Source: Pseudomonas sp. FP2309 (GTDB lineage Bacteria > Pseudomonadota > Gammaproteobacteria > Pseudomonadales > Pseudomonadaceae). From it: 64,000 nt of DNA. The notes under the pieces are model-generated. The model was not told where the DNA came from. It saw nothing but the letters and a program-made list of their open reading frames with translations, and did no database searches. Location of the stretch: NCBI RefSeq assembly GCF_030687575.1, contig NZ_CP117439.1, forward strand, positions 3,463,501 to 3,527,500. The letters run 5' to 3'. This document shows, one piece after another, positions 1 through 64,000 of this stretch; position 1 is the first letter of the stretch; the number at the start of each line of letters is the position of its first letter. The position numbers and the translations under genes are program-made.

Positions 1-598
1 GCTGGTAACTGGTGACTACCGGACGTTTCTTCAACTGCGCGCGCACCACCATCACGGCAAAGATGCCGATGGGCACGTTGATAAAGAAAATCCATGGCCA
101 GCTGTAGCTGTCGGTGATCCAGCCACCAAGGATCGGTCCGGCAATTGGCGCCACCACCGTGACCATCGCCAGCAACGCCAGGGCCATGCCGCGCCTCGCG
201 GGCGGGTAGACCGCAATCAACAGGGTCTGGGTCATCGGGTACAACGGCCCCGCGACCAGGCCTTGCAACACCCGAAAGCCGATCAGTTCAGGCATCGAGG
301 TGGAGATACCGCAGAGGAACGACGCCAGCACAAACAGCACGGTCGCCCACAGAAACAGCTTCACCTCGCCAAAGCGCCGGCTCAACCAGCCGGTGAGCGG
401 CAAGGCGATGGCGTTGCTCACCGCAAACGAGGTGATGACCCAGGTGCCCTGCTCCGAACTCACGCCCAGGTTGCCGGAAATAGTCGGCAACGCCACGTTG
501 GCGATGGTGGTGTCGAGCACCTGCATAAAGGTCGCCAGCGACAGGCCAATAGTGGCCATCAACAGGCTGGGCGGCGTGAAGGAGGCGTTATTGCTCAT
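1..598 (-). CDS. emrB: EmrB/QacA-type MFS multidrug transporter (DHA2 family), N-terminal part, cut by window edge
   Basis: Inner-membrane proton-driven exporter of toxic compounds, the pump of an EmrAB-type tripartite system. The 199 visible residues (MSNNASFTPP...) include the DHA2 motif LDTTIANVALP at about 28-38, the motif-A-like loop GWLSRRFGEVK at 70-80 and the antiporter motif C segment APIAGPILGGWI at 150-161. About five hydrophobic helices are seen; the family has 14 and about 510 residues, so the rest lies beyond base 1. Its ATG overlaps the stop codon of the adaptor gene by one base (TGATG), so the two are translationally coupled in the MarR-headed operon. The substrate cannot be told from sequence. 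Confidence 0.9.
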   Translation of the reverse strand, partial: MSNNASFTPPSLLMATIGLSLATFMQVLDTTIANVALPTISGNLGVSSEQGTWVITSFAVSNAIALPLTGWLSRRFGEVKLFLWATVLFVLASFLCGISTSMPELIGFRVLQGLVAGPLYPMTQTLLIAVYPPARRGMALALLAMVTVVAPIAGPILGGWITDSYSWPWIFFINVPIGIFAVMVVRAQLKKRPVVTSYQ

Positions 599-1794
599 CA
601 GCGTTGCACAGCCTTCGGTGCGGCGAGGCTGTTGTCATGGATCAACTGGGTGATCATGGCGTCAGCCTCGGCCAATTGGCGGTCATATACAGTGGTGGTG
701 AACGAGGCTTTTTGCGGCGCCTGTTGCGCCAGTACCGGACCGCTCTGGTCGTGCAGGTCCACATTGACCACGGTGCTCAAGCCCACGCGCAGCGGGTGCT
801 TGGCCAGTTCCTCGGCATTGATGTGGATACGCACCGGCACCCGTTGCACAATCTTGATCCAGTTACCCGTGGCGTTCTGCGCCGGCAGCAGGGCAAACGC
901 GCTGCCGGTACCGGCGCCGAGGCTGTCGACCGTGCCGCTGTACTTGACGTCGCTGCCGTAGATATCCGACTCGATGTCCACCGGCTGGCCAATACGCATA
1001 TCACGCAGTTGGGTTTCCTTGAAGTTGGCGTCGATCCACAACTGGTTCAGCGGGATCACCGCCATCAACGCGGTACCGGGCTGCACGCGCTGACCCAGTT
1101 GCACGGTGCGTTTGGCCACGTAGCCGGTGACCGGCGCGATCAGGGTGCTGCGCGCATTGGCCAGGTAGGCCTGGCGCAATTGCGCGGCGGCGGCCTGCAC
1201 ATCCGGGTGGGACGAGATCACCGTGTCGTCCACCAGGGCGTTGCTGGTTTTGAGCTGCTGCTCAAGGTTGGTCAGGGCGTTTTTGGCCGCTGTGAGCGTG
1301 TCACGGGCGTGGGACAGTTCTTCCTGGGAAATCGCCCCGCCCTGGGCCAGGGTTTTGCGGCGGTTGTAGTTGTCCTGTGCGGTCTGCACATCGGCTTTCT
1401 GCGCATTGACCTGGGCTTTCATGCCGTCGACGTTGCTGTACAAGCCACGCACCTGCCGCACGGTGCGCGCCAGATTGGCCTGGGCGCTTTGCAGGCCGAC
1501 CGCGGCGTCGTTCGGGTCAAAGTTGATCAGCACCTGACCCTCGTGGACCAGGTCGCCATCGTCGGCGCCGATGCTGACCACCGTGCCGGTGACCAGCGGG
1601 GTGATTTCCACCACGTTGCCGTTCACGTAGGCGTCGTCGGTGCTTTCGTTGAAGCGCCCGTAGAACTCATACCAGCCCCATACGCCCACTACGCAGAGGA
1701 TGACGATCAGCGTCAGGCCGATAAGCATGACTTTGCGCTTGCGCGGGTTGCTGTCTTGGGTAGGTGTAGCGGTGTTGCTGTCGGCAGTGGCCAT
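598..1794 (-). CDS. emrA: EmrA/HlyD-family periplasmic adaptor (membrane fusion protein) of the efflux pump
   Basis: Links the inner-membrane pump to the outer-membrane channel. The 398-residue protein has a charged N-terminal tail, one membrane anchor at about 22-44, the family-typical TDDAYVNGN at 52-60, a lipoyl-like half-domain, a long coiled-coil hairpin (about 100-215, rich in Ala, Gln and Leu) and the second lipoyl/beta-barrel region starting near the ARSTLIAPVTGYV segment. Length is normal for EmrA. A GAGGT ribosome-binding site lies 7 bases before the ATG. It sits 15 bases after the outer-membrane factor gene and overlaps emrB by one base. Confidence 0.92.
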   Translation of the reverse strand: MATADSNTATPTQDSNPRKRKVMLIGLTLIVILCVVGVWGWYEFYGRFNESTDDAYVNGNVVEITPLVTGTVVSIGADDGDLVHEGQVLINFDPNDAAVGLQSAQANLARTVRQVRGLYSNVDGMKAQVNAQKADVQTAQDNYNRRKTLAQGGAISQEELSHARDTLTAAKNALTNLEQQLKTSNALVDDTVISSHPDVQAAAAQLRQAYLANARSTLIAPVTGYVAKRTVQLGQRVQPGTALMAVIPLNQLWIDANFKETQLRDMRIGQPVDIESDIYGSDVKYSGTVDSLGAGTGSAFALLPAQNATGNWIKIVQRVPVRIHINAEELAKHPLRVGLSTVVNVDLHDQSGPVLAQQAPQKASFTTTVYDRQLAEADAMITQLIHDNSLAAPKAVQR

Positions 1795-1809
1795 GACAAA
1801 TACCTCACA

Positions 1810-3261
1810 TTATTCCGTGCGTGTGGCTGGGGTGGTCGACGCCACGTTGTCGGCGTTGAAGCCGCCGCCCAGGGCCTGCATCAATTGAATCGACAGATCG
1901 ATTTGCCCGGCATTCAGGGTCGCCAGCTGACGCTGGGCCTGCAGCAATTGCTGCTCGATGCTGAGCACATCCAGGTAGTTACCGATCCCGGAGCCATAGC
2001 GCTGAACCACCGTGTCGTAGGACTGCTGGGCAATGTCCGTGGCGTGTTGCTGGGCCTGGATCTGCCGGCCGGTTTCGCGCAGTTGCGACAGGGTGTTGCC
2101 GATATCGCCCAAGGCTTGCACCAGGATTTTGTTGTACTGCGCCACGGCGAGATCGTAGTCGGCGTCGCGCGCATCGAGGTTGGCGCGCAGGCGGCCCCCG
2201 TCGAAGATCGGCAGGGAGATCGTTGGCGCAATGTTGAAGAAACGACTGGCCGAGCCGAACATCGCGTCCCCCAGCAACGACTCAGCCCCGGCGCTCGCGC
2301 TCAGGTTGAGGTTGGGGTAGAAGCGCGTCTTGCTCGCCGCGATATCTTTACTGGCCGCCTCGACGCGCCAGCGCGCGGCGATCAGGTCGGGGCGCCGCCC
2401 CAGCAGCTCGGCGGGCAGCACCGACGGTACGGCGACGACAGCGGGTTTGAGCACCGCCGGGCGTGCCAGCTCGTTGCCGCGGTCCGGGCCTTTGCCGAGC
2501 AACACCGCGAGGGCGATTTTGGCGCTTTGCAGCTGTTTATCCGCATCGATCAGTTGTGACTGGGAGCTGGCTTCCAGGCTTTCGGTCTGCTGATACTGGT
2601 ACTCGCTGTCGATGCCCGCATTCAAACGGCGTTTACTCAAGTCGAGCATTTGCCGGGTGCGCTTGAGGTCGTCGGCGGCCAGGTCTCGCACAATGTGCGC
2701 CTGACCCAGGTCGCTGTAGGCCTTGGCCACATCGGCAGCCAAGGTCAGGCGCGCGGCCTGCTGGTCGACTTCGGCGGCACGGGCCTGGCCCAGCGCGGCT
2801 TCCCAGGCGGCGCGCTGGCCACCCCAGAGGTCGAAGGTGTAATTGAAGCTGGCGCCGATTTTTCGCACCGTGGAATACGCATCGCCCAGCCCTTGCGGGT
2901 CCTGGTCCTTGGCCAACCGCGACCGGGTCACGCCGGCGCTGGCATCCAGCGTCGGCATGCGCGAAGCGTCGGCGGCATACGCGGCGGCTTGGGCCTGGTG
3001 CGCACGGGCACTGGCCACTTGCATGTCCGGGCTGTTGTGCAGGGCTTCTTGGATCAGGCCGTCGAGCTGCGGGTCGCCGAGGTTTTTCCACCAATCGGCG
3101 CTGGGCCACGCGGCGTTCGACAGGGGCACGCCGTTCAGGGATTTGCCGGTTTGCAGGGTGTTGGCGTCGAGGCGCTGACCCTGGGTGTCGAGGCCGCTGA
3201 AGTTGGCGCAACCGGCCATGCTCATGGCCACGAGCACCAGGCAAAGGGCACGTGTATTCAT
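1810..3261 (-). CDS. Outer-membrane efflux lipoprotein of the NodT/OprM (TolC-like) family
   Basis: Trimeric outer-membrane channel that completes the tripartite pump. The 483-residue precursor begins with a lipoprotein signal peptide whose lipobox ends at Cys18 (MSMAGC). Two repeated outer-membrane-factor domains follow, with the typical helical stretches (for example RRPDLIAARWRVEAASKDI and SYDTVVQRYGSGIGNYLDVL). Its ATG overlaps the marR stop codon (ATGA), so it is the second gene of the operon. The family is clear; an encoded dedicated outer-membrane partner distinguishes this operon from E. coli emrAB, which borrows TolC. Confidence 0.92.
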   Translation of the reverse strand: MNTRALCLVLVAMSMAGCANFSGLDTQGQRLDANTLQTGKSLNGVPLSNAAWPSADWWKNLGDPQLDGLIQEALHNSPDMQVASARAHQAQAAAYAADASRMPTLDASAGVTRSRLAKDQDPQGLGDAYSTVRKIGASFNYTFDLWGGQRAAWEAALGQARAAEVDQQAARLTLAADVAKAYSDLGQAHIVRDLAADDLKRTRQMLDLSKRRLNAGIDSEYQYQQTESLEASSQSQLIDADKQLQSAKIALAVLLGKGPDRGNELARPAVLKPAVVAVPSVLPAELLGRRPDLIAARWRVEAASKDIAASKTRFYPNLNLSASAGAESLLGDAMFGSASRFFNIAPTISLPIFDGGRLRANLDARDADYDLAVAQYNKILVQALGDIGNTLSQLRETGRQIQAQQHATDIAQQSYDTVVQRYGSGIGNYLDVLSIEQQLLQAQRQLATLNAGQIDLSIQLMQALGGGFNADNVASTTPATRTE

Positions 3262-3731
3262 GTGTTACCCACCCGCTGCAGGGTGATGGGATCACCGGCA
3301 GCTATCAGAATTTTCTTGAGGATCCGTTCCAGGGCCTCCAGCTCGCCTGGCTCCAAGGCGCCGGCCAGTTGGTTCAACGCCTTGGCGCCGATATGCGGCA
3401 GCATGTCCGCCAGGCGCTGGCCGTCGGCGGTCAGCACCAGTTGCACCTGGCGGCGGTCCAGCTCGGAACGCTGGCGGCTGAGCAGGTTTTTTTGCTCCAG
3501 CCGGTCGAGCATCCGGGTCATCGACCCGCTGTCCAGGGACAGGTGGCGACACAGCTCGGCCGGGGTGTCGACCCCGAACTGCGCCATGATGATCAACACC
3601 TTGAACTGCGCGGCGGTGACACCGTGGGGTTCCATATGGGTGTCAATGATGCGGTCCTTGAGGATCGCGGCGCGGCCCAGCAACAGTCCGAGGTGGCAGT
3701 TATGGAAGTTTTCAGGGGTGAAGTGAGACAT
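3258..3731 (-). CDS. MarR-family repressor of the efflux operon
   Basis: Winged-helix transcription factor of 157 residues. The DNA-binding core runs from about residue 35 to 105 (QFKVLIIMAQFGVDTPAELCRHLSLDSGSMTRMLDRL, then the wing DRRQVQLVLTADGQ). It is the first gene of the operon marR-OMF-emrA-emrB. The start at 3731 is preceded by AAGGTGAC at a good distance, and by two identical palindromes within 60 bases, which makes autorepression relieved by a phenolic or drug-like ligand the likely mode of control. The inducer is unknown. Confidence 0.9.
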   Translation of the reverse strand: MSHFTPENFHNCHLGLLLGRAAILKDRIIDTHMEPHGVTAAQFKVLIIMAQFGVDTPAELCRHLSLDSGSMTRMLDRLEQKNLLSRQRSELDRRQVQLVLTADGQRLADMLPHIGAKALNQLAGALEPGELEALERILKKILIAAGDPITLQRVGNT

Positions 3732-3747
3732 CGAAAGTCACCTTATT

Positions 3748-3793
3748 ACTGCCTAGGCAGTGAATGTATGACGAGATGTTACTGCCTAGGCAG
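3748..3793. promoter_or_regulatory. Tandem MarR operators before the efflux operon
   Basis: ACTGCCTAGGCAGT (3748-3761) is a perfect 14-base palindrome. CTGCCTAGGCAG recurs at 3782-3793, and both copies are preceded by TTA. The centres are 33 bases apart, close to three helical turns, so two dimers would bind on the same face. They lie 17-62 bases before the marR start, where the promoter must be. Assignment to this MarR protein is inferred from position. Confidence 0.82.
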
Positions 3794-3860
3794 CAAAAGT
3801 CAAATGGAATAATTAGCTTGCTTGGTATGTGTTCAGGAAGGGAACAGGAATGCCAACGAC

Positions 3861-3887
3861 TGTGGGAGGGGCAAGCCCCTTCCCACA
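3861..3887. repeat. Fluorescens-type intergenic palindrome (REP-like), likely terminator for nothing obvious
   Basis: TGTGGGAGGGGC / GCCCC-T-TCCCACA forms a 12-base-pair hairpin with an AA loop and one bulged T. TGTGGGAG with GCAAGCCC is the usual core of dispersed intergenic repeats in fluorescens-group genomes; a related copy lies at 12451-12491. It sits between the 3' end of tamB and the efflux operator region. Confidence 0.7.
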
Positions 3888-3906
3888 TGTCTGCAACGAG
3901 CAGGGT

Positions 3907-6900
3907 TTAGAAGTCCCGCTTGTAGAAGATATCCAACGAGCTGGCCACGCCACTGGCCACTTCCAGGTACACCTTCTTGCTGAGCAGGTAGCGCAAGGCA
4001 ATGGTGCTGGCCGGTTCGAACACCCCGACGCCGTAACGCAGGCTGAGTTTCTCGGTGATCTTGCCGCTGGCGACCACCGCCGTGGTGGTGCCGCTGCCCT
4101 GGGTGTCGAGTTCGAAATCCTGGATGCCCAGGTTCCTGGCGATGTCCGAGGTCACCCCGGCGCTGCCCATCAGGCCCAGACCCAGGGCGGCTTGGGCGAG
4201 CATGTTGTTGTCTTCGCCGGTGGTGCTCAGCGGACGCCCCAGCACCAGATAGGACAACGCCTGCTCCTGGCTCATGGCCGGTTCCGAGAAGATTTGCGTG
4301 GTGGGCTGTTCGGCGCTGCCGCTGAGGCGAATACCGGCCACGACATCGTCGGTCTTGCGGATCGCCTCGATGTCCAGGTACGGCTGATCGAGGGGCCCGG
4401 CGAACAACAGGCGCGCACGACGTACGTCGAGTCTCTGGCCGTAGGCACGGTAACGGCCATCGTTGAGCCACAGCTCGCCACGGGTGTCCATGTTGTCGCC
4501 GATGTGCACATGCCCCTGCACCTTGGCGGTCAGGCCAAAGCCCGAAAAATTGAGCTGGTCTTCACCCACCGCCACGTCGATATCCATGGCCATGGCCATC
4601 GGCGGTTTGCCCTCCTCGGTCTGGCTGCCGATGATGACCGTGTCATCCGACACCTTGACGGTCGACGGCGGCAGCTCGCGCACGGTGATATCACCCCGCG
4701 GGATCTGCACCTTGCCGGAGATCGCCAGCTTGTCGTCCTTCACGCCTATCTTCAGGTCGGGCGCCACTTCCAGCACGGCGTAGGGCTCCACCGTCACCGG
4801 CAGTTGCGAACCCTGCAGGCTCAGGTCCACCACCAACGCCCGGCTCCAGTCGACGCGGCCTTTGAGGCTGCCCTGCCCGGCCTTGCCGCTGCGCCAGGCG
4901 CCGTTGAGCTGCACGCTTTCACCGGCGATCAACGCCTGCACGTTCAAGCCTTCGAGACTGAGCGGCAGTTCTGGCCCGGAGACCTCACCACCGATCAAAT
5001 TGACGCTGCCGTTGACCTGCGGTGCCAGCAGCCCACCGGAGATGCGCCCATTGCCGTTGAGCTTGCCATTGAGGGTTTCCACCATCGGCACAAACGGCCG
5101 CGCCACGGCGAGATCCAGGCCGACGAGGCTGAACGTGCCGGTGATCGGCTTGTTCTTGGGCAGCGGGTTGATCTGCGCCTGGAGCAGCAGCTCACCGAGC
5201 TTGCCGCCGCGGAAGTTGAGCTGGGTATCGATGCGCTTGGGATTCAGCGTGGTTTCCAGCTTGAGCGTGTCGTAGGGGAAATCCAGCCATTGGTCCTTGT
5301 CCTTGACGCGCAAAGTGCCGCCGCTGGCATCCACCGAGACCACGCCCTTGGGGCCGCTGTCGGGCAGGTCCAGTTGCAGGTCGGCGTTGAGCCTGCCCTG
5401 CCAGGCAAAGTCTTTCGGCAAAAACGCCGCCAGGCTTTCGATGGGGAATTGCTTGAGGTGGTAACGCAGTTTGGGTTCGGGCATCAGCCGCTGGTCTTCA
5501 CCGCAAAAGCTGGCCGGACCGGAGACCCAGCAGTGGGCGGCAAACGTCAGCTTGCCGTCAGCCATGCGCTCGATGTTCGCCGGGGCCTGCAGCTTCCAAT
5601 CCTGGCCACCGGACTGCACATCGCCACGGGCCAGGCGCCCGCGCCAGTTGCCCTTATCCAGGTTGCCATCCAACGCCAGCGCCAGTTTGAGCAAGGGCCC
5701 AACCAGATCCAACTGGACGTTTTGCTGCTTGATGTCGCCTTTGGCGCTGGCGGTCAACGTGCCCAGCAGGGTGTCGCCGCTTTGAATACCGCTGCCCTTG
5801 AGGTCCAGGGTCGCGCGCTGGGCGCTGTCCAACGTGGCGCCAAGGCTCAGGCTTTGCAGGCGGTTATCGGCAAATGCCAGTTGCTGGCCTTTGAGGTCGA
5901 GTTTGCCTTGGGGAGCCTTGAGGCTGCCGGCCACGTCGAGTCGGCCGTTGATCTGCCCGCGCAACTGCGGCCACAACTGCGCCAGGCGCGCCAGCTTGAT
6001 ATCGATCTGCCCGGCCAGGCGTTGTTGCAGGCTGCCGCTGCCGTTGATGCGGTTGTCGCCCAGGCGGATATCCAGGTTGGCCAACGTCCATTGCTCGCCC
6101 GCGCCCTCGGCCTTTGCCGCCAGCACGGCGGTCTGGCCACGCAGGCGGCCCTTGAGGTCGAGGTCGGCGTTGAGCTTGAGTTGTTGATGCTTGAACTCGC
6201 CCTTGCTGCGCAGGGGGCCGGCCAGGGTACCCGGCAATTCGGCCACCCAATAAGCCGGGTTCAGCGCCGACAGGTCCAGCGCGGTATCCCAGGCGATGCC
6301 GTCGGCAAACTGCAGGTTCAGGTGGCCTTCGGCCTTGCCTTGACCGGCGGTCAGCTTCAATTCGGGCAGGAACACTTGCTTGAGGTCTCCGCTGAACGGC
6401 GTGATCACATTGAACTTGCCCGCCGGGCCGTCGAGGTCGGCCTTGAGATTGCCCAGGTAGTTGCCGTCTTTATAGGAAATTTCAGCGTTAAAGGTACGCA
6501 ACGTGACCTGCGGTTCCTCAACCAGCGGATAAAGGCGATGCCATGGGAAATCGAGCCAATCGATCCTGGCGTCAGCGCTGAAGCCTTGCTGCCAATCCAG
6601 TTGGGCGCTGAGCTTGAGGCTCTGCTTATCCCCGGCCGTCAGGTCCAGCCCGGCGATCTGCGCGCCCTTGGCGTCGACCTTGCCTTGCAGCAGCAAATCC
6701 ACCGGGCCTTTTTCGGCCGGCAACACCGCCTTGCCGAGCAACTGGTAACCGTTTTTCAAGTCACCTTTAGCGCTGAGGTCGAGTTGATTGAGTTGCAAGG
6801 TGTCAGGCAAGTCGGCGCTGGGTTTGAAGCCATCGGCACTGATATGCACGGTTGCCGGCAGGTTTTCCATCAGCGGTTGCAGCTCGCCGGTGAGCCTGGC

Positions 6901-7581
6901 GGGCAGGTAACCGCTGCTGTCGGCGTCAAGCTTGAGGGTCTTGAGCAGATCGCCCTCGACCTTCAGCGCCAGCGTCCACGGCGCCCCACCCGGCGCATAC
7001 GGCAGGCTCAAGTTGCCGGTGGCGGTCAACGGCCAGTCGCCGGTGGGTTGCAGCAGGCCGGCCAGGTCCAGCACCAGGCCGTCCCGTTGCAGGTGCACCG
7101 AATCGATCCTCATGCCGGCGGCAGTCCAATGCGCCGCGAGTTGCAAGCCCTTGAGTTCTTCGCTGCCGTTGAACAGCAGGCTACCGACACGAATGTCACC
7201 CAACTCGATGGCAACCGGCAACCTCAGATCCGGCAGCGTAATGGGACCGCTGCTGTCTTCGGTGCTCGGTGGAAACTGCAGGCTGACCTGCTCCACATCC
7301 AACTGATTGATGCACAGGGTCATGCGCAGCAGGCAGCCCGGCGACCAATCAAACGTCGGCGCAGTGAGCTCCACGCGGCTGTTGTCTTGCTGCCACAGCA
7401 GGTGATCGGCGCTCCACCGGCCACCCAAGTGGCCCTGGAAATTCTCCACGCTCAATCCCGGCACCCGCGCCAACGCCCAACGACTGCCCGCCTGAGTACC
7501 CAGTACCGCCCACAGCGCCAGCAGCACCACAACGAGGACAGCGCCAAGCGCCAGCCCCGTAATTTTCAAACCCCGCATCAC
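3907..7581 (-). CDS. tamB: Translocation and assembly module protein TamB
   Basis: Large inner-membrane-anchored periplasmic protein that spans the envelope and, with TamA, aids outer-membrane protein insertion or phospholipid transport. The 1224 residues begin with a single anchor (about 8-28, LALGAVLVVVLLALWAVLG), followed by long repetitive beta-rich AsmA/TamB-like sequence with many LDL, LDG and GSL stretches, and end with the conserved C-terminal TamB domain (about 860-1224, with VSDDTVIIG, GELWLNDGRYRAYGQRLDVRRARLLFAGP and a final KRDF). Length is typical. Its start overlaps the tamA stop (ATGA), giving a tamA-tamB operon. Confidence 0.95.
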   Translation of the reverse strand: MMRGLKITGLALGAVLVVVLLALWAVLGTQAGSRWALARVPGLSVENFQGHLGGRWSADHLLWQQDNSRVELTAPTFDWSPGCLLRMTLCINQLDVEQVSLQFPPSTEDSSGPITLPDLRLPVAIELGDIRVGSLLFNGSEELKGLQLAAHWTAAGMRIDSVHLQRDGLVLDLAGLLQPTGDWPLTATGNLSLPYAPGGAPWTLALKVEGDLLKTLKLDADSSGYLPARLTGELQPLMENLPATVHISADGFKPSADLPDTLQLNQLDLSAKGDLKNGYQLLGKAVLPAEKGPVDLLLQGKVDAKGAQIAGLDLTAGDKQSLKLSAQLDWQQGFSADARIDWLDFPWHRLYPLVEEPQVTLRTFNAEISYKDGNYLGNLKADLDGPAGKFNVITPFSGDLKQVFLPELKLTAGQGKAEGHLNLQFADGIAWDTALDLSALNPAYWVAELPGTLAGPLRSKGEFKHQQLKLNADLDLKGRLRGQTAVLAAKAEGAGEQWTLANLDIRLGDNRINGSGSLQQRLAGQIDIKLARLAQLWPQLRGQINGRLDVAGSLKAPQGKLDLKGQQLAFADNRLQSLSLGATLDSAQRATLDLKGSGIQSGDTLLGTLTASAKGDIKQQNVQLDLVGPLLKLALALDGNLDKGNWRGRLARGDVQSGGQDWKLQAPANIERMADGKLTFAAHCWVSGPASFCGEDQRLMPEPKLRYHLKQFPIESLAAFLPKDFAWQGRLNADLQLDLPDSGPKGVVSVDASGGTLRVKDKDQWLDFPYDTLKLETTLNPKRIDTQLNFRGGKLGELLLQAQINPLPKNKPITGTFSLVGLDLAVARPFVPMVETLNGKLNGNGRISGGLLAPQVNGSVNLIGGEVSGPELPLSLEGLNVQALIAGESVQLNGAWRSGKAGQGSLKGRVDWSRALVVDLSLQGSQLPVTVEPYAVLEVAPDLKIGVKDDKLAISGKVQIPRGDITVRELPPSTVKVSDDTVIIGSQTEEGKPPMAMAMDIDVAVGEDQLNFSGFGLTAKVQGHVHIGDNMDTRGELWLNDGRYRAYGQRLDVRRARLLFAGPLDQPYLDIEAIRKTDDVVAGIRLSGSAEQPTTQIFSEPAMSQEQALSYLVLGRPLSTTGEDNNMLAQAALGLGLMGSAGVTSDIARNLGIQDFELDTQGSGTTTAVVASGKITEKLSLRYGVGVFEPASTIALRYLLSKKVYLEVASGVASSLDIFYKRDF

Positions 7582-9305
7582 AACTCAGGCCCCATGGAAA
7601 AGTGCAAACGAACGCCGCCCGGGTCTTCCAGGGCATGGGCCAGGTCGAGGCGGATCGGGCCGACCGGCGACACCCAGCGGATACCGACGCCCACGCCGGT
7701 TTTCAGGCTGGGCAGTTCCAGGCTGTTGAACGCGTTGCCCTGGTCGATAAAGGTCGCGATCCGCCATTTCTCGGCGATGGAGTACTGATACTCGGCGCTC
7801 AGTGCCACCATGTAGCGACCACCGATACGGTCACCGCGATCGTTCTCCGGCGACAACGTCTGGTATTCATAGCCGCGCACGCTCTGATCGCCACCGGCAA
7901 AGAAGCGCAGCGACGGCGGCACCGACTTGTAGCCATTGGTGGCACTGCCACCGATCTGGGCCCGCGCCAGAAAACGATGGTTGTCCCACAGCGTAGTCAG
8001 GCCTTTGACCATGGCGGTGCCATACAGCAAGTTGGTGTCCGAACCCAGGCCCTCTTTGGCTACCTTGGTGTCGAATTGCAGGCGATAGCCGTTGTGGGGA
8101 TCAATGCGGTTGTCGCTGCGCAGGTAGGAATAACTGACGCCCGGCATCACCAGGTTACTCAGGCCCGAGTCATTGCCCAGGCGATACTCTTCGCGCTGGT
8201 ATTTGAGCGAGATCACCCGGGTCCAGCCGCTGGGCAACTTGCTGTGCCACTCCGGGCCAAGGGTGAGCAATTTACTCAAGGTGTCGGTGCCGGACAGTTC
8301 TTCGTTCTGGTAGCCACCGGCAAAACGCAGTTTGTCGGTGAGCGGTGGGTCCAGCGGAATGTCGTACCACAGCCCGACGTTCTGGCGCGGCGCCGACAGT
8401 TCGGCCTCCCAACCATAACTGTGGCCCTGGGGGTTCACCCAGTGGCGCGTCCAATTGGCCTTGCCGCGCGGGCCGACGTCGGTGGAAAAGCCCAGCCCGA
8501 GGCCCATGGTGCGCGGCTTGCGGGTTTCCAGACGCACGGCGACCGGGATTACGTCGTTGGCCGACGCAGCAGGCGCGGCGTCCACCCGCACCCCTTCAAA
8601 AAAGCCGCTGGCCTGCAGGTTCTGGTTGAGTTCGGCAATCAGCTCGGAATCGTAAGGGGCGCCGGCCTTGAACGGCACCATGCGTTGCAACAGCTCTTCG
8701 TCGAACGGTGTGTCGCCGGCAAAGTTGACCTTGCCCAGGGTATAGCGCGGGCCGCTGTCATAAATGAGTTCGATATCGGCGACGCCCGCCTGGGGGTCCA
8801 CCGCGAGTGTCTGATGGGTAAAGCGCCCGCTGAAAAAGCCGTAGCGTGAAGCCTGGTTCTGGATCAGGCGCTTGGCGTCTTCGTAGTGGCCGTGGTTAAG
8901 CACGGCGCCCGAAACAAGGTCGTTGCTGGCGGGCACGCGAAAGGCTTTGAGGGTCGAGGCAGGGCCGTCGACCCGAATGGTCACGTTACGCAAATGCACC
9001 GGTTCGCCGGGGTCGATGGTGAGGATCAGGCGCGGGTTCTTGCCGCCCTTCACATCGCTGTCGATCCGAGGCTGATAGAAGCCCAAGGCCTGGGCCGCTT
9101 TACGCGCCTGCTCCTCGGCGCCGCGACTGAAGCGCAGCAATGCCTCTTCATCACGATCGCCGACCCCGCCGATATAGCCTTCGATGTTGGCTTTCAACGC
9201 GTCGTTTGAGGGTTTGATCCGCACGTCCAGTTCGCTTTGCGCCAACGCGCCGCAGCTGGTGAACAGCAGAACCAAGCCGCTGGTAAATCTTCCTGGAAAC
9301 TTCAT
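7578..9305 (-). CDS. tamA: Outer-membrane assembly protein TamA (BamA/Omp85 family)
   Basis: Omp85-family outer-membrane beta-barrel that works with TamB. A signal peptide covers about residues 1-22 (cleavage near GALAQ), followed by three POTRA-like domains to about residue 265 and the C-terminal 16-strand barrel domain. The barrel contains RFFAGGDQSVRGYEYQ, the conserved (V/I)RG(Y/F) motif of the Omp85 substrate-binding loop, and the chain ends in LHFSMGPEL. The 575-residue length is usual. First gene of the tamAB operon; the upstream 60 bases hold its promoter, which is not clearly recognisable. Confidence 0.95.
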   Translation of the reverse strand: MKFPGRFTSGLVLLFTSCGALAQSELDVRIKPSNDALKANIEGYIGGVGDRDEEALLRFSRGAEEQARKAAQALGFYQPRIDSDVKGGKNPRLILTIDPGEPVHLRNVTIRVDGPASTLKAFRVPASNDLVSGAVLNHGHYEDAKRLIQNQASRYGFFSGRFTHQTLAVDPQAGVADIELIYDSGPRYTLGKVNFAGDTPFDEELLQRMVPFKAGAPYDSELIAELNQNLQASGFFEGVRVDAAPAASANDVIPVAVRLETRKPRTMGLGLGFSTDVGPRGKANWTRHWVNPQGHSYGWEAELSAPRQNVGLWYDIPLDPPLTDKLRFAGGYQNEELSGTDTLSKLLTLGPEWHSKLPSGWTRVISLKYQREEYRLGNDSGLSNLVMPGVSYSYLRSDNRIDPHNGYRLQFDTKVAKEGLGSDTNLLYGTAMVKGLTTLWDNHRFLARAQIGGSATNGYKSVPPSLRFFAGGDQSVRGYEYQTLSPENDRGDRIGGRYMVALSAEYQYSIAEKWRIATFIDQGNAFNSLELPSLKTGVGVGIRWVSPVGPIRLDLAHALEDPGGVRLHFSMGPEL

Positions 9306-9369
9306 AGGCGCGGATGCTACACGAGCAGGGGAGACTCTTTGAACTGAGAATTGTCTGAATAATTCTGTT

Positions 9370-10020
9370 CTAAACCGTTGCAGCCTGTAACGACTGCGGA
9401 TTGGGGTGGAAAAACACGTGCTCCAGGATCGGTCCTACCGCAACTTCACCGATTTCCTCATAACCCTGGCGTTTATAGAAATCCAGGTAGCGTGAATTGC
9501 CCGTGTCCAGCACCACTCCGGAGGAATGCGGGTCTTCGGCACACCAGTTATGCACGGCCTCCAGCAACTGCCCACCGTAGTGTTGACCCTGGAATTGCGG
9601 ATGAATACCCATCAGCGGCAACACATGCACCGAGTCGCTGGGCAGGCATGCCAGCACGGCGTGATGGTAATCCAGATAACGCCGCGTACCGCGCACGCCG
9701 GTGCTCAACCACATGCGCAATTGCCAGGCCCAGCTTTCGGTAATTCCCAGGCGTCGTTGCGGCGGTGCGATCAGCGCGATGCCGATCAACCGGTCATTCA
9801 CGAACAGACCAATGGCGGGCAATTGCTGGAAAAAATGCTGCTTGACCAGTTCGCGTACCGTGGCGCGCACCCGTTGCTCATAGCCGGCGCGTTCGGCTTC
9901 GAAGATGTAGGCGAATGTGGGTTCATGCCGGTAGGCCTGGTACAGGAGGGAGCGGGCTTCGCGGGAATAGCCGCTGTTGAGCAGGCGGATGTCGGCGATG
10001 GCAGTTGCGGTGTCAGACAT
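9370..10020 (-). CDS. GNAT-family N-acetyltransferase
   Basis: Predicted acetyl-CoA-dependent acyltransferase of 216 residues. The acetyl-CoA-binding signature is in LMGIHPQFQGQHYGGQLLEAV (about 140-160; Q-x-x-G-x-G/Y-like loop), and the segment VVLDTGNSRYLDFYKRQGYEEIGE carries the usual beta5 and end-of-domain pattern. I chose the ATG at 10020 (MSDTATAIAD) because GGGAG lies about 10 bases ahead; an upstream in-frame GTG at 10044 is less likely. The substrate is unknown. It stands alone between tamA and the divergent xthA. Confidence 0.8.
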   Translation of the reverse strand: MSDTATAIADIRLLNSGYSREARSLLYQAYRHEPTFAYIFEAERAGYEQRVRATVRELVKQHFFQQLPAIGLFVNDRLIGIALIAPPQRRLGITESWAWQLRMWLSTGVRGTRRYLDYHHAVLACLPSDSVHVLPLMGIHPQFQGQHYGGQLLEAVHNWCAEDPHSSGVVLDTGNSRYLDFYKRQGYEEIGEVAVGPILEHVFFHPNPQSLQAATV

Positions 10021-10189
10021 TGGATGAAGCTCCCTGGGCGCCACTTAAATGATGGCGTTCGTATGGGTACGAACCTACGCAGCACGAGTCGTTCCCAGAC
10101 ATTAGCAGTGCAACTGTCCTACCGCCACGCTGGCCCCCGTCTGACTTGTCGGCTAGCATCGCCCTTTTGCCAGGACTGGACTGCCGACC

Positions 10190-11002
10190 ATGAAAATCGT
10201 CTCCTTCAATATCAACGGGCTGCGCGCTCGCCCTCATCAGCTGGCGGCGCTGATAGAAAAGCATCAACCCGACGTGATCGGTTTGCAGGAAACCAAAGTC
10301 CACGACGACCAGTTCCCCCTGGCGGACGTGCAAGCCCTTGGCTACCACGTGTATTACCACGGCCAAAAAAGCCACTACGGCGTGGCCCTGCTCTCGCGCA
10401 AAGAAGCGCTGAGTGTGCACAAAGGCTTTGCTACCGATGAAGAAGAGGCACAGCGCCGCTTTATCTGGGGCACGTTTGCCGACGAACACGGCAACCCGAT
10501 CACCATCATGAACGGCTATTTCCCTCAGGGTGAAAGCCGCGACCACCCCACCAAGTTCCCGGCCAAAAAACGCTTTTATGAGGACTTGCAGCACCTGCTC
10601 GAAGGCCAGTTCAGCAATGAGCAGGCGCTGGTGGTCATGGGCGATGTGAATATTTCGCCGCAGGACTGCGACATCGGCATCGGCCCCGACAATGCCAAGC
10701 GCTGGCTCAAAACCGGCAAGTGCAGTTTCCTGCCGGAAGAGCGCGAGTGGATGGCACGCCTGAAGAACTGGGGCCTGGTGGACAGCTTTCGCCACCTCAA
10801 CCCGGACGTCACCGACCGCTTCAGTTGGTTCGATTACCGCAGCCGTGGTTTTGAAGATGAGCCCAAGCGTGGGCTGCGCATTGACGTGATCATGGCCTCC
10901 AACGGCTTGCTGCCTCGCGTGAAGGATGCCGGGGTGGATTACGATCTGCGTGGGCTGGAAAAGCCTTCGGACCATGCGCCGATCTGGCTTGAAATGAGCT
11001 GA
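10190..11002 (+). CDS. xthA: Exodeoxyribonuclease III (AP endonuclease)
   Basis: Mg-dependent 3'-5' exonuclease and apurinic-site endonuclease of base-excision repair. The 270 residues show the whole exonuclease III fold: [14 protein letters not shown] at the start, the metal ligand Glu in [10 protein letters not shown] (about 34), [14 protein letters not shown] (catalytic Asp/Asn, about 150) and the terminal [10 protein letters not shown] with the catalytic Asp-His pair. Length matches the family. A short hairpin terminator follows at 11011-11032. Confidence 0.95.
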
Positions 11003-11010
11003 GACCTGAG

Positions 11011-11032
11011 GGGAGCCGGGTATTCGGCTCCC
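11011..11032 (+). terminator. Hairpin after xthA
   Basis: GGGAGCC and GGCTCCC form a 7-base-pair stem with an 8-base loop nine bases after the xthA stop, followed by a weak T-rich stretch (GTCATATTTAT). Confidence 0.6.
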
Positions 11033-11098
11033 GTCATATTTATGCAACCTGACTGACTTAATCTCGCGGCACTCCCTTTGGCTTGAGAAGGTGCCGGC

Positions 11099-12433
11099 AT
11101 GACGCTGCGCGTTCTGTTCCTGTTGTGCTGTGTGCTTTCCCTTCCTGTTGTGGCCACTCCCCTGCCCGTTCCCGATCAAGGCCCTGCGTTGCGCATCCAG
11201 GGCTCGAATACCATTGGCGCGGCCCTGGGTCCGGCGCTGGTCAAGGGGTTGATGGAACAACAGGGGTTGCACGGCGTACACAGCGAACCCGGCGAAAGCG
11301 CCAACGAACAGCGGGTGCTCGGCAGGACGCGCCAAGGCCAGACAATCCGCGTCGACATCGCCGCCCATGGCTCGAGCACCGGCTTCAGCGCCCTGAAAAA
11401 TGCCACCGCCGACCTCGCCGCCTCTTCACGCCCGATCAAGGACAGCGAACTGGTAGACCTGGAGCCGTTGGGCGACCTGAAAAGCCCCGGCGCCGAACAG
11501 GTGATCGCCATCGACGGACTGGCCATCATCCTCAACCCGCAAAACCCCCTCACGACGCTGAACACTGAGCAACTGGCGCAGATCTTCAATGGCGACATCA
11601 GCACCTGGGAGGCCGTGGGCGGGGTGGGCGGGGCTATTCAGGTGTACGCGCGCGATGACAAATCCGGCACCTACGACACCTTTAAAGAGCTGGTGCTGCG
11701 CCTGCGTGGCAAGCCGCTCGTCACGTCGGCCAAGCGCTTTGAATCCAGCGAACAGTTGTCCGACGCGGTGAGCCGGGATCCGCAAGGCATCGGTTTTATC
11801 GGCCTGCCTTACGTGCGCCAGGCCAAGGCTGTGGCGATTGTGGATGGCGACTCGCACCCAATGCTGGCGCTCAATAGCCTGATTGCCACCGAGGATTACC
11901 CTCTGTCACGCCGCCTGTTCTTTTACCTGCCGCCTTCTAACCGCAACCCTTGGGCCAAGGCGCTGGTGGACTTCAGCCAGAGCAGCAAAGGCCAGTCGAT
12001 CGTCGCCGCCAACGGCTTTATCGCCCAGCAGGTGCAGGCGATGGCTGTGGAACCGCGCGACTCGATGCCGGAGGACTATCAAGCCATCGTTCGTGATGCC
12101 CAGCGGCTGACGGTGAATTTTCGTTTCGAAGAAGGCAGTGCCAGCCTGGACAACAAGGCCCGCCAGGATCTGCAGCGGGTGGTGGCGTACCTCAAGGCTC
12201 ACGACAAACTCGACAAACAGGTGACGCTGGTGGGGTTCGGCGATGCCAAGAACGACCCGCAGCGGGCCGCGCTGCTGTCGAAACTGCGAGCGATGGCGGT
12301 GCGTCGGGAGCTGGTCAAGAACGGCGTCGTGCTGCGCGACATTCGTGGGTTTGGTGCGCAGATGCCAGTGGCGGCGAATACGGCGGACGAAGGACGGATC
12401 AAGAATCGGCGCGTGGAAGTATGGGTGTACTGA
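11099..12433 (+). CDS. PstS-like phosphate-binding protein fused to an OmpA-like domain
   Basis: Exported 444-residue protein. The signal peptide is about residues 1-19. Residues about 28-320 form a PBP-like domain of the PstS type (LRIQGSNTIGAALGPALVKGL, then DDKSGTYDTFKELVLRL with the SGT ligand loop). Residues about 335-444 form an OmpA-like peptidoglycan-binding domain (VNFRFEEGSASLDNKARQDL, ending RRVEVWVY). The fusion suggests a phosphate- or anion-binding protein held at the cell wall instead of one serving a neighbouring ABC transporter, which is absent here. Function beyond this is unknown. Confidence 0.85.
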   Translation: MTLRVLFLLCCVLSLPVVATPLPVPDQGPALRIQGSNTIGAALGPALVKGLMEQQGLHGVHSEPGESANEQRVLGRTRQGQTIRVDIAAHGSSTGFSALKNATADLAASSRPIKDSELVDLEPLGDLKSPGAEQVIAIDGLAIILNPQNPLTTLNTEQLAQIFNGDISTWEAVGGVGGAIQVYARDDKSGTYDTFKELVLRLRGKPLVTSAKRFESSEQLSDAVSRDPQGIGFIGLPYVRQAKAVAIVDGDSHPMLALNSLIATEDYPLSRRLFFYLPPSNRNPWAKALVDFSQSSKGQSIVAANGFIAQQVQAMAVEPRDSMPEDYQAIVRDAQRLTVNFRFEEGSASLDNKARQDLQRVVAYLKAHDKLDKQVTLVGFGDAKNDPQRAALLSKLRAMAVRRELVKNGVVLRDIRGFGAQMPVAANTADEGRIKNRRVEVWVY

Positions 12434-12450
12434 AAAGATGTGGCTGAGCT

Positions 12451-12491
12451 GGGGTTGTTGTGGGAGCAAGCCCGCTCGCCATAACAACCCC
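12451..12491. terminator. REP-like hairpin serving two converging genes
   Basis: GGGGTTGTT (12451-12459) is exactly complementary to AACAACCCC (12483-12491). Between them is the TGTGGGAGCAAGCCCGCTCGCC core of fluorescens intergenic repeats. It lies between the convergent PstS/OmpA and acyl-CoA dehydrogenase genes and can act as a two-way terminator. Confidence 0.7.
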
Positions 12492-12503
12492 AGTTCACTG
12501 CAC

Positions 12504-13733
12504 TTACTGCCCGCTGCGCATCAGCTCTTTAGGCACGTATTTGCCGATCTCGAACTTGCCGATGGCGGCACGGTGCACTTCGTCCGGGCCATCGGCCAGG
12601 CGCAGGGTGCGTTGCATGGCGTACATGTAGGCCAGTGGGAAGTCATTGGAAACGCCGGCGCCACCATGGATCTGGATCGCGCGGTCGATCACCTTCAAGG
12701 CCACGTTGGGCGCCACGACTTTTATCTGGGCGATTTCACTTTTCGCCACTTTATTACCCACGGTGTCCATCATGTACGCCGCCTTTAATGTCAGCAGGCG
12801 CGCCATGTCGATTTCCATGCGTGAGTCGGCGATCTTGTCGATATTGCCGCCCAAACGCGCCAGGGGCTTACCGAATGCGGTGCGGCTGACCGAACGTTTG
12901 CACATCAGCTCCAGCGCACGCTCGGCCATACCGATGGAGCGCATGCAATGGTGGATACGGCCCGGGCCAAGGCGGCCCTGGGCGATTTCAAAACCTCGGC
13001 CCTCGCCAAGCAGCACATTCTCATAGGGCACGCGCACGTTGTCGAACAGCACTTCGGCGTGGCCGTGGGGCGCGTCGTCGTAGCCGAACACCGGCAGCGG
13101 CCGCACGATCTTCACACCGGGGGTGTCCACCGGCACCAGAATCATCGAGTGCTGCTGGTGACGCGGCGCGTCGGGGTTGCTCAGGCCCATAAAGATCAGA
13201 ATCTTGCAGCGCGGGTCGCACGCGCCGGAGGTCCACCACTTCTTGCCGTTGATCACCCATTCGTCGCCCTGACGTTCGGCGCGGGCGGCCATGTTGGTGG
13301 CATCGGACGAAGCGACATCGGGCTCGGTCATGGCAAAGGCCGAGCGGATCTCACCGCGCAACAGCGGTTCGAGCCAGCGTTGCTTCTGCTCTTCGTTGGC
13401 GTAGCGCACCAGCACTTCCATATTGCCGGTGTCGGGGGCGGAGCAGTTGAACGGCTCCGGGCCCAGCAGCGAGCGGCCCATGATTTCGGCCAGGGGTGCG
13501 TACTCAAGGTTGGTCAGGCCGGCGCCCAGCTGGGACTCGGGCAGGAACAGGTTCCACAGGCCTTCGGCTTTAGCGCGGGCCTTCAGTTCTTCCATGATTG
13601 CGGTGGGCTGCCAGCGGTCACCTTCACTGACCTGGCGTTCGAACACCGGTTCGGCCGGGTAAACGTATGCATCCATAAACGCGGTGACGCGTTCGCGCAG
13701 TTCCTGAACCTTGGGCGAATAGGCGAAATCCAT
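12504..13733 (-). CDS. Acyl-CoA dehydrogenase family protein
   Basis: FAD-dependent dehydrogenase of 409 residues, of the subfamily related to the ACAD10/11 C-terminal domain. Seen: [18 protein letters not shown] (FAD/substrate signature near 130), [19 protein letters not shown] and the C-terminal [35 protein letters not shown]. The protein acts on acyl-CoA thioesters, but the chain-length preference cannot be read from sequence. It is divergent from a LysR gene with 166 bases between, so that regulator is a candidate for its control. Confidence 0.88.
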
Positions 13734-13899
13734 GAGCAGCTCCCTTCTTTGAGAGGTTGTTTAGGTCATGCAATCGATGCTAGAACAGCGCTCATAATTT
13801 ACCTAGCCTATTCTCGGCGTGTATTAACATTCATCACCGATATATGATCGACGCCCCAGCACCTGACAAATCGCCACCTGACAATAAGAGCGCAACCCA

Positions 13900-14835
13900 A
13901 TGAATCTGAGCAAGGTCGACCTCAACCTGTTTATCGTCTTCGACGCGATCTACACCGAAGCCAACCTGACCCGCGCCGGGCAGATCGTCGGCATCACTCA
14001 GCCGGCGGTGTCCAACGCCCTGGCGCGCCTGCGGGAAACCTTCAACGACCCGCTGTTCGTGCGTACCGCCCAGGGCATGGTGCCCACGCCCATGGCGCAG
14101 AACATCATCGGCCCGGTACGCAACGCATTGTCACTGCTGCGGGTGTCGGTGCAGGAAAGCCGCATCTTCAACCCCCAACAGGCGGCGAAGACCTATCGCA
14201 TCAGCATGACCGACCTCACCGAAGCAGTGATTTTGCCGCCGTTGTTCCAGCGCCTGCGTCGCCTGGCACCGACGGTGGTGATCGAGAGCTTCCTGTCCAA
14301 ACGCCGCGAAACCACCAAGGAGCTGGCAGCCGGGCGCCTTGACTTTGCCGTGGATGCGCCGCTCAACACCGACCCGCAGGTGCGCCACGTCAAGCTGATG
14401 GAAGACCGCTACGTGTGCGCCATGCGCAAGGGCCATCCACTGGCGGGCAAGGACAAACTGAGCCTGGACGATTACCTGGGGCTGACCCATATCCATATCT
14501 CCAGCCGCCGCAACGGCCTGGGCCACGTCGACCTGGCCCTGGGCAAGATGGGCCTGCAGCGCAAGATCGCCCTGCGCTCCCAGCACTACCTGATGGCCTC
14601 GCAAGTGCTGCAGCAGACCGACATGGTGATGACCGTGCCCGAGCGCTTTGCACGGCGCCATGAACTGCACTGGGTCAACCTGCCGGTCAACGATGTACCG
14701 CCGGTGGAAACCCACCTCTACTGGCACGAAAGCACCGACCAGGACCCGGCCAACCGCTGGATGCGCGAGCAGATGATCGAGTTGTGCCAGCAGGTGACGG
14801 CCCACGAAAAGAAACTGGATGGCAAGCAGGCTTGA
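13900..14835 (+). CDS. LysR-family transcriptional regulator (LeuO/NodD-like)
   Basis: The 311-residue protein starts MNLSKVDLNLFIVFDAIYTEANLTRAG and has the classic winged helix at about 20-65 (TQPAVSNALARLRETFNDPLFVRTAQGM). The effector-binding domain follows. It diverges from the acyl-CoA dehydrogenase gene and precedes the liu genes, but those have their own regulator LiuR. The likely target is therefore the divergent dehydrogenase; this is positional inference. Confidence 0.85.
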   Translation: MNLSKVDLNLFIVFDAIYTEANLTRAGQIVGITQPAVSNALARLRETFNDPLFVRTAQGMVPTPMAQNIIGPVRNALSLLRVSVQESRIFNPQQAAKTYRISMTDLTEAVILPPLFQRLRRLAPTVVIESFLSKRRETTKELAAGRLDFAVDAPLNTDPQVRHVKLMEDRYVCAMRKGHPLAGKDKLSLDDYLGLTHIHISSRRNGLGHVDLALGKMGLQRKIALRSQHYLMASQVLQQTDMVMTVPERFARRHELHWVNLPVNDVPPVETHLYWHESTDQDPANRWMREQMIELCQQVTAHEKKLDGKQA

Positions 14836-14938
14836 CCTGCGGGGAACAGGCCTGCCCGCTCATGCGCAGCCTCGCCCTGTGGTGGGCAGGCTTGTCCTGC
14901 GCCGGGCTGCGCAGCAGCCCCCTGACAACCCACACAGC

Positions 14939-14954
14939 TTGACGTTAACGTCAA
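14939..14954. promoter_or_regulatory. LiuR operator before liuR
   Basis: TTGACGTTAACGTCAA is a perfect 16-base palindrome 44 bases before the liuR start. Related sequences sit before liuA and the acyl-CoA synthetase. It matches the TTGACGTnnACGTAA type of site known for LiuR-regulated branched-chain degradation genes, so liuR-liuE should be autoregulated. Confidence 0.85.
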
Positions 14955-14997
14955 CCACCCACTAGCCTAGCGTCCAAGCCCCCCCTTGAGCGCCGCC

Positions 14998-15390
14998 ATG
15001 AGCATCACCTACAGCATCTCCGACCTCGCCCGCGAGCTCGACATCACCACCCGCGCTATTCGTTTCTACGAAGAGCAAGGCCTGCTGGCCCCGGAACGCC
15101 GGGGCCAGGAGCGCATCTATTCGGCACGGGACAAGGTCAGCCTCAAGCTGATCCTGCGCGGCAAGCGCATCGGGTTTTCCCTGGCCGAGTGCCGCGAGTT
15201 GATCGAACTGTATGACCCCACCAGCGGCAATCACGTGCAGCTCAACAGCATGCTGGCGAAGATCGCCGAGCGGCGTGAACAGCTCGAACAGCAACTGCTG
15301 GATATCGAACAGATGAAACTGGAACTGGACACCGCCGAAGAGCGCTGCACCCAGGCCCTTGCGCACACCATGAGCCAGGCCGGCCATTAA
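14998..15390 (+). CDS. liuR: MerR-family regulator of leucine/isovalerate catabolism
   Basis: Repressor of the liu genes, 131 residues from the chosen ATG (an in-frame TTG lies four codons upstream). The MerR helix-turn-helix is at the N terminus (YSISDLARELDITTRAIRFYEEQGLLAPERRGQERIY), with a dimerising coiled coil over about 80-120. It has no metal-binding cysteines in the effector loop, as expected for a regulator that senses CoA intermediates. It is transcribed with liuE, 16 bases downstream, and a LiuR palindrome lies just upstream. Confidence 0.92.
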   Translation: MSITYSISDLARELDITTRAIRFYEEQGLLAPERRGQERIYSARDKVSLKLILRGKRIGFSLAECRELIELYDPTSGNHVQLNSMLAKIAERREQLEQQLLDIEQMKLELDTAEERCTQALAHTMSQAGH

Positions 15391-15406
15391 TCAGAAGGTA
15401 ACTGCC

Positions 15407-16309
15407 ATGTCCCTGCCCTCACACGTTCGCCTGGTGGAAGTCGGCCCGCGCGACGGTTTGCAGAACGAAGCCCAGCCCATCAGCGTGGCCCACAAGGTGC
15501 AACTGGTGGACGCCCTCAGCGCCGCCGGTTTGAGCTATATCGAAGTCGGCAGTTTTGTCTCGCCCAAGTGGGTGCCGCAGATGGCCGGTTCGGCCGAAGT
15601 GTTTGCGCAGATCCAGCGCAAGCCCGGCGTGACCTACGGTGCGCTGGCACCGAACCTGCGCGGCTTTGAGGATGCGTTGGCGGCTGGCGTGAAGGAGGTT
15701 GCGGTGTTTGCAGCGGCGTCCGAAGCGTTTTCCCAGCGCAATATCAACTGTTCCATCAGCGAAAGCCTGGCGCGATTTGTGCCGATCATGAGCGCAGCCA
15801 AAGCGCATGGGGTGAGCGTGCGCGGTTACGTGTCGTGTGTGCTGGGTTGCCCGTACGAAGGTAACGTCGCTGCGGAACAGGTGGCGGTTGTCGCACGGGA
15901 ACTGTACGCCATGGGCTGTTATGAAGTGTCCCTGGGCGACACCATAGGCACCGGCACCGCAGGCGCGACGCGGCGGTTGTTTGAGGTGGTGAGCGCGCAA
16001 GTGCCCCGGGACAAGCTGGCCGGGCACTTCCATGACACCTATGGCCAGGCGATTGCCAATGTCTACGCGAGCCTGCTCGAAGGCATCAACGTGTTCGACA
16101 GCTCTATCGCGGGCCTCGGCGGCTGCCCTTACGCCAAGGGCGCCAGCGGTAACGTCGCCACCGAAGACGTGGTTTACCTGCTCAACGGGCTGGGAATCGA
16201 CACCGGTATCGACCTGGAGGCATTGATCATGGCAGGCCAGCAGATCAGCAGCGTGCTGGGTCGGCCCAGTGGTTCACGCGTGGCGAAGGCCCGTAACACC
16301 GTTGAGTAG
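15407..16309 (+). CDS. liuE: Hydroxymethylglutaryl-CoA lyase
   Basis: Cleaves 3-hydroxy-3-methylglutaryl-CoA to acetyl-CoA and acetoacetate, the last step of leucine and isovalerate degradation (also called mvaB). The 300 residues contain VEVGPRDGLQNEAQPI with the catalytic Arg and Asp (about 8-20), the metal-site His in AGHFHDTYGQA, and the active-site signature GGCPYAKGASGNVATED (about 240-256). AAGGT precedes the ATG. It is co-transcribed with liuR, while liuABCD are in a separate unit downstream. Confidence 0.95.
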   Translation: MSLPSHVRLVEVGPRDGLQNEAQPISVAHKVQLVDALSAAGLSYIEVGSFVSPKWVPQMAGSAEVFAQIQRKPGVTYGALAPNLRGFEDALAAGVKEVAVFAAASEAFSQRNINCSISESLARFVPIMSAAKAHGVSVRGYVSCVLGCPYEGNVAAEQVAVVARELYAMGCYEVSLGDTIGTGTAGATRRLFEVVSAQVPRDKLAGHFHDTYGQAIANVYASLLEGINVFDSSIAGLGGCPYAKGASGNVATEDVVYLLNGLGIDTGIDLEALIMAGQQISSVLGRPSGSRVAKARNTVE

Positions 16310-16325
16310 CGTAGCTGTGACAATG

Positions 16326-16355
16326 TGTTACCGCGCCCCTGCACAACGGGTAACG
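16326..16355 (+). promoter_or_regulatory. Candidate CbrB enhancer site upstream of the CrcY-type RNA
   Basis: TGTTACC (16326-16332) and GGTAACG (16349-16355) form an inverted repeat with a 16-base spacer, about 110 bases before a sigma-54 promoter. CbrB, the sigma-54 activator of CrcZ-family genes, binds paired GTTAC/GTAAC half-sites. Assignment is by motif and position. Confidence 0.6.
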
Positions 16356-16436
16356 CGGGAACATATTTGCGCGTATCTCCCGCGCGGCGCTTAACGCAAA
16401 AAAATTAACTAATTGATTTTAAAGCACTTTTAAAAG

Positions 16437-16453
16437 TTGGCACGGCTTCTGCT
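16437..16453 (+). promoter_or_regulatory. Sigma-54 (RpoN) promoter of the CrcY-type RNA
   Basis: TTGGCACGGCTTCTGCT matches YTGGCACGRNNNTTGCW except for one base. The -24 GG is at 16439-16440 and the -12 GC at 16451-16452. Transcription should start near 16463, where the A/C-rich RNA begins. Confidence 0.85.
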
Positions 16454-16462
16454 ATCTCTATG

Positions 16463-16840
16463 GCATAACAAGAATAAAAAGCGCCAAACCTAATAAAAAT
16501 AAGACGAAACGACTCTGACATAACAAAAACAACACGGCAGAGACGCAGCTAACAGATTTTTTTGGAGAAGATGTGCTTTGCAGGGTACGGCTTGCCGAAA
16601 CCCGCAACCGGTTAGAGAAAAATAAAACTACCTCAGGTAGCTACCCACTGGTTGGATCGCGTACGACGAAGCAGATCAGCGCTCAAAAAAATACGTTTGC
16701 TCTTGACCCCGCATGGGGGTCGCCAAAAACAGCGGTAAAGGGTCACGGCTGCCAAAAACAACAATAGGCCGCCCCTCAATAATAAAAAAAGAGCACGCAA
16801 CGACAAATTAAAGGGGACCTCCGGGTCCCCTTTGTGCTTT
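16463..16840 (+). ncRNA. crcY: CrcZ-family small RNA, most likely CrcY, decoy of the Hfq/Crc complex
   Basis: About 375-base RNA that titrates Hfq/Crc and so lifts catabolite repression when poor carbon sources are used. There is no convincing reading frame. Instead at least seven A-rich CA motifs of the AAnAAnAA type occur, for example at 16467-16480, 16492-16502, 16522-16534, 16615-16628, 16684-16692, 16754-16766 and 16778-16792. It has a sigma-54 promoter, a CbrB-like inverted repeat and a strong terminator (stem AAAGGGGACC at 16810-16819). The place beside the HMG-CoA lyase gene is that known for crcY of P. putida; crcX is the alternative name. Ends are estimated. Confidence 0.85.
16810..16833. 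terminator. Two-way terminator of the CrcY-type RNA and the acyl-CoA synthetase
   Basis: AAAGGGGACC (16810-16819), loop TCCG, GGTCCCCTTT (16824-16833): a perfect 10-base-pair stem with A and T flanks, able to stop transcription in both directions. Confidence 0.85.
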
Positions 16841-16847
16841 CTGGGGT

Positions 16848-18485
16848 TTATCCCTGCCCTCCCCCCAGTTCTTCGACCGATATCTCGCGCATGCGAAATT
16901 TCTGGATCTTGCCCGTTACCGTCATCGGGAACTCATCCACGAACTTGAAATACCGGGGCGTCTTGAAATGGGCGATACGCCCCTTGCACCAGGTTTGCAG
17001 TTCCAGCTCATTGCTCGTCTGGCCGGGATGACATTTGATCCACGCGACGATTTCTTCGCCGTAACGCTCATCGGGAATGCCGACAACCTGCACGTCGGCC
17101 ACCGCTGGGTGAGTGAAAAAGAACTCTTCCAATTCCCGTGGGTACACGTTTTCGCCGCCCCGGATGATCATGTCCTTGTTGCGCCCGGCAATGCAGACGT
17201 AACCCTGTTCATCCATGGTTGCCAGGTCGCCGGTGTGCATCCAGCCCGCCTCGTCGATGGCCTCGCGGGTGCCCTCGGGGTTGTTCCAGTAACCGAGCAT
17301 CACGCTGTAGCCGCGGGTGCACAGTTCGCCGATCTGGCCACGGGCTACGGTGTTACCCGCCTCGTCGATGATCTTGTTTTCCAATTGCGGCTGGGTGCGG
17401 CCGACGGTGGTGACCCGACGCTCCAGGTCGTCGGTGGCGCCGGTCTGCAACGACACTGGGCTGGTTTCGGTCATGCCGTAGGCGATCTGCACTTCATTCA
17501 TGTGCAGTTCACTTATGACCCGGCGCATCACTTCGATAGGGCACGTCGCGCCGGCCATGATGCCGGTGCGCAGGCTGGACAGGTCGAATTCAGGGCGTCG
17601 CGGGTGATCGAGCAAGGCGATGAACATGGTGGGCACGCCGTACAGGCCGGTGGCGCGCTCTTCGGCGACGGCGGCGAGGGTCAACAGCGGGTCGAAGCCG
17701 TCATTGGGGTAGATCATGGTGGTGCCGTGGGTGATACAGCCCAGGTTGCCCATCACCATGGCGAAGCAGTGATACAGCGGCACCGGGATCACCAGGCGAT
17801 CCTGCGCAGTCAGGCCCAGGCTTTCGCCGACCATATACCCGTTGTTGAGAATGTTGTGATGACTGAGGGTCGCTCCCTTGGGGAAGCCGGTGGTGCCGGA
17901 GGTGTACTGGATGTTCACGGGTTGGTCGAAGTGCAGGCTGGCCTGGCGGCTGTAGAGCTGTTCCGGCGCAATGCCTGCGCCAAGCGCCGCCAACTGCGAC
18001 CAAGGCATAAAGCCCGGCGGCGGGCTGGGATTGAGGCTGATCAGGCCGCGCACGTCAGGCTGCAACGCTTGCAACATGGCGTGGTAATCGGAGGTCTTGA
18101 ACGACCCGGCACACACCAGCCATTGGCAGCCGGACTGCTTGAGCACGTACTCCAGCTCACTGCTGCGATACGCCGGGTTGATGTTGACCAGAATCACGCC
18201 GAGTTTGGCGCTGGCGATTTGGCTGATGCACCATTCGGCACAATTGGGCGCCCAGATGCCCAGGCGATCACCCGCCTGCATTCCCAGAGCCAGGAACGCA
18301 CGGGCGTGCAGTTCAACCGTCTCGGCCAGTTGCCGCCACGTGTAGCGACGCTGCTGATGGCGCACGACAAGGGCCTCGCCATCGGGGTACAGCGCAACGG
18401 TGCGATCGAAGGCCTGGCCAATGGTCATGGCCAGTAGAGGCTTATTCTGGGAGCCACAGCTATAGCTCTGATTCGGTTGATCCAT
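16848..18485 (-). CDS. AMP-binding acyl-CoA synthetase of the liu locus
   Basis: Forms acyl-CoA from a carboxylic acid, ATP and CoA; within the liu regulon isovalerate, another short branched acid or a ketoacid is a reasonable substrate. The 545-residue protein shows the P-loop-like [16 protein letters not shown] (about 193-208), [10 protein letters not shown] (about 325), the hinge region [36 protein letters not shown] split over 410-450, and the catalytic Lys near the end in [11 protein letters not shown] chose the ATG at 18485 ([10 protein letters not shown]), which has GGGG nine bases ahead. It diverges from liuA, and the space between carries two LiuR-type sites. Confidence 0.9.
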
Positions 18486-18512
18486 AACGACCCCTGTTGT
18501 CTTTTTTGTAGG

Positions 18513-18570
18513 TTGACGTAAACGTAAACTACGATTGACAGCGCCGTAACGCAAGCTTACGTTAACGTAA
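18513..18570. promoter_or_regulatory. Pair of LiuR operators between the acyl-CoA synthetase and liuA
   Basis: TTGACGTAAACGTAAA (18513-18528) and TTACGTTAACGTAA (18557-18570, a perfect 14-base palindrome) resemble the operator before liuR. Their centres are 43 bases apart, about four turns, and they serve two divergent promoters. Confidence 0.85.
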
Positions 18571-18635
18571 AGGTGAGCGCCCTTCCCTGGCACCTCGCCC
18601 ACACAACAACAACGCTGACATTAAGGTGCCTGTCC

Positions 18636-19799
18636 ATGAGTTACCCGTCCCTGAACTTCGCCCTCGGCGAAACCATCGACATGCTGCGCGACCAGGTGCA
18701 GTCCTTCGTGGCCAAGGAAGTCGCGCCCCGCGCGGCTCAGATCGACAGTGACAATCTGTTTCCCGCCGACCTGTGGCGCAAATTCGGCGATATGGGCCTC
18801 TTGGGCATCACCGTGGCAGAAGAATACGGCGGCGCCGGCCTGGGTTACCTGGCCCACGTGGTGACGATGGAAGAGATTAGTCGCGGTTCGGCCTCGGTCG
18901 CCTTGTCCTACGGCGCCCACTCCAACCTGTGCGTGAACCAGATCAATCGCAACGGCAACCACCAACAGAAGCTCAAATACCTGCCCCAACTGATCAGCGG
19001 CGAACACGTCGGCGCCCTGGCCATGAGCGAACCGACCGCCGGCTCCGATGTGGTCTCGATGAAACTGCGCGCCGACAAACGTGGCGACCGCTATGTGCTC
19101 AACGGCAGCAAGACCTGGATCACCAACGGTCCCGACGCCAACACCTACGTGATCTACGCCAAGACCGACCTGGAAAAGGGCCCCCATGGCATCACCGCGT
19201 TCATCGTCGAGCGCGACTGGAAAGGTTTCAGCCGCAGCAAAAAATTCGACAAGCTGGGCATGCGCGGTTCCAACACCTGCGAGCTGTTTTTCGATGACGT
19301 GGAGGTGCCCGAAGAAAACATCCTTGGCGTACTCAATGGCGGTGTGAAAGTTCTCATGAGCGGCCTCGACTACGAACGCGTGGTGCTCTCCGGCGGCCCT
19401 ACCGGGATCATGCAGGCCTGCATGGACCTGATCGTGCCGTATATCCACGACCGCAAGCAGTTCGGCCAGAGCATCGGCGAATTCCAGCTGATCCAGGGCA
19501 AGGTGGCCGACATGTACACCCAGCTCAACGCCAGCCGTGCCTACCTGTACGCGGTGGCCCAGGCCTGCGAGCGCGGCGAAACCACGCGCAAGGACGCTGC
19601 CGGGGTGATCCTCTACAGCGCCGAGCGCGCCACGCAAATGGCCCTCGACGCCATCCAGATTCTGGGCGGCAATGGCTACATCAACGAATTCCCCGCCGGG
19701 CGCCTGCTGCGCGACGCCAAGCTGTATGAAATCGGCGCCGGCACCAGTGAAATCCGGCGGATGCTGATCGGCCGCGAACTGTTCAATGAAACGAAATGA
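18636..19799 (+). CDS. liuA: Isovaleryl-CoA dehydrogenase
   Basis: FAD enzyme oxidising isovaleryl-CoA to 3-methylcrotonyl-CoA. The 387 residues include [21 protein letters not shown] (FAD/substrate signature near 130), [23 protein letters not shown], the catalytic-Glu segment [17 protein letters not shown] (near 245), and [37 protein letters not shown] split at the C terminus. The start at 18636 follows AAGGTG; a longer in-frame start at 18573 has no such site. First gene of liuABCD. Confidence 0.95.
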
Positions 19800-19828
19800 A
19801 TTTCGCAGCTGCCAGTGATCAGCTGCAC

Positions 19829-19861
19829 GCTGCAAGTCGGGGCGACGCGCTCACTTGCAGC
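19829..19861. repeat. Intergenic inverted repeat between liuA and liuB
   Basis: GCTGCAAGT (19829-19837) and ACTTGCAGC (19853-19861) can pair over 9 bases; copies of AGCTTGAAGCTTG-like sequence follow. Such AGCTGCAAGC/GCTTGCAGCT elements are scattered between genes in many Pseudomonas. Here it lies within the liu operon and may stabilise or separate message segments. Confidence 0.55.
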
Positions 19862-19898
19862 TCAAGGCTTGAAGCTTGTAGCGCTTACGGAGTAAGCC

Positions 19899-21503
19899 AT
19901 GCCTTTACACACCCAACTCAACCCGCGCTCGGCGGAATTCGCCGCCAACAGCGCGGCGATGCGCCAACAGGTCGATGCCCTGCACACCCTGCTCGCACAC
20001 GTGCAGCAAGGCGGCGGTGCCAAGGCCCAGGAGCGGCATACCTCGCGGGGCAAACTGTTGCCGCGTGAGCGCATCAATCGCCTGCTTGATCCGGGCTCGC
20101 CGTTTCTTGAACTCAGCCAACTGGCCGCCCATCAGGTGTATGGCGAAGACGTGCCCGCTGCCGGCGTGATTGCCGGGATCGGTCGGGTGGAAGGCGTTGA
20201 ATGCATGATCGTCGCCAACGACGCCACGGTGAAAGGCGGCTCTTATTACCCCCTCACCGTCAAAAAACACCTGCGCGCCCAGACCATCGCCGAGCAGAAC
20301 CGCCTGCCGTGCATCTACCTGGTGGATTCCGGCGGCGCCAACCTGCCGCGTCAGGACGAAGTGTTCCCCGACCGTGAGCACTTCGGGCGGATCTTCTTCA
20401 ACCAGGCCAACATGAGCGCCAAGGGCATCCCCCAGATCGCCGTCGTCATGGGCTCGTGCACCGCAGGCGGCGCCTATGTGCCGGCCATGGCCGACGAAGC
20501 GATCATGGTGCGCCAACAGGCCACTATCTTCCTTGCCGGCCCACCGCTGGTGAAGGCGGCGACCGGTGAAGTGGTCAGCGCCGAAGAACTGGGCGGCGCC
20601 GATGTGCACTGCAGGATCTCCGGCGTGGCCGACCACTACGCCGACAGCGATGAACACGCCCTGGCCCTGGCGCGGCGCAGCGTGGCCAACCTCAACTGGC
20701 GCAAGCAGGGTGAGTTGATGCAGCGCGTTCCGGTGCCACCGCTGTACAGCGCCGAGGAGTTATACGGCGTGATCCCGGCCGACGCCAAGCAGCCCTTCGA
20801 TGTGCGCGAGGTCATCGCACGGCTGGTGGACGGTTCGGTGTTCGATGAGTTCAAGGCGCTGTTCGGCACCAGCCTGGTGTGTGGCTTTGCGCACCTGCAT
20901 GGCTACCCGATTGCGATCCTGGCCAACAACGGCATTTTGTTTGCCGAAGCGGCGCAGAAAGGCGCGCACTTTATCGAGCTGGCCTGCCAGCGTGGTATTC
21001 CGCTGCTGTTCCTGCAAAACATCACCGGTTTTATGGTCGGCCAGAAATACGAAGCCGGCGGCATCGCCAAGCACGGCGCCAAGCTAGTCACCGCCGTGGC
21101 CTGCGCCAAGGTGCCAAAGTTCACGGTGATCATCGGCGGCAGTTTCGGTGCCGGTAACTACGGCATGTGCGGTCGCGCCTATGACCCGCGCTTCTTATGG
21201 ATGTGGCCCAACGCCCGCATCGGCGTGATGGGCGCCGAACAGGCCGCCGGCGTGCTGGTGCAGGTCAAGCGCGAGCAGGCCGAGCGAGCCGGTAACGCCT
21301 TCAGTGCCGAGGAAGAGGCCGCGATCAAACAGCCGATCCTCGAGCAGTATGAAACCCAGGGCCACCCCTACTATTCCAGCGCTCGCCTGTGGGACGACGG
21401 GGTGATCGACCCGCTCCAGACCCGTGATGTGCTGGCCCTGGCCCTGTCTGCCGCACTGAACGCCCCCATCGAGCCGAGCCGCTTCGGCGTGTTCCGCATG
21501 TAA
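19899..21503 (+). CDS. liuB: Methylcrotonyl-CoA carboxylase, carboxyltransferase (beta) subunit
   Basis: Transfers the carboxyl group from carboxybiotin to 3-methylcrotonyl-CoA, giving 3-methylglutaconyl-CoA; partner of LiuD. The 534 residues show both crotonase-like carboxyltransferase halves: [19 protein letters not shown] (about 145), [22 protein letters not shown] (about 185), [27 protein letters not shown] (split over 368-395) and [16 protein letters not shown] (about 415). CGGAG precedes the ATG. Length is normal. Confidence 0.96.
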
Positions 21504-21518
21504 ACGGAGCTGTCCCCC

Positions 21519-22325
21519 ATGAACGATTTCAACACCCTCGAACTGATCACCGACAGCCGTGGTTTTGCCACCCTGTGGCTCAGTCGTGAAGCCAAGAACA
21601 ACGCCTTCAACGCCGAAATGATCCGTGAGCTGATCCTTGCCCTCGACCAGGTGCAAGGCGATGCGTCCCTGCGCTTTCTGGTGCTGCGAGGGCGCGGCAA
21701 GCACTTCAGCGCCGGTGCCGACCTGGCCTGGATGCAGCAATCGGCCGAGCTGGATTACCACACCAACCTCGACGACGCCCGTGAGCTGGCCGAGCTGATG
21801 TACAACCTGGCCAAGCTGAAAATTCCCACGCTGGCCGTCGTGCAAGGTGCCGCCTACGGTGGCGCATTGGGCCTGATCAGTTGCTGCGACATGGCCATCG
21901 GCGCCGACGACGCGCAATTCTGTCTGTCGGAAGTACGCATCGGCCTGGCACCGGCAGTGATCAGCCCGTTCGTGGTGCAGGCCATCGGCGAACGTGCGGC
22001 GCGGCGCTATGCACTGACCGCCGAACGCTTCGGTGGCCAGCGTGCGCGGGAGATCGGCCTGCTGGCGGAGAGCTATCCAGCGAGCGAGTTGGACGCCCAG
22101 GTGGAACACTGGGCTGCCAATCTGTTGCAGAACAGTCCGGCGGCGATGCGCGCCAGTAAAGACCTGCTGCGCGAAGTCGGCAACGGAGCCCTCACACCGG
22201 CCCTGCGCCGCTACTGCGAAAATGCCATTGCGCGGATTCGGGTCAGTCCCGAAGGCCAGGAGGGCCTTAGAGCCTTCCTGCAAAAACGTACGCCCGGTTG
22301 GCAGTCGCAGGAGCCGCGTTCATGA
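21519..22325 (+). CDS. liuC: Methylglutaconyl-CoA hydratase (enoyl-CoA hydratase family)
   Basis: Hydrates 3-methylglutaconyl-CoA to HMG-CoA, which LiuE then cleaves. The 268-residue crotonase-fold protein carries the oxyanion-hole segments GRGKHFSAGADLAWMQ (about 62-77) and VQGAAYGGALGLISCCDMAIG (about 108-128), with the catalytic-Glu region SEVRIGLAPAVISPF. It is 15 bases after liuB, and its stop overlaps the liuD start (ATGA). Confidence 0.94.
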   Translation: MNDFNTLELITDSRGFATLWLSREAKNNAFNAEMIRELILALDQVQGDASLRFLVLRGRGKHFSAGADLAWMQQSAELDYHTNLDDARELAELMYNLAKLKIPTLAVVQGAAYGGALGLISCCDMAIGADDAQFCLSEVRIGLAPAVISPFVVQAIGERAARRYALTAERFGGQRAREIGLLAESYPASELDAQVEHWAANLLQNSPAAMRASKDLLREVGNGALTPALRRYCENAIARIRVSPEGQEGLRAFLQKRTPGWQSQEPRS

Positions 22326-24247
22326 GCACATTGAGTCGTGTACTGGTGGCCAACCGTGGCGAAATCGCCTGCCGCGTCATGCGCACCGCCAAGGCCATGG
22401 GCCTGACCACGGTGGCCGTGCACAGCGCCATTGACCGCGACGCGCGACACTGTCGCGAGGCGGATATCCGCGTCGACCTGGGTGGCAGCAAGGCCGCCGA
22501 GAGCTACCTGCAAATCGACAAAATCATCGCCGCCGCACAGGCCAGTGGCGCCCAGGCGATTCATCCAGGCTACGGCTTCCTGTCGGAAAACGCCGGGTTC
22601 GCACGTGCGATAGAAGCCGCCGGGTTGATTTTCCTCGGCCCACCTGCCTCGGCCATCGACGCCATGGGCAGCAAGTCTGCCGCCAAGGCCTTGATGGAGA
22701 CCGCCGGTGTGCCCCTGGTGCCCGGTTATCACGGCGAGGCCCAGGACCTGGAAACTTTCCAGGAAGCCTGCACGCGTATCGGCTACCCGGTGCTGCTCAA
22801 GGCCACGGCCGGTGGCGGCGGCAAGGGTATGAAGGTGGTCGAGCACGTCGATCAACTCGCCGATGCCCTGGCTTCGGCGCAACGAGAGGCACTGTCGTCG
22901 TTTGGCAATGGGCAAATGCTGGTGGAAAAGTACCTGCTCAAGCCGCGCCATGTGGAGATCCAGGTGTTTGCCGATCAGCAGGGACATTGCCTGTACCTCA
23001 ATGAGCGCGATTGCTCGATTCAACGGCGCCATCAAAAGGTCGTCGAGGAAGCGCCGGCGCCGGGGTTGAGTGTTGAACAACGCAAGGCCATGGGTGAAGC
23101 CGCCGTGCGTGCGGCACAGGCGATCGGCTACGTGGGCGCGGGCACCGTGGAGTTTTTGCTGGACGCCCGCGGCGAATTTTTCTTCATGGAAATGAACACG
23201 CGGTTGCAAGTTGAACACCCGGTCACCGAGGCCATCACCGGTCTGGACCTGGTGGCCTGGCAGATTCGCGTGGCCCAGGGCGAAGCGCTGCCGATCACCC
23301 AGGAACAGGTGCCACTGATCGGCCATGCAATTGAAGTGCGCCTGTACGCCGAAGACCCGGCCCATGATTTCCTGCCCGCCACCGGGCACCTGACGGTGTA
23401 CCGCGAATCCGCTGCCGGCCCGGGGCGCCGGGTGGACAGCGGGGTCGAGCAAGGCGACAGCGTCTCGCCCTTCTACGACCCGATGCTCGGCAAGCTGATT
23501 GCCTGGGGTGAGGACCGGGAACAGGCGCGGCTGCGCTTGCTGAGCATGCTCGATGAATTTGCCGTCGGCGGGCTGAAGACCAACCTGGGGTTCCTGCGGC
23601 GCATCGTCGGGCACCCGGCGTTTGCGGCCGCGCAACTGGATACCGGGTTTATCCCGCGTTATCAGGATGAGCTGCTGCCCGCGCCCGGTGAGTTGAGCGA
23701 TGAATTCTGGCAGGCGGCGGCTTCTGCATTTATGCAGAGCCTGCCGACAGGTGACGGGCCGTGGGCGGATACGCGTGGCTTTCGCGCGGGCCTGCCCGCC
23801 GAGGTGTCGCTGCACTTGAGTTGCAACGGGCAAGATCGAATGGTGACAGTGGCGGGTGATACCGCCCGGTTACACGGCGATCAGTTGTCGGTCGAGCACC
23901 AGGGCGTACGTCGATCACACCTGGCCGTGCGTCGCGAGGGCTCGGTGTTCTTGCGCTGGGACGGCGAGATGCACGGCGTGAGCCTGTTCGACCCGATCGC
24001 AGCGGTCGAGGCCAACCAGTCTCACCAGGGTGGTCTGACGGCCCCCATGAACGGCAGCATCGTCAGAGTGTTGGTGGAGGTGGGCCAGCCGGTCGACGCC
24101 GGCACGCAACTGGTGGTGCTGGAGGCGATGAAGATGGAACACAGCATTCGCGCGCCCCACGCCGGTGTGGTCAAGGCGCTGTTCTGCCAGGAAGGAGAAA
24201 TGGTCGCCGAAGGTTGCGCGCTGGTCGAACTCGAAACGGCGGACTAG
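22322..24247 (+). CDS. liuD: Methylcrotonyl-CoA carboxylase, biotin-carrying (alpha) subunit
   Basis: ATP-dependent carboxylation of biotin for LiuB. The 641 residues comprise biotin carboxylase (RVLVANRGEIACRV at the start; ATP-grasp loop KATAGGGGKGMKVV near 160; FFMEMNTRLQVEHPVTE near 285) and a C-terminal biotinyl domain with the biotin-accepting Lys in EAMKMEH (about 601-607). I chose the ATG at 22322, which overlaps liuC by four bases. Last gene of the liuABCD operon. Confidence 0.96.
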   Translation: MSTLSRVLVANRGEIACRVMRTAKAMGLTTVAVHSAIDRDARHCREADIRVDLGGSKAAESYLQIDKIIAAAQASGAQAIHPGYGFLSENAGFARAIEAAGLIFLGPPASAIDAMGSKSAAKALMETAGVPLVPGYHGEAQDLETFQEACTRIGYPVLLKATAGGGGKGMKVVEHVDQLADALASAQREALSSFGNGQMLVEKYLLKPRHVEIQVFADQQGHCLYLNERDCSIQRRHQKVVEEAPAPGLSVEQRKAMGEAAVRAAQAIGYVGAGTVEFLLDARGEFFFMEMNTRLQVEHPVTEAITGLDLVAWQIRVAQGEALPITQEQVPLIGHAIEVRLYAEDPAHDFLPATGHLTVYRESAAGPGRRVDSGVEQGDSVSPFYDPMLGKLIAWGEDREQARLRLLSMLDEFAVGGLKTNLGFLRRIVGHPAFAAAQLDTGFIPRYQDELLPAPGELSDEFWQAAASAFMQSLPTGDGPWADTRGFRAGLPAEVSLHLSCNGQDRMVTVAGDTARLHGDQLSVEHQGVRRSHLAVRREGSVFLRWDGEMHGVSLFDPIAAVEANQSHQGGLTAPMNGSIVRVLVEVGQPVDAGTQLVVLEAMKMEHSIRAPHAGVVKALFCQEGEMVAEGCALVELETAD

Positions 24248-24879
24248 AACTTCGCCGTCGCCTGCACGGCAACGCCGAGGATGCGGCAATCATCGGTAAA
24301 CAGTTGTTTCGGGTAAGTGGGGTTGAGCGGCACCAGATAAAGCTGGCCGCTCTCTTCCAGCAACTGGCGAAACGTTGCGTGAGCGCTGTTGGCCCATTGG
24401 GCAACCACCAGTTTGCCGGGTTCGGCAGTGATAGCCGGGTCCACCAGGATCATCATGCCCGCCGCAATGCTCAGGCCGCTGGGCGCGGTCATCGCATCGC
24501 CCGTCACCGGCAGCCAGAAGGCATCGCCTTGGGCGTGATAATCCGTCAGTTCAAAACGCGCGGCGCCATAGGCCGCGCGCTCTTCACGGATTTCGCACAG
24601 GCCCTTCCAGTCACTGACCGGGTAGCGATAGTACGGGTTGTACTGAGTTGCCGGGGGCGATGCCTGAGAGGTCTTTTCGCGCACCTCCTGCACCACCTCC
24701 AGGTAGCCCAAGCCCAGTTCTTCCAGCACCCGGTTCATATCCGCCAGACTCGGCACGCGGCGCTTGTTGAGCCAATGCCCTACGCCGCCCTGGGACATGC
24801 CCAAGCGTTCAGCCAATTCACCCTGCGTGACCTTACGGTCCTTCATGTTGGCCTTGACCAACGCTATCCAGTTATCCAT
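24244..24879 (-). CDS. CI-like XRE/S24 repressor with protease residues lost
   Basis: DNA-binding regulator of 211 residues: an N-terminal helix-turn-helix (about 16-45, KVTQGELAERLGMSQGGVGHWLNKRRVP) and a C-terminal S24/LexA-CI fold that aligns well with lambda CI (GDAMTAPSG, MMILVDP, GQLYLVPLNPTYP). The catalytic Ser of G(D/N)SM is Ala129, the CI Lys192 region TFKKL is TFRQL (Arg171, Gln172), and no Ala-Gly or Cys-Gly cleavage site follows YPV (86-88). It should therefore not be self-cleaved on DNA damage. No phage genes are nearby. Its stop overlaps the liuD stop from the opposite strand. Targets are unknown. Confidence 0.88.
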   Translation of the reverse strand: MDNWIALVKANMKDRKVTQGELAERLGMSQGGVGHWLNKRRVPSLADMNRVLEELGLGYLEVVQEVREKTSQASPPATQYNPYYRYPVSDWKGLCEIREERAAYGAARFELTDYHAQGDAFWLPVTGDAMTAPSGLSIAAGMMILVDPAITAEPGKLVVAQWANSAHATFRQLLEESGQLYLVPLNPTYPKQLFTDDCRILGVAVQATAKF

Positions 24880-25010
24880 GGGGCACGACAATACTTCAGG
24901 GATTTTTCAGGGCAATAAACAGTTTGTAGTAATCCACGAAACGACATAAATACGATACGTACTATCATCAGGCAGAAGGTTTTCGATACCCACCCAGAGT
25001 AGCGCCCCTT

Positions 25011-25361
25011 ATGACGACGAGCCCATGCCTCCTGCCTGACACCCCTGAAAACAACGACGTGCACGCGTTGTGCAGCAGCGGCGCTGCCAAACGCGCGTTG
25101 GACTTTTACTTGAAAGAAGAGATGTCGGCGTCAGCGTCGGACGAGATTTTTTTCACCCTCAAACCTGGCATCAGCCCGGAGGAAGCCCTGGTGCACGCCT
25201 CGGACCTGTTACGCAGCGCGGCGGCCACCGCCTACGAGTCAGCGAGCAGCCATCAGGGCAATCACCGCGACCTGGCATTTTCAGTGGTGTATTTGATTGA
25301 TATGGCGAAGGCGATGGTGGAGCGGTCGTTGCAGACGACGCAGCATCAGGCGAGCGCCTGA
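25011..25361 (+). CDS. DUF6124 (DUF3077-type) Pseudomonas-specific small protein
   Basis: A 116-residue acidic protein of unknown role, without signal peptide or membrane segment. The pattern (N-terminal PDTPENN, then GAAKRALDFYL, FFTLKPGISPEEALVHASDLLRSAAATAYESA split over 45-80, and a final helix VYLIDMAKAMVERSL) is that of a helical family found in many paralogues in pseudomonads. It lies between the CI-like repressor gene, from which it diverges, and the PrrF sRNA. Confidence 0.75.
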   Translation: MTTSPCLLPDTPENNDVHALCSSGAAKRALDFYLKEEMSASASDEIFFTLKPGISPEEALVHASDLLRSAAATAYESASSHQGNHRDLAFSVVYLIDMAKAMVERSLQTTQHQASA

Positions 25362-25393
25362 GCAAAATATTTCTATCAGACAGATAAAAACAT

Positions 25394-25425
25394 TTGACTT
25401 GCAAATGATAATGATTATTATTGGA
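25394..25425 (+). promoter_or_regulatory. Fur-controlled promoter of PrrF
   Basis: TTGACT (-35, 25394-25399) and TATTAT (-10, 25416-25421) are 16 bases apart. The -10 lies inside a Fur box, GATAATGATTATTATTG (25407-25423), which fits the GATAATGATAATCATTATC consensus in most positions. Iron-loaded Fur would block RNA polymerase directly. Confidence 0.88.
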
Positions 25426-25427
25426 CC

Positions 25428-25543
25428 CAGCTGATCGCGAGATCAGTCGATAGACCAAGAGACCTTAGGTCGGACTCTTGGAATATCTCCTCATCAGGCT
25501 AATCACGGTTTTTGACCCGGCTCTTTGGCCGGGTCTTTTTTTT
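25428..25543 (+). ncRNA. prrF: PrrF iron-responsive small RNA
   Basis: About 115-base regulatory RNA made under iron starvation; with Hfq it represses messages for non-essential iron proteins, the Pseudomonas counterpart of RyhB. Seen: a 5' hairpin CTGATC-GCGA-GATCAG (25431-25446), the conserved pairing core CTTGGAATATCTCCTCATCA followed by GGCTAATCACGG, and a terminator GACCCGGC-loop-GCCGGGTC with eight Ts (25514-25543). It stands alone here instead of in the tandem pair of P. aeruginosa, as in other fluorescens-group genomes. Start is estimated from the promoter. Confidence 0.92.
25514..25543 (+). terminator. PrrF terminator
   Basis: GACCCGGC (25514-25521), 6-base loop, GCCGGGTC (25528-25535), then eight Ts. 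Confidence 0.92.
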
Positions 25544-25816
25544 GCCAGTTTCCCTGGCATGGCTTCAGGCTAATGAAGACTGTGTGTTGCGTGATGGCGC
25601 GCATGGTAGCAAAAGACCATCGCTGAAAGAAGAGCAGTCGAGCGCTCTGCCCCGCATCTCCGGGAAATAGCACTTGAGAATCAATCTCATGGGTTCTAAG
25701 CTGCGGCGGCGTCATGGACGACGCCCCCTTCCCGCGTGCAACAATTTTGCGTCCAGCTGTTACTCGACTCCTGTGTAATATAGCCGCCACAACACTCATA
25801 TTCAGGCAACCAGACT
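25544..25816. other. Non-coding stretch between PrrF and the M14 carboxypeptidase
   Basis: No gene is convincing. The only pattern seen is TGAGAATCAATCTCA (about 25675-25690), an interrupted palindrome vaguely like a Fur box. The promoter of the downstream gene must lie in the last 100 bases but is not clear. Confidence 0.5.
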
Positions 25817-26968
25817 ATGACCGTGGCCTTGACCTCCATCAAGATCAGTACCGACTTCGACAGCGGCAACATCCAGGTGCTCGACGCCAGCAATGCCTAT
25901 CAGTTGCTGCTGGCCATCAAACCCGACACCCGCAGCCCGCATTTCCAATGGTTTCACTTCAAGGCCGAAGGCATGCATGTGGGCCACACCCATACCTTTC
26001 GCCTCAGCAACGCGGGCGGTTCTTCGTACAGCAACGCCTGGAGCGGCTACAAAGCAGTAGCGTCGTATGACCATATCAACTGGTTCCGAGTGCCGACGCT
26101 GTTTGACGGTGACATCCTGCACATCAGCCTCGAAACCCGCGAAAAACATGCCTGGTTAGCCTACTTCGAACCTTACAGCCGTGCGCGTCACGACTGGCTG
26201 ATCGAACAGGCGCTCAAATACGCCGGCACCCAATTGCTGGCCACCGGCAAAAGTGTCGAAGGGCGTGATATCCAACTGCTGCGCCGTGGCAAGGGCGGCG
26301 AAGGCCGCCGCAACATCTGGATCATTGCCCAGCAACACCCCGGCGAGCACATGGCCGAGTGGTTTATGGAAGGCATCATCGAACGCCTGCAACAGGACGG
26401 CGATGCCGAGATGAAAAAGCTCCTGGCGGTAGCCGATCTGTACCTGGTGCCGAACATGAACCCCGACGGTGCCTTCCATGGCCACTTGCGCACCAATGCG
26501 GCAGGCCAGGACCTCAACCGCGCCTGGCAGAGCGCCAGCCAGGCCGTAAGTCCGGAAGTGCTGTTCGTGCAGCAGCAGATGGAACAGTACGGTGTCGACC
26601 TGTTCCTCGATATCCATGGCGACGAAGAAATCCCCTACGTGTTCGCCGCCGCCTGCGAGGGCAACCCTGGCTACACGCCGCGCATCGCCGCGCTGGAAAC
26701 ACACTTCCGCCGCCACTTGAGCACCTTGACCCGCGACTTCCAGACCACTCACGGCTACACCCGCGACTTGCCGGGTGAAGCCAATATGACCCTGGCCTGC
26801 AACGCCGTCGGCCAGAAGTACGACTGCTTGTCCCTGACCCTGGAAATGCCGTTCAAGGACAACGACGACGCTCCCAACCTTAAAACCGGCTGGTCTGGTG
26901 AACGCTCCAGGCAGTTGGGCAAGGACGTGCTGAGTACCGTGGCCGATATCGTCAAGGTCCTGCGCTGA
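25817..26968 (+). CDS. M14-family metallo-carboxypeptidase (cytosolic carboxypeptidase-like)
   Basis: Zinc carboxypeptidase of 383 residues, without signal peptide. An N-terminal beta-sandwich (about 1-125, including FQWFHFKAEGMHVGHTHTF) precedes the peptidase domain, the layout of the CCP/Nna1-like M14D subgroup. Zinc ligands are visible in QQHPGEHMAEW (His-x-x-Glu, about 175-180) and in LDIHGDEEIPY (His, about 260), and the catalytic Glu is probably in SLTLEMPFKDN near the C terminus. Bacterial members may trim acidic C-terminal residues; the substrate here is unknown. Confidence 0.88.
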   Translation: MTVALTSIKISTDFDSGNIQVLDASNAYQLLLAIKPDTRSPHFQWFHFKAEGMHVGHTHTFRLSNAGGSSYSNAWSGYKAVASYDHINWFRVPTLFDGDILHISLETREKHAWLAYFEPYSRARHDWLIEQALKYAGTQLLATGKSVEGRDIQLLRRGKGGEGRRNIWIIAQQHPGEHMAEWFMEGIIERLQQDGDAEMKKLLAVADLYLVPNMNPDGAFHGHLRTNAAGQDLNRAWQSASQAVSPEVLFVQQQMEQYGVDLFLDIHGDEEIPYVFAAACEGNPGYTPRIAALETHFRRHLSTLTRDFQTTHGYTRDLPGEANMTLACNAVGQKYDCLSLTLEMPFKDNDDAPNLKTGWSGERSRQLGKDVLSTVADIVKVLR

Positions 26969-26989
26969 CCGCCCTGCCCTCATCCGGCA

Positions 26990-27529
26990 TCAGTCCTTGG
27001 TGCCGGTCATGCTCTGCAACACACCATCACGCCGAATCAAGCCATGGAACAAGGCCGCCGCCAGGTGCACCAGCACCGTGAAAAACAGCAGGTACGCCAA
27101 AAACCCATGGGCCTTGCGCAAGAGCGCAAACAACGGCGCGTCAGCACCCACCAGGGCCGGCAACTGCACCGAGGAGCTGAGCATCACCGGGTCACCCGCG
27201 GCCGAAATCATCGCCCAGCCCAGTAACGGCAACACCAACATCAACCCGTAAAGCAGCACATGAGACGCCTTCGCCGCCAGCACTTGCCAGCGTGGCAAGT
27301 CGGCGGGCAACGGCGGCTGGCGCGTAGAAAAACGTACCACCAGACGCACGATCACCAACGCCAGAATCGCGATCCCCAGCGGCTTGTGCAGGTGGATCAG
27401 CCATTCATGCCGTTCAGACACCGACGCGGCCAGACCTGCGCCGATAAACAGCATGGCAATGATCATCAGCGCCATCAGCCAATGCAGCAGGCGCGCCAAG
27501 GGGGCGAAAAACCGTGGTTGAGCCTTCAT
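26990..27529 (-). CDS. Cytochrome b561 (di-heme membrane electron carrier)
   Basis: Inner-membrane electron-transfer protein of 179 residues with four predicted helices. His ligands are likely in ARLLHWLMALM (about 15), WLIHLHKPLGIAILAL (about 45-50) and the C-terminal KAHGFLAYLLFFTVLVHLAAALFHGLI. Its ATG overlaps the stop of the catalase-family gene (ATGA), so the two form one operon in which the cytochrome probably passes electrons from quinol to, or protects, the periplasmic peroxidase. This pairing is common in proteobacteria. Confidence 0.92.
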   Translation of the reverse strand: MKAQPRFFAPLARLLHWLMALMIIAMLFIGAGLAASVSERHEWLIHLHKPLGIAILALVIVRLVVRFSTRQPPLPADLPRWQVLAAKASHVLLYGLMLVLPLLGWAMISAAGDPVMLSSSVQLPALVGADAPLFALLRKAHGFLAYLLFFTVLVHLAAALFHGLIRRDGVLQSMTGTKD

Positions 27530-28608
27530 GGCTTCGACTCCTGAGGGGCACGGTGCAACGGGCCGACTTCACCGGCACGACGCAAATAGGAACTGGCATA
27601 CGCCGCCGAACGGGCAGCCAGCAGCGGGTCATTGGAGGCTTCGATGCCGCTGGGCAGAATCAGCGGGTCGAAATTGATGTCTCGGCAATCACCGTCGGCC
27701 TGGGGCTGGCTGCTCTGCAGCACGAGGGTGCCGGCGTTCAGCACCTTGTGCTCCCCCGTCCAGGTCTTGCTCGCATCGTCGAGCGGGTCGCCGGGGTTGG
27801 CCAGGGTCATGTTCAACTGCCAACGCAGGGGCCCCGCCGCCAGGCGCTGCACCAAGTCCTTTTCCAGAAAGTCGGCGCCGGACGGTGCGGTGTCGCCCGC
27901 CGCATCCTGGCTCTGGGGCGCCACAGCCCAGCGCACGGCCTGGCGTTTGCCTTCGGCACTGACCAGATAGAACGCGTTGATGCCGTTATAGGTTTCGGTG
28001 GCATAGCTGGCCGACGGCTTGGCGGTCTTGACCCACGCCAGGAACGGCGCCGTTTCCGGATGCGCGGCAAAAAACGCCGGCATGCTCGCAGGGTTCTGCT
28101 TGCCGGTGGCCGGGTCCGGTGCGCCAGCCTTGAGCAACTGATAGAACGCCTCGGGCGTGCCCACCGGGAACACCGGCATGCTGTTCATCCCCGTACGCCA
28201 TTGCTGGCCGTTTGCCTGGCTGAACTGCACGGCAAAACTGCGGATCGGCACGCTGCTGTCGGGCGCATACGGGTTACCGCTGGGCAAGGCAAACCGGCCG
28301 ATCAACGGGGTTCTGGCCTCGCTGAACATCTGGGCGCTGGAATACCCACGGACGTCGGGGCTGCTTTCGAAGTAGCCCGCCACGCAGACACCTTTGGCAT
28401 GGTTACGCCGAAAACCCGGATGCACGCCGTTGTTGGTCTCCAGCGCATTGACCAAAGTTTTAGGACGCAGGCGTTGTGGGTCGAGGGTACCGTTGACGTA
28501 GGCAAATGCCCCCGCCAAACCCGCGACCACGGCACCAATAACGGCAAGGCGCACAATCAGGCTCGTTGTACTGAGCGGGGGACGGGGCGGTGATGAGTGA
28601 TCTACCAT
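27526..28608 (-). CDS. Catalase-family peroxidase (SrpA-like)
   Basis: Heme peroxidase of 360 residues, smaller than a full catalase (about 480+). One N-terminal hydrophobic segment (about 19-40) exports or anchors it in the periplasm. The catalytic His of the catalase fold is in FRRNHAKGVCVAGYFE (about 68), followed by RSFAVQF and the AFLAWVKTAKPSASYATETYNGINAFYLV region. I chose the ATG at 28608 because GGAG lies seven bases ahead; another ATG two codons upstream is too close. It forms an operon with cytochrome b561 and is transcribed away from the ECF sigma gene. Confidence 0.9.
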   Translation of the reverse strand: MVDHSSPPRPPLSTTSLIVRLAVIGAVVAGLAGAFAYVNGTLDPQRLRPKTLVNALETNNGVHPGFRRNHAKGVCVAGYFESSPDVRGYSSAQMFSEARTPLIGRFALPSGNPYAPDSSVPIRSFAVQFSQANGQQWRTGMNSMPVFPVGTPEAFYQLLKAGAPDPATGKQNPASMPAFFAAHPETAPFLAWVKTAKPSASYATETYNGINAFYLVSAEGKRQAVRWAVAPQSQDAAGDTAPSGADFLEKDLVQRLAAGPLRWQLNMTLANPGDPLDDASKTWTGEHKVLNAGTLVLQSSQPQADGDCRDINFDPLILPSGIEASNDPLLAARSAAYASSYLRRAGEVGPLHRAPQESKP

Positions 28609-28662
28609 AAACATACTCCAGGGCCACGGGCCTTAGGGGGTCAAACAGAAGGTCGGAGCATT

Positions 28663-28689
28663 GAGACGAACGCCGAACGCCCCTATTCC
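28663..28689 (-). promoter_or_regulatory. ECF-type promoter of the peroxidase/cytochrome b561 operon
   Basis: On the minus strand GGAATA (28689-28684), 15 bases, CGTCTC (28668-28663). The same two blocks with the same spacing occur in the opposite orientation before the ECF sigma gene. Confidence 0.75.
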
Positions 28690-28717
28690 CTGGCCGCGGA
28701 TTTATTTTCCAGGGTCT

Positions 28718-28744
28718 GGAATAACCTCCCGCGCCGGGCGTCTC
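28718..28744 (+). promoter_or_regulatory. ECF-type promoter of the sigma/anti-sigma operon
   Basis: GGAATA (28718-28723), 15 bases, CGTCTC (28739-28744), 35 bases before the ECF gene. ECF promoters typically have a GGAAnn -35 and a CGTCnn -10. Identity with the divergent site points to autoregulation by the neighbouring sigma factor. Confidence 0.75.
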
Positions 28745-28778
28745 TCTAGTCCCAGCGTAGTGACCAGCCAGATACCCC

Positions 28779-29285
28779 ATGCATGAACTCGACGAACTGT
28801 TACGTGAACTCATCCCCAGGCTGCGGCGTTTTGCCGTGTCCCTGACCCGTAACGCCAGCAGCGCCGATGACTTGGTGCAGGCCACTCTGGAACGGGCGAT
28901 CACCCGCTGGGCCGACAAACGGCCGGAAGGTGATCTGCGGGCGTGGCTGTTCTCGATTCTTTACCGGCAGTTCCTTGATGCTCATCGGCGCACCCGGCGC
29001 TATGCGCGCATGCTGGAGTTCTTCACCGGCCGCGAGGACGCGCAACCCTCAGTGGAGCGCACGGTGATCGCCCAGTCGACCCTGCAAGCTTTCGATCAAC
29101 TCAGCACCGAACAGCGCGCGTTGCTGCTGTGGGTGTCAGTGGAAGGCTTGAGCTACAAGGAAGTCGCGGAAATACTCGATGTACCGCTTGGCACCGTGAT
29201 GTCACGCCTGTCCCGCGCGCGCCAAGCCTTGCGCCTACTCAGCGATGGCGAAATTACCAGCCCTTCTCTGCGGATACTCAAATGA
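28779..29285 (+). CDS. ECF-subfamily RNA polymerase sigma factor
   Basis: The 168-residue protein has region 2 (about 5-75, RRFAVSLTRNASSADDLVQATLERAI ... LRAWLFSILYRQFLDAHRR in two parts) and region 4 (about 105-160, DQLSTEQRALLLWVSVEGLSYKEVAEIL ... LGTVMSRLSRARQAL). It is co-transcribed with an anti-sigma gene (ATGA overlap) and diverges from a peroxidase/cytochrome operon; both promoters share GGAATA-N15-CGTCTC. This suggests an oxidative or redox stress response factor. The exact signal is unknown. Confidence 0.93.
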   Translation: MHELDELLRELIPRLRRFAVSLTRNASSADDLVQATLERAITRWADKRPEGDLRAWLFSILYRQFLDAHRRTRRYARMLEFFTGREDAQPSVERTVIAQSTLQAFDQLSTEQRALLLWVSVEGLSYKEVAEILDVPLGTVMSRLSRARQALRLLSDGEITSPSLRILK

Positions 29286-30019
29286 TCAGCCTGCCCCCCA
29301 GCGAACGCGACCTGCATGCTTATGTCGATCACCAACTCCTGGAGAGCGATCGGCGCATCCTCGAAACATGGCTGGCCGCCCACCCCGATGCGGCGGCTCA
29401 GGTGAGCGCCTGGCAGCAGGATGCCCAGTTGCTGCGCGCCTCATTGAGCGGCGCCCTGCACCAGCCGGCCAACCCAAACCTGGACCCGACGCGGGTTCGC
29501 CAGCGCCTCAAGCACCAATCGCGTCGTCACGTCGCCAGCGCGGCGGTGCTGCTGATTGCCGTGAGCCTGGGCGGCGTCGGCGGCTGGCATGCACGCCAAG
29601 CCACGCAACCACCGATGCTGCCGATGGCCGATGCAATGCAAGCGTTCCGCCTGTTCGCCCAGGACGGCATCATGCCCGCCGATTACAACGCCCAGGACAG
29701 CGGCACCATGCAGGCCTGGCTCGACCGCTACTTCAAGCAGGCCCGCCGCCTGCCGGACTTGAGCCAAGCAGGCTTCAAGCCGGTCAGCGGGCGTCTGCTC
29801 ACCACCGATCAAGGCGCCGCCGCCATGGTGCTCTATGAAGATCCGCAAGGGCGGCGCATCAGCTTCTACATCCGCCCACCGGGTCCGGACAACGGTTTTC
29901 TGCCCCGTGGCGAGCGCACGGCCGATGGCTTGCAGGCGCGCTATTGGTCCGCAGACGGCTACAACTATGCGGTGGTCGGTCCTGTGAACCAGGCGTCTGC
30001 ATCGATGCTCACGTTTTAG
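29282..30019 (+). CDS. Anti-sigma factor, membrane-anchored
   Basis: Holds the upstream ECF sigma factor inactive until a signal arrives. The 245 residues begin with a zinc-less anti-sigma domain (about 1-75, ERDLHAYVDHQLLESDRRILETWLAAHPDAAAQVSAW split in two) and one membrane helix (about 83-103, HVASAAVLLIAVSLGGVGGW). The periplasmic domain contains QAGFKPVSGRLLTTDQGAAAMVLYED. There are no CHCC zinc residues, so the redox signal is not sensed by a typical zinc anti-sigma switch. The ATG at 29282 overlaps the sigma stop. Confidence 0.88.
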   Translation: MISLPPSERDLHAYVDHQLLESDRRILETWLAAHPDAAAQVSAWQQDAQLLRASLSGALHQPANPNLDPTRVRQRLKHQSRRHVASAAVLLIAVSLGGVGGWHARQATQPPMLPMADAMQAFRLFAQDGIMPADYNAQDSGTMQAWLDRYFKQARRLPDLSQAGFKPVSGRLLTTDQGAAAMVLYEDPQGRRISFYIRPPGPDNGFLPRGERTADGLQARYWSADGYNYAVVGPVNQASASMLTF

Positions 30020-30153
30020 AAACTGCAGCGAGCACCACGGCAAGGGCCGGCGCCCCATGACTGTTCGAGATCGCCTGCGGCGCCCTTCTCTATTGGTCAA
30101 ATCATGACAGGCGACCTAAAGTAAGCGACCACCGCACCACAGAGTGACTTCCA

Positions 30154-31248
30154 TTGGCCGTGTTTCCCCTGATCCGTCGCTTGCTCGGCAAACAAACCGC
30201 TCCACACGACGACTCGCCGATCCAGATGTTCTTTCAGCGCAAGGCCCGGCAACAGGATTACACCCTCAGTGCGGGCCAAGCCGCGGCAATCGCCGCCATG
30301 GCGCGCGAGGCCCGACACCTGCTCACCGGTCAACCCACCCGCAGCCTGTATTTGCATGGTCCGGTGGGGCGCGGCAAAAGCTGGCTGCTCGACGGTTTCT
30401 TCCAGGCGTTGCCCATGGCCGAGAAACAACGGGTGCACTTCCACGGTTTTTTCGCGCGGTTGCACCGGGGGATGTTCAAGCACCAGGCCGCGGACGATGC
30501 GCTGGCCGTGACCCTCGATGAGCTGCTCGCGGGCTGCCGGGTGCTGTGTTTCGATGAGTTCCACGTGCACGATATCGGCGATGCCATGCTGATCACGCGG
30601 CTGTTCAAGGCACTGTTCCAGCGCGGCGTGCTGGTGCTGGTCACCTCCAACTACCCGCCGGAAGGCCTGCTGCCCAACCCGCTGTACCACGAACGCTTCA
30701 AGCCGGTGATCGACTTGATCGCGGCGCGCATGGACGTGCTGGAAGTCAGCTCGCCCCAGGACTTTCGCAGCCTGCCCCAGGCCCATGCCGCGCAACGCTT
30801 TACCAGCGGACACTACCTGTGGCCGGGCAGCGCGGACCAGCGTGCGGCACTCGGGCTGCCCGCCATGGACGTCGCAGCGCTCACCCTGGCCGTGGGCAAT
30901 CGGCAGTTGATCTGCCGCTACCATCAGGCGCGCACTGTGGCCTTCACGTTCAGCGACCTGTGCGAGCAACTCACCGCCGTCATGGACTACCTGCTGCTGT
31001 GCGAGGAGTTCGACCATTGGATCATCGACGGCCTGCCGCACCTGGCAGAGTGCCCAATTGCGGTACAGCAACGTTTTATCAACCTGGTGGACGTGCTCTA
31101 CGACAAGGACAAGCGCCTGACGCTGATCGGTGAACAACCGCTGGCACTGGCGATGAGCGGCGAGGCCATCGACCTCGCGCGCACCGTCAGCCGGCTGAAC
31201 CAATTGCAACACACCACCCCGCAACCGACGCCCGACCCGGTATCATGA
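30154..31248 (+). CDS. zapE: Cell division protein ZapE (AFG1-like ATPase)
   Basis: P-loop ATPase of 364 residues that acts on FtsZ rings in E. coli and is related to mitochondrial AFG1. Walker A is GPVGRGKSWLLDGFF (about 68-82), Walker B CFDEFHVHDIGD (about 130), and a sensor-like VLVTSNYPPEGL follows, with the AFG1 YHERFKPVIDLI. The best start is TTG at 30154, with GAGTGA about ten bases ahead; an in-frame GTG two codons later is possible. Pseudomonads often carry a second zapE elsewhere, so this may be a paralogue. Confidence 0.85.
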   Translation: MAVFPLIRRLLGKQTAPHDDSPIQMFFQRKARQQDYTLSAGQAAAIAAMAREARHLLTGQPTRSLYLHGPVGRGKSWLLDGFFQALPMAEKQRVHFHGFFARLHRGMFKHQAADDALAVTLDELLAGCRVLCFDEFHVHDIGDAMLITRLFKALFQRGVLVLVTSNYPPEGLLPNPLYHERFKPVIDLIAARMDVLEVSSPQDFRSLPQAHAAQRFTSGHYLWPGSADQRAALGLPAMDVAALTLAVGNRQLICRYHQARTVAFTFSDLCEQLTAVMDYLLLCEEFDHWIIDGLPHLAECPIAVQQRFINLVDVLYDKDKRLTLIGEQPLALAMSGEAIDLARTVSRLNQLQHTTPQPTPDPVS

Positions 31249-31287
31249 GCGCCTTTTTACGCCCCTAGCCGAGTGATCGCGCCGTTC

Positions 31288-32589
31288 ATGCATACCCTTG
31301 CCCAACTCAAGGCCGGCCAATTGGCCGGCATCACGCGCCTGGACCTGTCCTGCGGGCTCACCGAGTTTCCCCGGGAAATCTTCGAACTGGCCGACTCCCT
31401 GGAAATCCTCAACCTCAGCGGCAATGCCCTGAACAGCCTGCCCGACGACCTGCACCGCCTGCCGCACTTGCGCGTACTGTTCTGCTCCGACAACGCCTTT
31501 ACCGAACTGCCGGCGTGCCTGGGGCAGTGCGCGCAGTTGAGCATGATCGGCTTCAAGGCCAACCGCATCAGTCACGTGCCCGCCGCCGCCCTGCCGCCGT
31601 TGCTGCGTTGGTTGATCCTCACCGACAACTGCATCAGCCAATTACCCGGCGAATTGGGCCAGCGTCCACGCCTGCAAAAACTGATGCTGGCCGGCAACCA
31701 ACTGACGGTGCTGCCGCAGAGCCTGGCCCAGTGTCACAACCTTGAATTGCTGCGCATCGCCGCCAACCGTTTCACCCACCTGCCGGCGTGGCTGCTGGCG
31801 CTGCCGAACCTGACGTGGCTGGCCTATGCCGGTAACCCGGTGGAAATGGCGGTCGAGGTGGCGGCGAACGACACAACGCCGAATATTTCCTGGGCGGAAC
31901 TGGAACTGGCCGAAGTGCTGGGCGAAGGTGCCTCGGGAGTCATTCACAAGGCGCTTTGGACACCACAAGCATTGCCCGTCGCCGTCAAGCTCTACAAAGG
32001 CACCATCACCAGCGACGGCTCGCCGCTGCACGAGATGCAGGCCTGCATCGCAGCAGGCTTGCACCCCAACCTGATCAACGTCCAGGGCCGCGTCGTTGGC
32101 CACCCCGATGGCCAGGCGGCCCTGGTGATGGACCTGATCGACCCCAGCTACCGCAACCTCGCGGCCCTGCCCAGTCTGGCCTCGTGCAGCCGCGACATCT
32201 ACGAGCCCACTGCGCGTTTCAGCGCACAAGTGGCCTTGCGCATGGCCAGGGGGATCGCCTCGGTGGCCGCGCACTTACACCGGCGCGGCATCACCCATGG
32301 CGACCTGTACGGCCACAATATTCTGTGGAATGAAGCGGGCGATTGCCTGTTGGGGGACTTCGGCGCGGCGTCGTTCCACGCCTTGGCGGACACCTCTGAA
32401 ACCCGGGCATTGCAGCGTATTGAAGTGCGGGCGTTCGGGGTGTTATTGCGGGAGTTGCTGGAACGTGTTGAGGCGCCGGTGAGCGACGCACTGGTCGCGC
32501 TGCAGACACGCTGCTGTCAGCCCGATGTGCTGGCGCGACCAGGGTTCGACGAAATCGAAAACCTCCTGAACGCTGTGCAACAGGACTGA
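31288..32589 (+). CDS. Leucine-rich-repeat protein with C-terminal Ser/Thr kinase-like domain
   Basis: A 433-residue two-part protein. Residues about 8-190 hold seven or so 23-residue leucine-rich repeats (LEILNLSGNALNSLPDDLHRLP and similar). Residues about 205-430 form a eukaryotic-like kinase: glycine loop LGEGASGVIHKALW, Lys in VAVKLYKG (about 233), catalytic loop THGDLYGHNILWN (HRD replaced by HGD, about 337) and GDFGAA (about 357). All key residues are present, so it may be active. There is no signal peptide. The start is the ATG at 31288; a GTG five codons upstream is possible. The role is unknown. Confidence 0.85.
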   Translation: MHTLAQLKAGQLAGITRLDLSCGLTEFPREIFELADSLEILNLSGNALNSLPDDLHRLPHLRVLFCSDNAFTELPACLGQCAQLSMIGFKANRISHVPAAALPPLLRWLILTDNCISQLPGELGQRPRLQKLMLAGNQLTVLPQSLAQCHNLELLRIAANRFTHLPAWLLALPNLTWLAYAGNPVEMAVEVAANDTTPNISWAELELAEVLGEGASGVIHKALWTPQALPVAVKLYKGTITSDGSPLHEMQACIAAGLHPNLINVQGRVVGHPDGQAALVMDLIDPSYRNLAALPSLASCSRDIYEPTARFSAQVALRMARGIASVAAHLHRRGITHGDLYGHNILWNEAGDCLLGDFGAASFHALADTSETRALQRIEVRAFGVLLRELLERVEAPVSDALVALQTRCCQPDVLARPGFDEIENLLNAVQQD

Positions 32590-32641
32590 CCCGATGGGGG
32601 GAGCGTGCCCGTTCCCCCCATCGGGCCTAGTCAGTGATCCA

Positions 32642-33349
32642 TCAGCCGGCCAGGCCGACGAACATATCCTGAACGTCGTCATGGTTGTCCAGGCCTTCCA
32701 GGAAGGCTTCGACTTCAGCCATCTGCTCATCGGTCAAACCGCTGACCGGGTTTTTCGCGATGTAGCCCAGCTTGGCCGACAGCACGGTGAAGCCTTGCTC
32801 CGGCAGTGCTTTCTGTACCGCGTCCAGGTCGGTGGTTTCGGTGATGAACAGGCTGGTGCCTTCTTCTTCACCTTCTTCGAAATCCTGGGCGCCGGCTTCG
32901 ATGGCAGCCATTTCCGGGTCCGCGTCCGGGGTGTCCGGCGAGGCTTCGATCAGGCCGACGTGGTTGAAGTCCCAGGCGACGGAACCGGAGGCACCCAGTT
33001 GGCCCTTGCGGAACGCCACGCGAATTTCCGCCACGGTCCGGTTGATGTTGTCGGTCACGCACTCAACGATCAGCGGCACCTGGTGCGGGGCAAAGCCTTC
33101 GTAGGTCACGCGGTGGTACTGCACGGTCTCACCGAGCAGACCGGCGCCCTTCTTGATCGCGCGTTCCAGGGTTTCCTTGGGCATCGAGGCCTTTTTGGCC
33201 TGTTCCACCACCAGACGCAAGTGGGCGTTGGTCGCGGTGTCGGCGCCGTTGCGGGCGGCGATGGTGATTTCTTTCACCAGCTTGCCGAAGATCTTGCCCT
33301 TGGCATTGGATGCCGCTTCTTTATGTTTGACTTTCCACTGTGCGCCCAT
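32642..33349 (-). CDS. YebC/PmpR-family DNA-binding or translation-associated regulator
   Basis: YebC-family protein of 235 residues. It starts [24 protein letters not shown], the family's conserved basic N terminus, has the acidic insertion [21 protein letters not shown] near 150, and ends in the conserved [21 protein letters not shown]. Members are described as transcriptional regulators or as factors that ease ribosome stalling on proline stretches. It is not the copy next to ruvC, so it is probably the second, YebC2-like paralogue. It is a single gene facing the LRR kinase. Confidence 0.88.
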
Positions 33350-33489
33350 GACTCACTCTCTGATATCCATAGCGCCGAGACGTCTACTGGCCGGCGCTTT
33401 GGGGGCAGAGTTTATAGCGCAAAAACACTCTAATCCACCAAAAAACCGGCCAGCCGCGCCACGCCCGCAAGGGGTCGCCGGTGACGCCA

Positions 33490-34344
33490 TCAGGCCAACT
33501 CGAAGAACGCCTGAATCAAGCGCAGTGAACGCCGCCGCTCCAGGCAGCCGAGCAGATGCCGGTTCAGCAACCCATCGCCCTGGATCGGCAGCGCTTGCAC
33601 ACGCGGGTCCTGGCTGAGCTCCATCGACGACACCACGCCGACCCCCAATTGCGCGGCAACCGCTTCGGTCACCGCCTCGCGGCTGTCCAATTCCAAGAGC
33701 ACCCTGGGCTGCACACCGGCCACCAGACAAGCGTTATCAAAGGTGCGCCGGGTGATCGAACCGGGCTCACGCAGCACCATGATCACGTCGTTGAGCTGAT
33801 CCAGGCTGATGCCCTCGCCCCACTGCGCCCACGCATGGTCAGCGGGTACCAGGGCACAGATCCGCGACTCACCCAACGCCTGCAAATGCAGGCCATTGCG
33901 CGGTTCCACCTCCGTGAGTACCGCCACATCCGCATGCTCGGACAACAAGGCCGCCAGGGTTTCCTGGGCATTACCCAGTCGCAGGTTGACGGTAATGCCT
34001 GGGTAGCGCGCGCGCAGGCTGGCAATCATCGGCATGACCAGGTGCGGGCCGTCCGCCGCCACTTCCAGGCGCCCGGTGAGCAGTTGCCGGTTGGCTTCGA
34101 GCAGGGTCTGCGCCTCGTCCACCAGGCCAAAAATCGCGCGGGTGATCGCCGCCAGCCGAGCGCCTTCCTCGGTCAACTCCACACGCCGTGCGGTACGCCG
34201 CAACAACGGGATCTGGTAGTGCTCCTCCAGGGCCTTGATATGCCCGGTCACCGCCGGCTGGCTGATAAACAGACGCGCGGCGGCGCGAGTAAAGCTGCCC
34301 TCACGGGCCACCGCATCGAATGCGCGTAATTGGAACAGGTTCAT
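33490..34344 (-). CDS. LysR-family regulator next to the 2-aminoethylphosphonate genes
   Basis: The 284 residues begin MNLFQLRAFDAVAREGSFTRAA with the winged helix over about 1-60 (ISQPAVTGHIKALEEHYQIPLLRRTARRVEL). The effector domain follows. I chose the ATG at 34344 because upstream in-frame sequence lacks LysR character. It diverges from phnW with 112 bases between, a standard layout for a LysR activator of phnWX responding to 2-aminoethylphosphonate. The target is inferred. Confidence 0.88.
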   Translation of the reverse strand: MNLFQLRAFDAVAREGSFTRAAARLFISQPAVTGHIKALEEHYQIPLLRRTARRVELTEEGARLAAITRAIFGLVDEAQTLLEANRQLLTGRLEVAADGPHLVMPMIASLRARYPGITVNLRLGNAQETLAALLSEHADVAVLTEVEPRNGLHLQALGESRICALVPADHAWAQWGEGISLDQLNDVIMVLREPGSITRRTFDNACLVAGVQPRVLLELDSREAVTEAVAAQLGVGVVSSMELSQDPRVQALPIQGDGLLNRHLLGCLERRRSLRLIQAFFELA

Positions 34345-34456
34345 AGCTATCGGCCTCACTGATAGCTCGCATAACAACAAACAATTTGATTGATAACAAG
34401 CCAAACTGCAATTTAAGCGCCGTAGCTTCACCCCCGATACCTTGCAAGGAACTGAA

Positions 34457-35566
34457 ATGACCCCTGCCGCGCCGACCCTGCTGACCCCAGGCCCCCTGAC
34501 CACGTCCAACCGCACCCGTCAGGCAATGATGGCGGACTGGGGGTCGTGGGATGACCGTTTCAACCGGCTCACCGCCAACGTCTGCGAACAGTTGCTGGCG
34601 ATCCTGCACGGCGCCGACAGCCACCAATGCGTGCCTTTGCAGGGCAGCGGCACGTTCGCCGTCGAAGCGGCCATCGGCACCCTGGTCCCCCGCGATGGCA
34701 AGGTGCTGGTGCTGATCAACGGCGCCTACGGTAAGCGCCTGGCGAAGATCTGCCACGTGCTGGGTCGCGCGTTCAGCACCTTTGAAACCGCCGAAGACCA
34801 GCCCACCACTGCCGCCGACGTCGATCGCCTGCTGCACGCCGACCCGGCGATCAGCCATGTCGCGTTAATCCATTGCGAAACCAGTACCGGGATCCTTAAC
34901 CCCTTGCCGCACATCGCCCATGTGGTGAAAAACCACGGAAAGCGCCTGATCATCGACGCGATGAGCTCCTTCGGCGCGCTGCCGATCGATGCCCGCCAAG
35001 TGCCGTTCGACGCGCTGATCGCCGCCTCGGGCAAGTGCCTGGAAGGCGTACCGGGCATGGGTTTCGTCTTCGCCGACAAACAGGCGCTGGCCGCCGCCCA
35101 AGGCAACTGTCATTCCCTGGCGATGGACCTGTTCGACCAGCACAGCTATATGGCCCGGACCGGCCAATGGCGTTTCACTCCGCCCACCCATGTAGTCGCG
35201 GCCCTGCACGAAGCGCTGCTGCAATACGCCGAGGAAGGCGGCCTGCCCGCACGCCATCAACGCTATGCCGACAACTGCCAGGCACTGCTGCACGGCATGG
35301 CCGAACTGGGCCTGCGCAGTTTCCTGCCGGCGGCGATCCAGGCTCCGATCATCGTCACCTTCCACGCACCACAGGACCCGCGCTACCAGTTCAAGGACTT
35401 CTACGAACGGGTCAAGGCCAAGGGATTCATTTTGTATCCAGGCAAATTGACCGAGGTGGACACCTTCCGCGTCGGCTGCATCGGCCATGTCGACGCCAAC
35501 GGGATGCAGGCCGCAGTGACGGCCATCGGCCAAGTGCTGCTAGAGATGGACGTGCTGAACGTTTGA
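34457..35566 (+). CDS. phnW: 2-aminoethylphosphonate:pyruvate transaminase
   Basis: PLP enzyme converting 2-aminoethylphosphonate and pyruvate to phosphonoacetaldehyde and alanine. The 369 residues start [24 protein letters not shown]; the PLP-binding Lys is in [17 protein letters not shown] (about 195). AAGGA lies six bases before the chosen ATG. It heads the phnWX operon, allowing use of this natural phosphonate as phosphorus, nitrogen and carbon source. Confidence 0.96.
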
Positions 35567-35595
35567 CCGCCCCCCTTACCCACAGGATCTGAACC

Positions 35596-36423
35596 ATGAA
35601 CTATCAACCCCCCAATACGCTCCAGGCCGTGATCCTCGATTGGGCCGGCACCGTGGTCGACTTCGGCTCGTTTGCGCCCACGCAGATTTTTGTCGAGGCC
35701 TTCGCTGAGTTCGACGTGCAGGTCTCCATCGAAGAAGCGCGTGGCCCCATGGGCATGGGCAAATGGGATCACATCCGTACCCTCTGCAACCAGCCACAAG
35801 TCGCCGCACGCTACCGCAAGGCGTTTGGCCGCACGCCCACCGATGACGACGTGACCGCCATTTACCAGCGTTTCATGCCGTTGCAGATCGAGAAGATCGC
35901 CGAGCATTCGGCGCTGATTCCCGGCGCACTGGACACCATCGCCAGCGTGCGTGCGCAAGGCATCAAGATCGGCTCCTGCTCCGGCTACCCCAAGCAGGTG
36001 ATGGACAAGGTGGTGGCGCTGGCCGCCACCAACGGCTATGTCGCCGACCACGTGGTGGCCACCGACGAAGTGCCCAACGGCCGCCCGTGGCCGGCCCAGG
36101 CCCTGGCCAACGTGATCGCGCTGGGCATTGACGACGTGGCCGCGTGCGTGAAGGTCGATGACACCGTACCGGGCATCCTCGAAGGCCGGCGCGCCGGTAT
36201 GTGGACCGTGGCCCTGACCTGCTCCGGCAATGCCCTGGGCCTGACGTACGCACAATTTCGCGCCCTGGACAGCGCCACGCTGGCCCGTGAACGCCAGCGC
36301 ATCGAGGCGCTGTTCGAAGGCTCAAGCCCGCATTATTTGATCGACACCATCACCGACTTGCCGCGGGTGATCGCCGACATCAACGAGCGCCTGGCCCGCG
36401 GTGAAATGCCGCAAAGCCACTGA
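35596..36423 (+). CDS. phnX: Phosphonoacetaldehyde hydrolase (phosphonatase)
   Basis: HAD-superfamily enzyme that cleaves the carbon-phosphorus bond of phosphonoacetaldehyde to acetaldehyde and phosphate. The 275 residues carry the nucleophile Asp in [13 protein letters not shown] (about 14), the Schiff-base Lys in [12 protein letters not shown] (about 55), the HAD motif [11 protein letters not shown] (about 126) and [19 protein letters not shown] with the acidic motif. It is 29 bases after phnW. Confidence 0.96.
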
Positions 36424-36537
36424 TAGAGGTCAACACAACGGTATTCGCAGCGGACAAACCGTTCAAAACAGGCATAGAGTAAAAGGACTTCGTCACCAAA
36501 GAACGGAGGTTTGCCCTGATGAATGAGGAACCGAGCG

Positions 36538-37095
36538 ATGCCGTGGAAAAATTCCGATACGCGCTACAGCACCCTGTCGATTGCCCTGCACTGGTTGATG
36601 GTGGTGTTACTGGCGGTGGTTTACGCCTGCATTGAGTTACGCGGCCAGTTCCCCAAAGGCAGCGGCGCACGCACGCTGATCGTCGAGATGCACTTTATGC
36701 TCGGCCTCACTGTGTTTGTGCTGGTATGGCTGCGCCTGTTTGCACGCAGTCTGGGGGTTGCACCGAAGATCGTCCCGGCGCCGCCGCAGTGGCAAAGCCT
36801 GCTGGCCACGCTGACGCACGCCGCCCTGTACGCCTTGATGATCGGCATGCCGATTGCCGGCTGGCTGATCGTCAGCGCCGAGGGGCATTCGGTGTTGTTC
36901 TACGGCATCGAATTGCCGCCGCTGATTGGCGAAAACAAAGCCTTGGCCAAGCAGATCGAGGGCTGGCATGTACTGTTCGGCCAGATCGGCTATTGGTTGA
37001 TCGGCCTGCATGCGCTGGCCGGTATTTTTCACCACTACGTGATGCGCGATACCACCATGCTGCGCATGATGCCGGGCAAGCGCGCTAGGCTGTAA
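36538..37095 (+). CDS. Cytochrome b561 (second copy)
   Basis: Di-heme membrane protein of 185 residues with four helices. Probable heme ligands are in STLSIALHWLMVVLLAV (about 15), VEMHFMLGLTVFVLVW (about 50) and the C-terminal GWHVLFGQIGYWLIGLHALAGIFHHYVM. GAGGAA lies seven bases before the chosen ATG at 36538. It has no partner gene here, unlike the copy next to the peroxidase. It overlaps the 3' end of the convergent PLP enzyme gene by 11 bases. Confidence 0.9.
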   Translation: MPWKNSDTRYSTLSIALHWLMVVLLAVVYACIELRGQFPKGSGARTLIVEMHFMLGLTVFVLVWLRLFARSLGVAPKIVPAPPQWQSLLATLTHAALYALMIGMPIAGWLIVSAEGHSVLFYGIELPPLIGENKALAKQIEGWHVLFGQIGYWLIGLHALAGIFHHYVMRDTTMLRMMPGKRARL

Positions 37096-37975
37096 ACCCT
37101 CTGCGGCCTTGCAGGCCGCCGGTGTGAACAAAAACCAGACGCGTGCCGGGGGCGATGCGCCCGGCCTCGATCTGCTGCTTCAACGCCAGCAACGCTTTGC
37201 CGGTGTACAGCGACTCCAGCGGCAGGCCACAGGCCTGCTCGGTGGTGTCGATAAAGTCGCGCAACACCGGATCGACCTTGGCAAAGCCGCCCCGGCTGGC
37301 ATCCAGCAGAACGTAGCCGCCGTGCACCAGGGCACTGACGTTTTGCGCCACACCGTGATCGTCCGGCACCGCCAGTGCGCCATACACCACACGAGCGCCC
37401 GCCTCGGCCAACGCCAGCCCGGCCAGCGTGGTGCCAGTACCCGCCGCCAGCCACCAGCCGTCGTAGTCGGCCCAACCCAGGTTACTCAATTGCCCGCGCA
37501 CCTGTTCCACCAGCACCGCGCAACCCCTGGCGCCCGCCATTCCACCACCGCCTTCGGGCACCGGGTTCAACTGCGGATAAAGCTCACGCCAGGGCGCCCA
37601 AAACTCTGGCGCATGCCGCGCACGATAACCGCCATACCCCAGCCAATGCAGATGCATGCCGAACGCGTTCAGATCTTCTACGGTGGGCGTGTCTTGCTGA
37701 TGGCCACGCAGCAGGCCAACGGTTTGGAAGCCAAAGCGCTTGCCCGCCGCCGCCAGGGCGTGCAGGTGGTTGGAGTGGGCGCCGCCGAGGCTGATGATCC
37801 CCGCGGCCCCCGCCTGTTGCGCCAGGGCCAGGTGTTCGGTGAGTTTGAACCACTTGTTACCGCTGATCAGCGGGTCGATGCGGTCCAGGCGCAACACCGC
37901 CAATTCGACACCTTTGAGCCAGTCCAGCGGCAGCGGTTCAAGGGGCGCGTGGGGCAGCCAGTCGAAAGGACCCAT
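37085..37975 (-). CDS. PLP-dependent ACC deaminase/D-cysteine desulfhydrase family protein
   Basis: The 296-residue fold-type II PLP enzyme has the cofactor Lys in ISGNKWFKLTEHL (about 42), SLGGAHSNHLHALAAAG (about 62-78), and the phosphate-binding loop AAGTGTTLAGLALA (about 175). Members act as 1-aminocyclopropane-1-carboxylate deaminases or D-cysteine desulfhydrases. The sequence alone does not settle which; most such genes in pseudomonads without an ACC-deaminase context encode desulfhydrase-like enzymes. Single gene. Confidence 0.85.
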   Translation of the reverse strand: MGPFDWLPHAPLEPLPLDWLKGVELAVLRLDRIDPLISGNKWFKLTEHLALAQQAGAAGIISLGGAHSNHLHALAAAGKRFGFQTVGLLRGHQQDTPTVEDLNAFGMHLHWLGYGGYRARHAPEFWAPWRELYPQLNPVPEGGGGMAGARGCAVLVEQVRGQLSNLGWADYDGWWLAAGTGTTLAGLALAEAGARVVYGALAVPDDHGVAQNVSALVHGGYVLLDASRGGFAKVDPVLRDFIDTTEQACGLPLESLYTGKALLALKQQIEAGRIAPGTRLVFVHTGGLQGRRGFTA

Positions 37976-38032
37976 CGGGGCACATCTGCATGAAAAAAGG
38001 GGCGGTAGTCTAACACCGCCCCTTTTCGGGTT

Positions 38033-40132
<2,100 letters not shown>

Positions 40133-40284
40133 TTATGTCCCACAGACTAAGAGGCGTCGCCCTACCGCTCAATGACCGAAACTCACAACTTATTGATCCA
40201 AATGCACAGCGCCCCTTGGCAAGCTGGCCCATGGGCCCTACCCTAGTCGGCGAACCCTGCACACGGTCTGTTGTCTGTTGCCCC

Positions 40285-41415
40285 ATGCGTAAACTTCTAG
40301 CGTTCACCGTCTCCATGGCCCTGGTTGCCGCCGTCGCCGCGTATCTGGTCTGGACCCAGGAGCGCCCTGTGGCGCATTACCTGTCGGACCTGCGCATCAC
40401 CCTGGCGGTCAACGAAGGCGAGCCTGCCGATCGTGGCAATTTGCTGGGTATTCAGCCGGAGCTGTTTCCCGCCGATTACCAGAGCCTGGAACGCTTGCAC
40501 CTCAAACTGGCGGCGTACCTGCAAAACGCCAGGGACCAGGGCCTGATCAACGACAAAACCATCGTGGTGCTACCGGAACATATCGGCACCTGGCTGATGC
40601 TCACCGGCGAGAAAAACGAGGTGTACCAGGCGCTGCACGTCAAAGACGCGATGCACTGGCTGTCGTTGAGCAACCCGCTGCAGTTCCTGCGCGCCTGGAT
40701 CAGCGCCACCGGCGAAAGCCGTACCGACGACGCCTACCTGCGCATGAAGGCCCCCGGCATGGCGCGCGACTATCAGGTGTTGTTCGGCGGTCTGGCCAAG
40801 GAATTTGGTGTCACCGTGGTTGCTGGCTCCATCGCCCTGCCCAATCCGAGTGTGAGCCGGGGGCAACTGCAGGTTGGCCACGGCGCGTTGTATAACGCCA
40901 GCGTGGTGTTCGCCGCAGACGGCTTGCCCCTTGGCGATCCACAGCGTCAGCTCTATCCGATCTACGATGAGCGCGGGTTTATCGAACCCGGTGACGAAAA
41001 CATCGTCAGCGTGGTCGACACCCCGGCTGGGCGCCTCGGCGTGCTGGTGGGCAGTGACAGTTGGTACCCGGACAACTACCGCAAACTCAACGAACAAGGC
41101 GCGCAATTGATCGCCGTACCGGCCTTTGTGCTCGGGCGTGAGACCTGGGAGCGGCCGTGGCGCGGTTTCAAAAGCGTCTCTACGCCGCAGGAAATCAGCC
41201 TCAAACCCGAAGAACTCAGCGAGGGTGAAGCCTGGCGCCGCCTCACGTTGATCAGCCAGCAACCCGTCAGCCAGGCCAGCGCCGGCATGAGTGTGTTCCT
41301 GCGTGGGCAGTTCTGGGATTTGGGCACCGCCGGGCAAAGCTTTCTGAGCCACAACGGGCACATCAGCAGCGACGGCGCCGCCCGGGGCGCGCGCCTGTTG
41401 AATATCTGGCTGTAA
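40285..41415 (+). CDS. Membrane-anchored nitrilase-like protein lacking the catalytic triad
   Basis: The 376-residue protein begins with a signal anchor (about 4-23). The rest has the carbon-nitrogen hydrolase fold: KTIVVLPEHIGTW with the Glu (98) kept, VVFAADGLPLGDPQRQL, ERGFIEPGDENI and LGVLVGSDSWYPDNYRKL. In active nitrilases the Lys sits near the third of these and Cys in C-x-D before the FP; here those places hold Arg/Gln (about 221-222) and Gly/Ser (256-257). It is therefore probably not a hydrolase. Next to fadH and an AraC gene, an order shared with P. aeruginosa. Confidence 0.75.
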   Translation: MRKLLAFTVSMALVAAVAAYLVWTQERPVAHYLSDLRITLAVNEGEPADRGNLLGIQPELFPADYQSLERLHLKLAAYLQNARDQGLINDKTIVVLPEHIGTWLMLTGEKNEVYQALHVKDAMHWLSLSNPLQFLRAWISATGESRTDDAYLRMKAPGMARDYQVLFGGLAKEFGVTVVAGSIALPNPSVSRGQLQVGHGALYNASVVFAADGLPLGDPQRQLYPIYDERGFIEPGDENIVSVVDTPAGRLGVLVGSDSWYPDNYRKLNEQGAQLIAVPAFVLGRETWERPWRGFKSVSTPQEISLKPEELSEGEAWRRLTLISQQPVSQASAGMSVFLRGQFWDLGTAGQSFLSHNGHISSDGAARGARLLNIWL

Positions 41416-41419
41416 CGCA

Positions 41420-42454
41420 GTGAAGCCGGTGCGCCTGGGGGATCTGTCGGTGGGCTTCGTGCACACACTGGCCGATGCCATCAGCAGCCACGGGCTCGAC
41501 CCACAACCGCTGCTGCTGCAATACGGCCTCGACTCCGCGCGCCTCGCCGAAGCGGGCGCCCGGTTATCAATCCCACGTTATATGCGCCTGGGCCATGCGG
41601 CGATCCAGCTCACCGGCGACCCCGGCCTGGGCCTGCGCATGGGCCAGCTCAGCCGCTTGAGCCAGGCGGGGCTTGCCGGGGTCACCGCCGCGCAGGCGCC
41701 CAACGTACGTGAAGCAGCGCGCGCGCTGACGCGCTTCGAAGCACTGTATGGCTCCAACTATCGCGGGCAATCGAGCTTCCATGAAGACGCCGATGGCGCC
41801 TGGCTGCGCTTTTATTCCATCAGCCCCTATAACGCTTACAACCGCTTTGTGGTGGACTCGATCATCGCCGGCTGGCTGAATCAACTGTCGGGCCTCGCCC
41901 AACAGCCGATTCACGCGCAACGCATCGAGATCGAGTTCGACGCCCCGGACTACAGCGAGCAGTACAACCTGCTGGGCGACGGCGTGGTGCACTTTGGCGC
42001 CGACGCCAACCAACTGCGCCTGAACCAACCCACCCTGGCATTGCGCAACCCGCAGCATTGCCCCAGCACCTGGCAACTGTTGCTGCAACTGTGCGAAAGG
42101 GAATTGGAGCAATTGACCCGCACCCGCAGTCTGCGCGAACGCATTACACGCCTGCTCGGGCCGATGCTCAATGGCGGCCGGGAACCCGACCTGGAAGAAG
42201 TGGCGGCACGCCTGAAGCTGCCAACCTGGACACTGCGCCGCAAACTCGCCGAAGAAGGCACCCAGTTCCGCGCGATTCTCAACGATACCCGCCGCGACCT
42301 GGCCATGACCTACATTCGCGATACGGAGCTGGCGTTCGGCGAGATCGCCTACCTGCTCGGTTTTGCCTCAGCCCAAGCATTCCAACGCGCGTTCAGGCGC
42401 TGGAACAACCAGACCCCAGGGGAATTTCGCCGCAGTCAGCGGCATTCCGCCTGA
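41420..42454 (+). CDS. AraC-family transcriptional regulator
   Basis: The 344-residue protein has an N-terminal arabinose-binding-like regulatory region of the OruR/ArgR-like (Arabinose_bd) type (about 20-210) and two helix-turn-helix motifs at 245-340 (LEEVAARLKLPTWTLRRKLAEEGTQF; IAYLLGFASAQAFQRAFRRWNNQTPGEFR). The start is GTG at 41420, four bases after the nitrilase-like gene, so the two are co-transcribed. Its target is unknown; fatty-acid genes such as fadH are candidates from context only. Confidence 0.88.
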   Translation: MKPVRLGDLSVGFVHTLADAISSHGLDPQPLLLQYGLDSARLAEAGARLSIPRYMRLGHAAIQLTGDPGLGLRMGQLSRLSQAGLAGVTAAQAPNVREAARALTRFEALYGSNYRGQSSFHEDADGAWLRFYSISPYNAYNRFVVDSIIAGWLNQLSGLAQQPIHAQRIEIEFDAPDYSEQYNLLGDGVVHFGADANQLRLNQPTLALRNPQHCPSTWQLLLQLCERELEQLTRTRSLRERITRLLGPMLNGGREPDLEEVAARLKLPTWTLRRKLAEEGTQFRAILNDTRRDLAMTYIRDTELAFGEIAYLLGFASAQAFQRAFRRWNNQTPGEFRRSQRHSA

Positions 42455-42462
42455 AGTCAGTT

Positions 42463-42549
42463 TTACAGCTCGGTGGCGTCGTCGACCGGATCCAACGGAT
42501 CCCACTCAAAGGCCTGGTACTCCAACAGTTCTTCCTGGTAATCGTCCAT
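42463..42549 (-). CDS. 28-residue acidic microprotein, unknown function
   Basis: A tiny gene, MDDYQEELLEYQAFEWDPL... ending DDATEL, with a very strong ribosome-binding site (AGGAG, seven bases before ATG). Ten of 28 residues are Asp or Glu, and there is no Lys or Arg. I recall very similar short proteins beside the same AraC gene in other pseudomonads, which would argue against chance, but this needs a search. It is convergent with the AraC gene. Confidence 0.7.
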   Translation of the reverse strand: MDDYQEELLEYQAFEWDPLDPVDDATEL

Positions 42550-42907
42550 CGTGGACTCCTTTCTGATGTTTAAAGCGGCTGCCAGATAGATGACCTGCAC
42601 AGCCAGCCTAAAGTGCCGTCATGACGAAAAAATGTCCGTGTCGTGACGTTCCTGCACCTTCAGATTAAACGTAGCAGCGGTGTAGGAATTTATCACCTCA
42701 GTTTTTGACGCGCGTTATTGCGCGCCCGGCCCGTCAAGGTACTCAGGAAACCTCTTGCTAAATCTTTGAAGTGGAACGGCGCTGCAACGTGTCGGCGGAC
42801 GTGAGGGCGCTGGCCGATGACAGCGTCATCGGTCGCGAGAACATCGGAGAGACGATCCAGCGCTACGGGGTCGACGTCGACCAAAGGCCGACCCCGCGTG
42901 GCCTGAT
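42550..42907. other. 358 bases without a recognisable gene
   Basis: Contains the presumed promoter of the microprotein gene and a small inverted repeat (GCGCG-TTATTG-CGCGC near 42711-42726). Short open frames run through it on both strands, but none has a good ribosome-binding site or family character. Confidence 0.5.
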
Positions 42908-43705
42908 TTACTGCGCTGACGCCGGCAGCGGCGGAATAGCTTCGGTCGGTGCCGGCAGGTCGGGATTGGTCGGTGCGGGCGCGGGTGCCGGTGCGGGTTC
43001 AGGTGCCGGCGCTTGCTCAGGGGCAATCGGTGCGGGTTCTGCAGGCGGGGCCACGGGCTGCGAAGTGGTGGGTTCCTCCTTCGGCGCTTCGGCCTTCTCG
43101 GCGAGCGGTGCGGCCTTGGGCTCCGGCACACCCAACTCAGCCTTGGGCTTCTCGGGAATATGCTCGGCCGCCTTCACTTCCTGAGGCAGGAACACGTCCA
43201 CCAGCGCAAAGTAACGCTCGTAAAATTTTGGCGCCGAGACGGTTTCGCTGGCCACCTTGACCATCGAGTCATCGGTGGAACCGATCGGCATCGACACAGA
43301 GCCCAGCACCCCCACACCCAGGCTCGCGGAGTTGTTGACCTTCTTCAGTGCGTAACGATCCTGAAGCGCGTTGGCAAACATCGTCGAGTGTTTCTTGCCT
43401 TTGCCATCATCGGCGCACACCACATTGAAGCTGATCTGCAAATGGGTCTCGCCGGTCTGCTGGAAGCTCTTGTTGCCCACCACCAGTTTCGGGTCGCTGC
43501 TGGTAATGATGTAGCCCTGGCTCAGCAAGGCACGCCGTGCGGCTTCGCACGCGTCCACATCGCTGACAGGGTAATCCCGGGAAAACGTACCCGAGTCGTC
43601 GAAACTTTCATGTTCGTAAATAGCGGTCTTGGGTGACGAGCAGCCCGCGGCGCCCGCCAACACCAGCGCCAGCCCGAGACTGCGCAAGTAAAATGATGTC
43701 GACAT
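42908..43705 (-). CDS. DUF2242 lipoprotein with Pro/Ala-rich tail
   Basis: Secreted lipoprotein of 265 residues; the lipobox LAGAAGC ends at Cys22. The conserved DUF2242 domain (about 28-165) includes YPVSDVDACEAARRALLSQGY and SFNVVCADDGKGKKHSTMF. The C-terminal 95 residues are low-complexity Pro-Ala-Glu repeats, probably a spacer. Function is unknown. CAGGA precedes the ATG. Confidence 0.85.
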   Translation of the reverse strand: MSTSFYLRSLGLALVLAGAAGCSSPKTAIYEHESFDDSGTFSRDYPVSDVDACEAARRALLSQGYIITSSDPKLVVGNKSFQQTGETHLQISFNVVCADDGKGKKHSTMFANALQDRYALKKVNNSASLGVGVLGSVSMPIGSTDDSMVKVASETVSAPKFYERYFALVDVFLPQEVKAAEHIPEKPKAELGVPEPKAAPLAEKAEAPKEEPTTSQPVAPPAEPAPIAPEQAPAPEPAPAPAPAPTNPDLPAPTEAIPPLPASAQ

Positions 43706-43867
43706 TGAAAATCCTGAGGAAAACGGTCTGGCCGGTATTGTGCAACAGAACGTGGCCTTGGCGCGCGCATTCCTGTCGGTAAAACGTCACAGGCTTACGC
43801 GACGGCGTCTGCAGGAAAACGCCCTGATGTTGAAGATGGTCATCCACCTCCCGCAGCAGCGCCCATG

Positions 43868-43902
43868 AAAAAGCCCCCGGTCCTTTCAGACCGGGGGCTT
43901 TT
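43868..43902 (-). terminator. ppiD terminator
   Basis: GCCCCCGGTC (43873-43882), 6-base loop, GACCGGGGGC (43889-43898), flanked by A and T runs: a 10-base-pair stem directly after the ppiD stop. Confidence 0.88.
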
Positions 43903-43916
43903 GGTTCAAGCCGCTA

Positions 43917-45791
43917 TCAGTACTTCTTGATGTCAGCTTTGCTTTCCAGCTGCTTACGGTAGGCCGCGAAGTCTTCCTGGCCGAGACGGGAGGCGAGGAA
44001 GCGGCGGTATTGCGCCTTTTCTTCGTCCGATGGTGCAGCGGCTTCGTTCACGCCGTTCAAGCGCACGATCACCAAACTACCGTCCGCAAGGGTCACGGTG
44101 GTGAAGGTCGGCTTGTCCTTGGCCGCAGGCTTAGGCATGCGGAACAGGGCTTGCAGCACGGCCGGATCAATCGCTTCCTGGCTACGGGTAGCCGCTTCAG
44201 TGGTTTTCCAGGCCTGGCCATCAACTGGCTGGTTTAGCGGGATCTTGCCATTGCGCAAGCCAGCGATCAGCTCTTCAGCGTGGGTCTTGGCAGCCGCGCT
44301 TGCACGCTCCTTGGCCATCTGGGTGCGGATCGCCGCGGCAACGCTTTCCAGCGGCAGTTGCGCAGGTTTGCGGTGCTCTTTGGCACGCAGCACGATAATG
44401 GTTTCCGGGTCCAGTTCGATGGCAGTGCTGTTGGCACCTTCATCCAAGACTTCCGGGCTGAATGCGGCGGTGACCACGGCACGGTTGGCCGTAACCCCTT
44501 CGCCACCTTCACGGCCGAACGGCGCGGACGTGTGCACGGTCAGCTTCAGGTCGGACGCTGGTTGAGCCAGGTCGGAGGCTTCGAATGCCGCATCTTCCAA
44601 TTGCTTGGTCGCTTCGACAAAACGTTGCTCTACCTGCCGGGTCTTGAGTTCGCGGGTCAACTTGTCTTTCAGGCTGGCAAACGTCGGCACTTCTGGTGCT
44701 TCAACGCCCAACAGCTTGATCAAGTGCCAACCGAAGGCGCTACGTACCGGCGCCGAGACCTGGTCCTTTTTCAAGGCGTACAGGGCGGTTTCGAAGTCTG
44801 GATCGTAGACACCTGGGCCGGCAAAGCCGAGGTCGCCGCCGTTGTTGGCCGAACCTGGATCCTGGGAGAGTTCCTTGGCCAGGGCGTCAAACTTCTCGCC
44901 TTTGGCCAGGCGCGCCTGGATCTCTTCGATCTTGGCCTTGGCTTGCGCGTCGGTGACCTTGTCGTTGACTTCAATCAGGATGTGCGCAGCACGACGCTGT
45001 TCAGCAAGGTTGGCGGTTTCTTTCTCGTAAGCCGCCTGCAGCTCATCATCCTTGACGCTGACCTGATCGAAGAACGACGACTTCTTCAGCTCCAGATAGT
45101 CGATGACCACCTGGTCCGGGGTCATGAACTCTTTGGCGTGCTGGTCGTAGTAAGCCTTGACCTCATCGTCGGTGAGTTTCACCGCAGCAGGGTTAGCCTT
45201 GATGTTGACGGTGGCGAAATCGCGTGTCTGTTTTTCCAGACGAGCGAATGCCAGCACTTGGGCATCAGTGACAAAACCGCTGCCTGCGATACCGGCGCGA
45301 ACCTGGCCCATCAGCATTTCCTGGGTCATCATCTGACGGAACTGCAGACGGTTATAGCCCAGTTGACGGATCACTTGGTCAAAGCGGTCAGCGTTGAACT
45401 TGCCGTCGACCTGGAATTCCGGCGTTTGCAGGATCACCTGGTCCAGCGCAGCTTCAGAGAAGCCAAACTTGGAATCGGCGGCGCCTTGCAGCAGCAGTTT
45501 GCGATCGATCAGACCCTTGAGGGCCGCTTCGCGCAGCAGTTTTTCGTCCAGCAGCGAAGCATCGAAATCCTTGCCCAGCTGTTGCATCAGCTGACGACGT
45601 TGCATATCGACGGCCTGGCTCAGTTCGGCTTGAGTGATCGCTTCACCGTTGACCTTGGCCACGTCTTGCTTGTTATTACCTGAAGCCTGAAAAATGGCCT
45701 CGATACCGGTGAACGCCATCAATGCGACGATGATCCCGATAATGGTCTTGGCAATCCAGCCTTGTGAATTGTCCCTGATATTTTGCAGCAT
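43917..45791 (-). CDS. ppiD: Peptidyl-prolyl isomerase/chaperone PpiD (SurA-like)
   Basis: Inner-membrane-anchored periplasmic chaperone that helps outer-membrane and secreted proteins leave the Sec translocon. The 624 residues have one N-terminal anchor (about 13-34), a SurA-like N domain, a parvulin domain at about 265-360 (AAHILIEVNDKVTDAQAKAKI; FGWHLIKL) and a second, weaker C-terminal parvulin-like part. GGGGGA precedes the ATG. Follows hupB as in many gamma-proteobacteria. Confidence 0.95.
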   Translation of the reverse strand: MLQNIRDNSQGWIAKTIIGIIVALMAFTGIEAIFQASGNNKQDVAKVNGEAITQAELSQAVDMQRRQLMQQLGKDFDASLLDEKLLREAALKGLIDRKLLLQGAADSKFGFSEAALDQVILQTPEFQVDGKFNADRFDQVIRQLGYNRLQFRQMMTQEMLMGQVRAGIAGSGFVTDAQVLAFARLEKQTRDFATVNIKANPAAVKLTDDEVKAYYDQHAKEFMTPDQVVIDYLELKKSSFFDQVSVKDDELQAAYEKETANLAEQRRAAHILIEVNDKVTDAQAKAKIEEIQARLAKGEKFDALAKELSQDPGSANNGGDLGFAGPGVYDPDFETALYALKKDQVSAPVRSAFGWHLIKLLGVEAPEVPTFASLKDKLTRELKTRQVEQRFVEATKQLEDAAFEASDLAQPASDLKLTVHTSAPFGREGGEGVTANRAVVTAAFSPEVLDEGANSTAIELDPETIIVLRAKEHRKPAQLPLESVAAAIRTQMAKERASAAAKTHAEELIAGLRNGKIPLNQPVDGQAWKTTEAATRSQEAIDPAVLQALFRMPKPAAKDKPTFTTVTLADGSLVIVRLNGVNEAAAPSDEEKAQYRRFLASRLGQEDFAAYRKQLESKADIKKY

Positions 45792-45863
45792 GCGTCCCCC
45801 AGAAACGGTTGAACTTCAAAAATTGGCAACCGTGGAGCGTGGGTAGAGTCCGGATAGAAGAAA

Positions 45864-45883
45864 GGCGCATCCGAGGATGCGCC
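45864..45883 (-). terminator. Hairpin terminator between hupB and ppiD
   Basis: GGCGCATCC (45864-45872), loop GA, GGATGCGCC (45875-45883). On the minus strand it is followed by TTTCTTC, so it ends transcripts coming from hupB or from the structured element next to it. Confidence 0.8.
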
Positions 45884-45894
45884 TTCTCGTAACT

Positions 45895-45972
45895 GGCGGA
45901 GCGGACGGGGGTTTTCTACTGATACCCCCGGCGTGGCGACCCAATGGATACGTGGGTCAGCTACCGCTCCGC
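45895..45972 (-). ncRNA. Three-way-junction-like RNA element between hupB and ppiD
   Basis: An outer stem GCGGAGCGG (45896-45904) / CCGCTCCGC (45964-45972) encloses two hairpins: CGGGGGT (45906-45912) / ACCCCCG (45924-45930), and GACCCA (45938-45943) / TGGGTC (45953-45958). A terminator follows on the minus strand. The arrangement would form in RNA of either strand; the minus strand is favoured by the terminator. It could be a processed 3' part of hupB mRNA, an independent small RNA or a dispersed repeat. I do not recognise it. Confidence 0.45.
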
Positions 45973-46023
45973 TGCCAGGCCAGACCTGCGTCCGACCCGG
46001 GTAAGCAAAGGCTTGAACGAAGC

Positions 46024-46296
46024 TTAGTTAACGGCTTCTTTCAGGGCTTTACCGGCTTTGAAACCTGGTTTCTTGGCAGCAGCGATTTGCAGTGCTTTGC
46101 CAGTCTGTGGGTTACGGCCAGTGCGGGCTGGGCGATCAGTCACAGAGAACGTACCGAAGCCTACCAGTACCACGGAGTCGCCGGCCTTCAGAGCGCCAGT
46201 GACGGATTCGATTACTGCATCCAGCGCACGGCCGGCAGCAGCTTTCGGGATATCAGCGGATGCAGCGATAGCATCAATCAGTTCCGACTTGTTCAC
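46024..46296 (-). CDS. hupB: DNA-binding protein HU-beta
   Basis: Nucleoid-associated protein of 90 residues. The start is GTG at 46296 (read as [18 protein letters not shown]) behind AGGGGA; a longer in-frame start would add 19 atypical residues. The DNA-binding arm [19 protein letters not shown] (about 47-66) with the Arg-x-x-Arg-Asn-Pro tip is intact. It lies between lon and ppiD and has its own strong promoter. Confidence 0.96.
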
Positions 46297-46393
46297 TCTA
46301 AGTCCCCTTATATATCTATTGAGTATGATTCTAAGTTTTTTGGTAAACAGCAAAATCCGGTGCTGAATGGCCTGCAGACACTTAAGAGCCGCT

Positions 46394-46422
46394 TTATAAC
46401 AAGGGCTCTAAAAAGCTGTCAA
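46394..46422 (-). promoter_or_regulatory. Sigma-70 promoter of hupB
   Basis: On the minus strand TTGACA (46422-46417), 17 bases, TTATAA (46399-46394; TATAAA if shifted by one). The -35 is perfect. It lies about 100 bases before the GTG start, leaving a leader of roughly 90 bases. Confidence 0.82.
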
Positions 46423-46445
46423 GGAAGCCCCCAGGCTTTAACACA

Positions 46446-48842
46446 TTAATGCGTGCTAATTCTTTCCTTGGAATCAGACTCTCGTTTTTCGTCCTTAGCG
46501 ACAATCTCCGGAGCCACATCCGGCAAGGGCTCCGGCGCGTATTGCAGCGCAATTTGCAGGACCTCGTCAATCCATTTAACCGGTTTAATCTGAAGATCCT
46601 GCTTGATGTTCTCAGGAATTTCCTTCAAGTCGCGAACATTCTCTTCAGGAATGATCACGGTCTTGATACCACCCCGATGTGCAGCGAGCAATTTCTCTTT
46701 CAGGCCCCCGATCGCCAATACCTGACCACGCAGGGTAATTTCGCCGGTCATGGCCACATCGGCGCGCACCGGGATGCCGGTCAATGCTGATACCAGTGCC
46801 GTGCACATGCCTACACCGGCACTGGGACCGTCTTTAGGCGTTGCCCCTTCAGGCATGTGGATATGGGTGTCATGCTTCTCGTGGAAGTCCAGGGGGATAC
46901 CCAGGCTCTTGGCGCGGCTGCGCACGACGGTTTGCGCGGCGGTAATGGATTCGACCATCACGTCACCCAGAGAGCCGGTCTTGATCAACTGGCCCTTGCC
47001 AGGAATCACGGCGGCTTCGATGGTCAGCAATTCGCCACCCACCTGAGTCCACGCCAGACCTGTCACCTGCCCTACCTGATCCTGCTGCTCGGCCAGGCCG
47101 TAGCGGAATTTTTTCACACCCAGGAAGTGTTCCAGAGCGTCGGCAGTGACCTTCACCGAGAAACGTTTTTCCAGCGCATGCTCCTTGACCGCTTTGCGGC
47201 AAATCTTCGCCACCTGACGCTCAAGGCCCCGTACACCGGCCTCGCGGGTGTAGTAACGCACGATGTCGCGAATCGCCTCGACGTCGAATTCAATCTCACC
47301 CTTTTTCAGGCCATTGGCCGAAATCTGCTTGGGCGCGAGGTATTTGACCGCAATGTTGATCTTCTCGTCTTCGGTGTAGCCCGGCAAACGAATCACTTCC
47401 ATGCGGTCCAGCAGCGCAGGCGGGATGTTCATGGAGTTGGAGGTGCACAGGAACATCACGTCGGAGAGGTCGTAGTCGACTTCAAGGTAGTGATCGTTGA
47501 AATTGTGGTTCTGCTCGGGATCGAGCACTTCAAGCAGCGCCGATGCGGGATCGCCGCGCATGTCACTGCCCATTTTGTCGATTTCATCGAGCAGGAACAG
47601 CGGGTTACGCACCCCCACCTTAGTCATCTTTTGAATCAATCTTCCCGGCATCGAACCAATGTACGTACGGCGATGACCACGGATTTCCGCTTCGTCGCGC
47701 ACACCACCAAGGGCCATGCGCACGAATTTGCGATTGGTGGCACTGGCGATCGACTCGGCGAGGGAAGTTTTACCCACACCTGGAGGGCCGACCAGGCATA
47801 ACACTGGACCGCGAATTTTCTTCACGCGCTTTTGCACGGCGAGGTATTCGAGAATGCGCTCTTTGACTTCTTCGAGGCCGTAATGATCTGCGTCGAGAAT
47901 CTCCTCCGCGCGAGTCAGGTCCAGACGCACTTTGGTCTGGGACTTCCACGGCACTTGCACGAGCCAGTCGATGTACGAGCGCACTACGGTGGCTTCGGCC
48001 GACATCGGCGACATTTGCTTGAGCTTGTTCAGCTCGGCATTGGCCTTGGTCAGGGCATCTTTAGGCAAGCCGGCGGCATCGATGCGCTTTTTCAGCTCTT
48101 CGATTTCGTTGTGACCCTCTTCGCTGTCGCCAAGTTCTTTCTGAATGGCCTTCATCTGCTCATTCAGGTAGTACTCGCGCTGACTGCGCTCCATCTGTTT
48201 TTTCACGCGACCACGAATGCGCTTCTCAACCTGCAGCAGGTCGATTTCGGCGTCAAGCAGCGCCAGCACGTGTTCGACACGGGCGGGCAGGTCGATGATT
48301 TCAAGGATGTCCTGCTTCTGCTCGATCTTCAGCGCCATGTGCGCAGCCATCGTGTCGACCAGACGGCTTGGCTCATCAATGCTGTTGAGGGACGACAGGA
48401 CTTCAGCCGGGACTTTCTTACCCAACTGCACATACTGCTCGAACTGCGAGAGCAGGCTGCGTACAAAGACTTCTGACTCGCGCTCAGGGGCTTCGACTTC
48501 GTCGATCAGTGCCACTTCGGCGCGCAGGTGGCCATCCACCTCCATGAAACGCTCTACCGAACCGCGCTGCTCGCCTTCCACCAGCACCTTGACGGTGCCA
48601 TCAGGCAGCTTGAGCAATTGCAGGACAGTGGCAATGGTGCCGACGCGATACAGGGCGTCTTCGCCTGGATCATCATCAGCAGGGTTTCTCTGGGCCAACA
48701 GCAGGATCTGCTTGTCGCCCGTCATCGCGGCCTCGAGGGCTTCGATAGACTTCTCGCGCCCCACGAACAGCGGGATAACCATGTGCGGATACACGACGAC
48801 ATCACGCAACGGCAGGAGAGGCAATTCAATGGTTGTCTTCAT
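46446..48842 (-). CDS. lon: ATP-dependent protease Lon
   Basis: Hexameric cytosolic AAA+ protease degrading damaged and regulatory proteins. The 798 residues comprise the N-terminal substrate domain, AAA+ with Walker [14 protein letters not shown] (about 349-361), and the protease domain with the catalytic Ser in [10 protein letters not shown] (about 674) and the catalytic Lys in the following [16 protein letters not shown] segment. The charged C-terminal extension ([16 protein letters not shown]) is usual in Pseudomonas. A heat-shock promoter precedes it. Confidence 0.97.
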
Positions 48843-48883
48843 GATTTCGCCTCTATGACAGTTGAAAAATTAGCTTGAAACCA

Positions 48884-48912
48884 AGATGGGGGTTGCATGC
48901 AAAAAAAACAAG
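48884..48912 (-). promoter_or_regulatory. Heat-shock (sigma-32) promoter of lon
   Basis: On the minus strand CTTGTTT (-35, from 48912), 13 bases, CCCCCATCT (-10, 48892-48884). The consensus is CTTGAAA-N11-16-CCCCATNT. It lies about 45 bases before the lon ATG. Confidence 0.75.
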
Positions 48913-48952
48913 CTTAATGCCAGCAGTTAAACACAGTAAAAATTTGCATAAA

Positions 48953-48985
48953 AAACAAAGGGGCCCCTAAAGGCCCCTTGTTTTT
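48953..48985 (-). terminator. clpX terminator
   Basis: AACAAAGGGGCC and GGCCCCTTGTT pair with one bulge around a short loop, with T runs on the minus-strand side, between clpX and lon. Confidence 0.85.
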
Positions 48986-49003
48986 ACCGAAACTGCGAAA
49001 CGC

Positions 49004-50287
49004 TTACGCGTCTGGCGCAGCCTTGGCAGCCGGCTCACTGTTTTCGTAGATATACAGTGGCTTGGACTTACCTTCTATAACGCTTTCGTCGATGACCACT
49101 TTACTCACCTCGGATTGCGAGGGGATTTCGTACATGGTGTCGAGCAAAACGCCTTCGAGGATAGAACGCAGACCACGTGCACCGGTCTTGCGCTCCAGTG
49201 CCCGCTTGGCCACCGATTTAAGTGCGTCGGTACGGAACTCGAGATCCACGCCTTCCATCTCGAACAACTTGGCGTATTGCTTGGTCAGGGCGTTCTTCGG
49301 CTCAGTGAGGATCTGAATCAAAGCCGCCTCATCCAACTCGTCCAACGTCGCCAGAACCGGCAGACGACCAACGAATTCCGGGATCAGACCGAACTTGACC
49401 AAATCGTCAGGCTCGACTTCACGCAGGGACTCGCCGACCTTCTTGCCTTCTTCCTTGCTGCGCACTTCAGCACTGAAACCAATGCCGCCACGAGTGGAAC
49501 GCTGCTGAATAACCTTTTCCAGGCCGGAGAACGCACCACCGCAGATAAACAGGATGTTACGCGTATCAACCTGAAGGAATTCCTGCTGCGGGTGCTTACG
49601 GCCACCTTGCGGCGGTACGGAAGCGACCGTGCCTTCAATCAGTTTCAACAGGGCCTGCTGCACGCCTTCACCGGAAACGTCCCGGGTGATCGACGGGTTG
49701 TCGGACTTACGCGAGATCTTGTCGATTTCGTCGATGTAGACGATACCCATTTGGGCCTTCTCTACGTCGTAGTCGCACTTCTGCAGCAATTTCTGAATGA
49801 TGTTCTCGACGTCCTCACCCACATAGCCAGCCTCGGTGAGGGTGGTGGCGTCGGCGATGGTAAACGGAACGTTCAGCAGACGAGCGAGGGTTTCTGCAAG
49901 CAAGGTTTTACCCGAGCCTGTAGGACCGATCAGCAAGATGTTGCTCTTGCCGAGCTCAACTTCGTCGCCTTTCTTGTCACGCTGGTTCAAGCGCTTGTAG
50001 TGGTTGTATACCGCTACGGCCAGAACCTTCTTTGCACGCTCTTGACCGATGACGTATTGGTCAAGGATGCCGCTGATTTCTTTAGGCGAAGGCAATTTAT
50101 GCGCGCTGCTCTCGGCCTGGGCTTCCTGCACCTCCTCTCGGATGATGTCATTGCACAGGTCGACGCATTCGTCGCAGATAAAGACCGAGGGGCCGGCAAT
50201 CAATTTGCGCACTTCATGCTGGCTTTTGCCACAGAAGGAGCAATAGAGCAGCTTGCCGTTGTCCTCGCCGTTGCGGGTGTCAGTCAT
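49004..50287 (-). CDS. clpX: ClpX, ATP-dependent unfoldase of ClpXP
   Basis: Unfolds tagged substrates for ClpP. The 427 residues carry an N-terminal zinc finger (Cys16, 19, 38, 41 in [11 protein letters not shown] and [10 protein letters not shown]), Walker [14 protein letters not shown], Walker [11 protein letters not shown] and the ClpP-docking loop [10 protein letters not shown] chose the ATG at 50287 ([10 protein letters not shown]), the usual start. It lies downstream of clpP, separated by a hairpin. Confidence 0.97.
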
Positions 50288-50335
50288 TCGTTCGATCCAA
50301 ATCCGATAGGCTTGCAACACAAGATGAAGGCTTAT

Positions 50336-50355
50336 GCGGGCTTTTTCAAGCCCGC
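50336..50355 (-). terminator. Hairpin between clpP and clpX
   Basis: GCGGGCTT (50336-50343) and AAGCCCGC (50348-50355) form an 8-base-pair stem but without a T run, so it may attenuate or process clpP-clpX message and not end it fully. Confidence 0.55.
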
Positions 50356-50399
50356 CGATGATCGGAAAAACCGACCAGCCTTATTTTGAGCTGCTTATA

Positions 50400-51035
50400 T
50401 TAAGCGGGGCGCTTTTCGATCACTGCGTCGATCAACCCGTATTCACGTGCCGCTTCGGCGCTCATGAAGTTATCGCGGTTGGTGTCGCGCTCGATTTCTT
50501 CCAGGGTGTGCCCGCTGTGTTTTGCCATCAGCGTGTTCAGGCGCTCGCGGATGAAGAGGATTTCCTTGGCATGGATTTCGATATCCGACGCCTGGCCCTG
50601 GAAACCGCCCAGTGGCTGGTGAATCATCACGCGCGAGTTCGGCAGGCAGTAACGCTTGCCCTCGGCACCTGCGGTCAGCAGGAACGCGCCCATGCTGCAC
50701 GCTTGGCCAATGCAGGTCGTCGATACGTTCGGCTTGATGAACTGCATGGTGTCGTAGATCGACATGCCCGCTGTCACCGAGCCGCCCGGCGAGTTGATGT
50801 AGAGATGGATGTCCTTGTCCGGGTTTTCCGCTTCAAGGAACAGCAGTTGCGCACAGATCAGGTTGGCCATGTAGTCCTCTACCGGGCCCACCAGAAAGAT
50901 CACTCGCTCCTTGAGCAGGCGCGAGTAGATGTCGTAGGCGCGTTCGCCACGAGCGGACTGCTCGACAACCATCGGGACCAGACCGCCTGCGGCCTGGATA
51001 TCAGAGTTCTGCTGAATATAGGAATTACGGAACAT
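50400..51035 (-). CDS. clpP: ClpP, proteolytic subunit of ClpXP
   Basis: Serine protease forming a double heptamer. The 211 residues show the catalytic Ser114 ([11 protein letters not shown]), His139 ([12 protein letters not shown]) and Asp188 (RDTNRDNFM). It lies between tig and clpX in the conserved tig-clpP-clpX-lon order. Confidence 0.97.
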
Positions 51036-51074
51036 GCTCTGCAGTTACTCCCAAATAGTCATGTCTTGAAAACG

Positions 51075-51101
51075 CATAAGCCAGCGCGAGGCTGGCTTAT
51101 G
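51075..51101 (-). terminator. Hairpin between tig and clpP
   Basis: CATAAGCCAGC (51075-51085), loop GCGAG, GCTGGCTTATG (51091-51101): 11 perfect pairs, 25 bases after the tig stop. A weak T run follows. Confidence 0.7.
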
Positions 51102-51126
51102 GTTGTATTTCCAACGAGTTGGACAA

Positions 51127-52437
51127 TCAGTCGGCTTGTGCTGCTTCCGCCGGTTTGACTGCTTCTTCGTAAGAGACCGCTTTATCGGTCACCTTAGCCT
51201 TCTGCAGAACAGTATCCACAACTTGTTCTTCCAGCACAACCGAACGTACTTCGTTCAGTTGCTGGTCGTTCTTGTAGTACCACGCCACAACCTGCTCAGG
51301 CTCCTGATAGGCCGAAGCCATTTCCTGGATCATTTCGCGAACACGGTCTTCGTCAGGCTTGAGATCGAACTGCTTGACCACTTCAGCCACGATCAGGCCC
51401 AGCACAACGCGGCGCTTGGCTTGCTCTTCGAACAGCTCGGCCGGCAGTTGATCAGGCTTGATGTTGCCACCGAACTGCTGAACAGCTTGAACGCGCAGGC
51501 GATCCACTTCGTTGGACAGCAGCGCCTTAGGCACTTCGATCGGGTTGGTTGCCAGCAGGCCGTCCATCACCTGATTCTTGACCTTGGACTTGATGGCCTG
51601 GCGCAGCTCGCGCTCCATGTTCTTGCGAACTTCGGTGCGGAAGCCTTCGATGCCGGTTTCCTTGATACCGAATTGAGCGAAGAATTCTTCGTTCAGCTCA
51701 GGCAACTTAGGCTCGGAAACGCTGTTGACGGTCACGGTGAACTCGGCGGCTTTGCCGGCCAGGTCCAGGTTCTGGTAATCCGCAGGGAAGGTCAGGCTCA
51801 GCACGCGCTCTTCACCGGCTTTGGCACCAACCAGGCCGTCTTCAAAACCAGGGATCATACGGTTGGAACCCAGCACCAACTGAGTGCCCTTGGCGGAGCC
51901 GCCAGCGAACACTTCGCCGTCGACCTTGCCGACGAAATCGATGTTCAACTGGTCTTCGTTCTGAGCGGCACGGTCAGCCACTTCAAAACGAGTGTTCTGC
52001 TTGCGCAGGATTTCCAGCATGTTGTCCAGATCGGAATCAGCGACATCGGCGCTCAGGCGCTCGATTTCGATGCCTTCAAAACCAGCCACTTCGAACTCCG
52101 GGAACACTTCGAATACGGCAACATATTCCAGGTCCTTGCCCGCTTCCAGGGACTTAGGCTCGATCGAAGGCGAGCCAGCCGGGTTCAGCTTTTGCTCAAC
52201 AACGGCTTCGTAGAAAGAAGCCTGAATCACGTCGCCGACCGCTTCTTGACGTGCATCAGCACCAAAACGGCGCTTGATTTCGCTCATCGGCACTTTGCCC
52301 GGACGGAAACCAGCGATCTTGGCCTTTTGGGCAGTCTGCTGCAGACGCTTGTTGACCGCAGTCTCGATGCGTTCTGCTGGCACGGTGATGCTCAGGCGGC
52401 GCTCGAGAGCAGTAGTATTTTCAACAGAAACTTGCAT
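51127..52437 (-). CDS. tig: Trigger factor
   Basis: Ribosome-bound chaperone that meets nascent chains at the exit tunnel. The 436 residues have the ribosome-binding loop [17 protein letters not shown] (about 43-59), an FKBP-type isomerase domain (about 155-240, [34 protein letters not shown]) and a helical C-terminal cradle. GAGGA precedes the chosen ATG at 52437; an in-frame ATG 21 codons upstream is unlikely. Confidence 0.97.
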
Positions 52438-52987
52438 GGATATTCCTCGTTGCACAGACGTTAGCCGGCCGTTTCCGACCCCAGAATCAAGGGCATGCAT
52501 TCTAGAGGGTCAAACTCAAGAAGTCACCCTACTGGAAACGGGTAAAAAAACAGCAGGCAATTTGTAGGCTCAAGTGCACGCATGCACCTGCACCCATTAG
52601 CAAATACAGCTCATCACGCCAGGGCTCTGCATCAACCCTTCTATATATAGAAGAGATGGGAAGCAGCCCCCGACAGCCGGCCTTGCGAACAAGACCGACG
52701 GGCAGGCCGCAGCATCGAGAAACACAAATACGATGAACGCCCGCACTGGAAAACCAAAACGCTTAAACAAAAACGGCACAGCCCTGCTTGAGGTGCCGCG
52801 CCGTTGTCGCTATCTGATAGCGGTACTGACCTCTATATAGACGAGCATCAGTTCTACACGTTCAAAACCGGCAACGATTCTAACGCCAAGGCATTGAGAA
52901 TGCTTGCTTTTTTCTTGACGCCTATAACTGCCGGACACCGCGCACGGAATAACCTCCACCAACACAACGCCGGACTTTTATCGAAGG
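52438..52987. other. Non-coding stretch between tig and the tRNA genes
   Basis: Holds the tig promoter region. The one striking item is CTTCTATATATAGAAG (52638-52653), a perfect 16-base palindrome without T run. Short open frames here lack ribosome-binding sites. I see no gene. Confidence 0.5.
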
Positions 52988-53019
52988 CAAAAAAAAGCGC
53001 CAGACCATTGATCTGACGC
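52988..53019 (-). terminator. Terminator of the tRNA cluster
   Basis: GCGCCAGA (52997-53004) and TCTGACGC (53012-53019) form the stem; on the minus strand a run of nine Ts follows (52996-52988). Confidence 0.88.
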
Positions 53020-53030
53020 TTTTTAAAATA

Positions 53031-53106
53031 TGGGGTGGACGAAGGGGATCGAACCCTCGACAACGGGAGTCACAATCCCGTGCTCTACCAACTGAGCTAC
53101 GCCCAC
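53031..53106 (-). tRNA. tRNA-His (GTG)
   Basis: Minus-strand cloverleaf with acceptor GTGGGCG paired to CGTCCAC, anticodon loop with GTG (in GGGATTGTGACTCCC), T arm GGTTCGATCC and encoded CCA (53031-53033). The base before the 5' end is G, the extra G of histidine tRNAs. Same sequence as the copy at 53325-53400. Confidence 0.97.
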
Positions 53107-53183
53107 CATATTGCATCAACAAGGAACTCGAACATTTTCCTTACTGAAGCTCACCCCGCCTTATGACAGAGCAAAGCTTTATT

Positions 53184-53268
53184 TGGTGCGGATGAAGAGA
53201 CTCGAACTCTTACGCCTTGCGGCGCTGGAACCTAAATCCAGTGTGTCTACCAATTCCACCACATCCGC
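53184..53268 (-). tRNA. tRNA-Leu (TAG)
   Basis: Minus strand, 85 bases including CCA. It starts GCGGATGTGGTGGAATTGG, has the anticodon loop TTTAGGT (anticodon TAG) between CTGGA and TCCAG, the long variable arm of leucine tRNAs (CGCCGCAAGGCG) and the T arm GAGTTCGAGTCTC. Confidence 0.96.
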
Positions 53269-53289
53269 GCTTGAAGCTCTTAAAGCAAA

Positions 53290-53314
53290 GGCGCCAGACG
53301 ATTAATCTGGCGCC
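53290..53314 (-). terminator. Hairpin between tRNA-His copy 2 and tRNA-Leu
   Basis: GGCGCCAGA (53290-53298) and TCTGGCGCC (53306-53314) form a 9-base-pair stem with AAAG/CTTTT flanks. It closely resembles the hairpin after the first tRNA-His, so the gene and its hairpin were duplicated together. Confidence 0.75.
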
Positions 53315-53324
53315 TTTTGAAATA

Positions 53325-53400
53325 TGGGGTGGACGAAGGGGATCGAACCCTCGACAACGGGAGTCACAATCCCGTGCTCTACCAACTGAGCTACGCCCAC
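53325..53400 (-). tRNA. tRNA-His (GTG), second copy
   Basis: Identical over the 76 bases to the copy at 53031-53106, including CCA and flanking ATAT before it and CCATAT after it. Confidence 0.97.
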
Positions 53401-53432
53401 CATATCGCGCTACTTGTGCCAAAGCTGCCTAA

Positions 53433-53509
53433 TGGCGCACCCGGCAGGACTCGAACCTGCGACCATCCGCTTAGAAGGCGGATGCTCTATCCAGCTGAGC
53501 TACGGGCGC
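53433..53509 (-). tRNA. tRNA-Arg (TCT)
   Basis: Minus strand, 77 bases with CCA. Starts GCGCCCGTAGCTCAGCTGG; anticodon loop TTCTAAG (anticodon TCT) between CCGCC and GGCGG-type arms; T arm CAGGTTCGAGTCCTG. First gene of the cluster in the transcription direction. Confidence 0.96.
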
Positions 53510-53784
53510 CTTATTAATCTGTACTCTTGGAGGATTACAAACTAAGTGCTTCCAGCCTTACAGAACAACCATTCTGCTTGACCTTCTTAACCAGTGCTAG
53601 GCTGTGCCCGACAAGTGCGACGAATAGTATAGAGGGCCTGGAAACCCGTCAAATCTTTTTTGAAAAAAATTCATTTTATTTAAGGGGTTAGGGCAATTTG
53701 CAGACCAAGCGCCTTTGCCCTCACGTCTTGGCGTGCGAGAATGCGCGCACTTTTCTTCCCCCTCTCGATGGTTAATCACGCGTA

Positions 53785-54639
53785 ATGACTGCACAACTTA
53801 TCGACGGCAAATCAATCGCCGCCAGCCTGCGCCAGCAGATCGCCAAACGCGTCACCGAGCGCAGCGGGCAAGGCCTGCGCACTCCGGGCCTCGCGGTGAT
53901 CCTGGTCGGCAGCGATCCTGCCTCTCAGGTTTATGTCTCGCACAAGCGTAAAGACTGTGAAGAGGTCGGCTTTATCTCTAAGGCCTACGACTTGCCTTCC
54001 GAGACCACTCAGCAGGCCCTCACCGACCTGATCGACGGCCTCAATGATGACCCGGCGATCGATGGCATCCTGCTGCAATTGCCGCTGCCCGAGCACTTGG
54101 ACGCATCCAAATTGCTGGAGCGCATCCGTCCGGACAAAGACGTCGACGGTTTCCACCCTTATAACGTCGGTCGCCTGGCCCAGCGCATCCCGCTGCTGCG
54201 TCCGTGCACGCCCAAGGGCATCATGACCCTGCTGGAAAGCACCGGTGTCGACCTGTACGGCCTCGACGCGGTCGTGGTCGGCGCGTCCAACATCGTCGGT
54301 CGCCCGATGGCCATGGAACTGCTGCTGGCCGGCTGCACCGTCACCGTGACCCACCGCTTCACCAAGGATCTCGCGGGCCACGTCGGCCGCGCCGACCTGG
54401 TGGTGGTGGCCGCCGGTAAGCCGGGGCTGGTCAAAGGTGAGTGGATCAAGGAAGGCGCCATCGTCATCGACGTGGGCATCAACCGTCAGGAAGACGGCAA
54501 GCTGGTCGGCGACGTGGTGTACGACACCGCCCTGCCCCGCGCCGGCTGGATCACCCCGGTGCCCGGCGGTGTCGGCCCGATGACCCGCGCCTGCCTGCTG
54601 GAAAACACCCTGTATGCCGCAGAGACCCTTCACGGTTAA
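53785..54639 (+). CDS. folD: Bifunctional methylenetetrahydrofolate dehydrogenase/cyclohydrolase
   Basis: Interconverts 5,10-methylene- and 10-formyl-tetrahydrofolate with NADP. The 284 residues include [14 protein letters not shown] with the catalytic Lys (about 52-57), [26 protein letters not shown] (NADP loop, about 165-181) and the signature [18 protein letters not shown] (about 256-273). A terminator follows at 54655-54684. Divergent from the tRNA cluster. Confidence 0.97.
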
Positions 54640-54654
54640 TAACCAGCCGTACTG

Positions 54655-54684
54655 AAAAAGCCCTGCCTTATCGCAGGGCTTTTT
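54655..54684 (+). terminator. folD terminator
   Basis: AAAAAGCCCTGC (54655-54666), loop, GCAGGGCTTTTT (54673-54684). Confidence 0.9.
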
Positions 54685-54847
54685 ATTGCCTTGAATAAAA
54701 CCTGTTTTTTCTTATTTTTTAAGCACTTTCGTCTGGATGCAGAAGAACATTCGACAGTTTCTGATCCATACTCCTAAAATGTAACGCCATTTGTCATAAA
54801 CCCGTTGCCCAACGGTATTTCTTTACCTTTTTAGCGAGTTCATCCGC

Positions 54848-55771
54848 GTGAATATTCGTCTTTCTATTGTCAGCCTGTTTTTTGCGTTCACAGGCACCTT
54901 TGCGCACGCCGCCGAATCCACCCTCGCGCCGCGTGATCCATCCAAATTACAGATCGCTTCCGGCAGCGCCATGCTGGTGGACCTGCAGACCAACAAGATC
55001 ATCTACGCCAGCAACCCTGACGTGGTGGTGCCGATCGCGTCGGTGAGCAAGCTGATGACCGGCCTGATCGTGCTTGAAGCCAAGCAGAACATGGATGAGT
55101 ACATCGACATCAACATCAAGGACACGCCGGAAATGAAAGGGGTGTTCTCCCGCGTGAAAATCGGCAGCGAAATGCCGCGCAAGGAAATGCTACTGATTGC
55201 CCTGATGTCCTCGGAAAACCGCGCCGCCGCCAGCCTGGCCCACCACTACCCGGGCGGCTACCCTGCATTTATCGCGGCCATGAACGCCAAGGCCAAGGCG
55301 CTGGGCATGACCAGCACCCACTATGTAGAGCCGACCGGCCTGTCGATCCACAACGTGTCCACCGCGCGCGACCTGAGCAAGCTGTTGGCTGCCGCACGCC
55401 ATTACCCGCTGCTGAGCCAGTTAAGCACCACTAAGGAAAAGACCGTTTCGTTCCGCAAACCCAATTACACCCTGGGTTTCTCCAACACTGACCACCTGAT
55501 CAACCGGGCCAACTGGGACATCAAGCTGACCAAGACCGGCTTCACCAACCAGGCCGGTCATTGCCTGGTGCTAGTGACCAGTATGGGGAATCGCCCGGTG
55601 TCGCTGGTGATCCTGGACGCTTTCGGCAAGTTCACGCACTTCGCCGATGCCAGCCGCATCCGCAGTTGGGTCGAAACCGGTAAAGGCGGCGCGGTGCCGG
55701 ACGTCGCGTTGCGCTACAAAGCCGACAAAAACCTCAAGAACCGACCCAATGCAGCGCAAGCACATCGATAA
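54848..55771 (+). CDS. pbpG: D-alanyl-D-alanine endopeptidase (PBP7/8)
   Basis: Periplasmic low-molecular-weight penicillin-binding protein that cuts peptide cross-links in murein. The 307 residues have a signal peptide (about 1-22, FAHAAES), the SxxK motif SVSK in [11 protein letters not shown] (about 61-64), SxN as SEN in [10 protein letters not shown] (about 119) and KTG in [13 protein letters not shown] (about 228). The start used here is the GTG-type codon at 54848 read as Met, supported by the signal peptide. Confidence 0.94.
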
Positions 55772-55780
55772 CCGGCCCAC

Positions 55781-55809
55781 AAAAAAGGCGCTTTGAGCGC
55801 CTTTTTTTT
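55781..55809. terminator. Two-way terminator of pbpG and the C39-like lipoprotein gene
   Basis: AAAAAAGGCGCT (55781-55792), loop TTG, AGCGCC plus T run (55796-55809). Its T run overlaps the stop codon of the converging gene. Confidence 0.88.
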
Positions 55810-56470
55810 ACTTTCGTTCCGCCAGCACCTTGAGCGCCTGCGCCGCCGCCCGCTCCTGACCGGCCTGGGCGGTCGCATTCGCCGCCTCACGCCAGCGCTG
55901 CGCGTCCACATTGGCCGGCAATTGGCTGGGGCGCTGAATGAGGATTGCGAAGTTCCCGGCGCTTTTCCACTTCGACTCAAAATCGCTGAAGCTCATCAAC
56001 AGCCGTCGGTCCATACCCGAACGTAACAGCACCGTGCTTTTCTGTTGATTGAACCCCACTACGACCACGTAGCGCGCATCAGACCAGAGCCCCCCGCCCA
56101 CCCGCGCCATCACCGGATAACCCGCCGCCACCTGCGCCAGCACAGCCGTCAGCCTGGCATCCAACGGGTACACCAGCAGCCCATACTCACGCGCCAGCAC
56201 CTGCATAGTGCGCTCAAGATCCGCTTCGCCGCCCGGCAAATGCAAAGGCTTATCCAGCAAGCCCGGTGTCATGACAATGCCTTGTTGCGACAGCATGCTG
56301 GCTAACGCCGTAGGACCGCTCTGATAAGCCTCGCTGCGAAAGGTCGGCACACCATTGAGTTCGACACGCTCCGGCAGGCCCGCCAGTTTGGACGGATGCC
56401 CGGAGCAGGCCGCCAAGCCCAAGGTGCAGGCCAGCAGCAGGGACGTTTGAAAGTTCGACCGTAACCGCAA
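55808..56470 (-). CDS. C39-peptidase-like lipoprotein without catalytic residues
   Basis: Lipoprotein of 220 residues, lipobox LGLAAC ending at Cys22. The body looks like a bacteriocin-type C39 peptidase: EAYQSGPTALASMLSQQGI matches the active-site helix but has Ser51 where Cys is required, and DARYVVVVGFN matches the His strand but has Tyr134 for His. The C terminus (about 185-220) is an Ala/Gln-rich helix. It is probably a binding or scaffold protein at the outer membrane, function unknown. It stands alone. Confidence 0.8.
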   Translation of the reverse strand: MRLRSNFQTSLLLACTLGLAACSGHPSKLAGLPERVELNGVPTFRSEAYQSGPTALASMLSQQGIVMTPGLLDKPLHLPGGEADLERTMQVLAREYGLLVYPLDARLTAVLAQVAAGYPVMARVGGGLWSDARYVVVVGFNQQKSTVLLRSGMDRRLLMSFSDFESKWKSAGNFAILIQRPSQLPANVDAQRWREAANATAQAGQERAAAQALKVLAERK

Positions 56471-56680
56471 TGTTTTACTCGCTTGATCAACTGCCGGTAA
56501 GGGCCCCGATCATAGGACGCTCTGCCACGCAGGTATAGCCCGAAGTCAGGGTGAAAGGGTCCGGATAGAGCAAAGAAGTTGAAAGGACACGACCATTGGT
56601 CAATAGCAGGCAACCGCCTGACAACTAGCCTGTCCATTGAGAAGACTGTGTGTGCCCCCAGCGGGGCAAAGGAGGCCAGA

Positions 56681-56842
56681 ATGAGCCTTGCAACAACGAT
56701 TGTGATGTTGATTTCCGGCTGGCTGGCGGTGGCCGCCGCCATGTTGTGGGGAGTGTTGCGCATTACCCGTCGGCACCATCCCCCCCACGTCAAACACGAC
56801 TTAAGAGCCAAACCCCACAAGGCGACGGCGCACCACGCCTAG
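56681..56842 (+). CDS. Small single-span membrane protein, unknown function
   Basis: 53 residues with one hydrophobic helix (about 5-25, TTIVMLISGWLAVAAAMLWG) and a basic, His-rich tail (RITRRHHPPHVKHDLRAKPH). AAAGGAGG lies five bases before the ATG, an excellent ribosome-binding site. It overlaps the convergent broken lipoprotein gene by four bases. No family recognised. Confidence 0.7.
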   Translation: MSLATTIVMLISGWLAVAAAMLWGVLRITRRHHPPHVKHDLRAKPHKATAHHA

Positions 56843-57257
56843 CCAGGCATGCAAGCGAAGTCCTGGGTCGCCGCAACGTCCTGACCGTGGCCATCGGTCA
56901 GGGATGCGCGCACGCTGCTGCCCAGGCTGGATTCCACCAGCGTGTAGTGTTCACCCGCCTTGAAGTGCCTGTACTCGCCCCGCCCCCCCCCCTGGCAGTT
57001 TTGCTGATTGTCGTCGCCCGGCTGTTCTTCGAACAACGTCACGTCCAAACGATGATTCCCCGGTGCCACTTAGAAAAAGCGCCCGTCATCCACGCGCTTG
57101 CCGTCTACGCGTTCGGGTCATTCGGCGTCTCTTCTTTCAAACCGATCCAGGTTTCGCTCGAGCCCGCCTTGGGAATCGGGCTGGCGCAGGCTGACAGCAG
57201 CAACACAGCGCCGAGCGCGGGGATCAACAACAGTGGCGCAAGCACCTTGGGCCACAC
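56839..57257 (-). pseudogene. Broken lipoprotein gene (frameshift and stop codon)
   Basis: The first part, from GTG at 57257, encodes a lipoprotein signal (PLLLIPALGAVLLLSAC) and SPIPKAGSSETWIGLKEETPNDPNA, then stops at 57105. The following sequence in another frame reads RVDGKRVDDGRFF, then TAA at 57072-57070, then APGNHRLDVTLFEEQPGDD to HFKAGEHYTLVESSLGSSV and the end at 56839. Joined, these make one Pseudomonas-type surface lipoprotein of about 140 residues, so at least one frameshift and one nonsense change occurred. A run of ten Cs (56983-56992) marks a further risk of sequencing or slippage errors. Confidence 0.75.
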
Positions 57258-57260
57258 AAC

Positions 57261-57357
57261 AATGGATCCACTAGAAATCCAACGTCCGATAATCGCCCAA
57301 TAAAGCACTTATTACGCCTTGACCACCTCAATCACCTCCACTCTAATGGATCCATTA
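57261..57357. promoter_or_regulatory. Candidate VanR operators before vanAB
   Basis: TAATGGATCCATTA (57344-57357) is a perfect 14-base palindrome 33 bases before the vanA start. AATGGATCCA recurs at 57261-57270. The two copies are 84 bases apart, eight helical turns, which would suit looping by the GntR-type VanR. Assignment is by position. Confidence 0.7.
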
Positions 57358-57389
57358 AACAAGAATAATCCATCGCCTGGAGAGTCATC

Positions 57390-58430
57390 ATGTACCCCAA
57401 GAACACTTGGTATGTCGCCTGCACCCCCGATGAGATCGCGCAAAAGCCCCTGGGCCGGCAGATCTGCGGGGAAAAGATGGTGTTTTACCGTGGCCTGGAG
57501 GGCGCCGTGGTGGCGATCGAGGATTTCTGCCCCCACCGCGGCGCGCCGCTGTCGCTGGGTTATGTCGAAAACGGCAACCTGGTGTGCGGCTATCACGGGT
57601 TGGTCATGGGCTGCGATGGCAAGACCGTCGACATGCCAGGTCAGCGGGTGCGCGGCTTTCCCTGCAACAAAAGCTTTGCCGCCGTTGAGCGCTACGGCTT
57701 TATCTGGGTGTGGCCGGGCGATCAGGCCTTGGCCGACCCCGCCTTGATCCACCACCTGGAATGGGCCGTAAGTGATGAGTGGGCCTATGGCGGCGGGCTG
57801 TTCGATATCCAGTGCGATTACCGCCTGATGATCGACAATTTGATGGACCTGACCCACGAAACCTACGTGCACGCCTCCAGCATCGGCCAAAAGGAAATCG
57901 ACGAAGCGCCGCCCGTCACTACGGTCAACGGTGACGAGGTGGTCACTGCGCGGCACATGGAGAACATCATGGCCCCGCCCTTCTGGCGTATGGCTCTGCG
58001 CGGCAACAACCTGGCCGACGATGTGCCGGTGGACCGCTGGCAGATCTGCCGTTTCACCCCACCCAGCCACGTGCTGATCGAAGTCGGCGTGGCCCATGCC
58101 GGCAAGGGCGGCTACCACGCCGCAGCCGAGCACAAAGCGGCGAGCATCGTGGTGGACTTCATCACCCCGCAGACCGACACCTCGATCTGGTATTTCTGGG
58201 GCATGGCGCGCAATTTCAACCCTAAGGATGAGGCGCTGACCGCCAGCATCCGCGAAGGCCAGGGCAAGATTTTCAGCGAAGACCTGGAGATGCTCGAGCG
58301 CCAACAGCAGAACCTGCTGGCCCACCCGACGCGCAACCTGCTCAAGCTCAATATCGATGCAGGCGGCGTGCAGTCGCGCAAGGTCCTGGAGCGCTTGATT
58401 GCCCGGGAACGCGCCGGAGAGCCGACATGA
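57390..58430 (+). CDS. vanA: Vanillate O-demethylase, oxygenase subunit
   Basis: Rieske non-heme iron monooxygenase that removes the methoxyl group of vanillate to give protocatechuate and formaldehyde. The 346 residues carry the Rieske cluster (Cys47, His49, Cys66, His69 in [10 protein letters not shown] and VCGYHG) and the mononuclear iron site [12 protein letters not shown] (His156, His161). Length and motifs are typical of VanA. Its stop overlaps the vanB start (ATGA). Confidence 0.96.
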
Positions 58431-59377
58431 TTGAGGTCGTGGTGGCATCGCGCAACACCGAAGCGCTGGATATTTGCACTTATGAACTGGCCAGCGTCGA
58501 TGGCAGCCCGCTGCCGGCCTTCAGTGCCGGTGCGCATATTGACGTGCACTTGCCGGACGGGCTGGTGCGCCAGTACTCGCTGTGCAATCACCCGCAGGAG
58601 CGTCATCGCTACGTGATCGGCGTGCTCAAGGACCCGGCCTCACGCGGCGGCTCCCGTGGTTTGCATGAACAGGTGCACGAAGGCGCTCGCCTGAGCATCA
58701 GCGAACCGCGCAACCTGTTCCCCCTGGTCCACGACGCCCGGCGCAGCCTGCTGTTTGCCGGTGGCATCGGCATCACACCGCTCCTGTGCATGGCCGAGCG
58801 CCTGGCCCATAGCGGTGCTGACTTCGAGCTGCATTACTGTGCCCGGTCCAGTGAGCGGGCGGCCTTTGTCGAGCGCCTGAAAGCGTCGCCGTTTGCCGAA
58901 CGGGTGTTCCTGCATTTCGACGAGCAACCCGACACGGCGCTGGATGTCGCCCACGTGCTGGCGGCACCGGCCGGCGATGTGCACCTGTATGTGTGCGGCC
59001 CGGGCGGCTTTATGCAGCACGTGCTCGACAGTGCCAGGGCCCAGGGTTGGCAGGAAGCCTGCCTGCATCGCGAGTACTTCACGGCGGCACCGGTGGACAA
59101 CCGCCTGGATGGATGTTTTTCGGTGAAGCTCAGCAGCAGCGGCCAGGTCTTCGAGGTGCCCGCCGACAAGAGCGTGGTGCAGGTGCTGGAAAGCCACGGC
59201 ATCGAGATTGCCGTGTCCTGCGAACAGGGGATTTGCGGCACCTGCCTGACCCGCGTGCTGGAAGGTGTGCCGGAGCACCGCGACCTGTTCCTCACCGAGC
59301 AGGAGCAGGCGCTGAATGATCAGTTCACGCCCTGCTGCTCGCGCGCGAAAACCGCCCTGTTGGTGCTCGATATCTGA
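58427..59377 (+). CDS. vanB: Vanillate O-demethylase, reductase subunit
   Basis: Supplies electrons from NAD(P)H to VanA. The 316-residue phthalate-dioxygenase-reductase type protein has the flavin site RQYSLCN (about 45-51), the nucleotide site [13 protein letters not shown] (about 108-120) and a C-terminal plant-type 2Fe-2S domain CEQGICGTC plus a further Cys (about 264-310). Co-transcribed with vanA and convergent with vanR. Confidence 0.96.
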
Positions 59378-59383
59378 ACCACG

Positions 59384-60097
59384 TCACGAGGCGGGCAGGA
59401 TCACCTTCATGCGCGCGTCGGCGGTGGCCGAACTGAAGATCTCGGCATACCGCAATGTGGCATTGGCATGCTCGCGCATGATGGCTTCGGCCCGCGCGCC
59501 CTGGCGGTTGACCAGGGCGTCGAAGACCGAATGGTGCTGCATATGGGCATAGTTGAAGCGGCGGAATTCGCGGGCCATGTCCTCGCGATCCACCGCCAGC
59601 GCCGTCACCGAGGCGAAGGGCAAGTGATCGTTGCGCGCCAGGGCGTCAGCGATGGCCGGGTTGTGACTGCCTTGGACGATGACCTGGTGAAAACGCATGT
59701 TCAGGTCGTGATAGACCTCAAGGTCATCCTCGGTCACGTAGCCTTTCTCGAACAATTGATCGCCCTCGACCAGGCAGCGCTCCAGCACGGCGCGCGCCTC
59801 GCTGGACAAGCCGTGCTCGGCGGCCTGGCGCGCCGCCAGCCCTTCGAGCACGCCACGCACTTCAACGGCGCCGGCGATGTCGCTGGCACTGACTGACCGC
59901 ACCTGATAGCCGCGCCCGCCAAACGGCACCAGCAGCCCTTCCTGCTCAAGGGTCCGGAACGCCATGCGCACCGGCATGCGCGACACGCCGAACAACTGCG
60001 CGGTGGGGATTTCCATCAGGCGTTCCCCGGCCGCCAGCTCGCCGCTGGCGATCATCTTGCGCAGTGCAACCAGCACCAATTGACCGGGCTTACTCAT
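59384..60097 (-). CDS. vanR: GntR-family (FCD) repressor VanR
   Basis: Represses vanAB until vanillate is present. The 237-residue protein has an N-terminal winged helix (about 8-75, SRMPVRMAFRTLEQEGLLVPFGGRGYQV in two parts) and a C-terminal FCD ligand domain whose metal-binding His residues lie in YHDLNMRFHQVIVQGSHN and MQHHSVFDAL. I chose the ATG at 60097 with GGAAG ahead. It faces vanB, only six bases between the stops. Confidence 0.92.
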   Translation of the reverse strand: MSKPGQLVLVALRKMIASGELAAGERLMEIPTAQLFGVSRMPVRMAFRTLEQEGLLVPFGGRGYQVRSVSASDIAGAVEVRGVLEGLAARQAAEHGLSSEARAVLERCLVEGDQLFEKGYVTEDDLEVYHDLNMRFHQVIVQGSHNPAIADALARNDHLPFASVTALAVDREDMAREFRRFNYAHMQHHSVFDALVNRQGARAEAIMREHANATLRYAEIFSSATADARMKVILPAS

Positions 60098-60152
60098 CCA
60101 GGCAACTTCCAGAAAACGTGGGCCGCCATAGTACCGCAAGCGTCTGTTCGCG

Positions 60153-61895
60153 TCAGACGAACGCCAGTGCGGCACGCGCACTGCTTATCGCGCCCAGGTG
60201 CGCGGCCAGCCGGGAGGGCAGGTAATCAAAAAAGAAACCGGCGCTTTGCAGCTTGGCGGCGCGCAACGGGTCGTCTTCGGGCAAGGCCCTGGATACGCGC
60301 GCCGCCCGTGCCCAGGCGAACGCCAGCAACGCCACGCCGCACAGCTGGAGGAAATCCGGCGCGGCCCGGTAAGGGTATTCACTGTCGCACTGCGCCTGCA
60401 TACGTATGCCGCTCACCACCGCATCCAAGGTGTCGCACAGGTCGCCCAACACCTGGGCGAATCCCGCGCATTCGCGGGACTCGGCGCCCTGCTCCGCCTC
60501 CACGCGCAACTCGGCCAGCAGCAGGCCAAACGCGCGGCCGTCATCCCCCAACACCTTGCGCAACAACAGGTCATTGGCCTGAATCTCGTTGCTGCCCTCG
60601 TAGATCATCGCGATGCGACTGTCGCGCAGGGTTTGTTCGATGGCGAACTCGCTGACGTAGCCGTACCCGCCGAAGACCTGCAACGCATTGCTGGCCTGGC
60701 GAAAGCCCTGTTCCGTGAAAAACGCTTTGATGATGGGCGTGAGCAACGGCGCCAACTGCGCGGCCGGCGCGTCTGGCTCGTGCTCGGCCTGATCCAGCAG
60801 GTGCGCCGCCCAATAACCGATGGCGCGCATGCCCTCGCTGGCGGTGCGCAGTTCCAACAACACGCGGCGCATGGCCGGGTGGTAACAGATGGGATCAGCC
60901 GCCTGGGCGGCGGCGCTGTCGGGCCTTGTCGGCGCGCGCATTTGCACGCGCTCGGCGGCGTACTGCCGAGCGTTCTGCCAGGCGGCCTCGGCGTGCCCCA
61001 GGCCTTGCAGGCCCACATGCACGCGCGCCGAATTCATCATCACGAACATCGCCGCCAGACCGCGATGGGCGTCGCCGATCAACCAGCCCTGCGCCGCCTC
61101 GAACACCAGGGAACAGGTGGCGCTGCCCTTGATGCCCATCTTGTGTTCAATGCCGTCACAGCGCACGCCATTGGCCTGGCCATCGTCCAGCCGCTTGGGC
61201 ACCAGGAACAGTGAAATCCCGCGACTGCCCGACGGTGCATCAGGCAGGCGCGCCAGCACCAGGTGCAGGATATTGGCCGTGAGGTCATGCTCGCCGCCGG
61301 AGATAAACAGCTTGCTGCCGCTCAGGCGATAACGGCCATCGGCCTGGGGCTCGGCGCGACAGCGCAGCAAGCCGACATCGCTGCCGGCCTGGGGCTCGGT
61401 CAGGCACATGGTGGGCAAGGCCTGACCGCTGACGATCTGCGGCAGGTAACGCGCCTGCAAGTGTGGTTCGCCGTGGGCTTTGAGGCACAGGTAAGCGCCA
61501 TGGGCGATGCCGGTGTACATGGCCCAGGCGTGGTTGCTGGCGTAGAGCATTTCTTGCAGAGCCGCGTCGAGCAGTTGCGGCAAGCCCTGGCCGCCCAGGG
61601 CCTCGGCGCAGGCCAGCCCCGGCCAACCGCCGTCGACATAGGCGCGATACGCCTTTGCAAAACCGTCCGGGGTGCTGACCTGGCCGTCCTGCCAACGGCA
61701 CCCCTGGCGATCGCCAGGCGCGTTCAACGGCGCCAGCACGCCCTGGCTGAAACGGGCCGCCTCTTCCACGACCTGCAACGCCAGCGCCAGGTCCACGCCT
61801 TCGAACGCCGGGTTGCGGCGCCACGCGTCGGGGGCCTGCAGCCAGTGTTCAAGCACAAATTGCATATCGCGCAGCGGCGCCTCGTAGCTCCACAT
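60153..61895 (-). CDS. acd: Acyl-CoA dehydrogenase of the ferulate catabolism cluster
   Basis: Long-form acyl-CoA dehydrogenase of 580 residues with the additional C-terminal domain (DUF1974-like/Acyl-CoA_dh_C). Seen: PTMCLTEPQAGSDVGLLRC (about 160), LFISGGEHDLTANILHLVLARL, and the C-terminal ALQVFGGYGYVSEFAIEQTLRDSRIAMIYEGSNEIQ split in two. It belongs to the operon fcs-aat-acd known from ferulate-degrading pseudomonads, in which aat and acd were linked to a beta-oxidation-type side route of feruloyl-CoA. GAGGT precedes the ATG at 61895. Confidence 0.88.
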   Translation of the reverse strand: MWSYEAPLRDMQFVLEHWLQAPDAWRRNPAFEGVDLALALQVVEEAARFSQGVLAPLNAPGDRQGCRWQDGQVSTPDGFAKAYRAYVDGGWPGLACAEALGGQGLPQLLDAALQEMLYASNHAWAMYTGIAHGAYLCLKAHGEPHLQARYLPQIVSGQALPTMCLTEPQAGSDVGLLRCRAEPQADGRYRLSGSKLFISGGEHDLTANILHLVLARLPDAPSGSRGISLFLVPKRLDDGQANGVRCDGIEHKMGIKGSATCSLVFEAAQGWLIGDAHRGLAAMFVMMNSARVHVGLQGLGHAEAAWQNARQYAAERVQMRAPTRPDSAAAQAADPICYHPAMRRVLLELRTASEGMRAIGYWAAHLLDQAEHEPDAPAAQLAPLLTPIIKAFFTEQGFRQASNALQVFGGYGYVSEFAIEQTLRDSRIAMIYEGSNEIQANDLLLRKVLGDDGRAFGLLLAELRVEAEQGAESRECAGFAQVLGDLCDTLDAVVSGIRMQAQCDSEYPYRAAPDFLQLCGVALLAFAWARAARVSRALPEDDPLRAAKLQSAGFFFDYLPSRLAAHLGAISSARAALAFV

Positions 61896-61926
61896 CGGCA
61901 CACCTCATCGAATCAAAAATAGGCAG

Positions 61927-63168
61927 TCAAGCGCACCAGGCGGGGTTTTCGATCAACAGTGCCATGCCCTGCCCGCCGCCCACACAGGCCGCGGCAATCC
62001 CGTAGCGCAGGTTGTGCTCGCGCAGTTGCCGGGCCAGGCTCATGACCAGGCGCAGGCCCGTGGCGGCCAGCGGGTGGCCCAGTGCGAGAGAGCCGCCCTG
62101 AACATTGAGCCGAGTGCGGTCCAGCTCCAGCTCGTGGGCCACCGCCAACACTTGGGCGGCCTGAGCTTCATTGATCTCAAAGCGGCCGATGTCGTCCAGC
62201 GTAAGGCCGCTGCGCTGCAGCAACAGGCGAATCGCTGGTGCCGGGCCAATGCCCATGAACTCGGGAGCCACACCCACCACGGCACTGGCCAGCAGCCGGG
62301 CCAGCGGCGGGCGTGTGCAGTCGGACGCACGCCCGACCAGGGCGGCGGCTGCGCCGTCGACCACCGCGCAACTGTTGCCGGCGGTTTGCACGCCGTCGGC
62401 ATGCACCGCGCGCAAGCGTGCCAGGGCCGCCAGGTCGGTGGGCCGGGGGTGGCTGTCCTCACTCACGACACCGGCGTGGCGCGCCAGGGTGATACTCCGC
62501 GATTGATAGCCCTCCAGCGCGAACACCTGGTTCTCCACCGGCACGATCTCTTCGACCCACGCCCCGGCGCCCTGGGCCTGCAACGCGCGCTGATGACTGT
62601 CGCAGGCGTAGCGATCCACCGCCTCGCGGCTCAGACCATAACGCCGCGCGAGGTTATCGGCGGTAGCGATCATGTCCAGGCCAGGTGCCGGGTCATACAG
62701 CGCCTCCCAGAGAAAGTCCTTGAATTGCACCTCGCCCCCGAGCCGAAACCCGCCCCGGTGGGTGTAGGCCGCTATCGGGTTGCGTGACATCGATTCAGCC
62801 GCCACGCACAAGGCCAATTGCACCTCGCCGCGCAGTTGCTCAGCGGCCTGGCGCAACAGCTCGAAACCGGTGGCGCAGATGCGCTGCACCCCCAGCGCCG
62901 GCACCGTTTGCGCCACACCGCTGTACAACCCGATATGCCGTGGCAATAAGTAAGCATCGAAACTGGCCTGGGCCATGGAGCCGGCCAACACGCTGTCCAC
63001 TGCTTGCGCCTGGAGGCCGGCGCGGGCCAGCACCTCACGCCCGACCTTGATCCCAAGATCAATAGGCGACACCTGGGCCAGCGCCCCGCCGAGGTCGATC
63101 CAGGGCGTGCGCACGGCCTCGATAATCGCGGCATCGGCAAACGCCGCGTACTGGCCGGCACCCCTCAC
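61927..63168 (-). CDS. aat: Acetyl-CoA acetyltransferase family thiolase of the ferulate cluster
   Basis: Beta-ketothiolase of 413 residues. The acyl-accepting Cys is in VQRICATGFELLRQAA (about 90), the catalytic His in GGSLALGHPLAATG (about 358) and the second Cys in AAACVGGGQGMALL (about 392). The start is GTG at 63168, which overlaps the fcs stop (GTGA); longer upstream frames would run far into fcs. It would cleave a beta-keto aromatic acyl-CoA in the CoA-dependent beta-oxidation-like route. Confidence 0.9.
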   Translation of the reverse strand: MRGAGQYAAFADAAIIEAVRTPWIDLGGALAQVSPIDLGIKVGREVLARAGLQAQAVDSVLAGSMAQASFDAYLLPRHIGLYSGVAQTVPALGVQRICATGFELLRQAAEQLRGEVQLALCVAAESMSRNPIAAYTHRGGFRLGGEVQFKDFLWEALYDPAPGLDMIATADNLARRYGLSREAVDRYACDSHQRALQAQGAGAWVEEIVPVENQVFALEGYQSRSITLARHAGVVSEDSHPRPTDLAALARLRAVHADGVQTAGNSCAVVDGAAAALVGRASDCTRPPLARLLASAVVGVAPEFMGIGPAPAIRLLLQRSGLTLDDIGRFEINEAQAAQVLAVAHELELDRTRLNVQGGSLALGHPLAATGLRLVMSLARQLREHNLRYGIAAACVGGGQGMALLIENPAWCA

Positions 63169-64000
63169 GGCTTGGGCCCGGCGCGCAGAATAGTAGGGTC
63201 TTCGCCGCGATACAGCGCCTCGACCTTCGCCGCGCGCCATTGCAGCACCGCGCGTTGGTTGATCGAACCTTTATCGGTAATTTCACCCCGGTCGATGGAC
63301 GCCGGTTCGTCGAGGATCGCAATCCATTCCAGGCGACTGGCGTTGCCGGTGGCCTCACGATTGAGCCGTTGCAACCAGTCGCTGAACCATTGGCGCACCG
63401 GCGCGCTGTCCAACACCTCGGCGTCGCTGGCCTCGACGCTCAGGCCCGCCAGGCGGCGGCATTCATAGGCTCTAGGGAACACCAGCGCGCCCAGGCATTC
63501 GCGGTCCGGCGCGGCAATCACCAGGTCCTGCACATACGGCGAGCCCTCCAGCACCGCGCGATTGCGCAATGGTCCGACACTGACAAACACCCCGGAAGAC
63601 AGCTTGAAGTCTTCGGCGATGCGCCCATCGAACATCAACCCCCATTGCGGTTGCTGGGGGTCGGCGAGCTTGATCGCATCACCGGAGCAATAGTAGCCCT
63701 GCTCATCGAACACCTCGGCAGTTTGCTCGGGCGCACGCCAGTACCCCGGCATGATGTGCGGCCCGCGAAACCGCCCCTCAAGCTTGCCGTCCAGCGGCAC
63801 CAGGCGCACTTCGCAACCCGGCGCGGGCAAGCCGATGTAGCCGGCCATCGACAACGGCCCGGTGGTGAAGGTGCACGACGGTGCGGCTTCGGTCATACCC
63901 AGCCCGGCCATCATGCGGATGCGTTCGCCGCAGTGCCTCTCGGCCACGCGGTCGAGGCGGTCCCAGACGCTTTGCGAAAGCCCGGCGGCGGCAAAGAAGA
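63165..64000 (-). CDS. fcs: Feruloyl-CoA synthetase, C-terminal part, cut by window edge
   Basis: Activates ferulate (and coumarate or caffeate) to its CoA ester, the first step of CoA-dependent ferulate degradation. The 277 visible residues include RMMAGLGMTEAAPSCTF (adenylate-forming motif), GYYCSGDAIKLAD, the Asp-Gly-Arg hinge LMFDGRIAEDFKLSSGVFVSVG and the C-terminal catalytic-Lys region EITDKGSINQRAVL. The family has about 620 residues; the N-terminal half lies beyond 64000. It overlaps the thiolase start by four bases. Confidence 0.92.
   Translation of the reverse strand, partial: FFAAAGLSQSVWDRLDRVAERHCGERIRMMAGLGMTEAAPSCTFTTGPLSMAGYIGLPAPGCEVRLVPLDGKLEGRFRGPHIMPGYWRAPEQTAEVFDEQGYYCSGDAIKLADPQQPQWGLMFDGRIAEDFKLSSGVFVSVGPLRNRAVLEGSPYVQDLVIAAPDRECLGALVFPRAYECRRLAGLSVEASDAEVLDSAPVRQWFSDWLQRLNREATGNASRLEWIAILDEPASIDRGEITDKGSINQRAVLQWRAAKVEALYRGEDPTILRAGPKP

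Follow-up and report, generated by a model that had tools for sequence, protein, structure and literature searches.

In the 5.66-Mb genome studied here, whose relatives are Pseudomonas, we consider it highly probable that two back-to-back promoters of the ECF26 type allow an ECF sigma factor to drive its own gene, the gene of its anti-sigma factor and a divergent operon for a catalase-related peroxidase and a cytochrome b561, and that oxidative damage in the periplasm releases this sigma factor. The ECF26 promoter consensus and this kind of ECF/anti-sigma pair are known; judged from sequence, the link to the peroxidase-b561 pair as the likely direct target is new. The small circuit appears to be kept across many bacteria, and it gives a long-known regulator a likely direct target.

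The locus was analysed within a window of 64,000 nucleotides (the whole stretch of DNA considered), in which the following features were assigned.

28718..28744, plus strand: predicted ECF26-type promoter of the sigma/anti-sigma operon (-35 element GGAATA at 28718-28723, 15-base spacer, -10 element CGTCTC at 28739-28744)
28663..28689, minus strand: predicted ECF26-type promoter of the peroxidase/b561 operon (-35 element GGAATA at 28689-28684, 15-base spacer, -10 element CGTCTC at 28668-28663)
28779..29285, plus strand: ECF sigma factor of 168 aa, PrtI-like, ECF26 clade (Pfam sigma70 r2/r4; tree)
29282..30019, plus strand: membrane anti-sigma factor of 245 aa, PrtR-like (most hydrophobic stretch at residues 84-102, no cysteine, RseB/MucB-C-like periplasmic domain)
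27526..28614, minus strand: gene of a catalase-related heme peroxidase (ATG start at 28614, or at 28608 by Shine-Dalgarno spacing; PF00199, E 1e-29)
26990..27529, minus strand: cytochrome b561 of 179 aa (PF01292; PDB 5oc0, E 2.4e-20)

Within each operon the two genes overlap, as ATGA for the ECF and anti-sigma genes and by 4 nt for the peroxidase and b561 genes. The intergenic region between the divergent ECF and peroxidase genes (28615-28778) holds both motifs back to back, with 28 bases separating the two -35 elements. The minus-strand motif (28663-28689) reads GGAATA-GGGGCGTTCGGCGTT-CGTCTC and the plus-strand motif (28718-28744) GGAATA-ACCTCCCGCGCCGGG-CGTCTC. The -10 element lies 34 nt from the ATG of the ECF gene and 48 or 54 nt from that of the peroxidase gene. 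A first-pass annotation of this DNA had described two identical motif copies, one per strand, each before the right gene. Their positions were confirmed, and the likeness was found to extend to both hexamers and to the spacer length of 15, the spacer sequences being different. Going by the motif, one promoter type serves both divergent operons. Further along the plus strand of the window (31273-32589), the list of open reading frames contains a frame resembling leucine-rich repeats followed by a protein-kinase-like region.

Searching the window for GGAATA-N13..17-CGTCTC gave two matches, both at the locus, and none in 100 dinucleotide shuffles. In the whole genome, GGAATA-N15/16-CGTCTC occurred exactly twice, again only at the locus, with no match in the reversed control. 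When the pattern was loosened to end in CGTC, nine matches were obtained in the genome versus seven in the reversed control, so the seven matches outside the locus are at chance level. None of these seven had a promoter-like placement: five lie within long frames, one is intergenic and directed away from the nearest start, and the remaining one is about 800 bases from the next minus-strand frame, counting frames of at least 100 aa. A third match in the window (38500-38525, minus strand) falls within a 684-aa reading frame. Further copies before other redox genes, as had been predicted in the first-pass annotation, failed to appear: the searches of this genome with the exact motif, the CGTC form and GGAAT-N16/17-CGTCT returned no further promoter-placed site that would indicate a wider regulon. 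Judged by the motif, the regulon is local only. The flanks read around the two serralysin-type protease genes of the genome hold no copy of the motif, which counts against direct protease control only.

Conservation of the motif was followed in two samples of Pseudomonas loci. The first consisted of 50 loci, namely the 30 best matches and 20 chosen to cover a range of identities, down to 45%. GGAATA-N15-CGTC was found before the ECF gene in 49 of them, the sole miss being a locus (L052) whose ECF factor is 45% identical. A divergent copy faced the peroxidase gene in all 40 loci with an adjacent peroxidase (38 with N15 and two with N16 before CGTC). The second sample consisted of 80 named loci, the best 80 of 574 confirmed, which overlaps the first and includes some of the same strains. 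The motif was present on the peroxidase side in 79 of these 80 and on the ECF side in 76 of the 78 with an ECF gene in the flank. It occurred 159 times in the 1.72 million strand-bases of this sample, about 155 times where the two promoters were expected. The search pattern itself partly imposes identical hexamers, but it does not impose the number of copies in those positions. The strict motif was absent before the ECF gene in L154 and L123, and the 4.1-kb contig L092 does not include the ECF gene. In L122 (P. frederiksbergensis), a single case, no ECF gene lay in the flank and the -35 element on the peroxidase side was altered; in L048 the peroxidase-side site was present. Because the motifs are conserved across the compared loci, the two copies are very likely promoters.

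The two proteins also occurred together. Among 149 Pseudomonas genomes, 108 had an orthologue of the ECF factor and 105 one of the peroxidase; both were found in 105, neither in 41, and the peroxidase without the ECF factor in none (Fisher p 1.5e-33, with genomes that are related and hence not independent). The cut-offs used for orthologues (E <= 1e-48 for the ECF factor, rounded, with the weakest kept at 3.3e-48; E <= 1e-100 for the peroxidase, with the weakest kept at 3.0e-101) leave out G060, G032 and G143. All three genomes with the ECF factor and no peroxidase (G063, G085 and G113, 3 of 108) kept the ECF-side motif, which in G085, where the peroxidase gene is missing, alone remains. Both motifs were retained in seven loci with 3-4 kb between the ECF and peroxidase genes, and in G146, where the peroxidase-b561 pair is on a separate contig from the ECF gene. 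Across these separated operons, the peroxidase kept its own motif just upstream in eight of eight cases, and the ECF gene kept its own too. The 3-4 kb are inserted between the divergent promoters (L074-L080, e.g. L074:2649-6368), and in L074 the insert comprises an AMP-binding enzyme, an unassigned gene and an enoyl-CoA hydratase.

Beyond Pseudomonas, proteobacterial loci were classed by the ECF factor beside the peroxidase gene, as close (E <= 4e-58), of a distant type (E >= 3e-46) or absent from the flank read. The motif was in promoter position in 21 of 21 loci with a close ECF factor, in 0 of 10 with another ECF factor and in 0 of 37 with no ECF factor seen. Forty of these loci came from a phylum-wide search with a peroxidase profile (45 matches in 39 of 398 genomes; 39 loci read plus one paralogue from G044), a set that omits the six best Pseudomonas matches. 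The other 28 came from the family of G468 (matches in 55 of 150 genomes; 28 of the 30 resulting loci read, with 1.5 kb of flank). Among the 21 loci, one had N16 and one had CGTT in the copy before the ECF gene. L218 has a single CGTT match some 5 kb away from its peroxidase gene, which was excluded from the counts. Gene order varied around the motif. A Pantoea plasmid carries a single operon (peroxidase-b561-ECF-anti-sigma) with the motif at its head, and Methylobacterium bullatum has ECF-anti-sigma-peroxidase-b561, also headed by the motif, where a further copy is directed towards the gene of a small protein that is likely exported. Both motifs together with the gene order b561-peroxidase / ECF-anti-sigma were seen in 12 of the 28 loci of the G468 family, all in one genus (g73), which is taken to be Burkholderia. 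The small, likely exported protein recurs with its own divergent GGAATA-N15-CGTC in Methylobacterium-type loci (L086:3401-3742, L197:3110-3451 and L232:3156-3497), and the L086 copy has no Pfam match. We also considered the motif as a property of the peroxidase gene itself and rejected this, as the 37 peroxidase loci without a seen ECF factor lack a promoter-placed motif.

These counts bear on the objection that the two copies are chance resemblances or sites of the housekeeping sigma factor, which could be raised because one genome offers only two sites and the hexamers were picked after the fact. Chance is excluded by the empty shuffles, the placement of about 155 of the 159 occurrences in the 80 loci and the tracking of the sigma factor subtype (21 of 21 versus 0 of 47), and we find an origin of this kind scarcely credible. 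The closed circuit proposed earlier, in which the ECF factor would act on itself, its anti-sigma factor and the peroxidase/b561 operon, is supported by the conservation of the motif, by the persistence of both copies where the operons have come apart, and by co-variation of the motif with the ECF subtype.

In a tree of 30 rows, the ECF factor grouped with RpoE6 of S. meliloti in one clade (support 97/99), and 12 other sigma factors of the genome fell outside it. Forks inside this clade are open and several branches are long; the tree leaves out other ECFs of this genome and has no reference rows for groups such as ECF11/15/16. RpoE6 was located in L237 (pSymA) via the published promoter string and the divergent protease gene. 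The first-pass annotation had recognised a sigma/anti-sigma pair, a reading that was incomplete: it missed that the motif is a known consensus and that the pair appears to correspond to PrtI/PrtR. By its sequence, GGAATA-N15-CGTCTC is the ECF26 consensus published in PMC6180224. According to Table 1 of that source, the promoters of rpoE4 and SMc04291 in S. meliloti are GGAATA-N16-CGTCTC, with that of rpoE4 reading TCATGGAATAAGCGAGGCAGCTCGCTCGTCTCTACGCCG (mapping by 5' RACE or RNA-seq), and the sorT promoter is GGAATT-N15-CGTCTC; its section 7 gives the cross-species ECF26 consensus as GGAATA / GT. Both motifs of the locus have this form, i.e. -35 GGAATA, -10 (C)GT and a spacer of 15-16 (PMC6180224). 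Other S. meliloti ECF26 promoters deviate from it, and not every ECF26 gene there has the motif, the rpoE3 and rpoE6 promoters being RpoD/RpoH-like (PMC6180224).

The likeness to the S. meliloti factors RpoE1/3/4/6, as described in PMC6180224, goes further. They have GGAAT(A/T)-N15/16-CGTCTC at several targets and a downstream anti-sigma factor with one TM and a periplasmic domain, and our anti-sigma factor shows the layout given there for EcfR1/3/4/6 (N-terminal anti-sigma domain, one TM, periplasmic C-terminal domain). RpoE6 has a divergent accessory target, a serine protease, and RpoE1 and RpoE3 raise a four-TM cytochrome b-like gene of the YceJ family. RpoE1 and RpoE4 differ in that they respond to sulfite-generating compounds and control sulfite oxidation, whereas our factor is tied to a catalase-related peroxidase (PMC6180224).

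The sigma/anti-sigma pair appears to be PrtI/PrtR. A homologue named PrtR by its source is 70% identical to this anti-sigma factor, and EcfB/BCAL3478 is called PrtI-like in a survey of Bcc sigma factors that left its target open (PMC2194791); the match was made through these two names. As in PrtI/PrtR of P. fluorescens LS107d2 and WH6, the ECF gene lies directly upstream of a transmembrane anti-sigma gene; prtI is just upstream of prtR in WH6, and both belong to the core set of WH6, SBW25, Pf-5 and Pf0-1 (PMC2997014). PrtI/PrtR was described for temperature regulation of protease (a title cited in PMC2997014), and prtR is needed for activity of the germination-arrest factor, GAF (PMC2997014). 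The description differs from the present locus in that it concerns protease and GAF control, with no peroxidase/b561 target or ECF26 promoter named in the text of that source (PMC2997014). A system known via its protease and germination-arrest-factor phenotypes would gain a conserved candidate target and a promoter, and the circuit suggests that these phenotypes may be indirect.

Oxidative-stress ECF/anti-sigma pairs are known from other groups. The RpoE-ChrR (ECF11) pair PSPTO_1043/1042 resembles ours in that the factor affects a catalase gene, katG, but its promoter is TGATC...CGTA (PMC5507510), and ChrR-like anti-sigma factors have a zinc domain and a cupin-like fold (PMC3597554), whereas ours has no cysteine. 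PSPTO_1043 was set aside as a match on account of its group or promoter (PMC5507510), as were the known P. syringae ECFs (ECF11, ECF18 and FecI-type; PMC3597554). Apart from a co-induction in Burkholderia cenocepacia, the literature searched yielded no paper in which a peroxidase-b561 operon is linked to an ECF26 or PrtI factor. In H2O2-treated biofilms of this species, qPCR showed BCAL3477 (putative catalase) up 1.7, 6.5 and 23.1 fold and BCAL3478 (sigma) NS, 5.5 and 16.6 fold, values taken from the text of PMC2830190 as those at 15, 30 and 60 min; both genes were unchanged after 5 min of NaOCl. The authors of PMC2830190 noted divergent neighbours with one shared pattern, the catalase being triggered indirectly in their view. 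This co-induction of a divergent sigma/catalase pair by H2O2 speaks for peroxide as a cue, while its lateness, its indirect nature in the authors' view and the lack of change with NaOCl weigh against the circuit proposed here.

The anti-sigma factor consists of N-terminal helices, one hydrophobic stretch and a C-terminal sheet domain. It had been said to lack the usual redox zinc cysteines, which is right and can be worded more strongly, since it has zero cysteines. Across 166 loci (close-strain repeats included), 147 of the anti-sigma factors had none and 19 had one. The Hx3Cx2C motif of zinc anti-sigma factors (ZAS/ChrR type) is absent from this protein. Its N-terminal part weakly matched the ChrR anti-sigma domain, and Pfam gave weak zf-HC2 hits, with a best E of 0.003, for 33 of 41 homologues but not for this protein; we read the N-terminal domain as a zinc-less relative of zf-HC2. 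The periplasmic part aligned weakly with MucB, and its likeness to the C-terminal domain of RseB/MucB is weak in sequence. The full-length anti-sigma profile did not match MucB (E 0.54), and a PDB sequence search with the profile gave nothing convincing (best E 0.5). The earlier suggestion that the signal may come through the periplasmic domain is in keeping with a folded domain that is present there and with the lack of redox cysteines; the signal could enter at this point.

The circuit would operate as follows. At rest, the sigma factor would be held by the single-pass anti-sigma factor. The trigger would be periplasmic oxidative damage and not the oxidation of thiols; this damage would act on the cysteine-free RseB/MucB-C-like domain, and the sigma factor would be released, probably by proteolysis of the anti-sigma factor or by a conformational change. 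The freed sigma factor would amplify itself while the co-made anti-sigma factor resets the system, and would produce a membrane-anchored periplasmic peroxidase of the catalase-related type together with its b561 partner. Such a circuit would offer a thiol-free route to sensing periplasmic oxidative damage, and its two promoters would make a simple reporter for finding the signal. The temperature control of protease and the link between prtR and GAF lie outside what this model explains. The same circuit might have envelope or temperature stress as its natural signal instead of oxidants, with the RseB/MucB-C-like domain sensing lipid or protein damage and the peroxidase/b561 operon being one output; we regard this as conceivable, if on balance improbable. 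Returning to oxidative damage as the signal, a bolder version, put forward as a rather unlikely speculation, is that PrtR-type anti-sigma factors do the work of both RseA and the RseB/MucB C-terminal domain in one chain. This chain would read a late periplasmic oxidation product (lipid, protein or quinone) in a thiol-free manner, the sigma factor would build a peroxidase anchored in the membrane and coupled to quinone, and the effects reported for protease, temperature and GAF would follow from this redox role.

The peroxidase has a hydrophobic N-terminal stretch (residues 19-37), which could be an anchor or a signal. Its residues His72, Asn144 and Tyr339 align with active-site residues of catalases, and we take them to be the catalytic His, the distal Asn and the proximal Tyr, respectively. 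A catalase domain with this His, Asn and Tyr identifies the sequence as a catalase-related peroxidase. The nearest PDB sequence was 3e4w (E 1.3e-57), presumably MAP-2744c. It differs by a Gln at the distal position, where ours (Asn144) and catalases have Asn in the profile alignment, and ours has in addition the hydrophobic N-terminus and the b561 partner. In the four-helix b561, His16, 48, 141 and 155 were invariant in six homologues, and all four, presumably the heme ligands, align with histidines of 5oc0; four helices with four conserved His are as in CybB. This entry, a cytochrome b561 that we take to be E. coli CybB, was the only relative found among PDB sequences (E 2.4e-20).

CybB is described as a superoxide:ubiquinone oxidoreductase (PMC9113575; abstract of PMC11869295), a direction that would run opposite to a flow from quinol through b561 to the peroxidase. 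A quinol-fed peroxidase is a possibility only, since the b561 is also related to this reported superoxide oxidase. The b561 might either give quinol electrons to the peroxidase or oxidise superoxide into the quinone pool, and with either chemistry the pair would guard the periplasmic face of the membrane. If it is a superoxide oxidase (superoxide to O2, electrons to ubiquinone), the peroxidase would remove H2O2 or organic peroxides with another reductant and there would be no chain from quinol to peroxidase, as the sole PDB relative with its four aligned histidines would suggest. Where no ECF gene was seen, b561 adjoins the peroxidase gene in 29 of 37 loci (20 of 28 phylum-wide and 9 of 9 in the G468 family), and here the two genes overlap by 4 nt, a linkage that suits a direct electron partner equally well; we hold the superoxide oxidase to be quite possible while leaning slightly against it. 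In BcnA-LcoA of B. cenocepacia, a b561 gene is likewise linked to an exported partner responsive to superoxide stress; the partner there is a lipocalin, and the terms 'sigma factor' and 'ECF' have 0 occurrences in the text of that paper (PMC9113575).

Since b561 stands beside the peroxidase in those 29 loci, the peroxidase-b561 pair forms a unit of its own, seemingly adopted by different ECF factors. In the eight loci without a b561 neighbour, the peroxidase is one of the more distant ones (E 3e-86 or weaker). As the pair is also common without this sigma factor, its chemistry matters beyond the circuit. In L268, L274, L277, L278 and L281-L283 the pair lies beside other ECF subtypes and the motif is absent, which suggests that regulators have captured this enzyme pair more than once. 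L082:2104-5076 and L236 hold another peroxidase of the catalase family (in L082 about 43% identical) close to a different ECF factor (about 36-40%) and with no GGAATA-N15-CGTC, probably an independent pairing of ECF factor and catalase in some Pseudomonas. Orthologous ECF/anti-sigma pairs without a peroxidase (L044:2356-2790 and L312) have a weaker GGAATA-N15-CGTA site directed away from the ECF gene, and in L044 this site faces the gene of a SnoaL-like protein.
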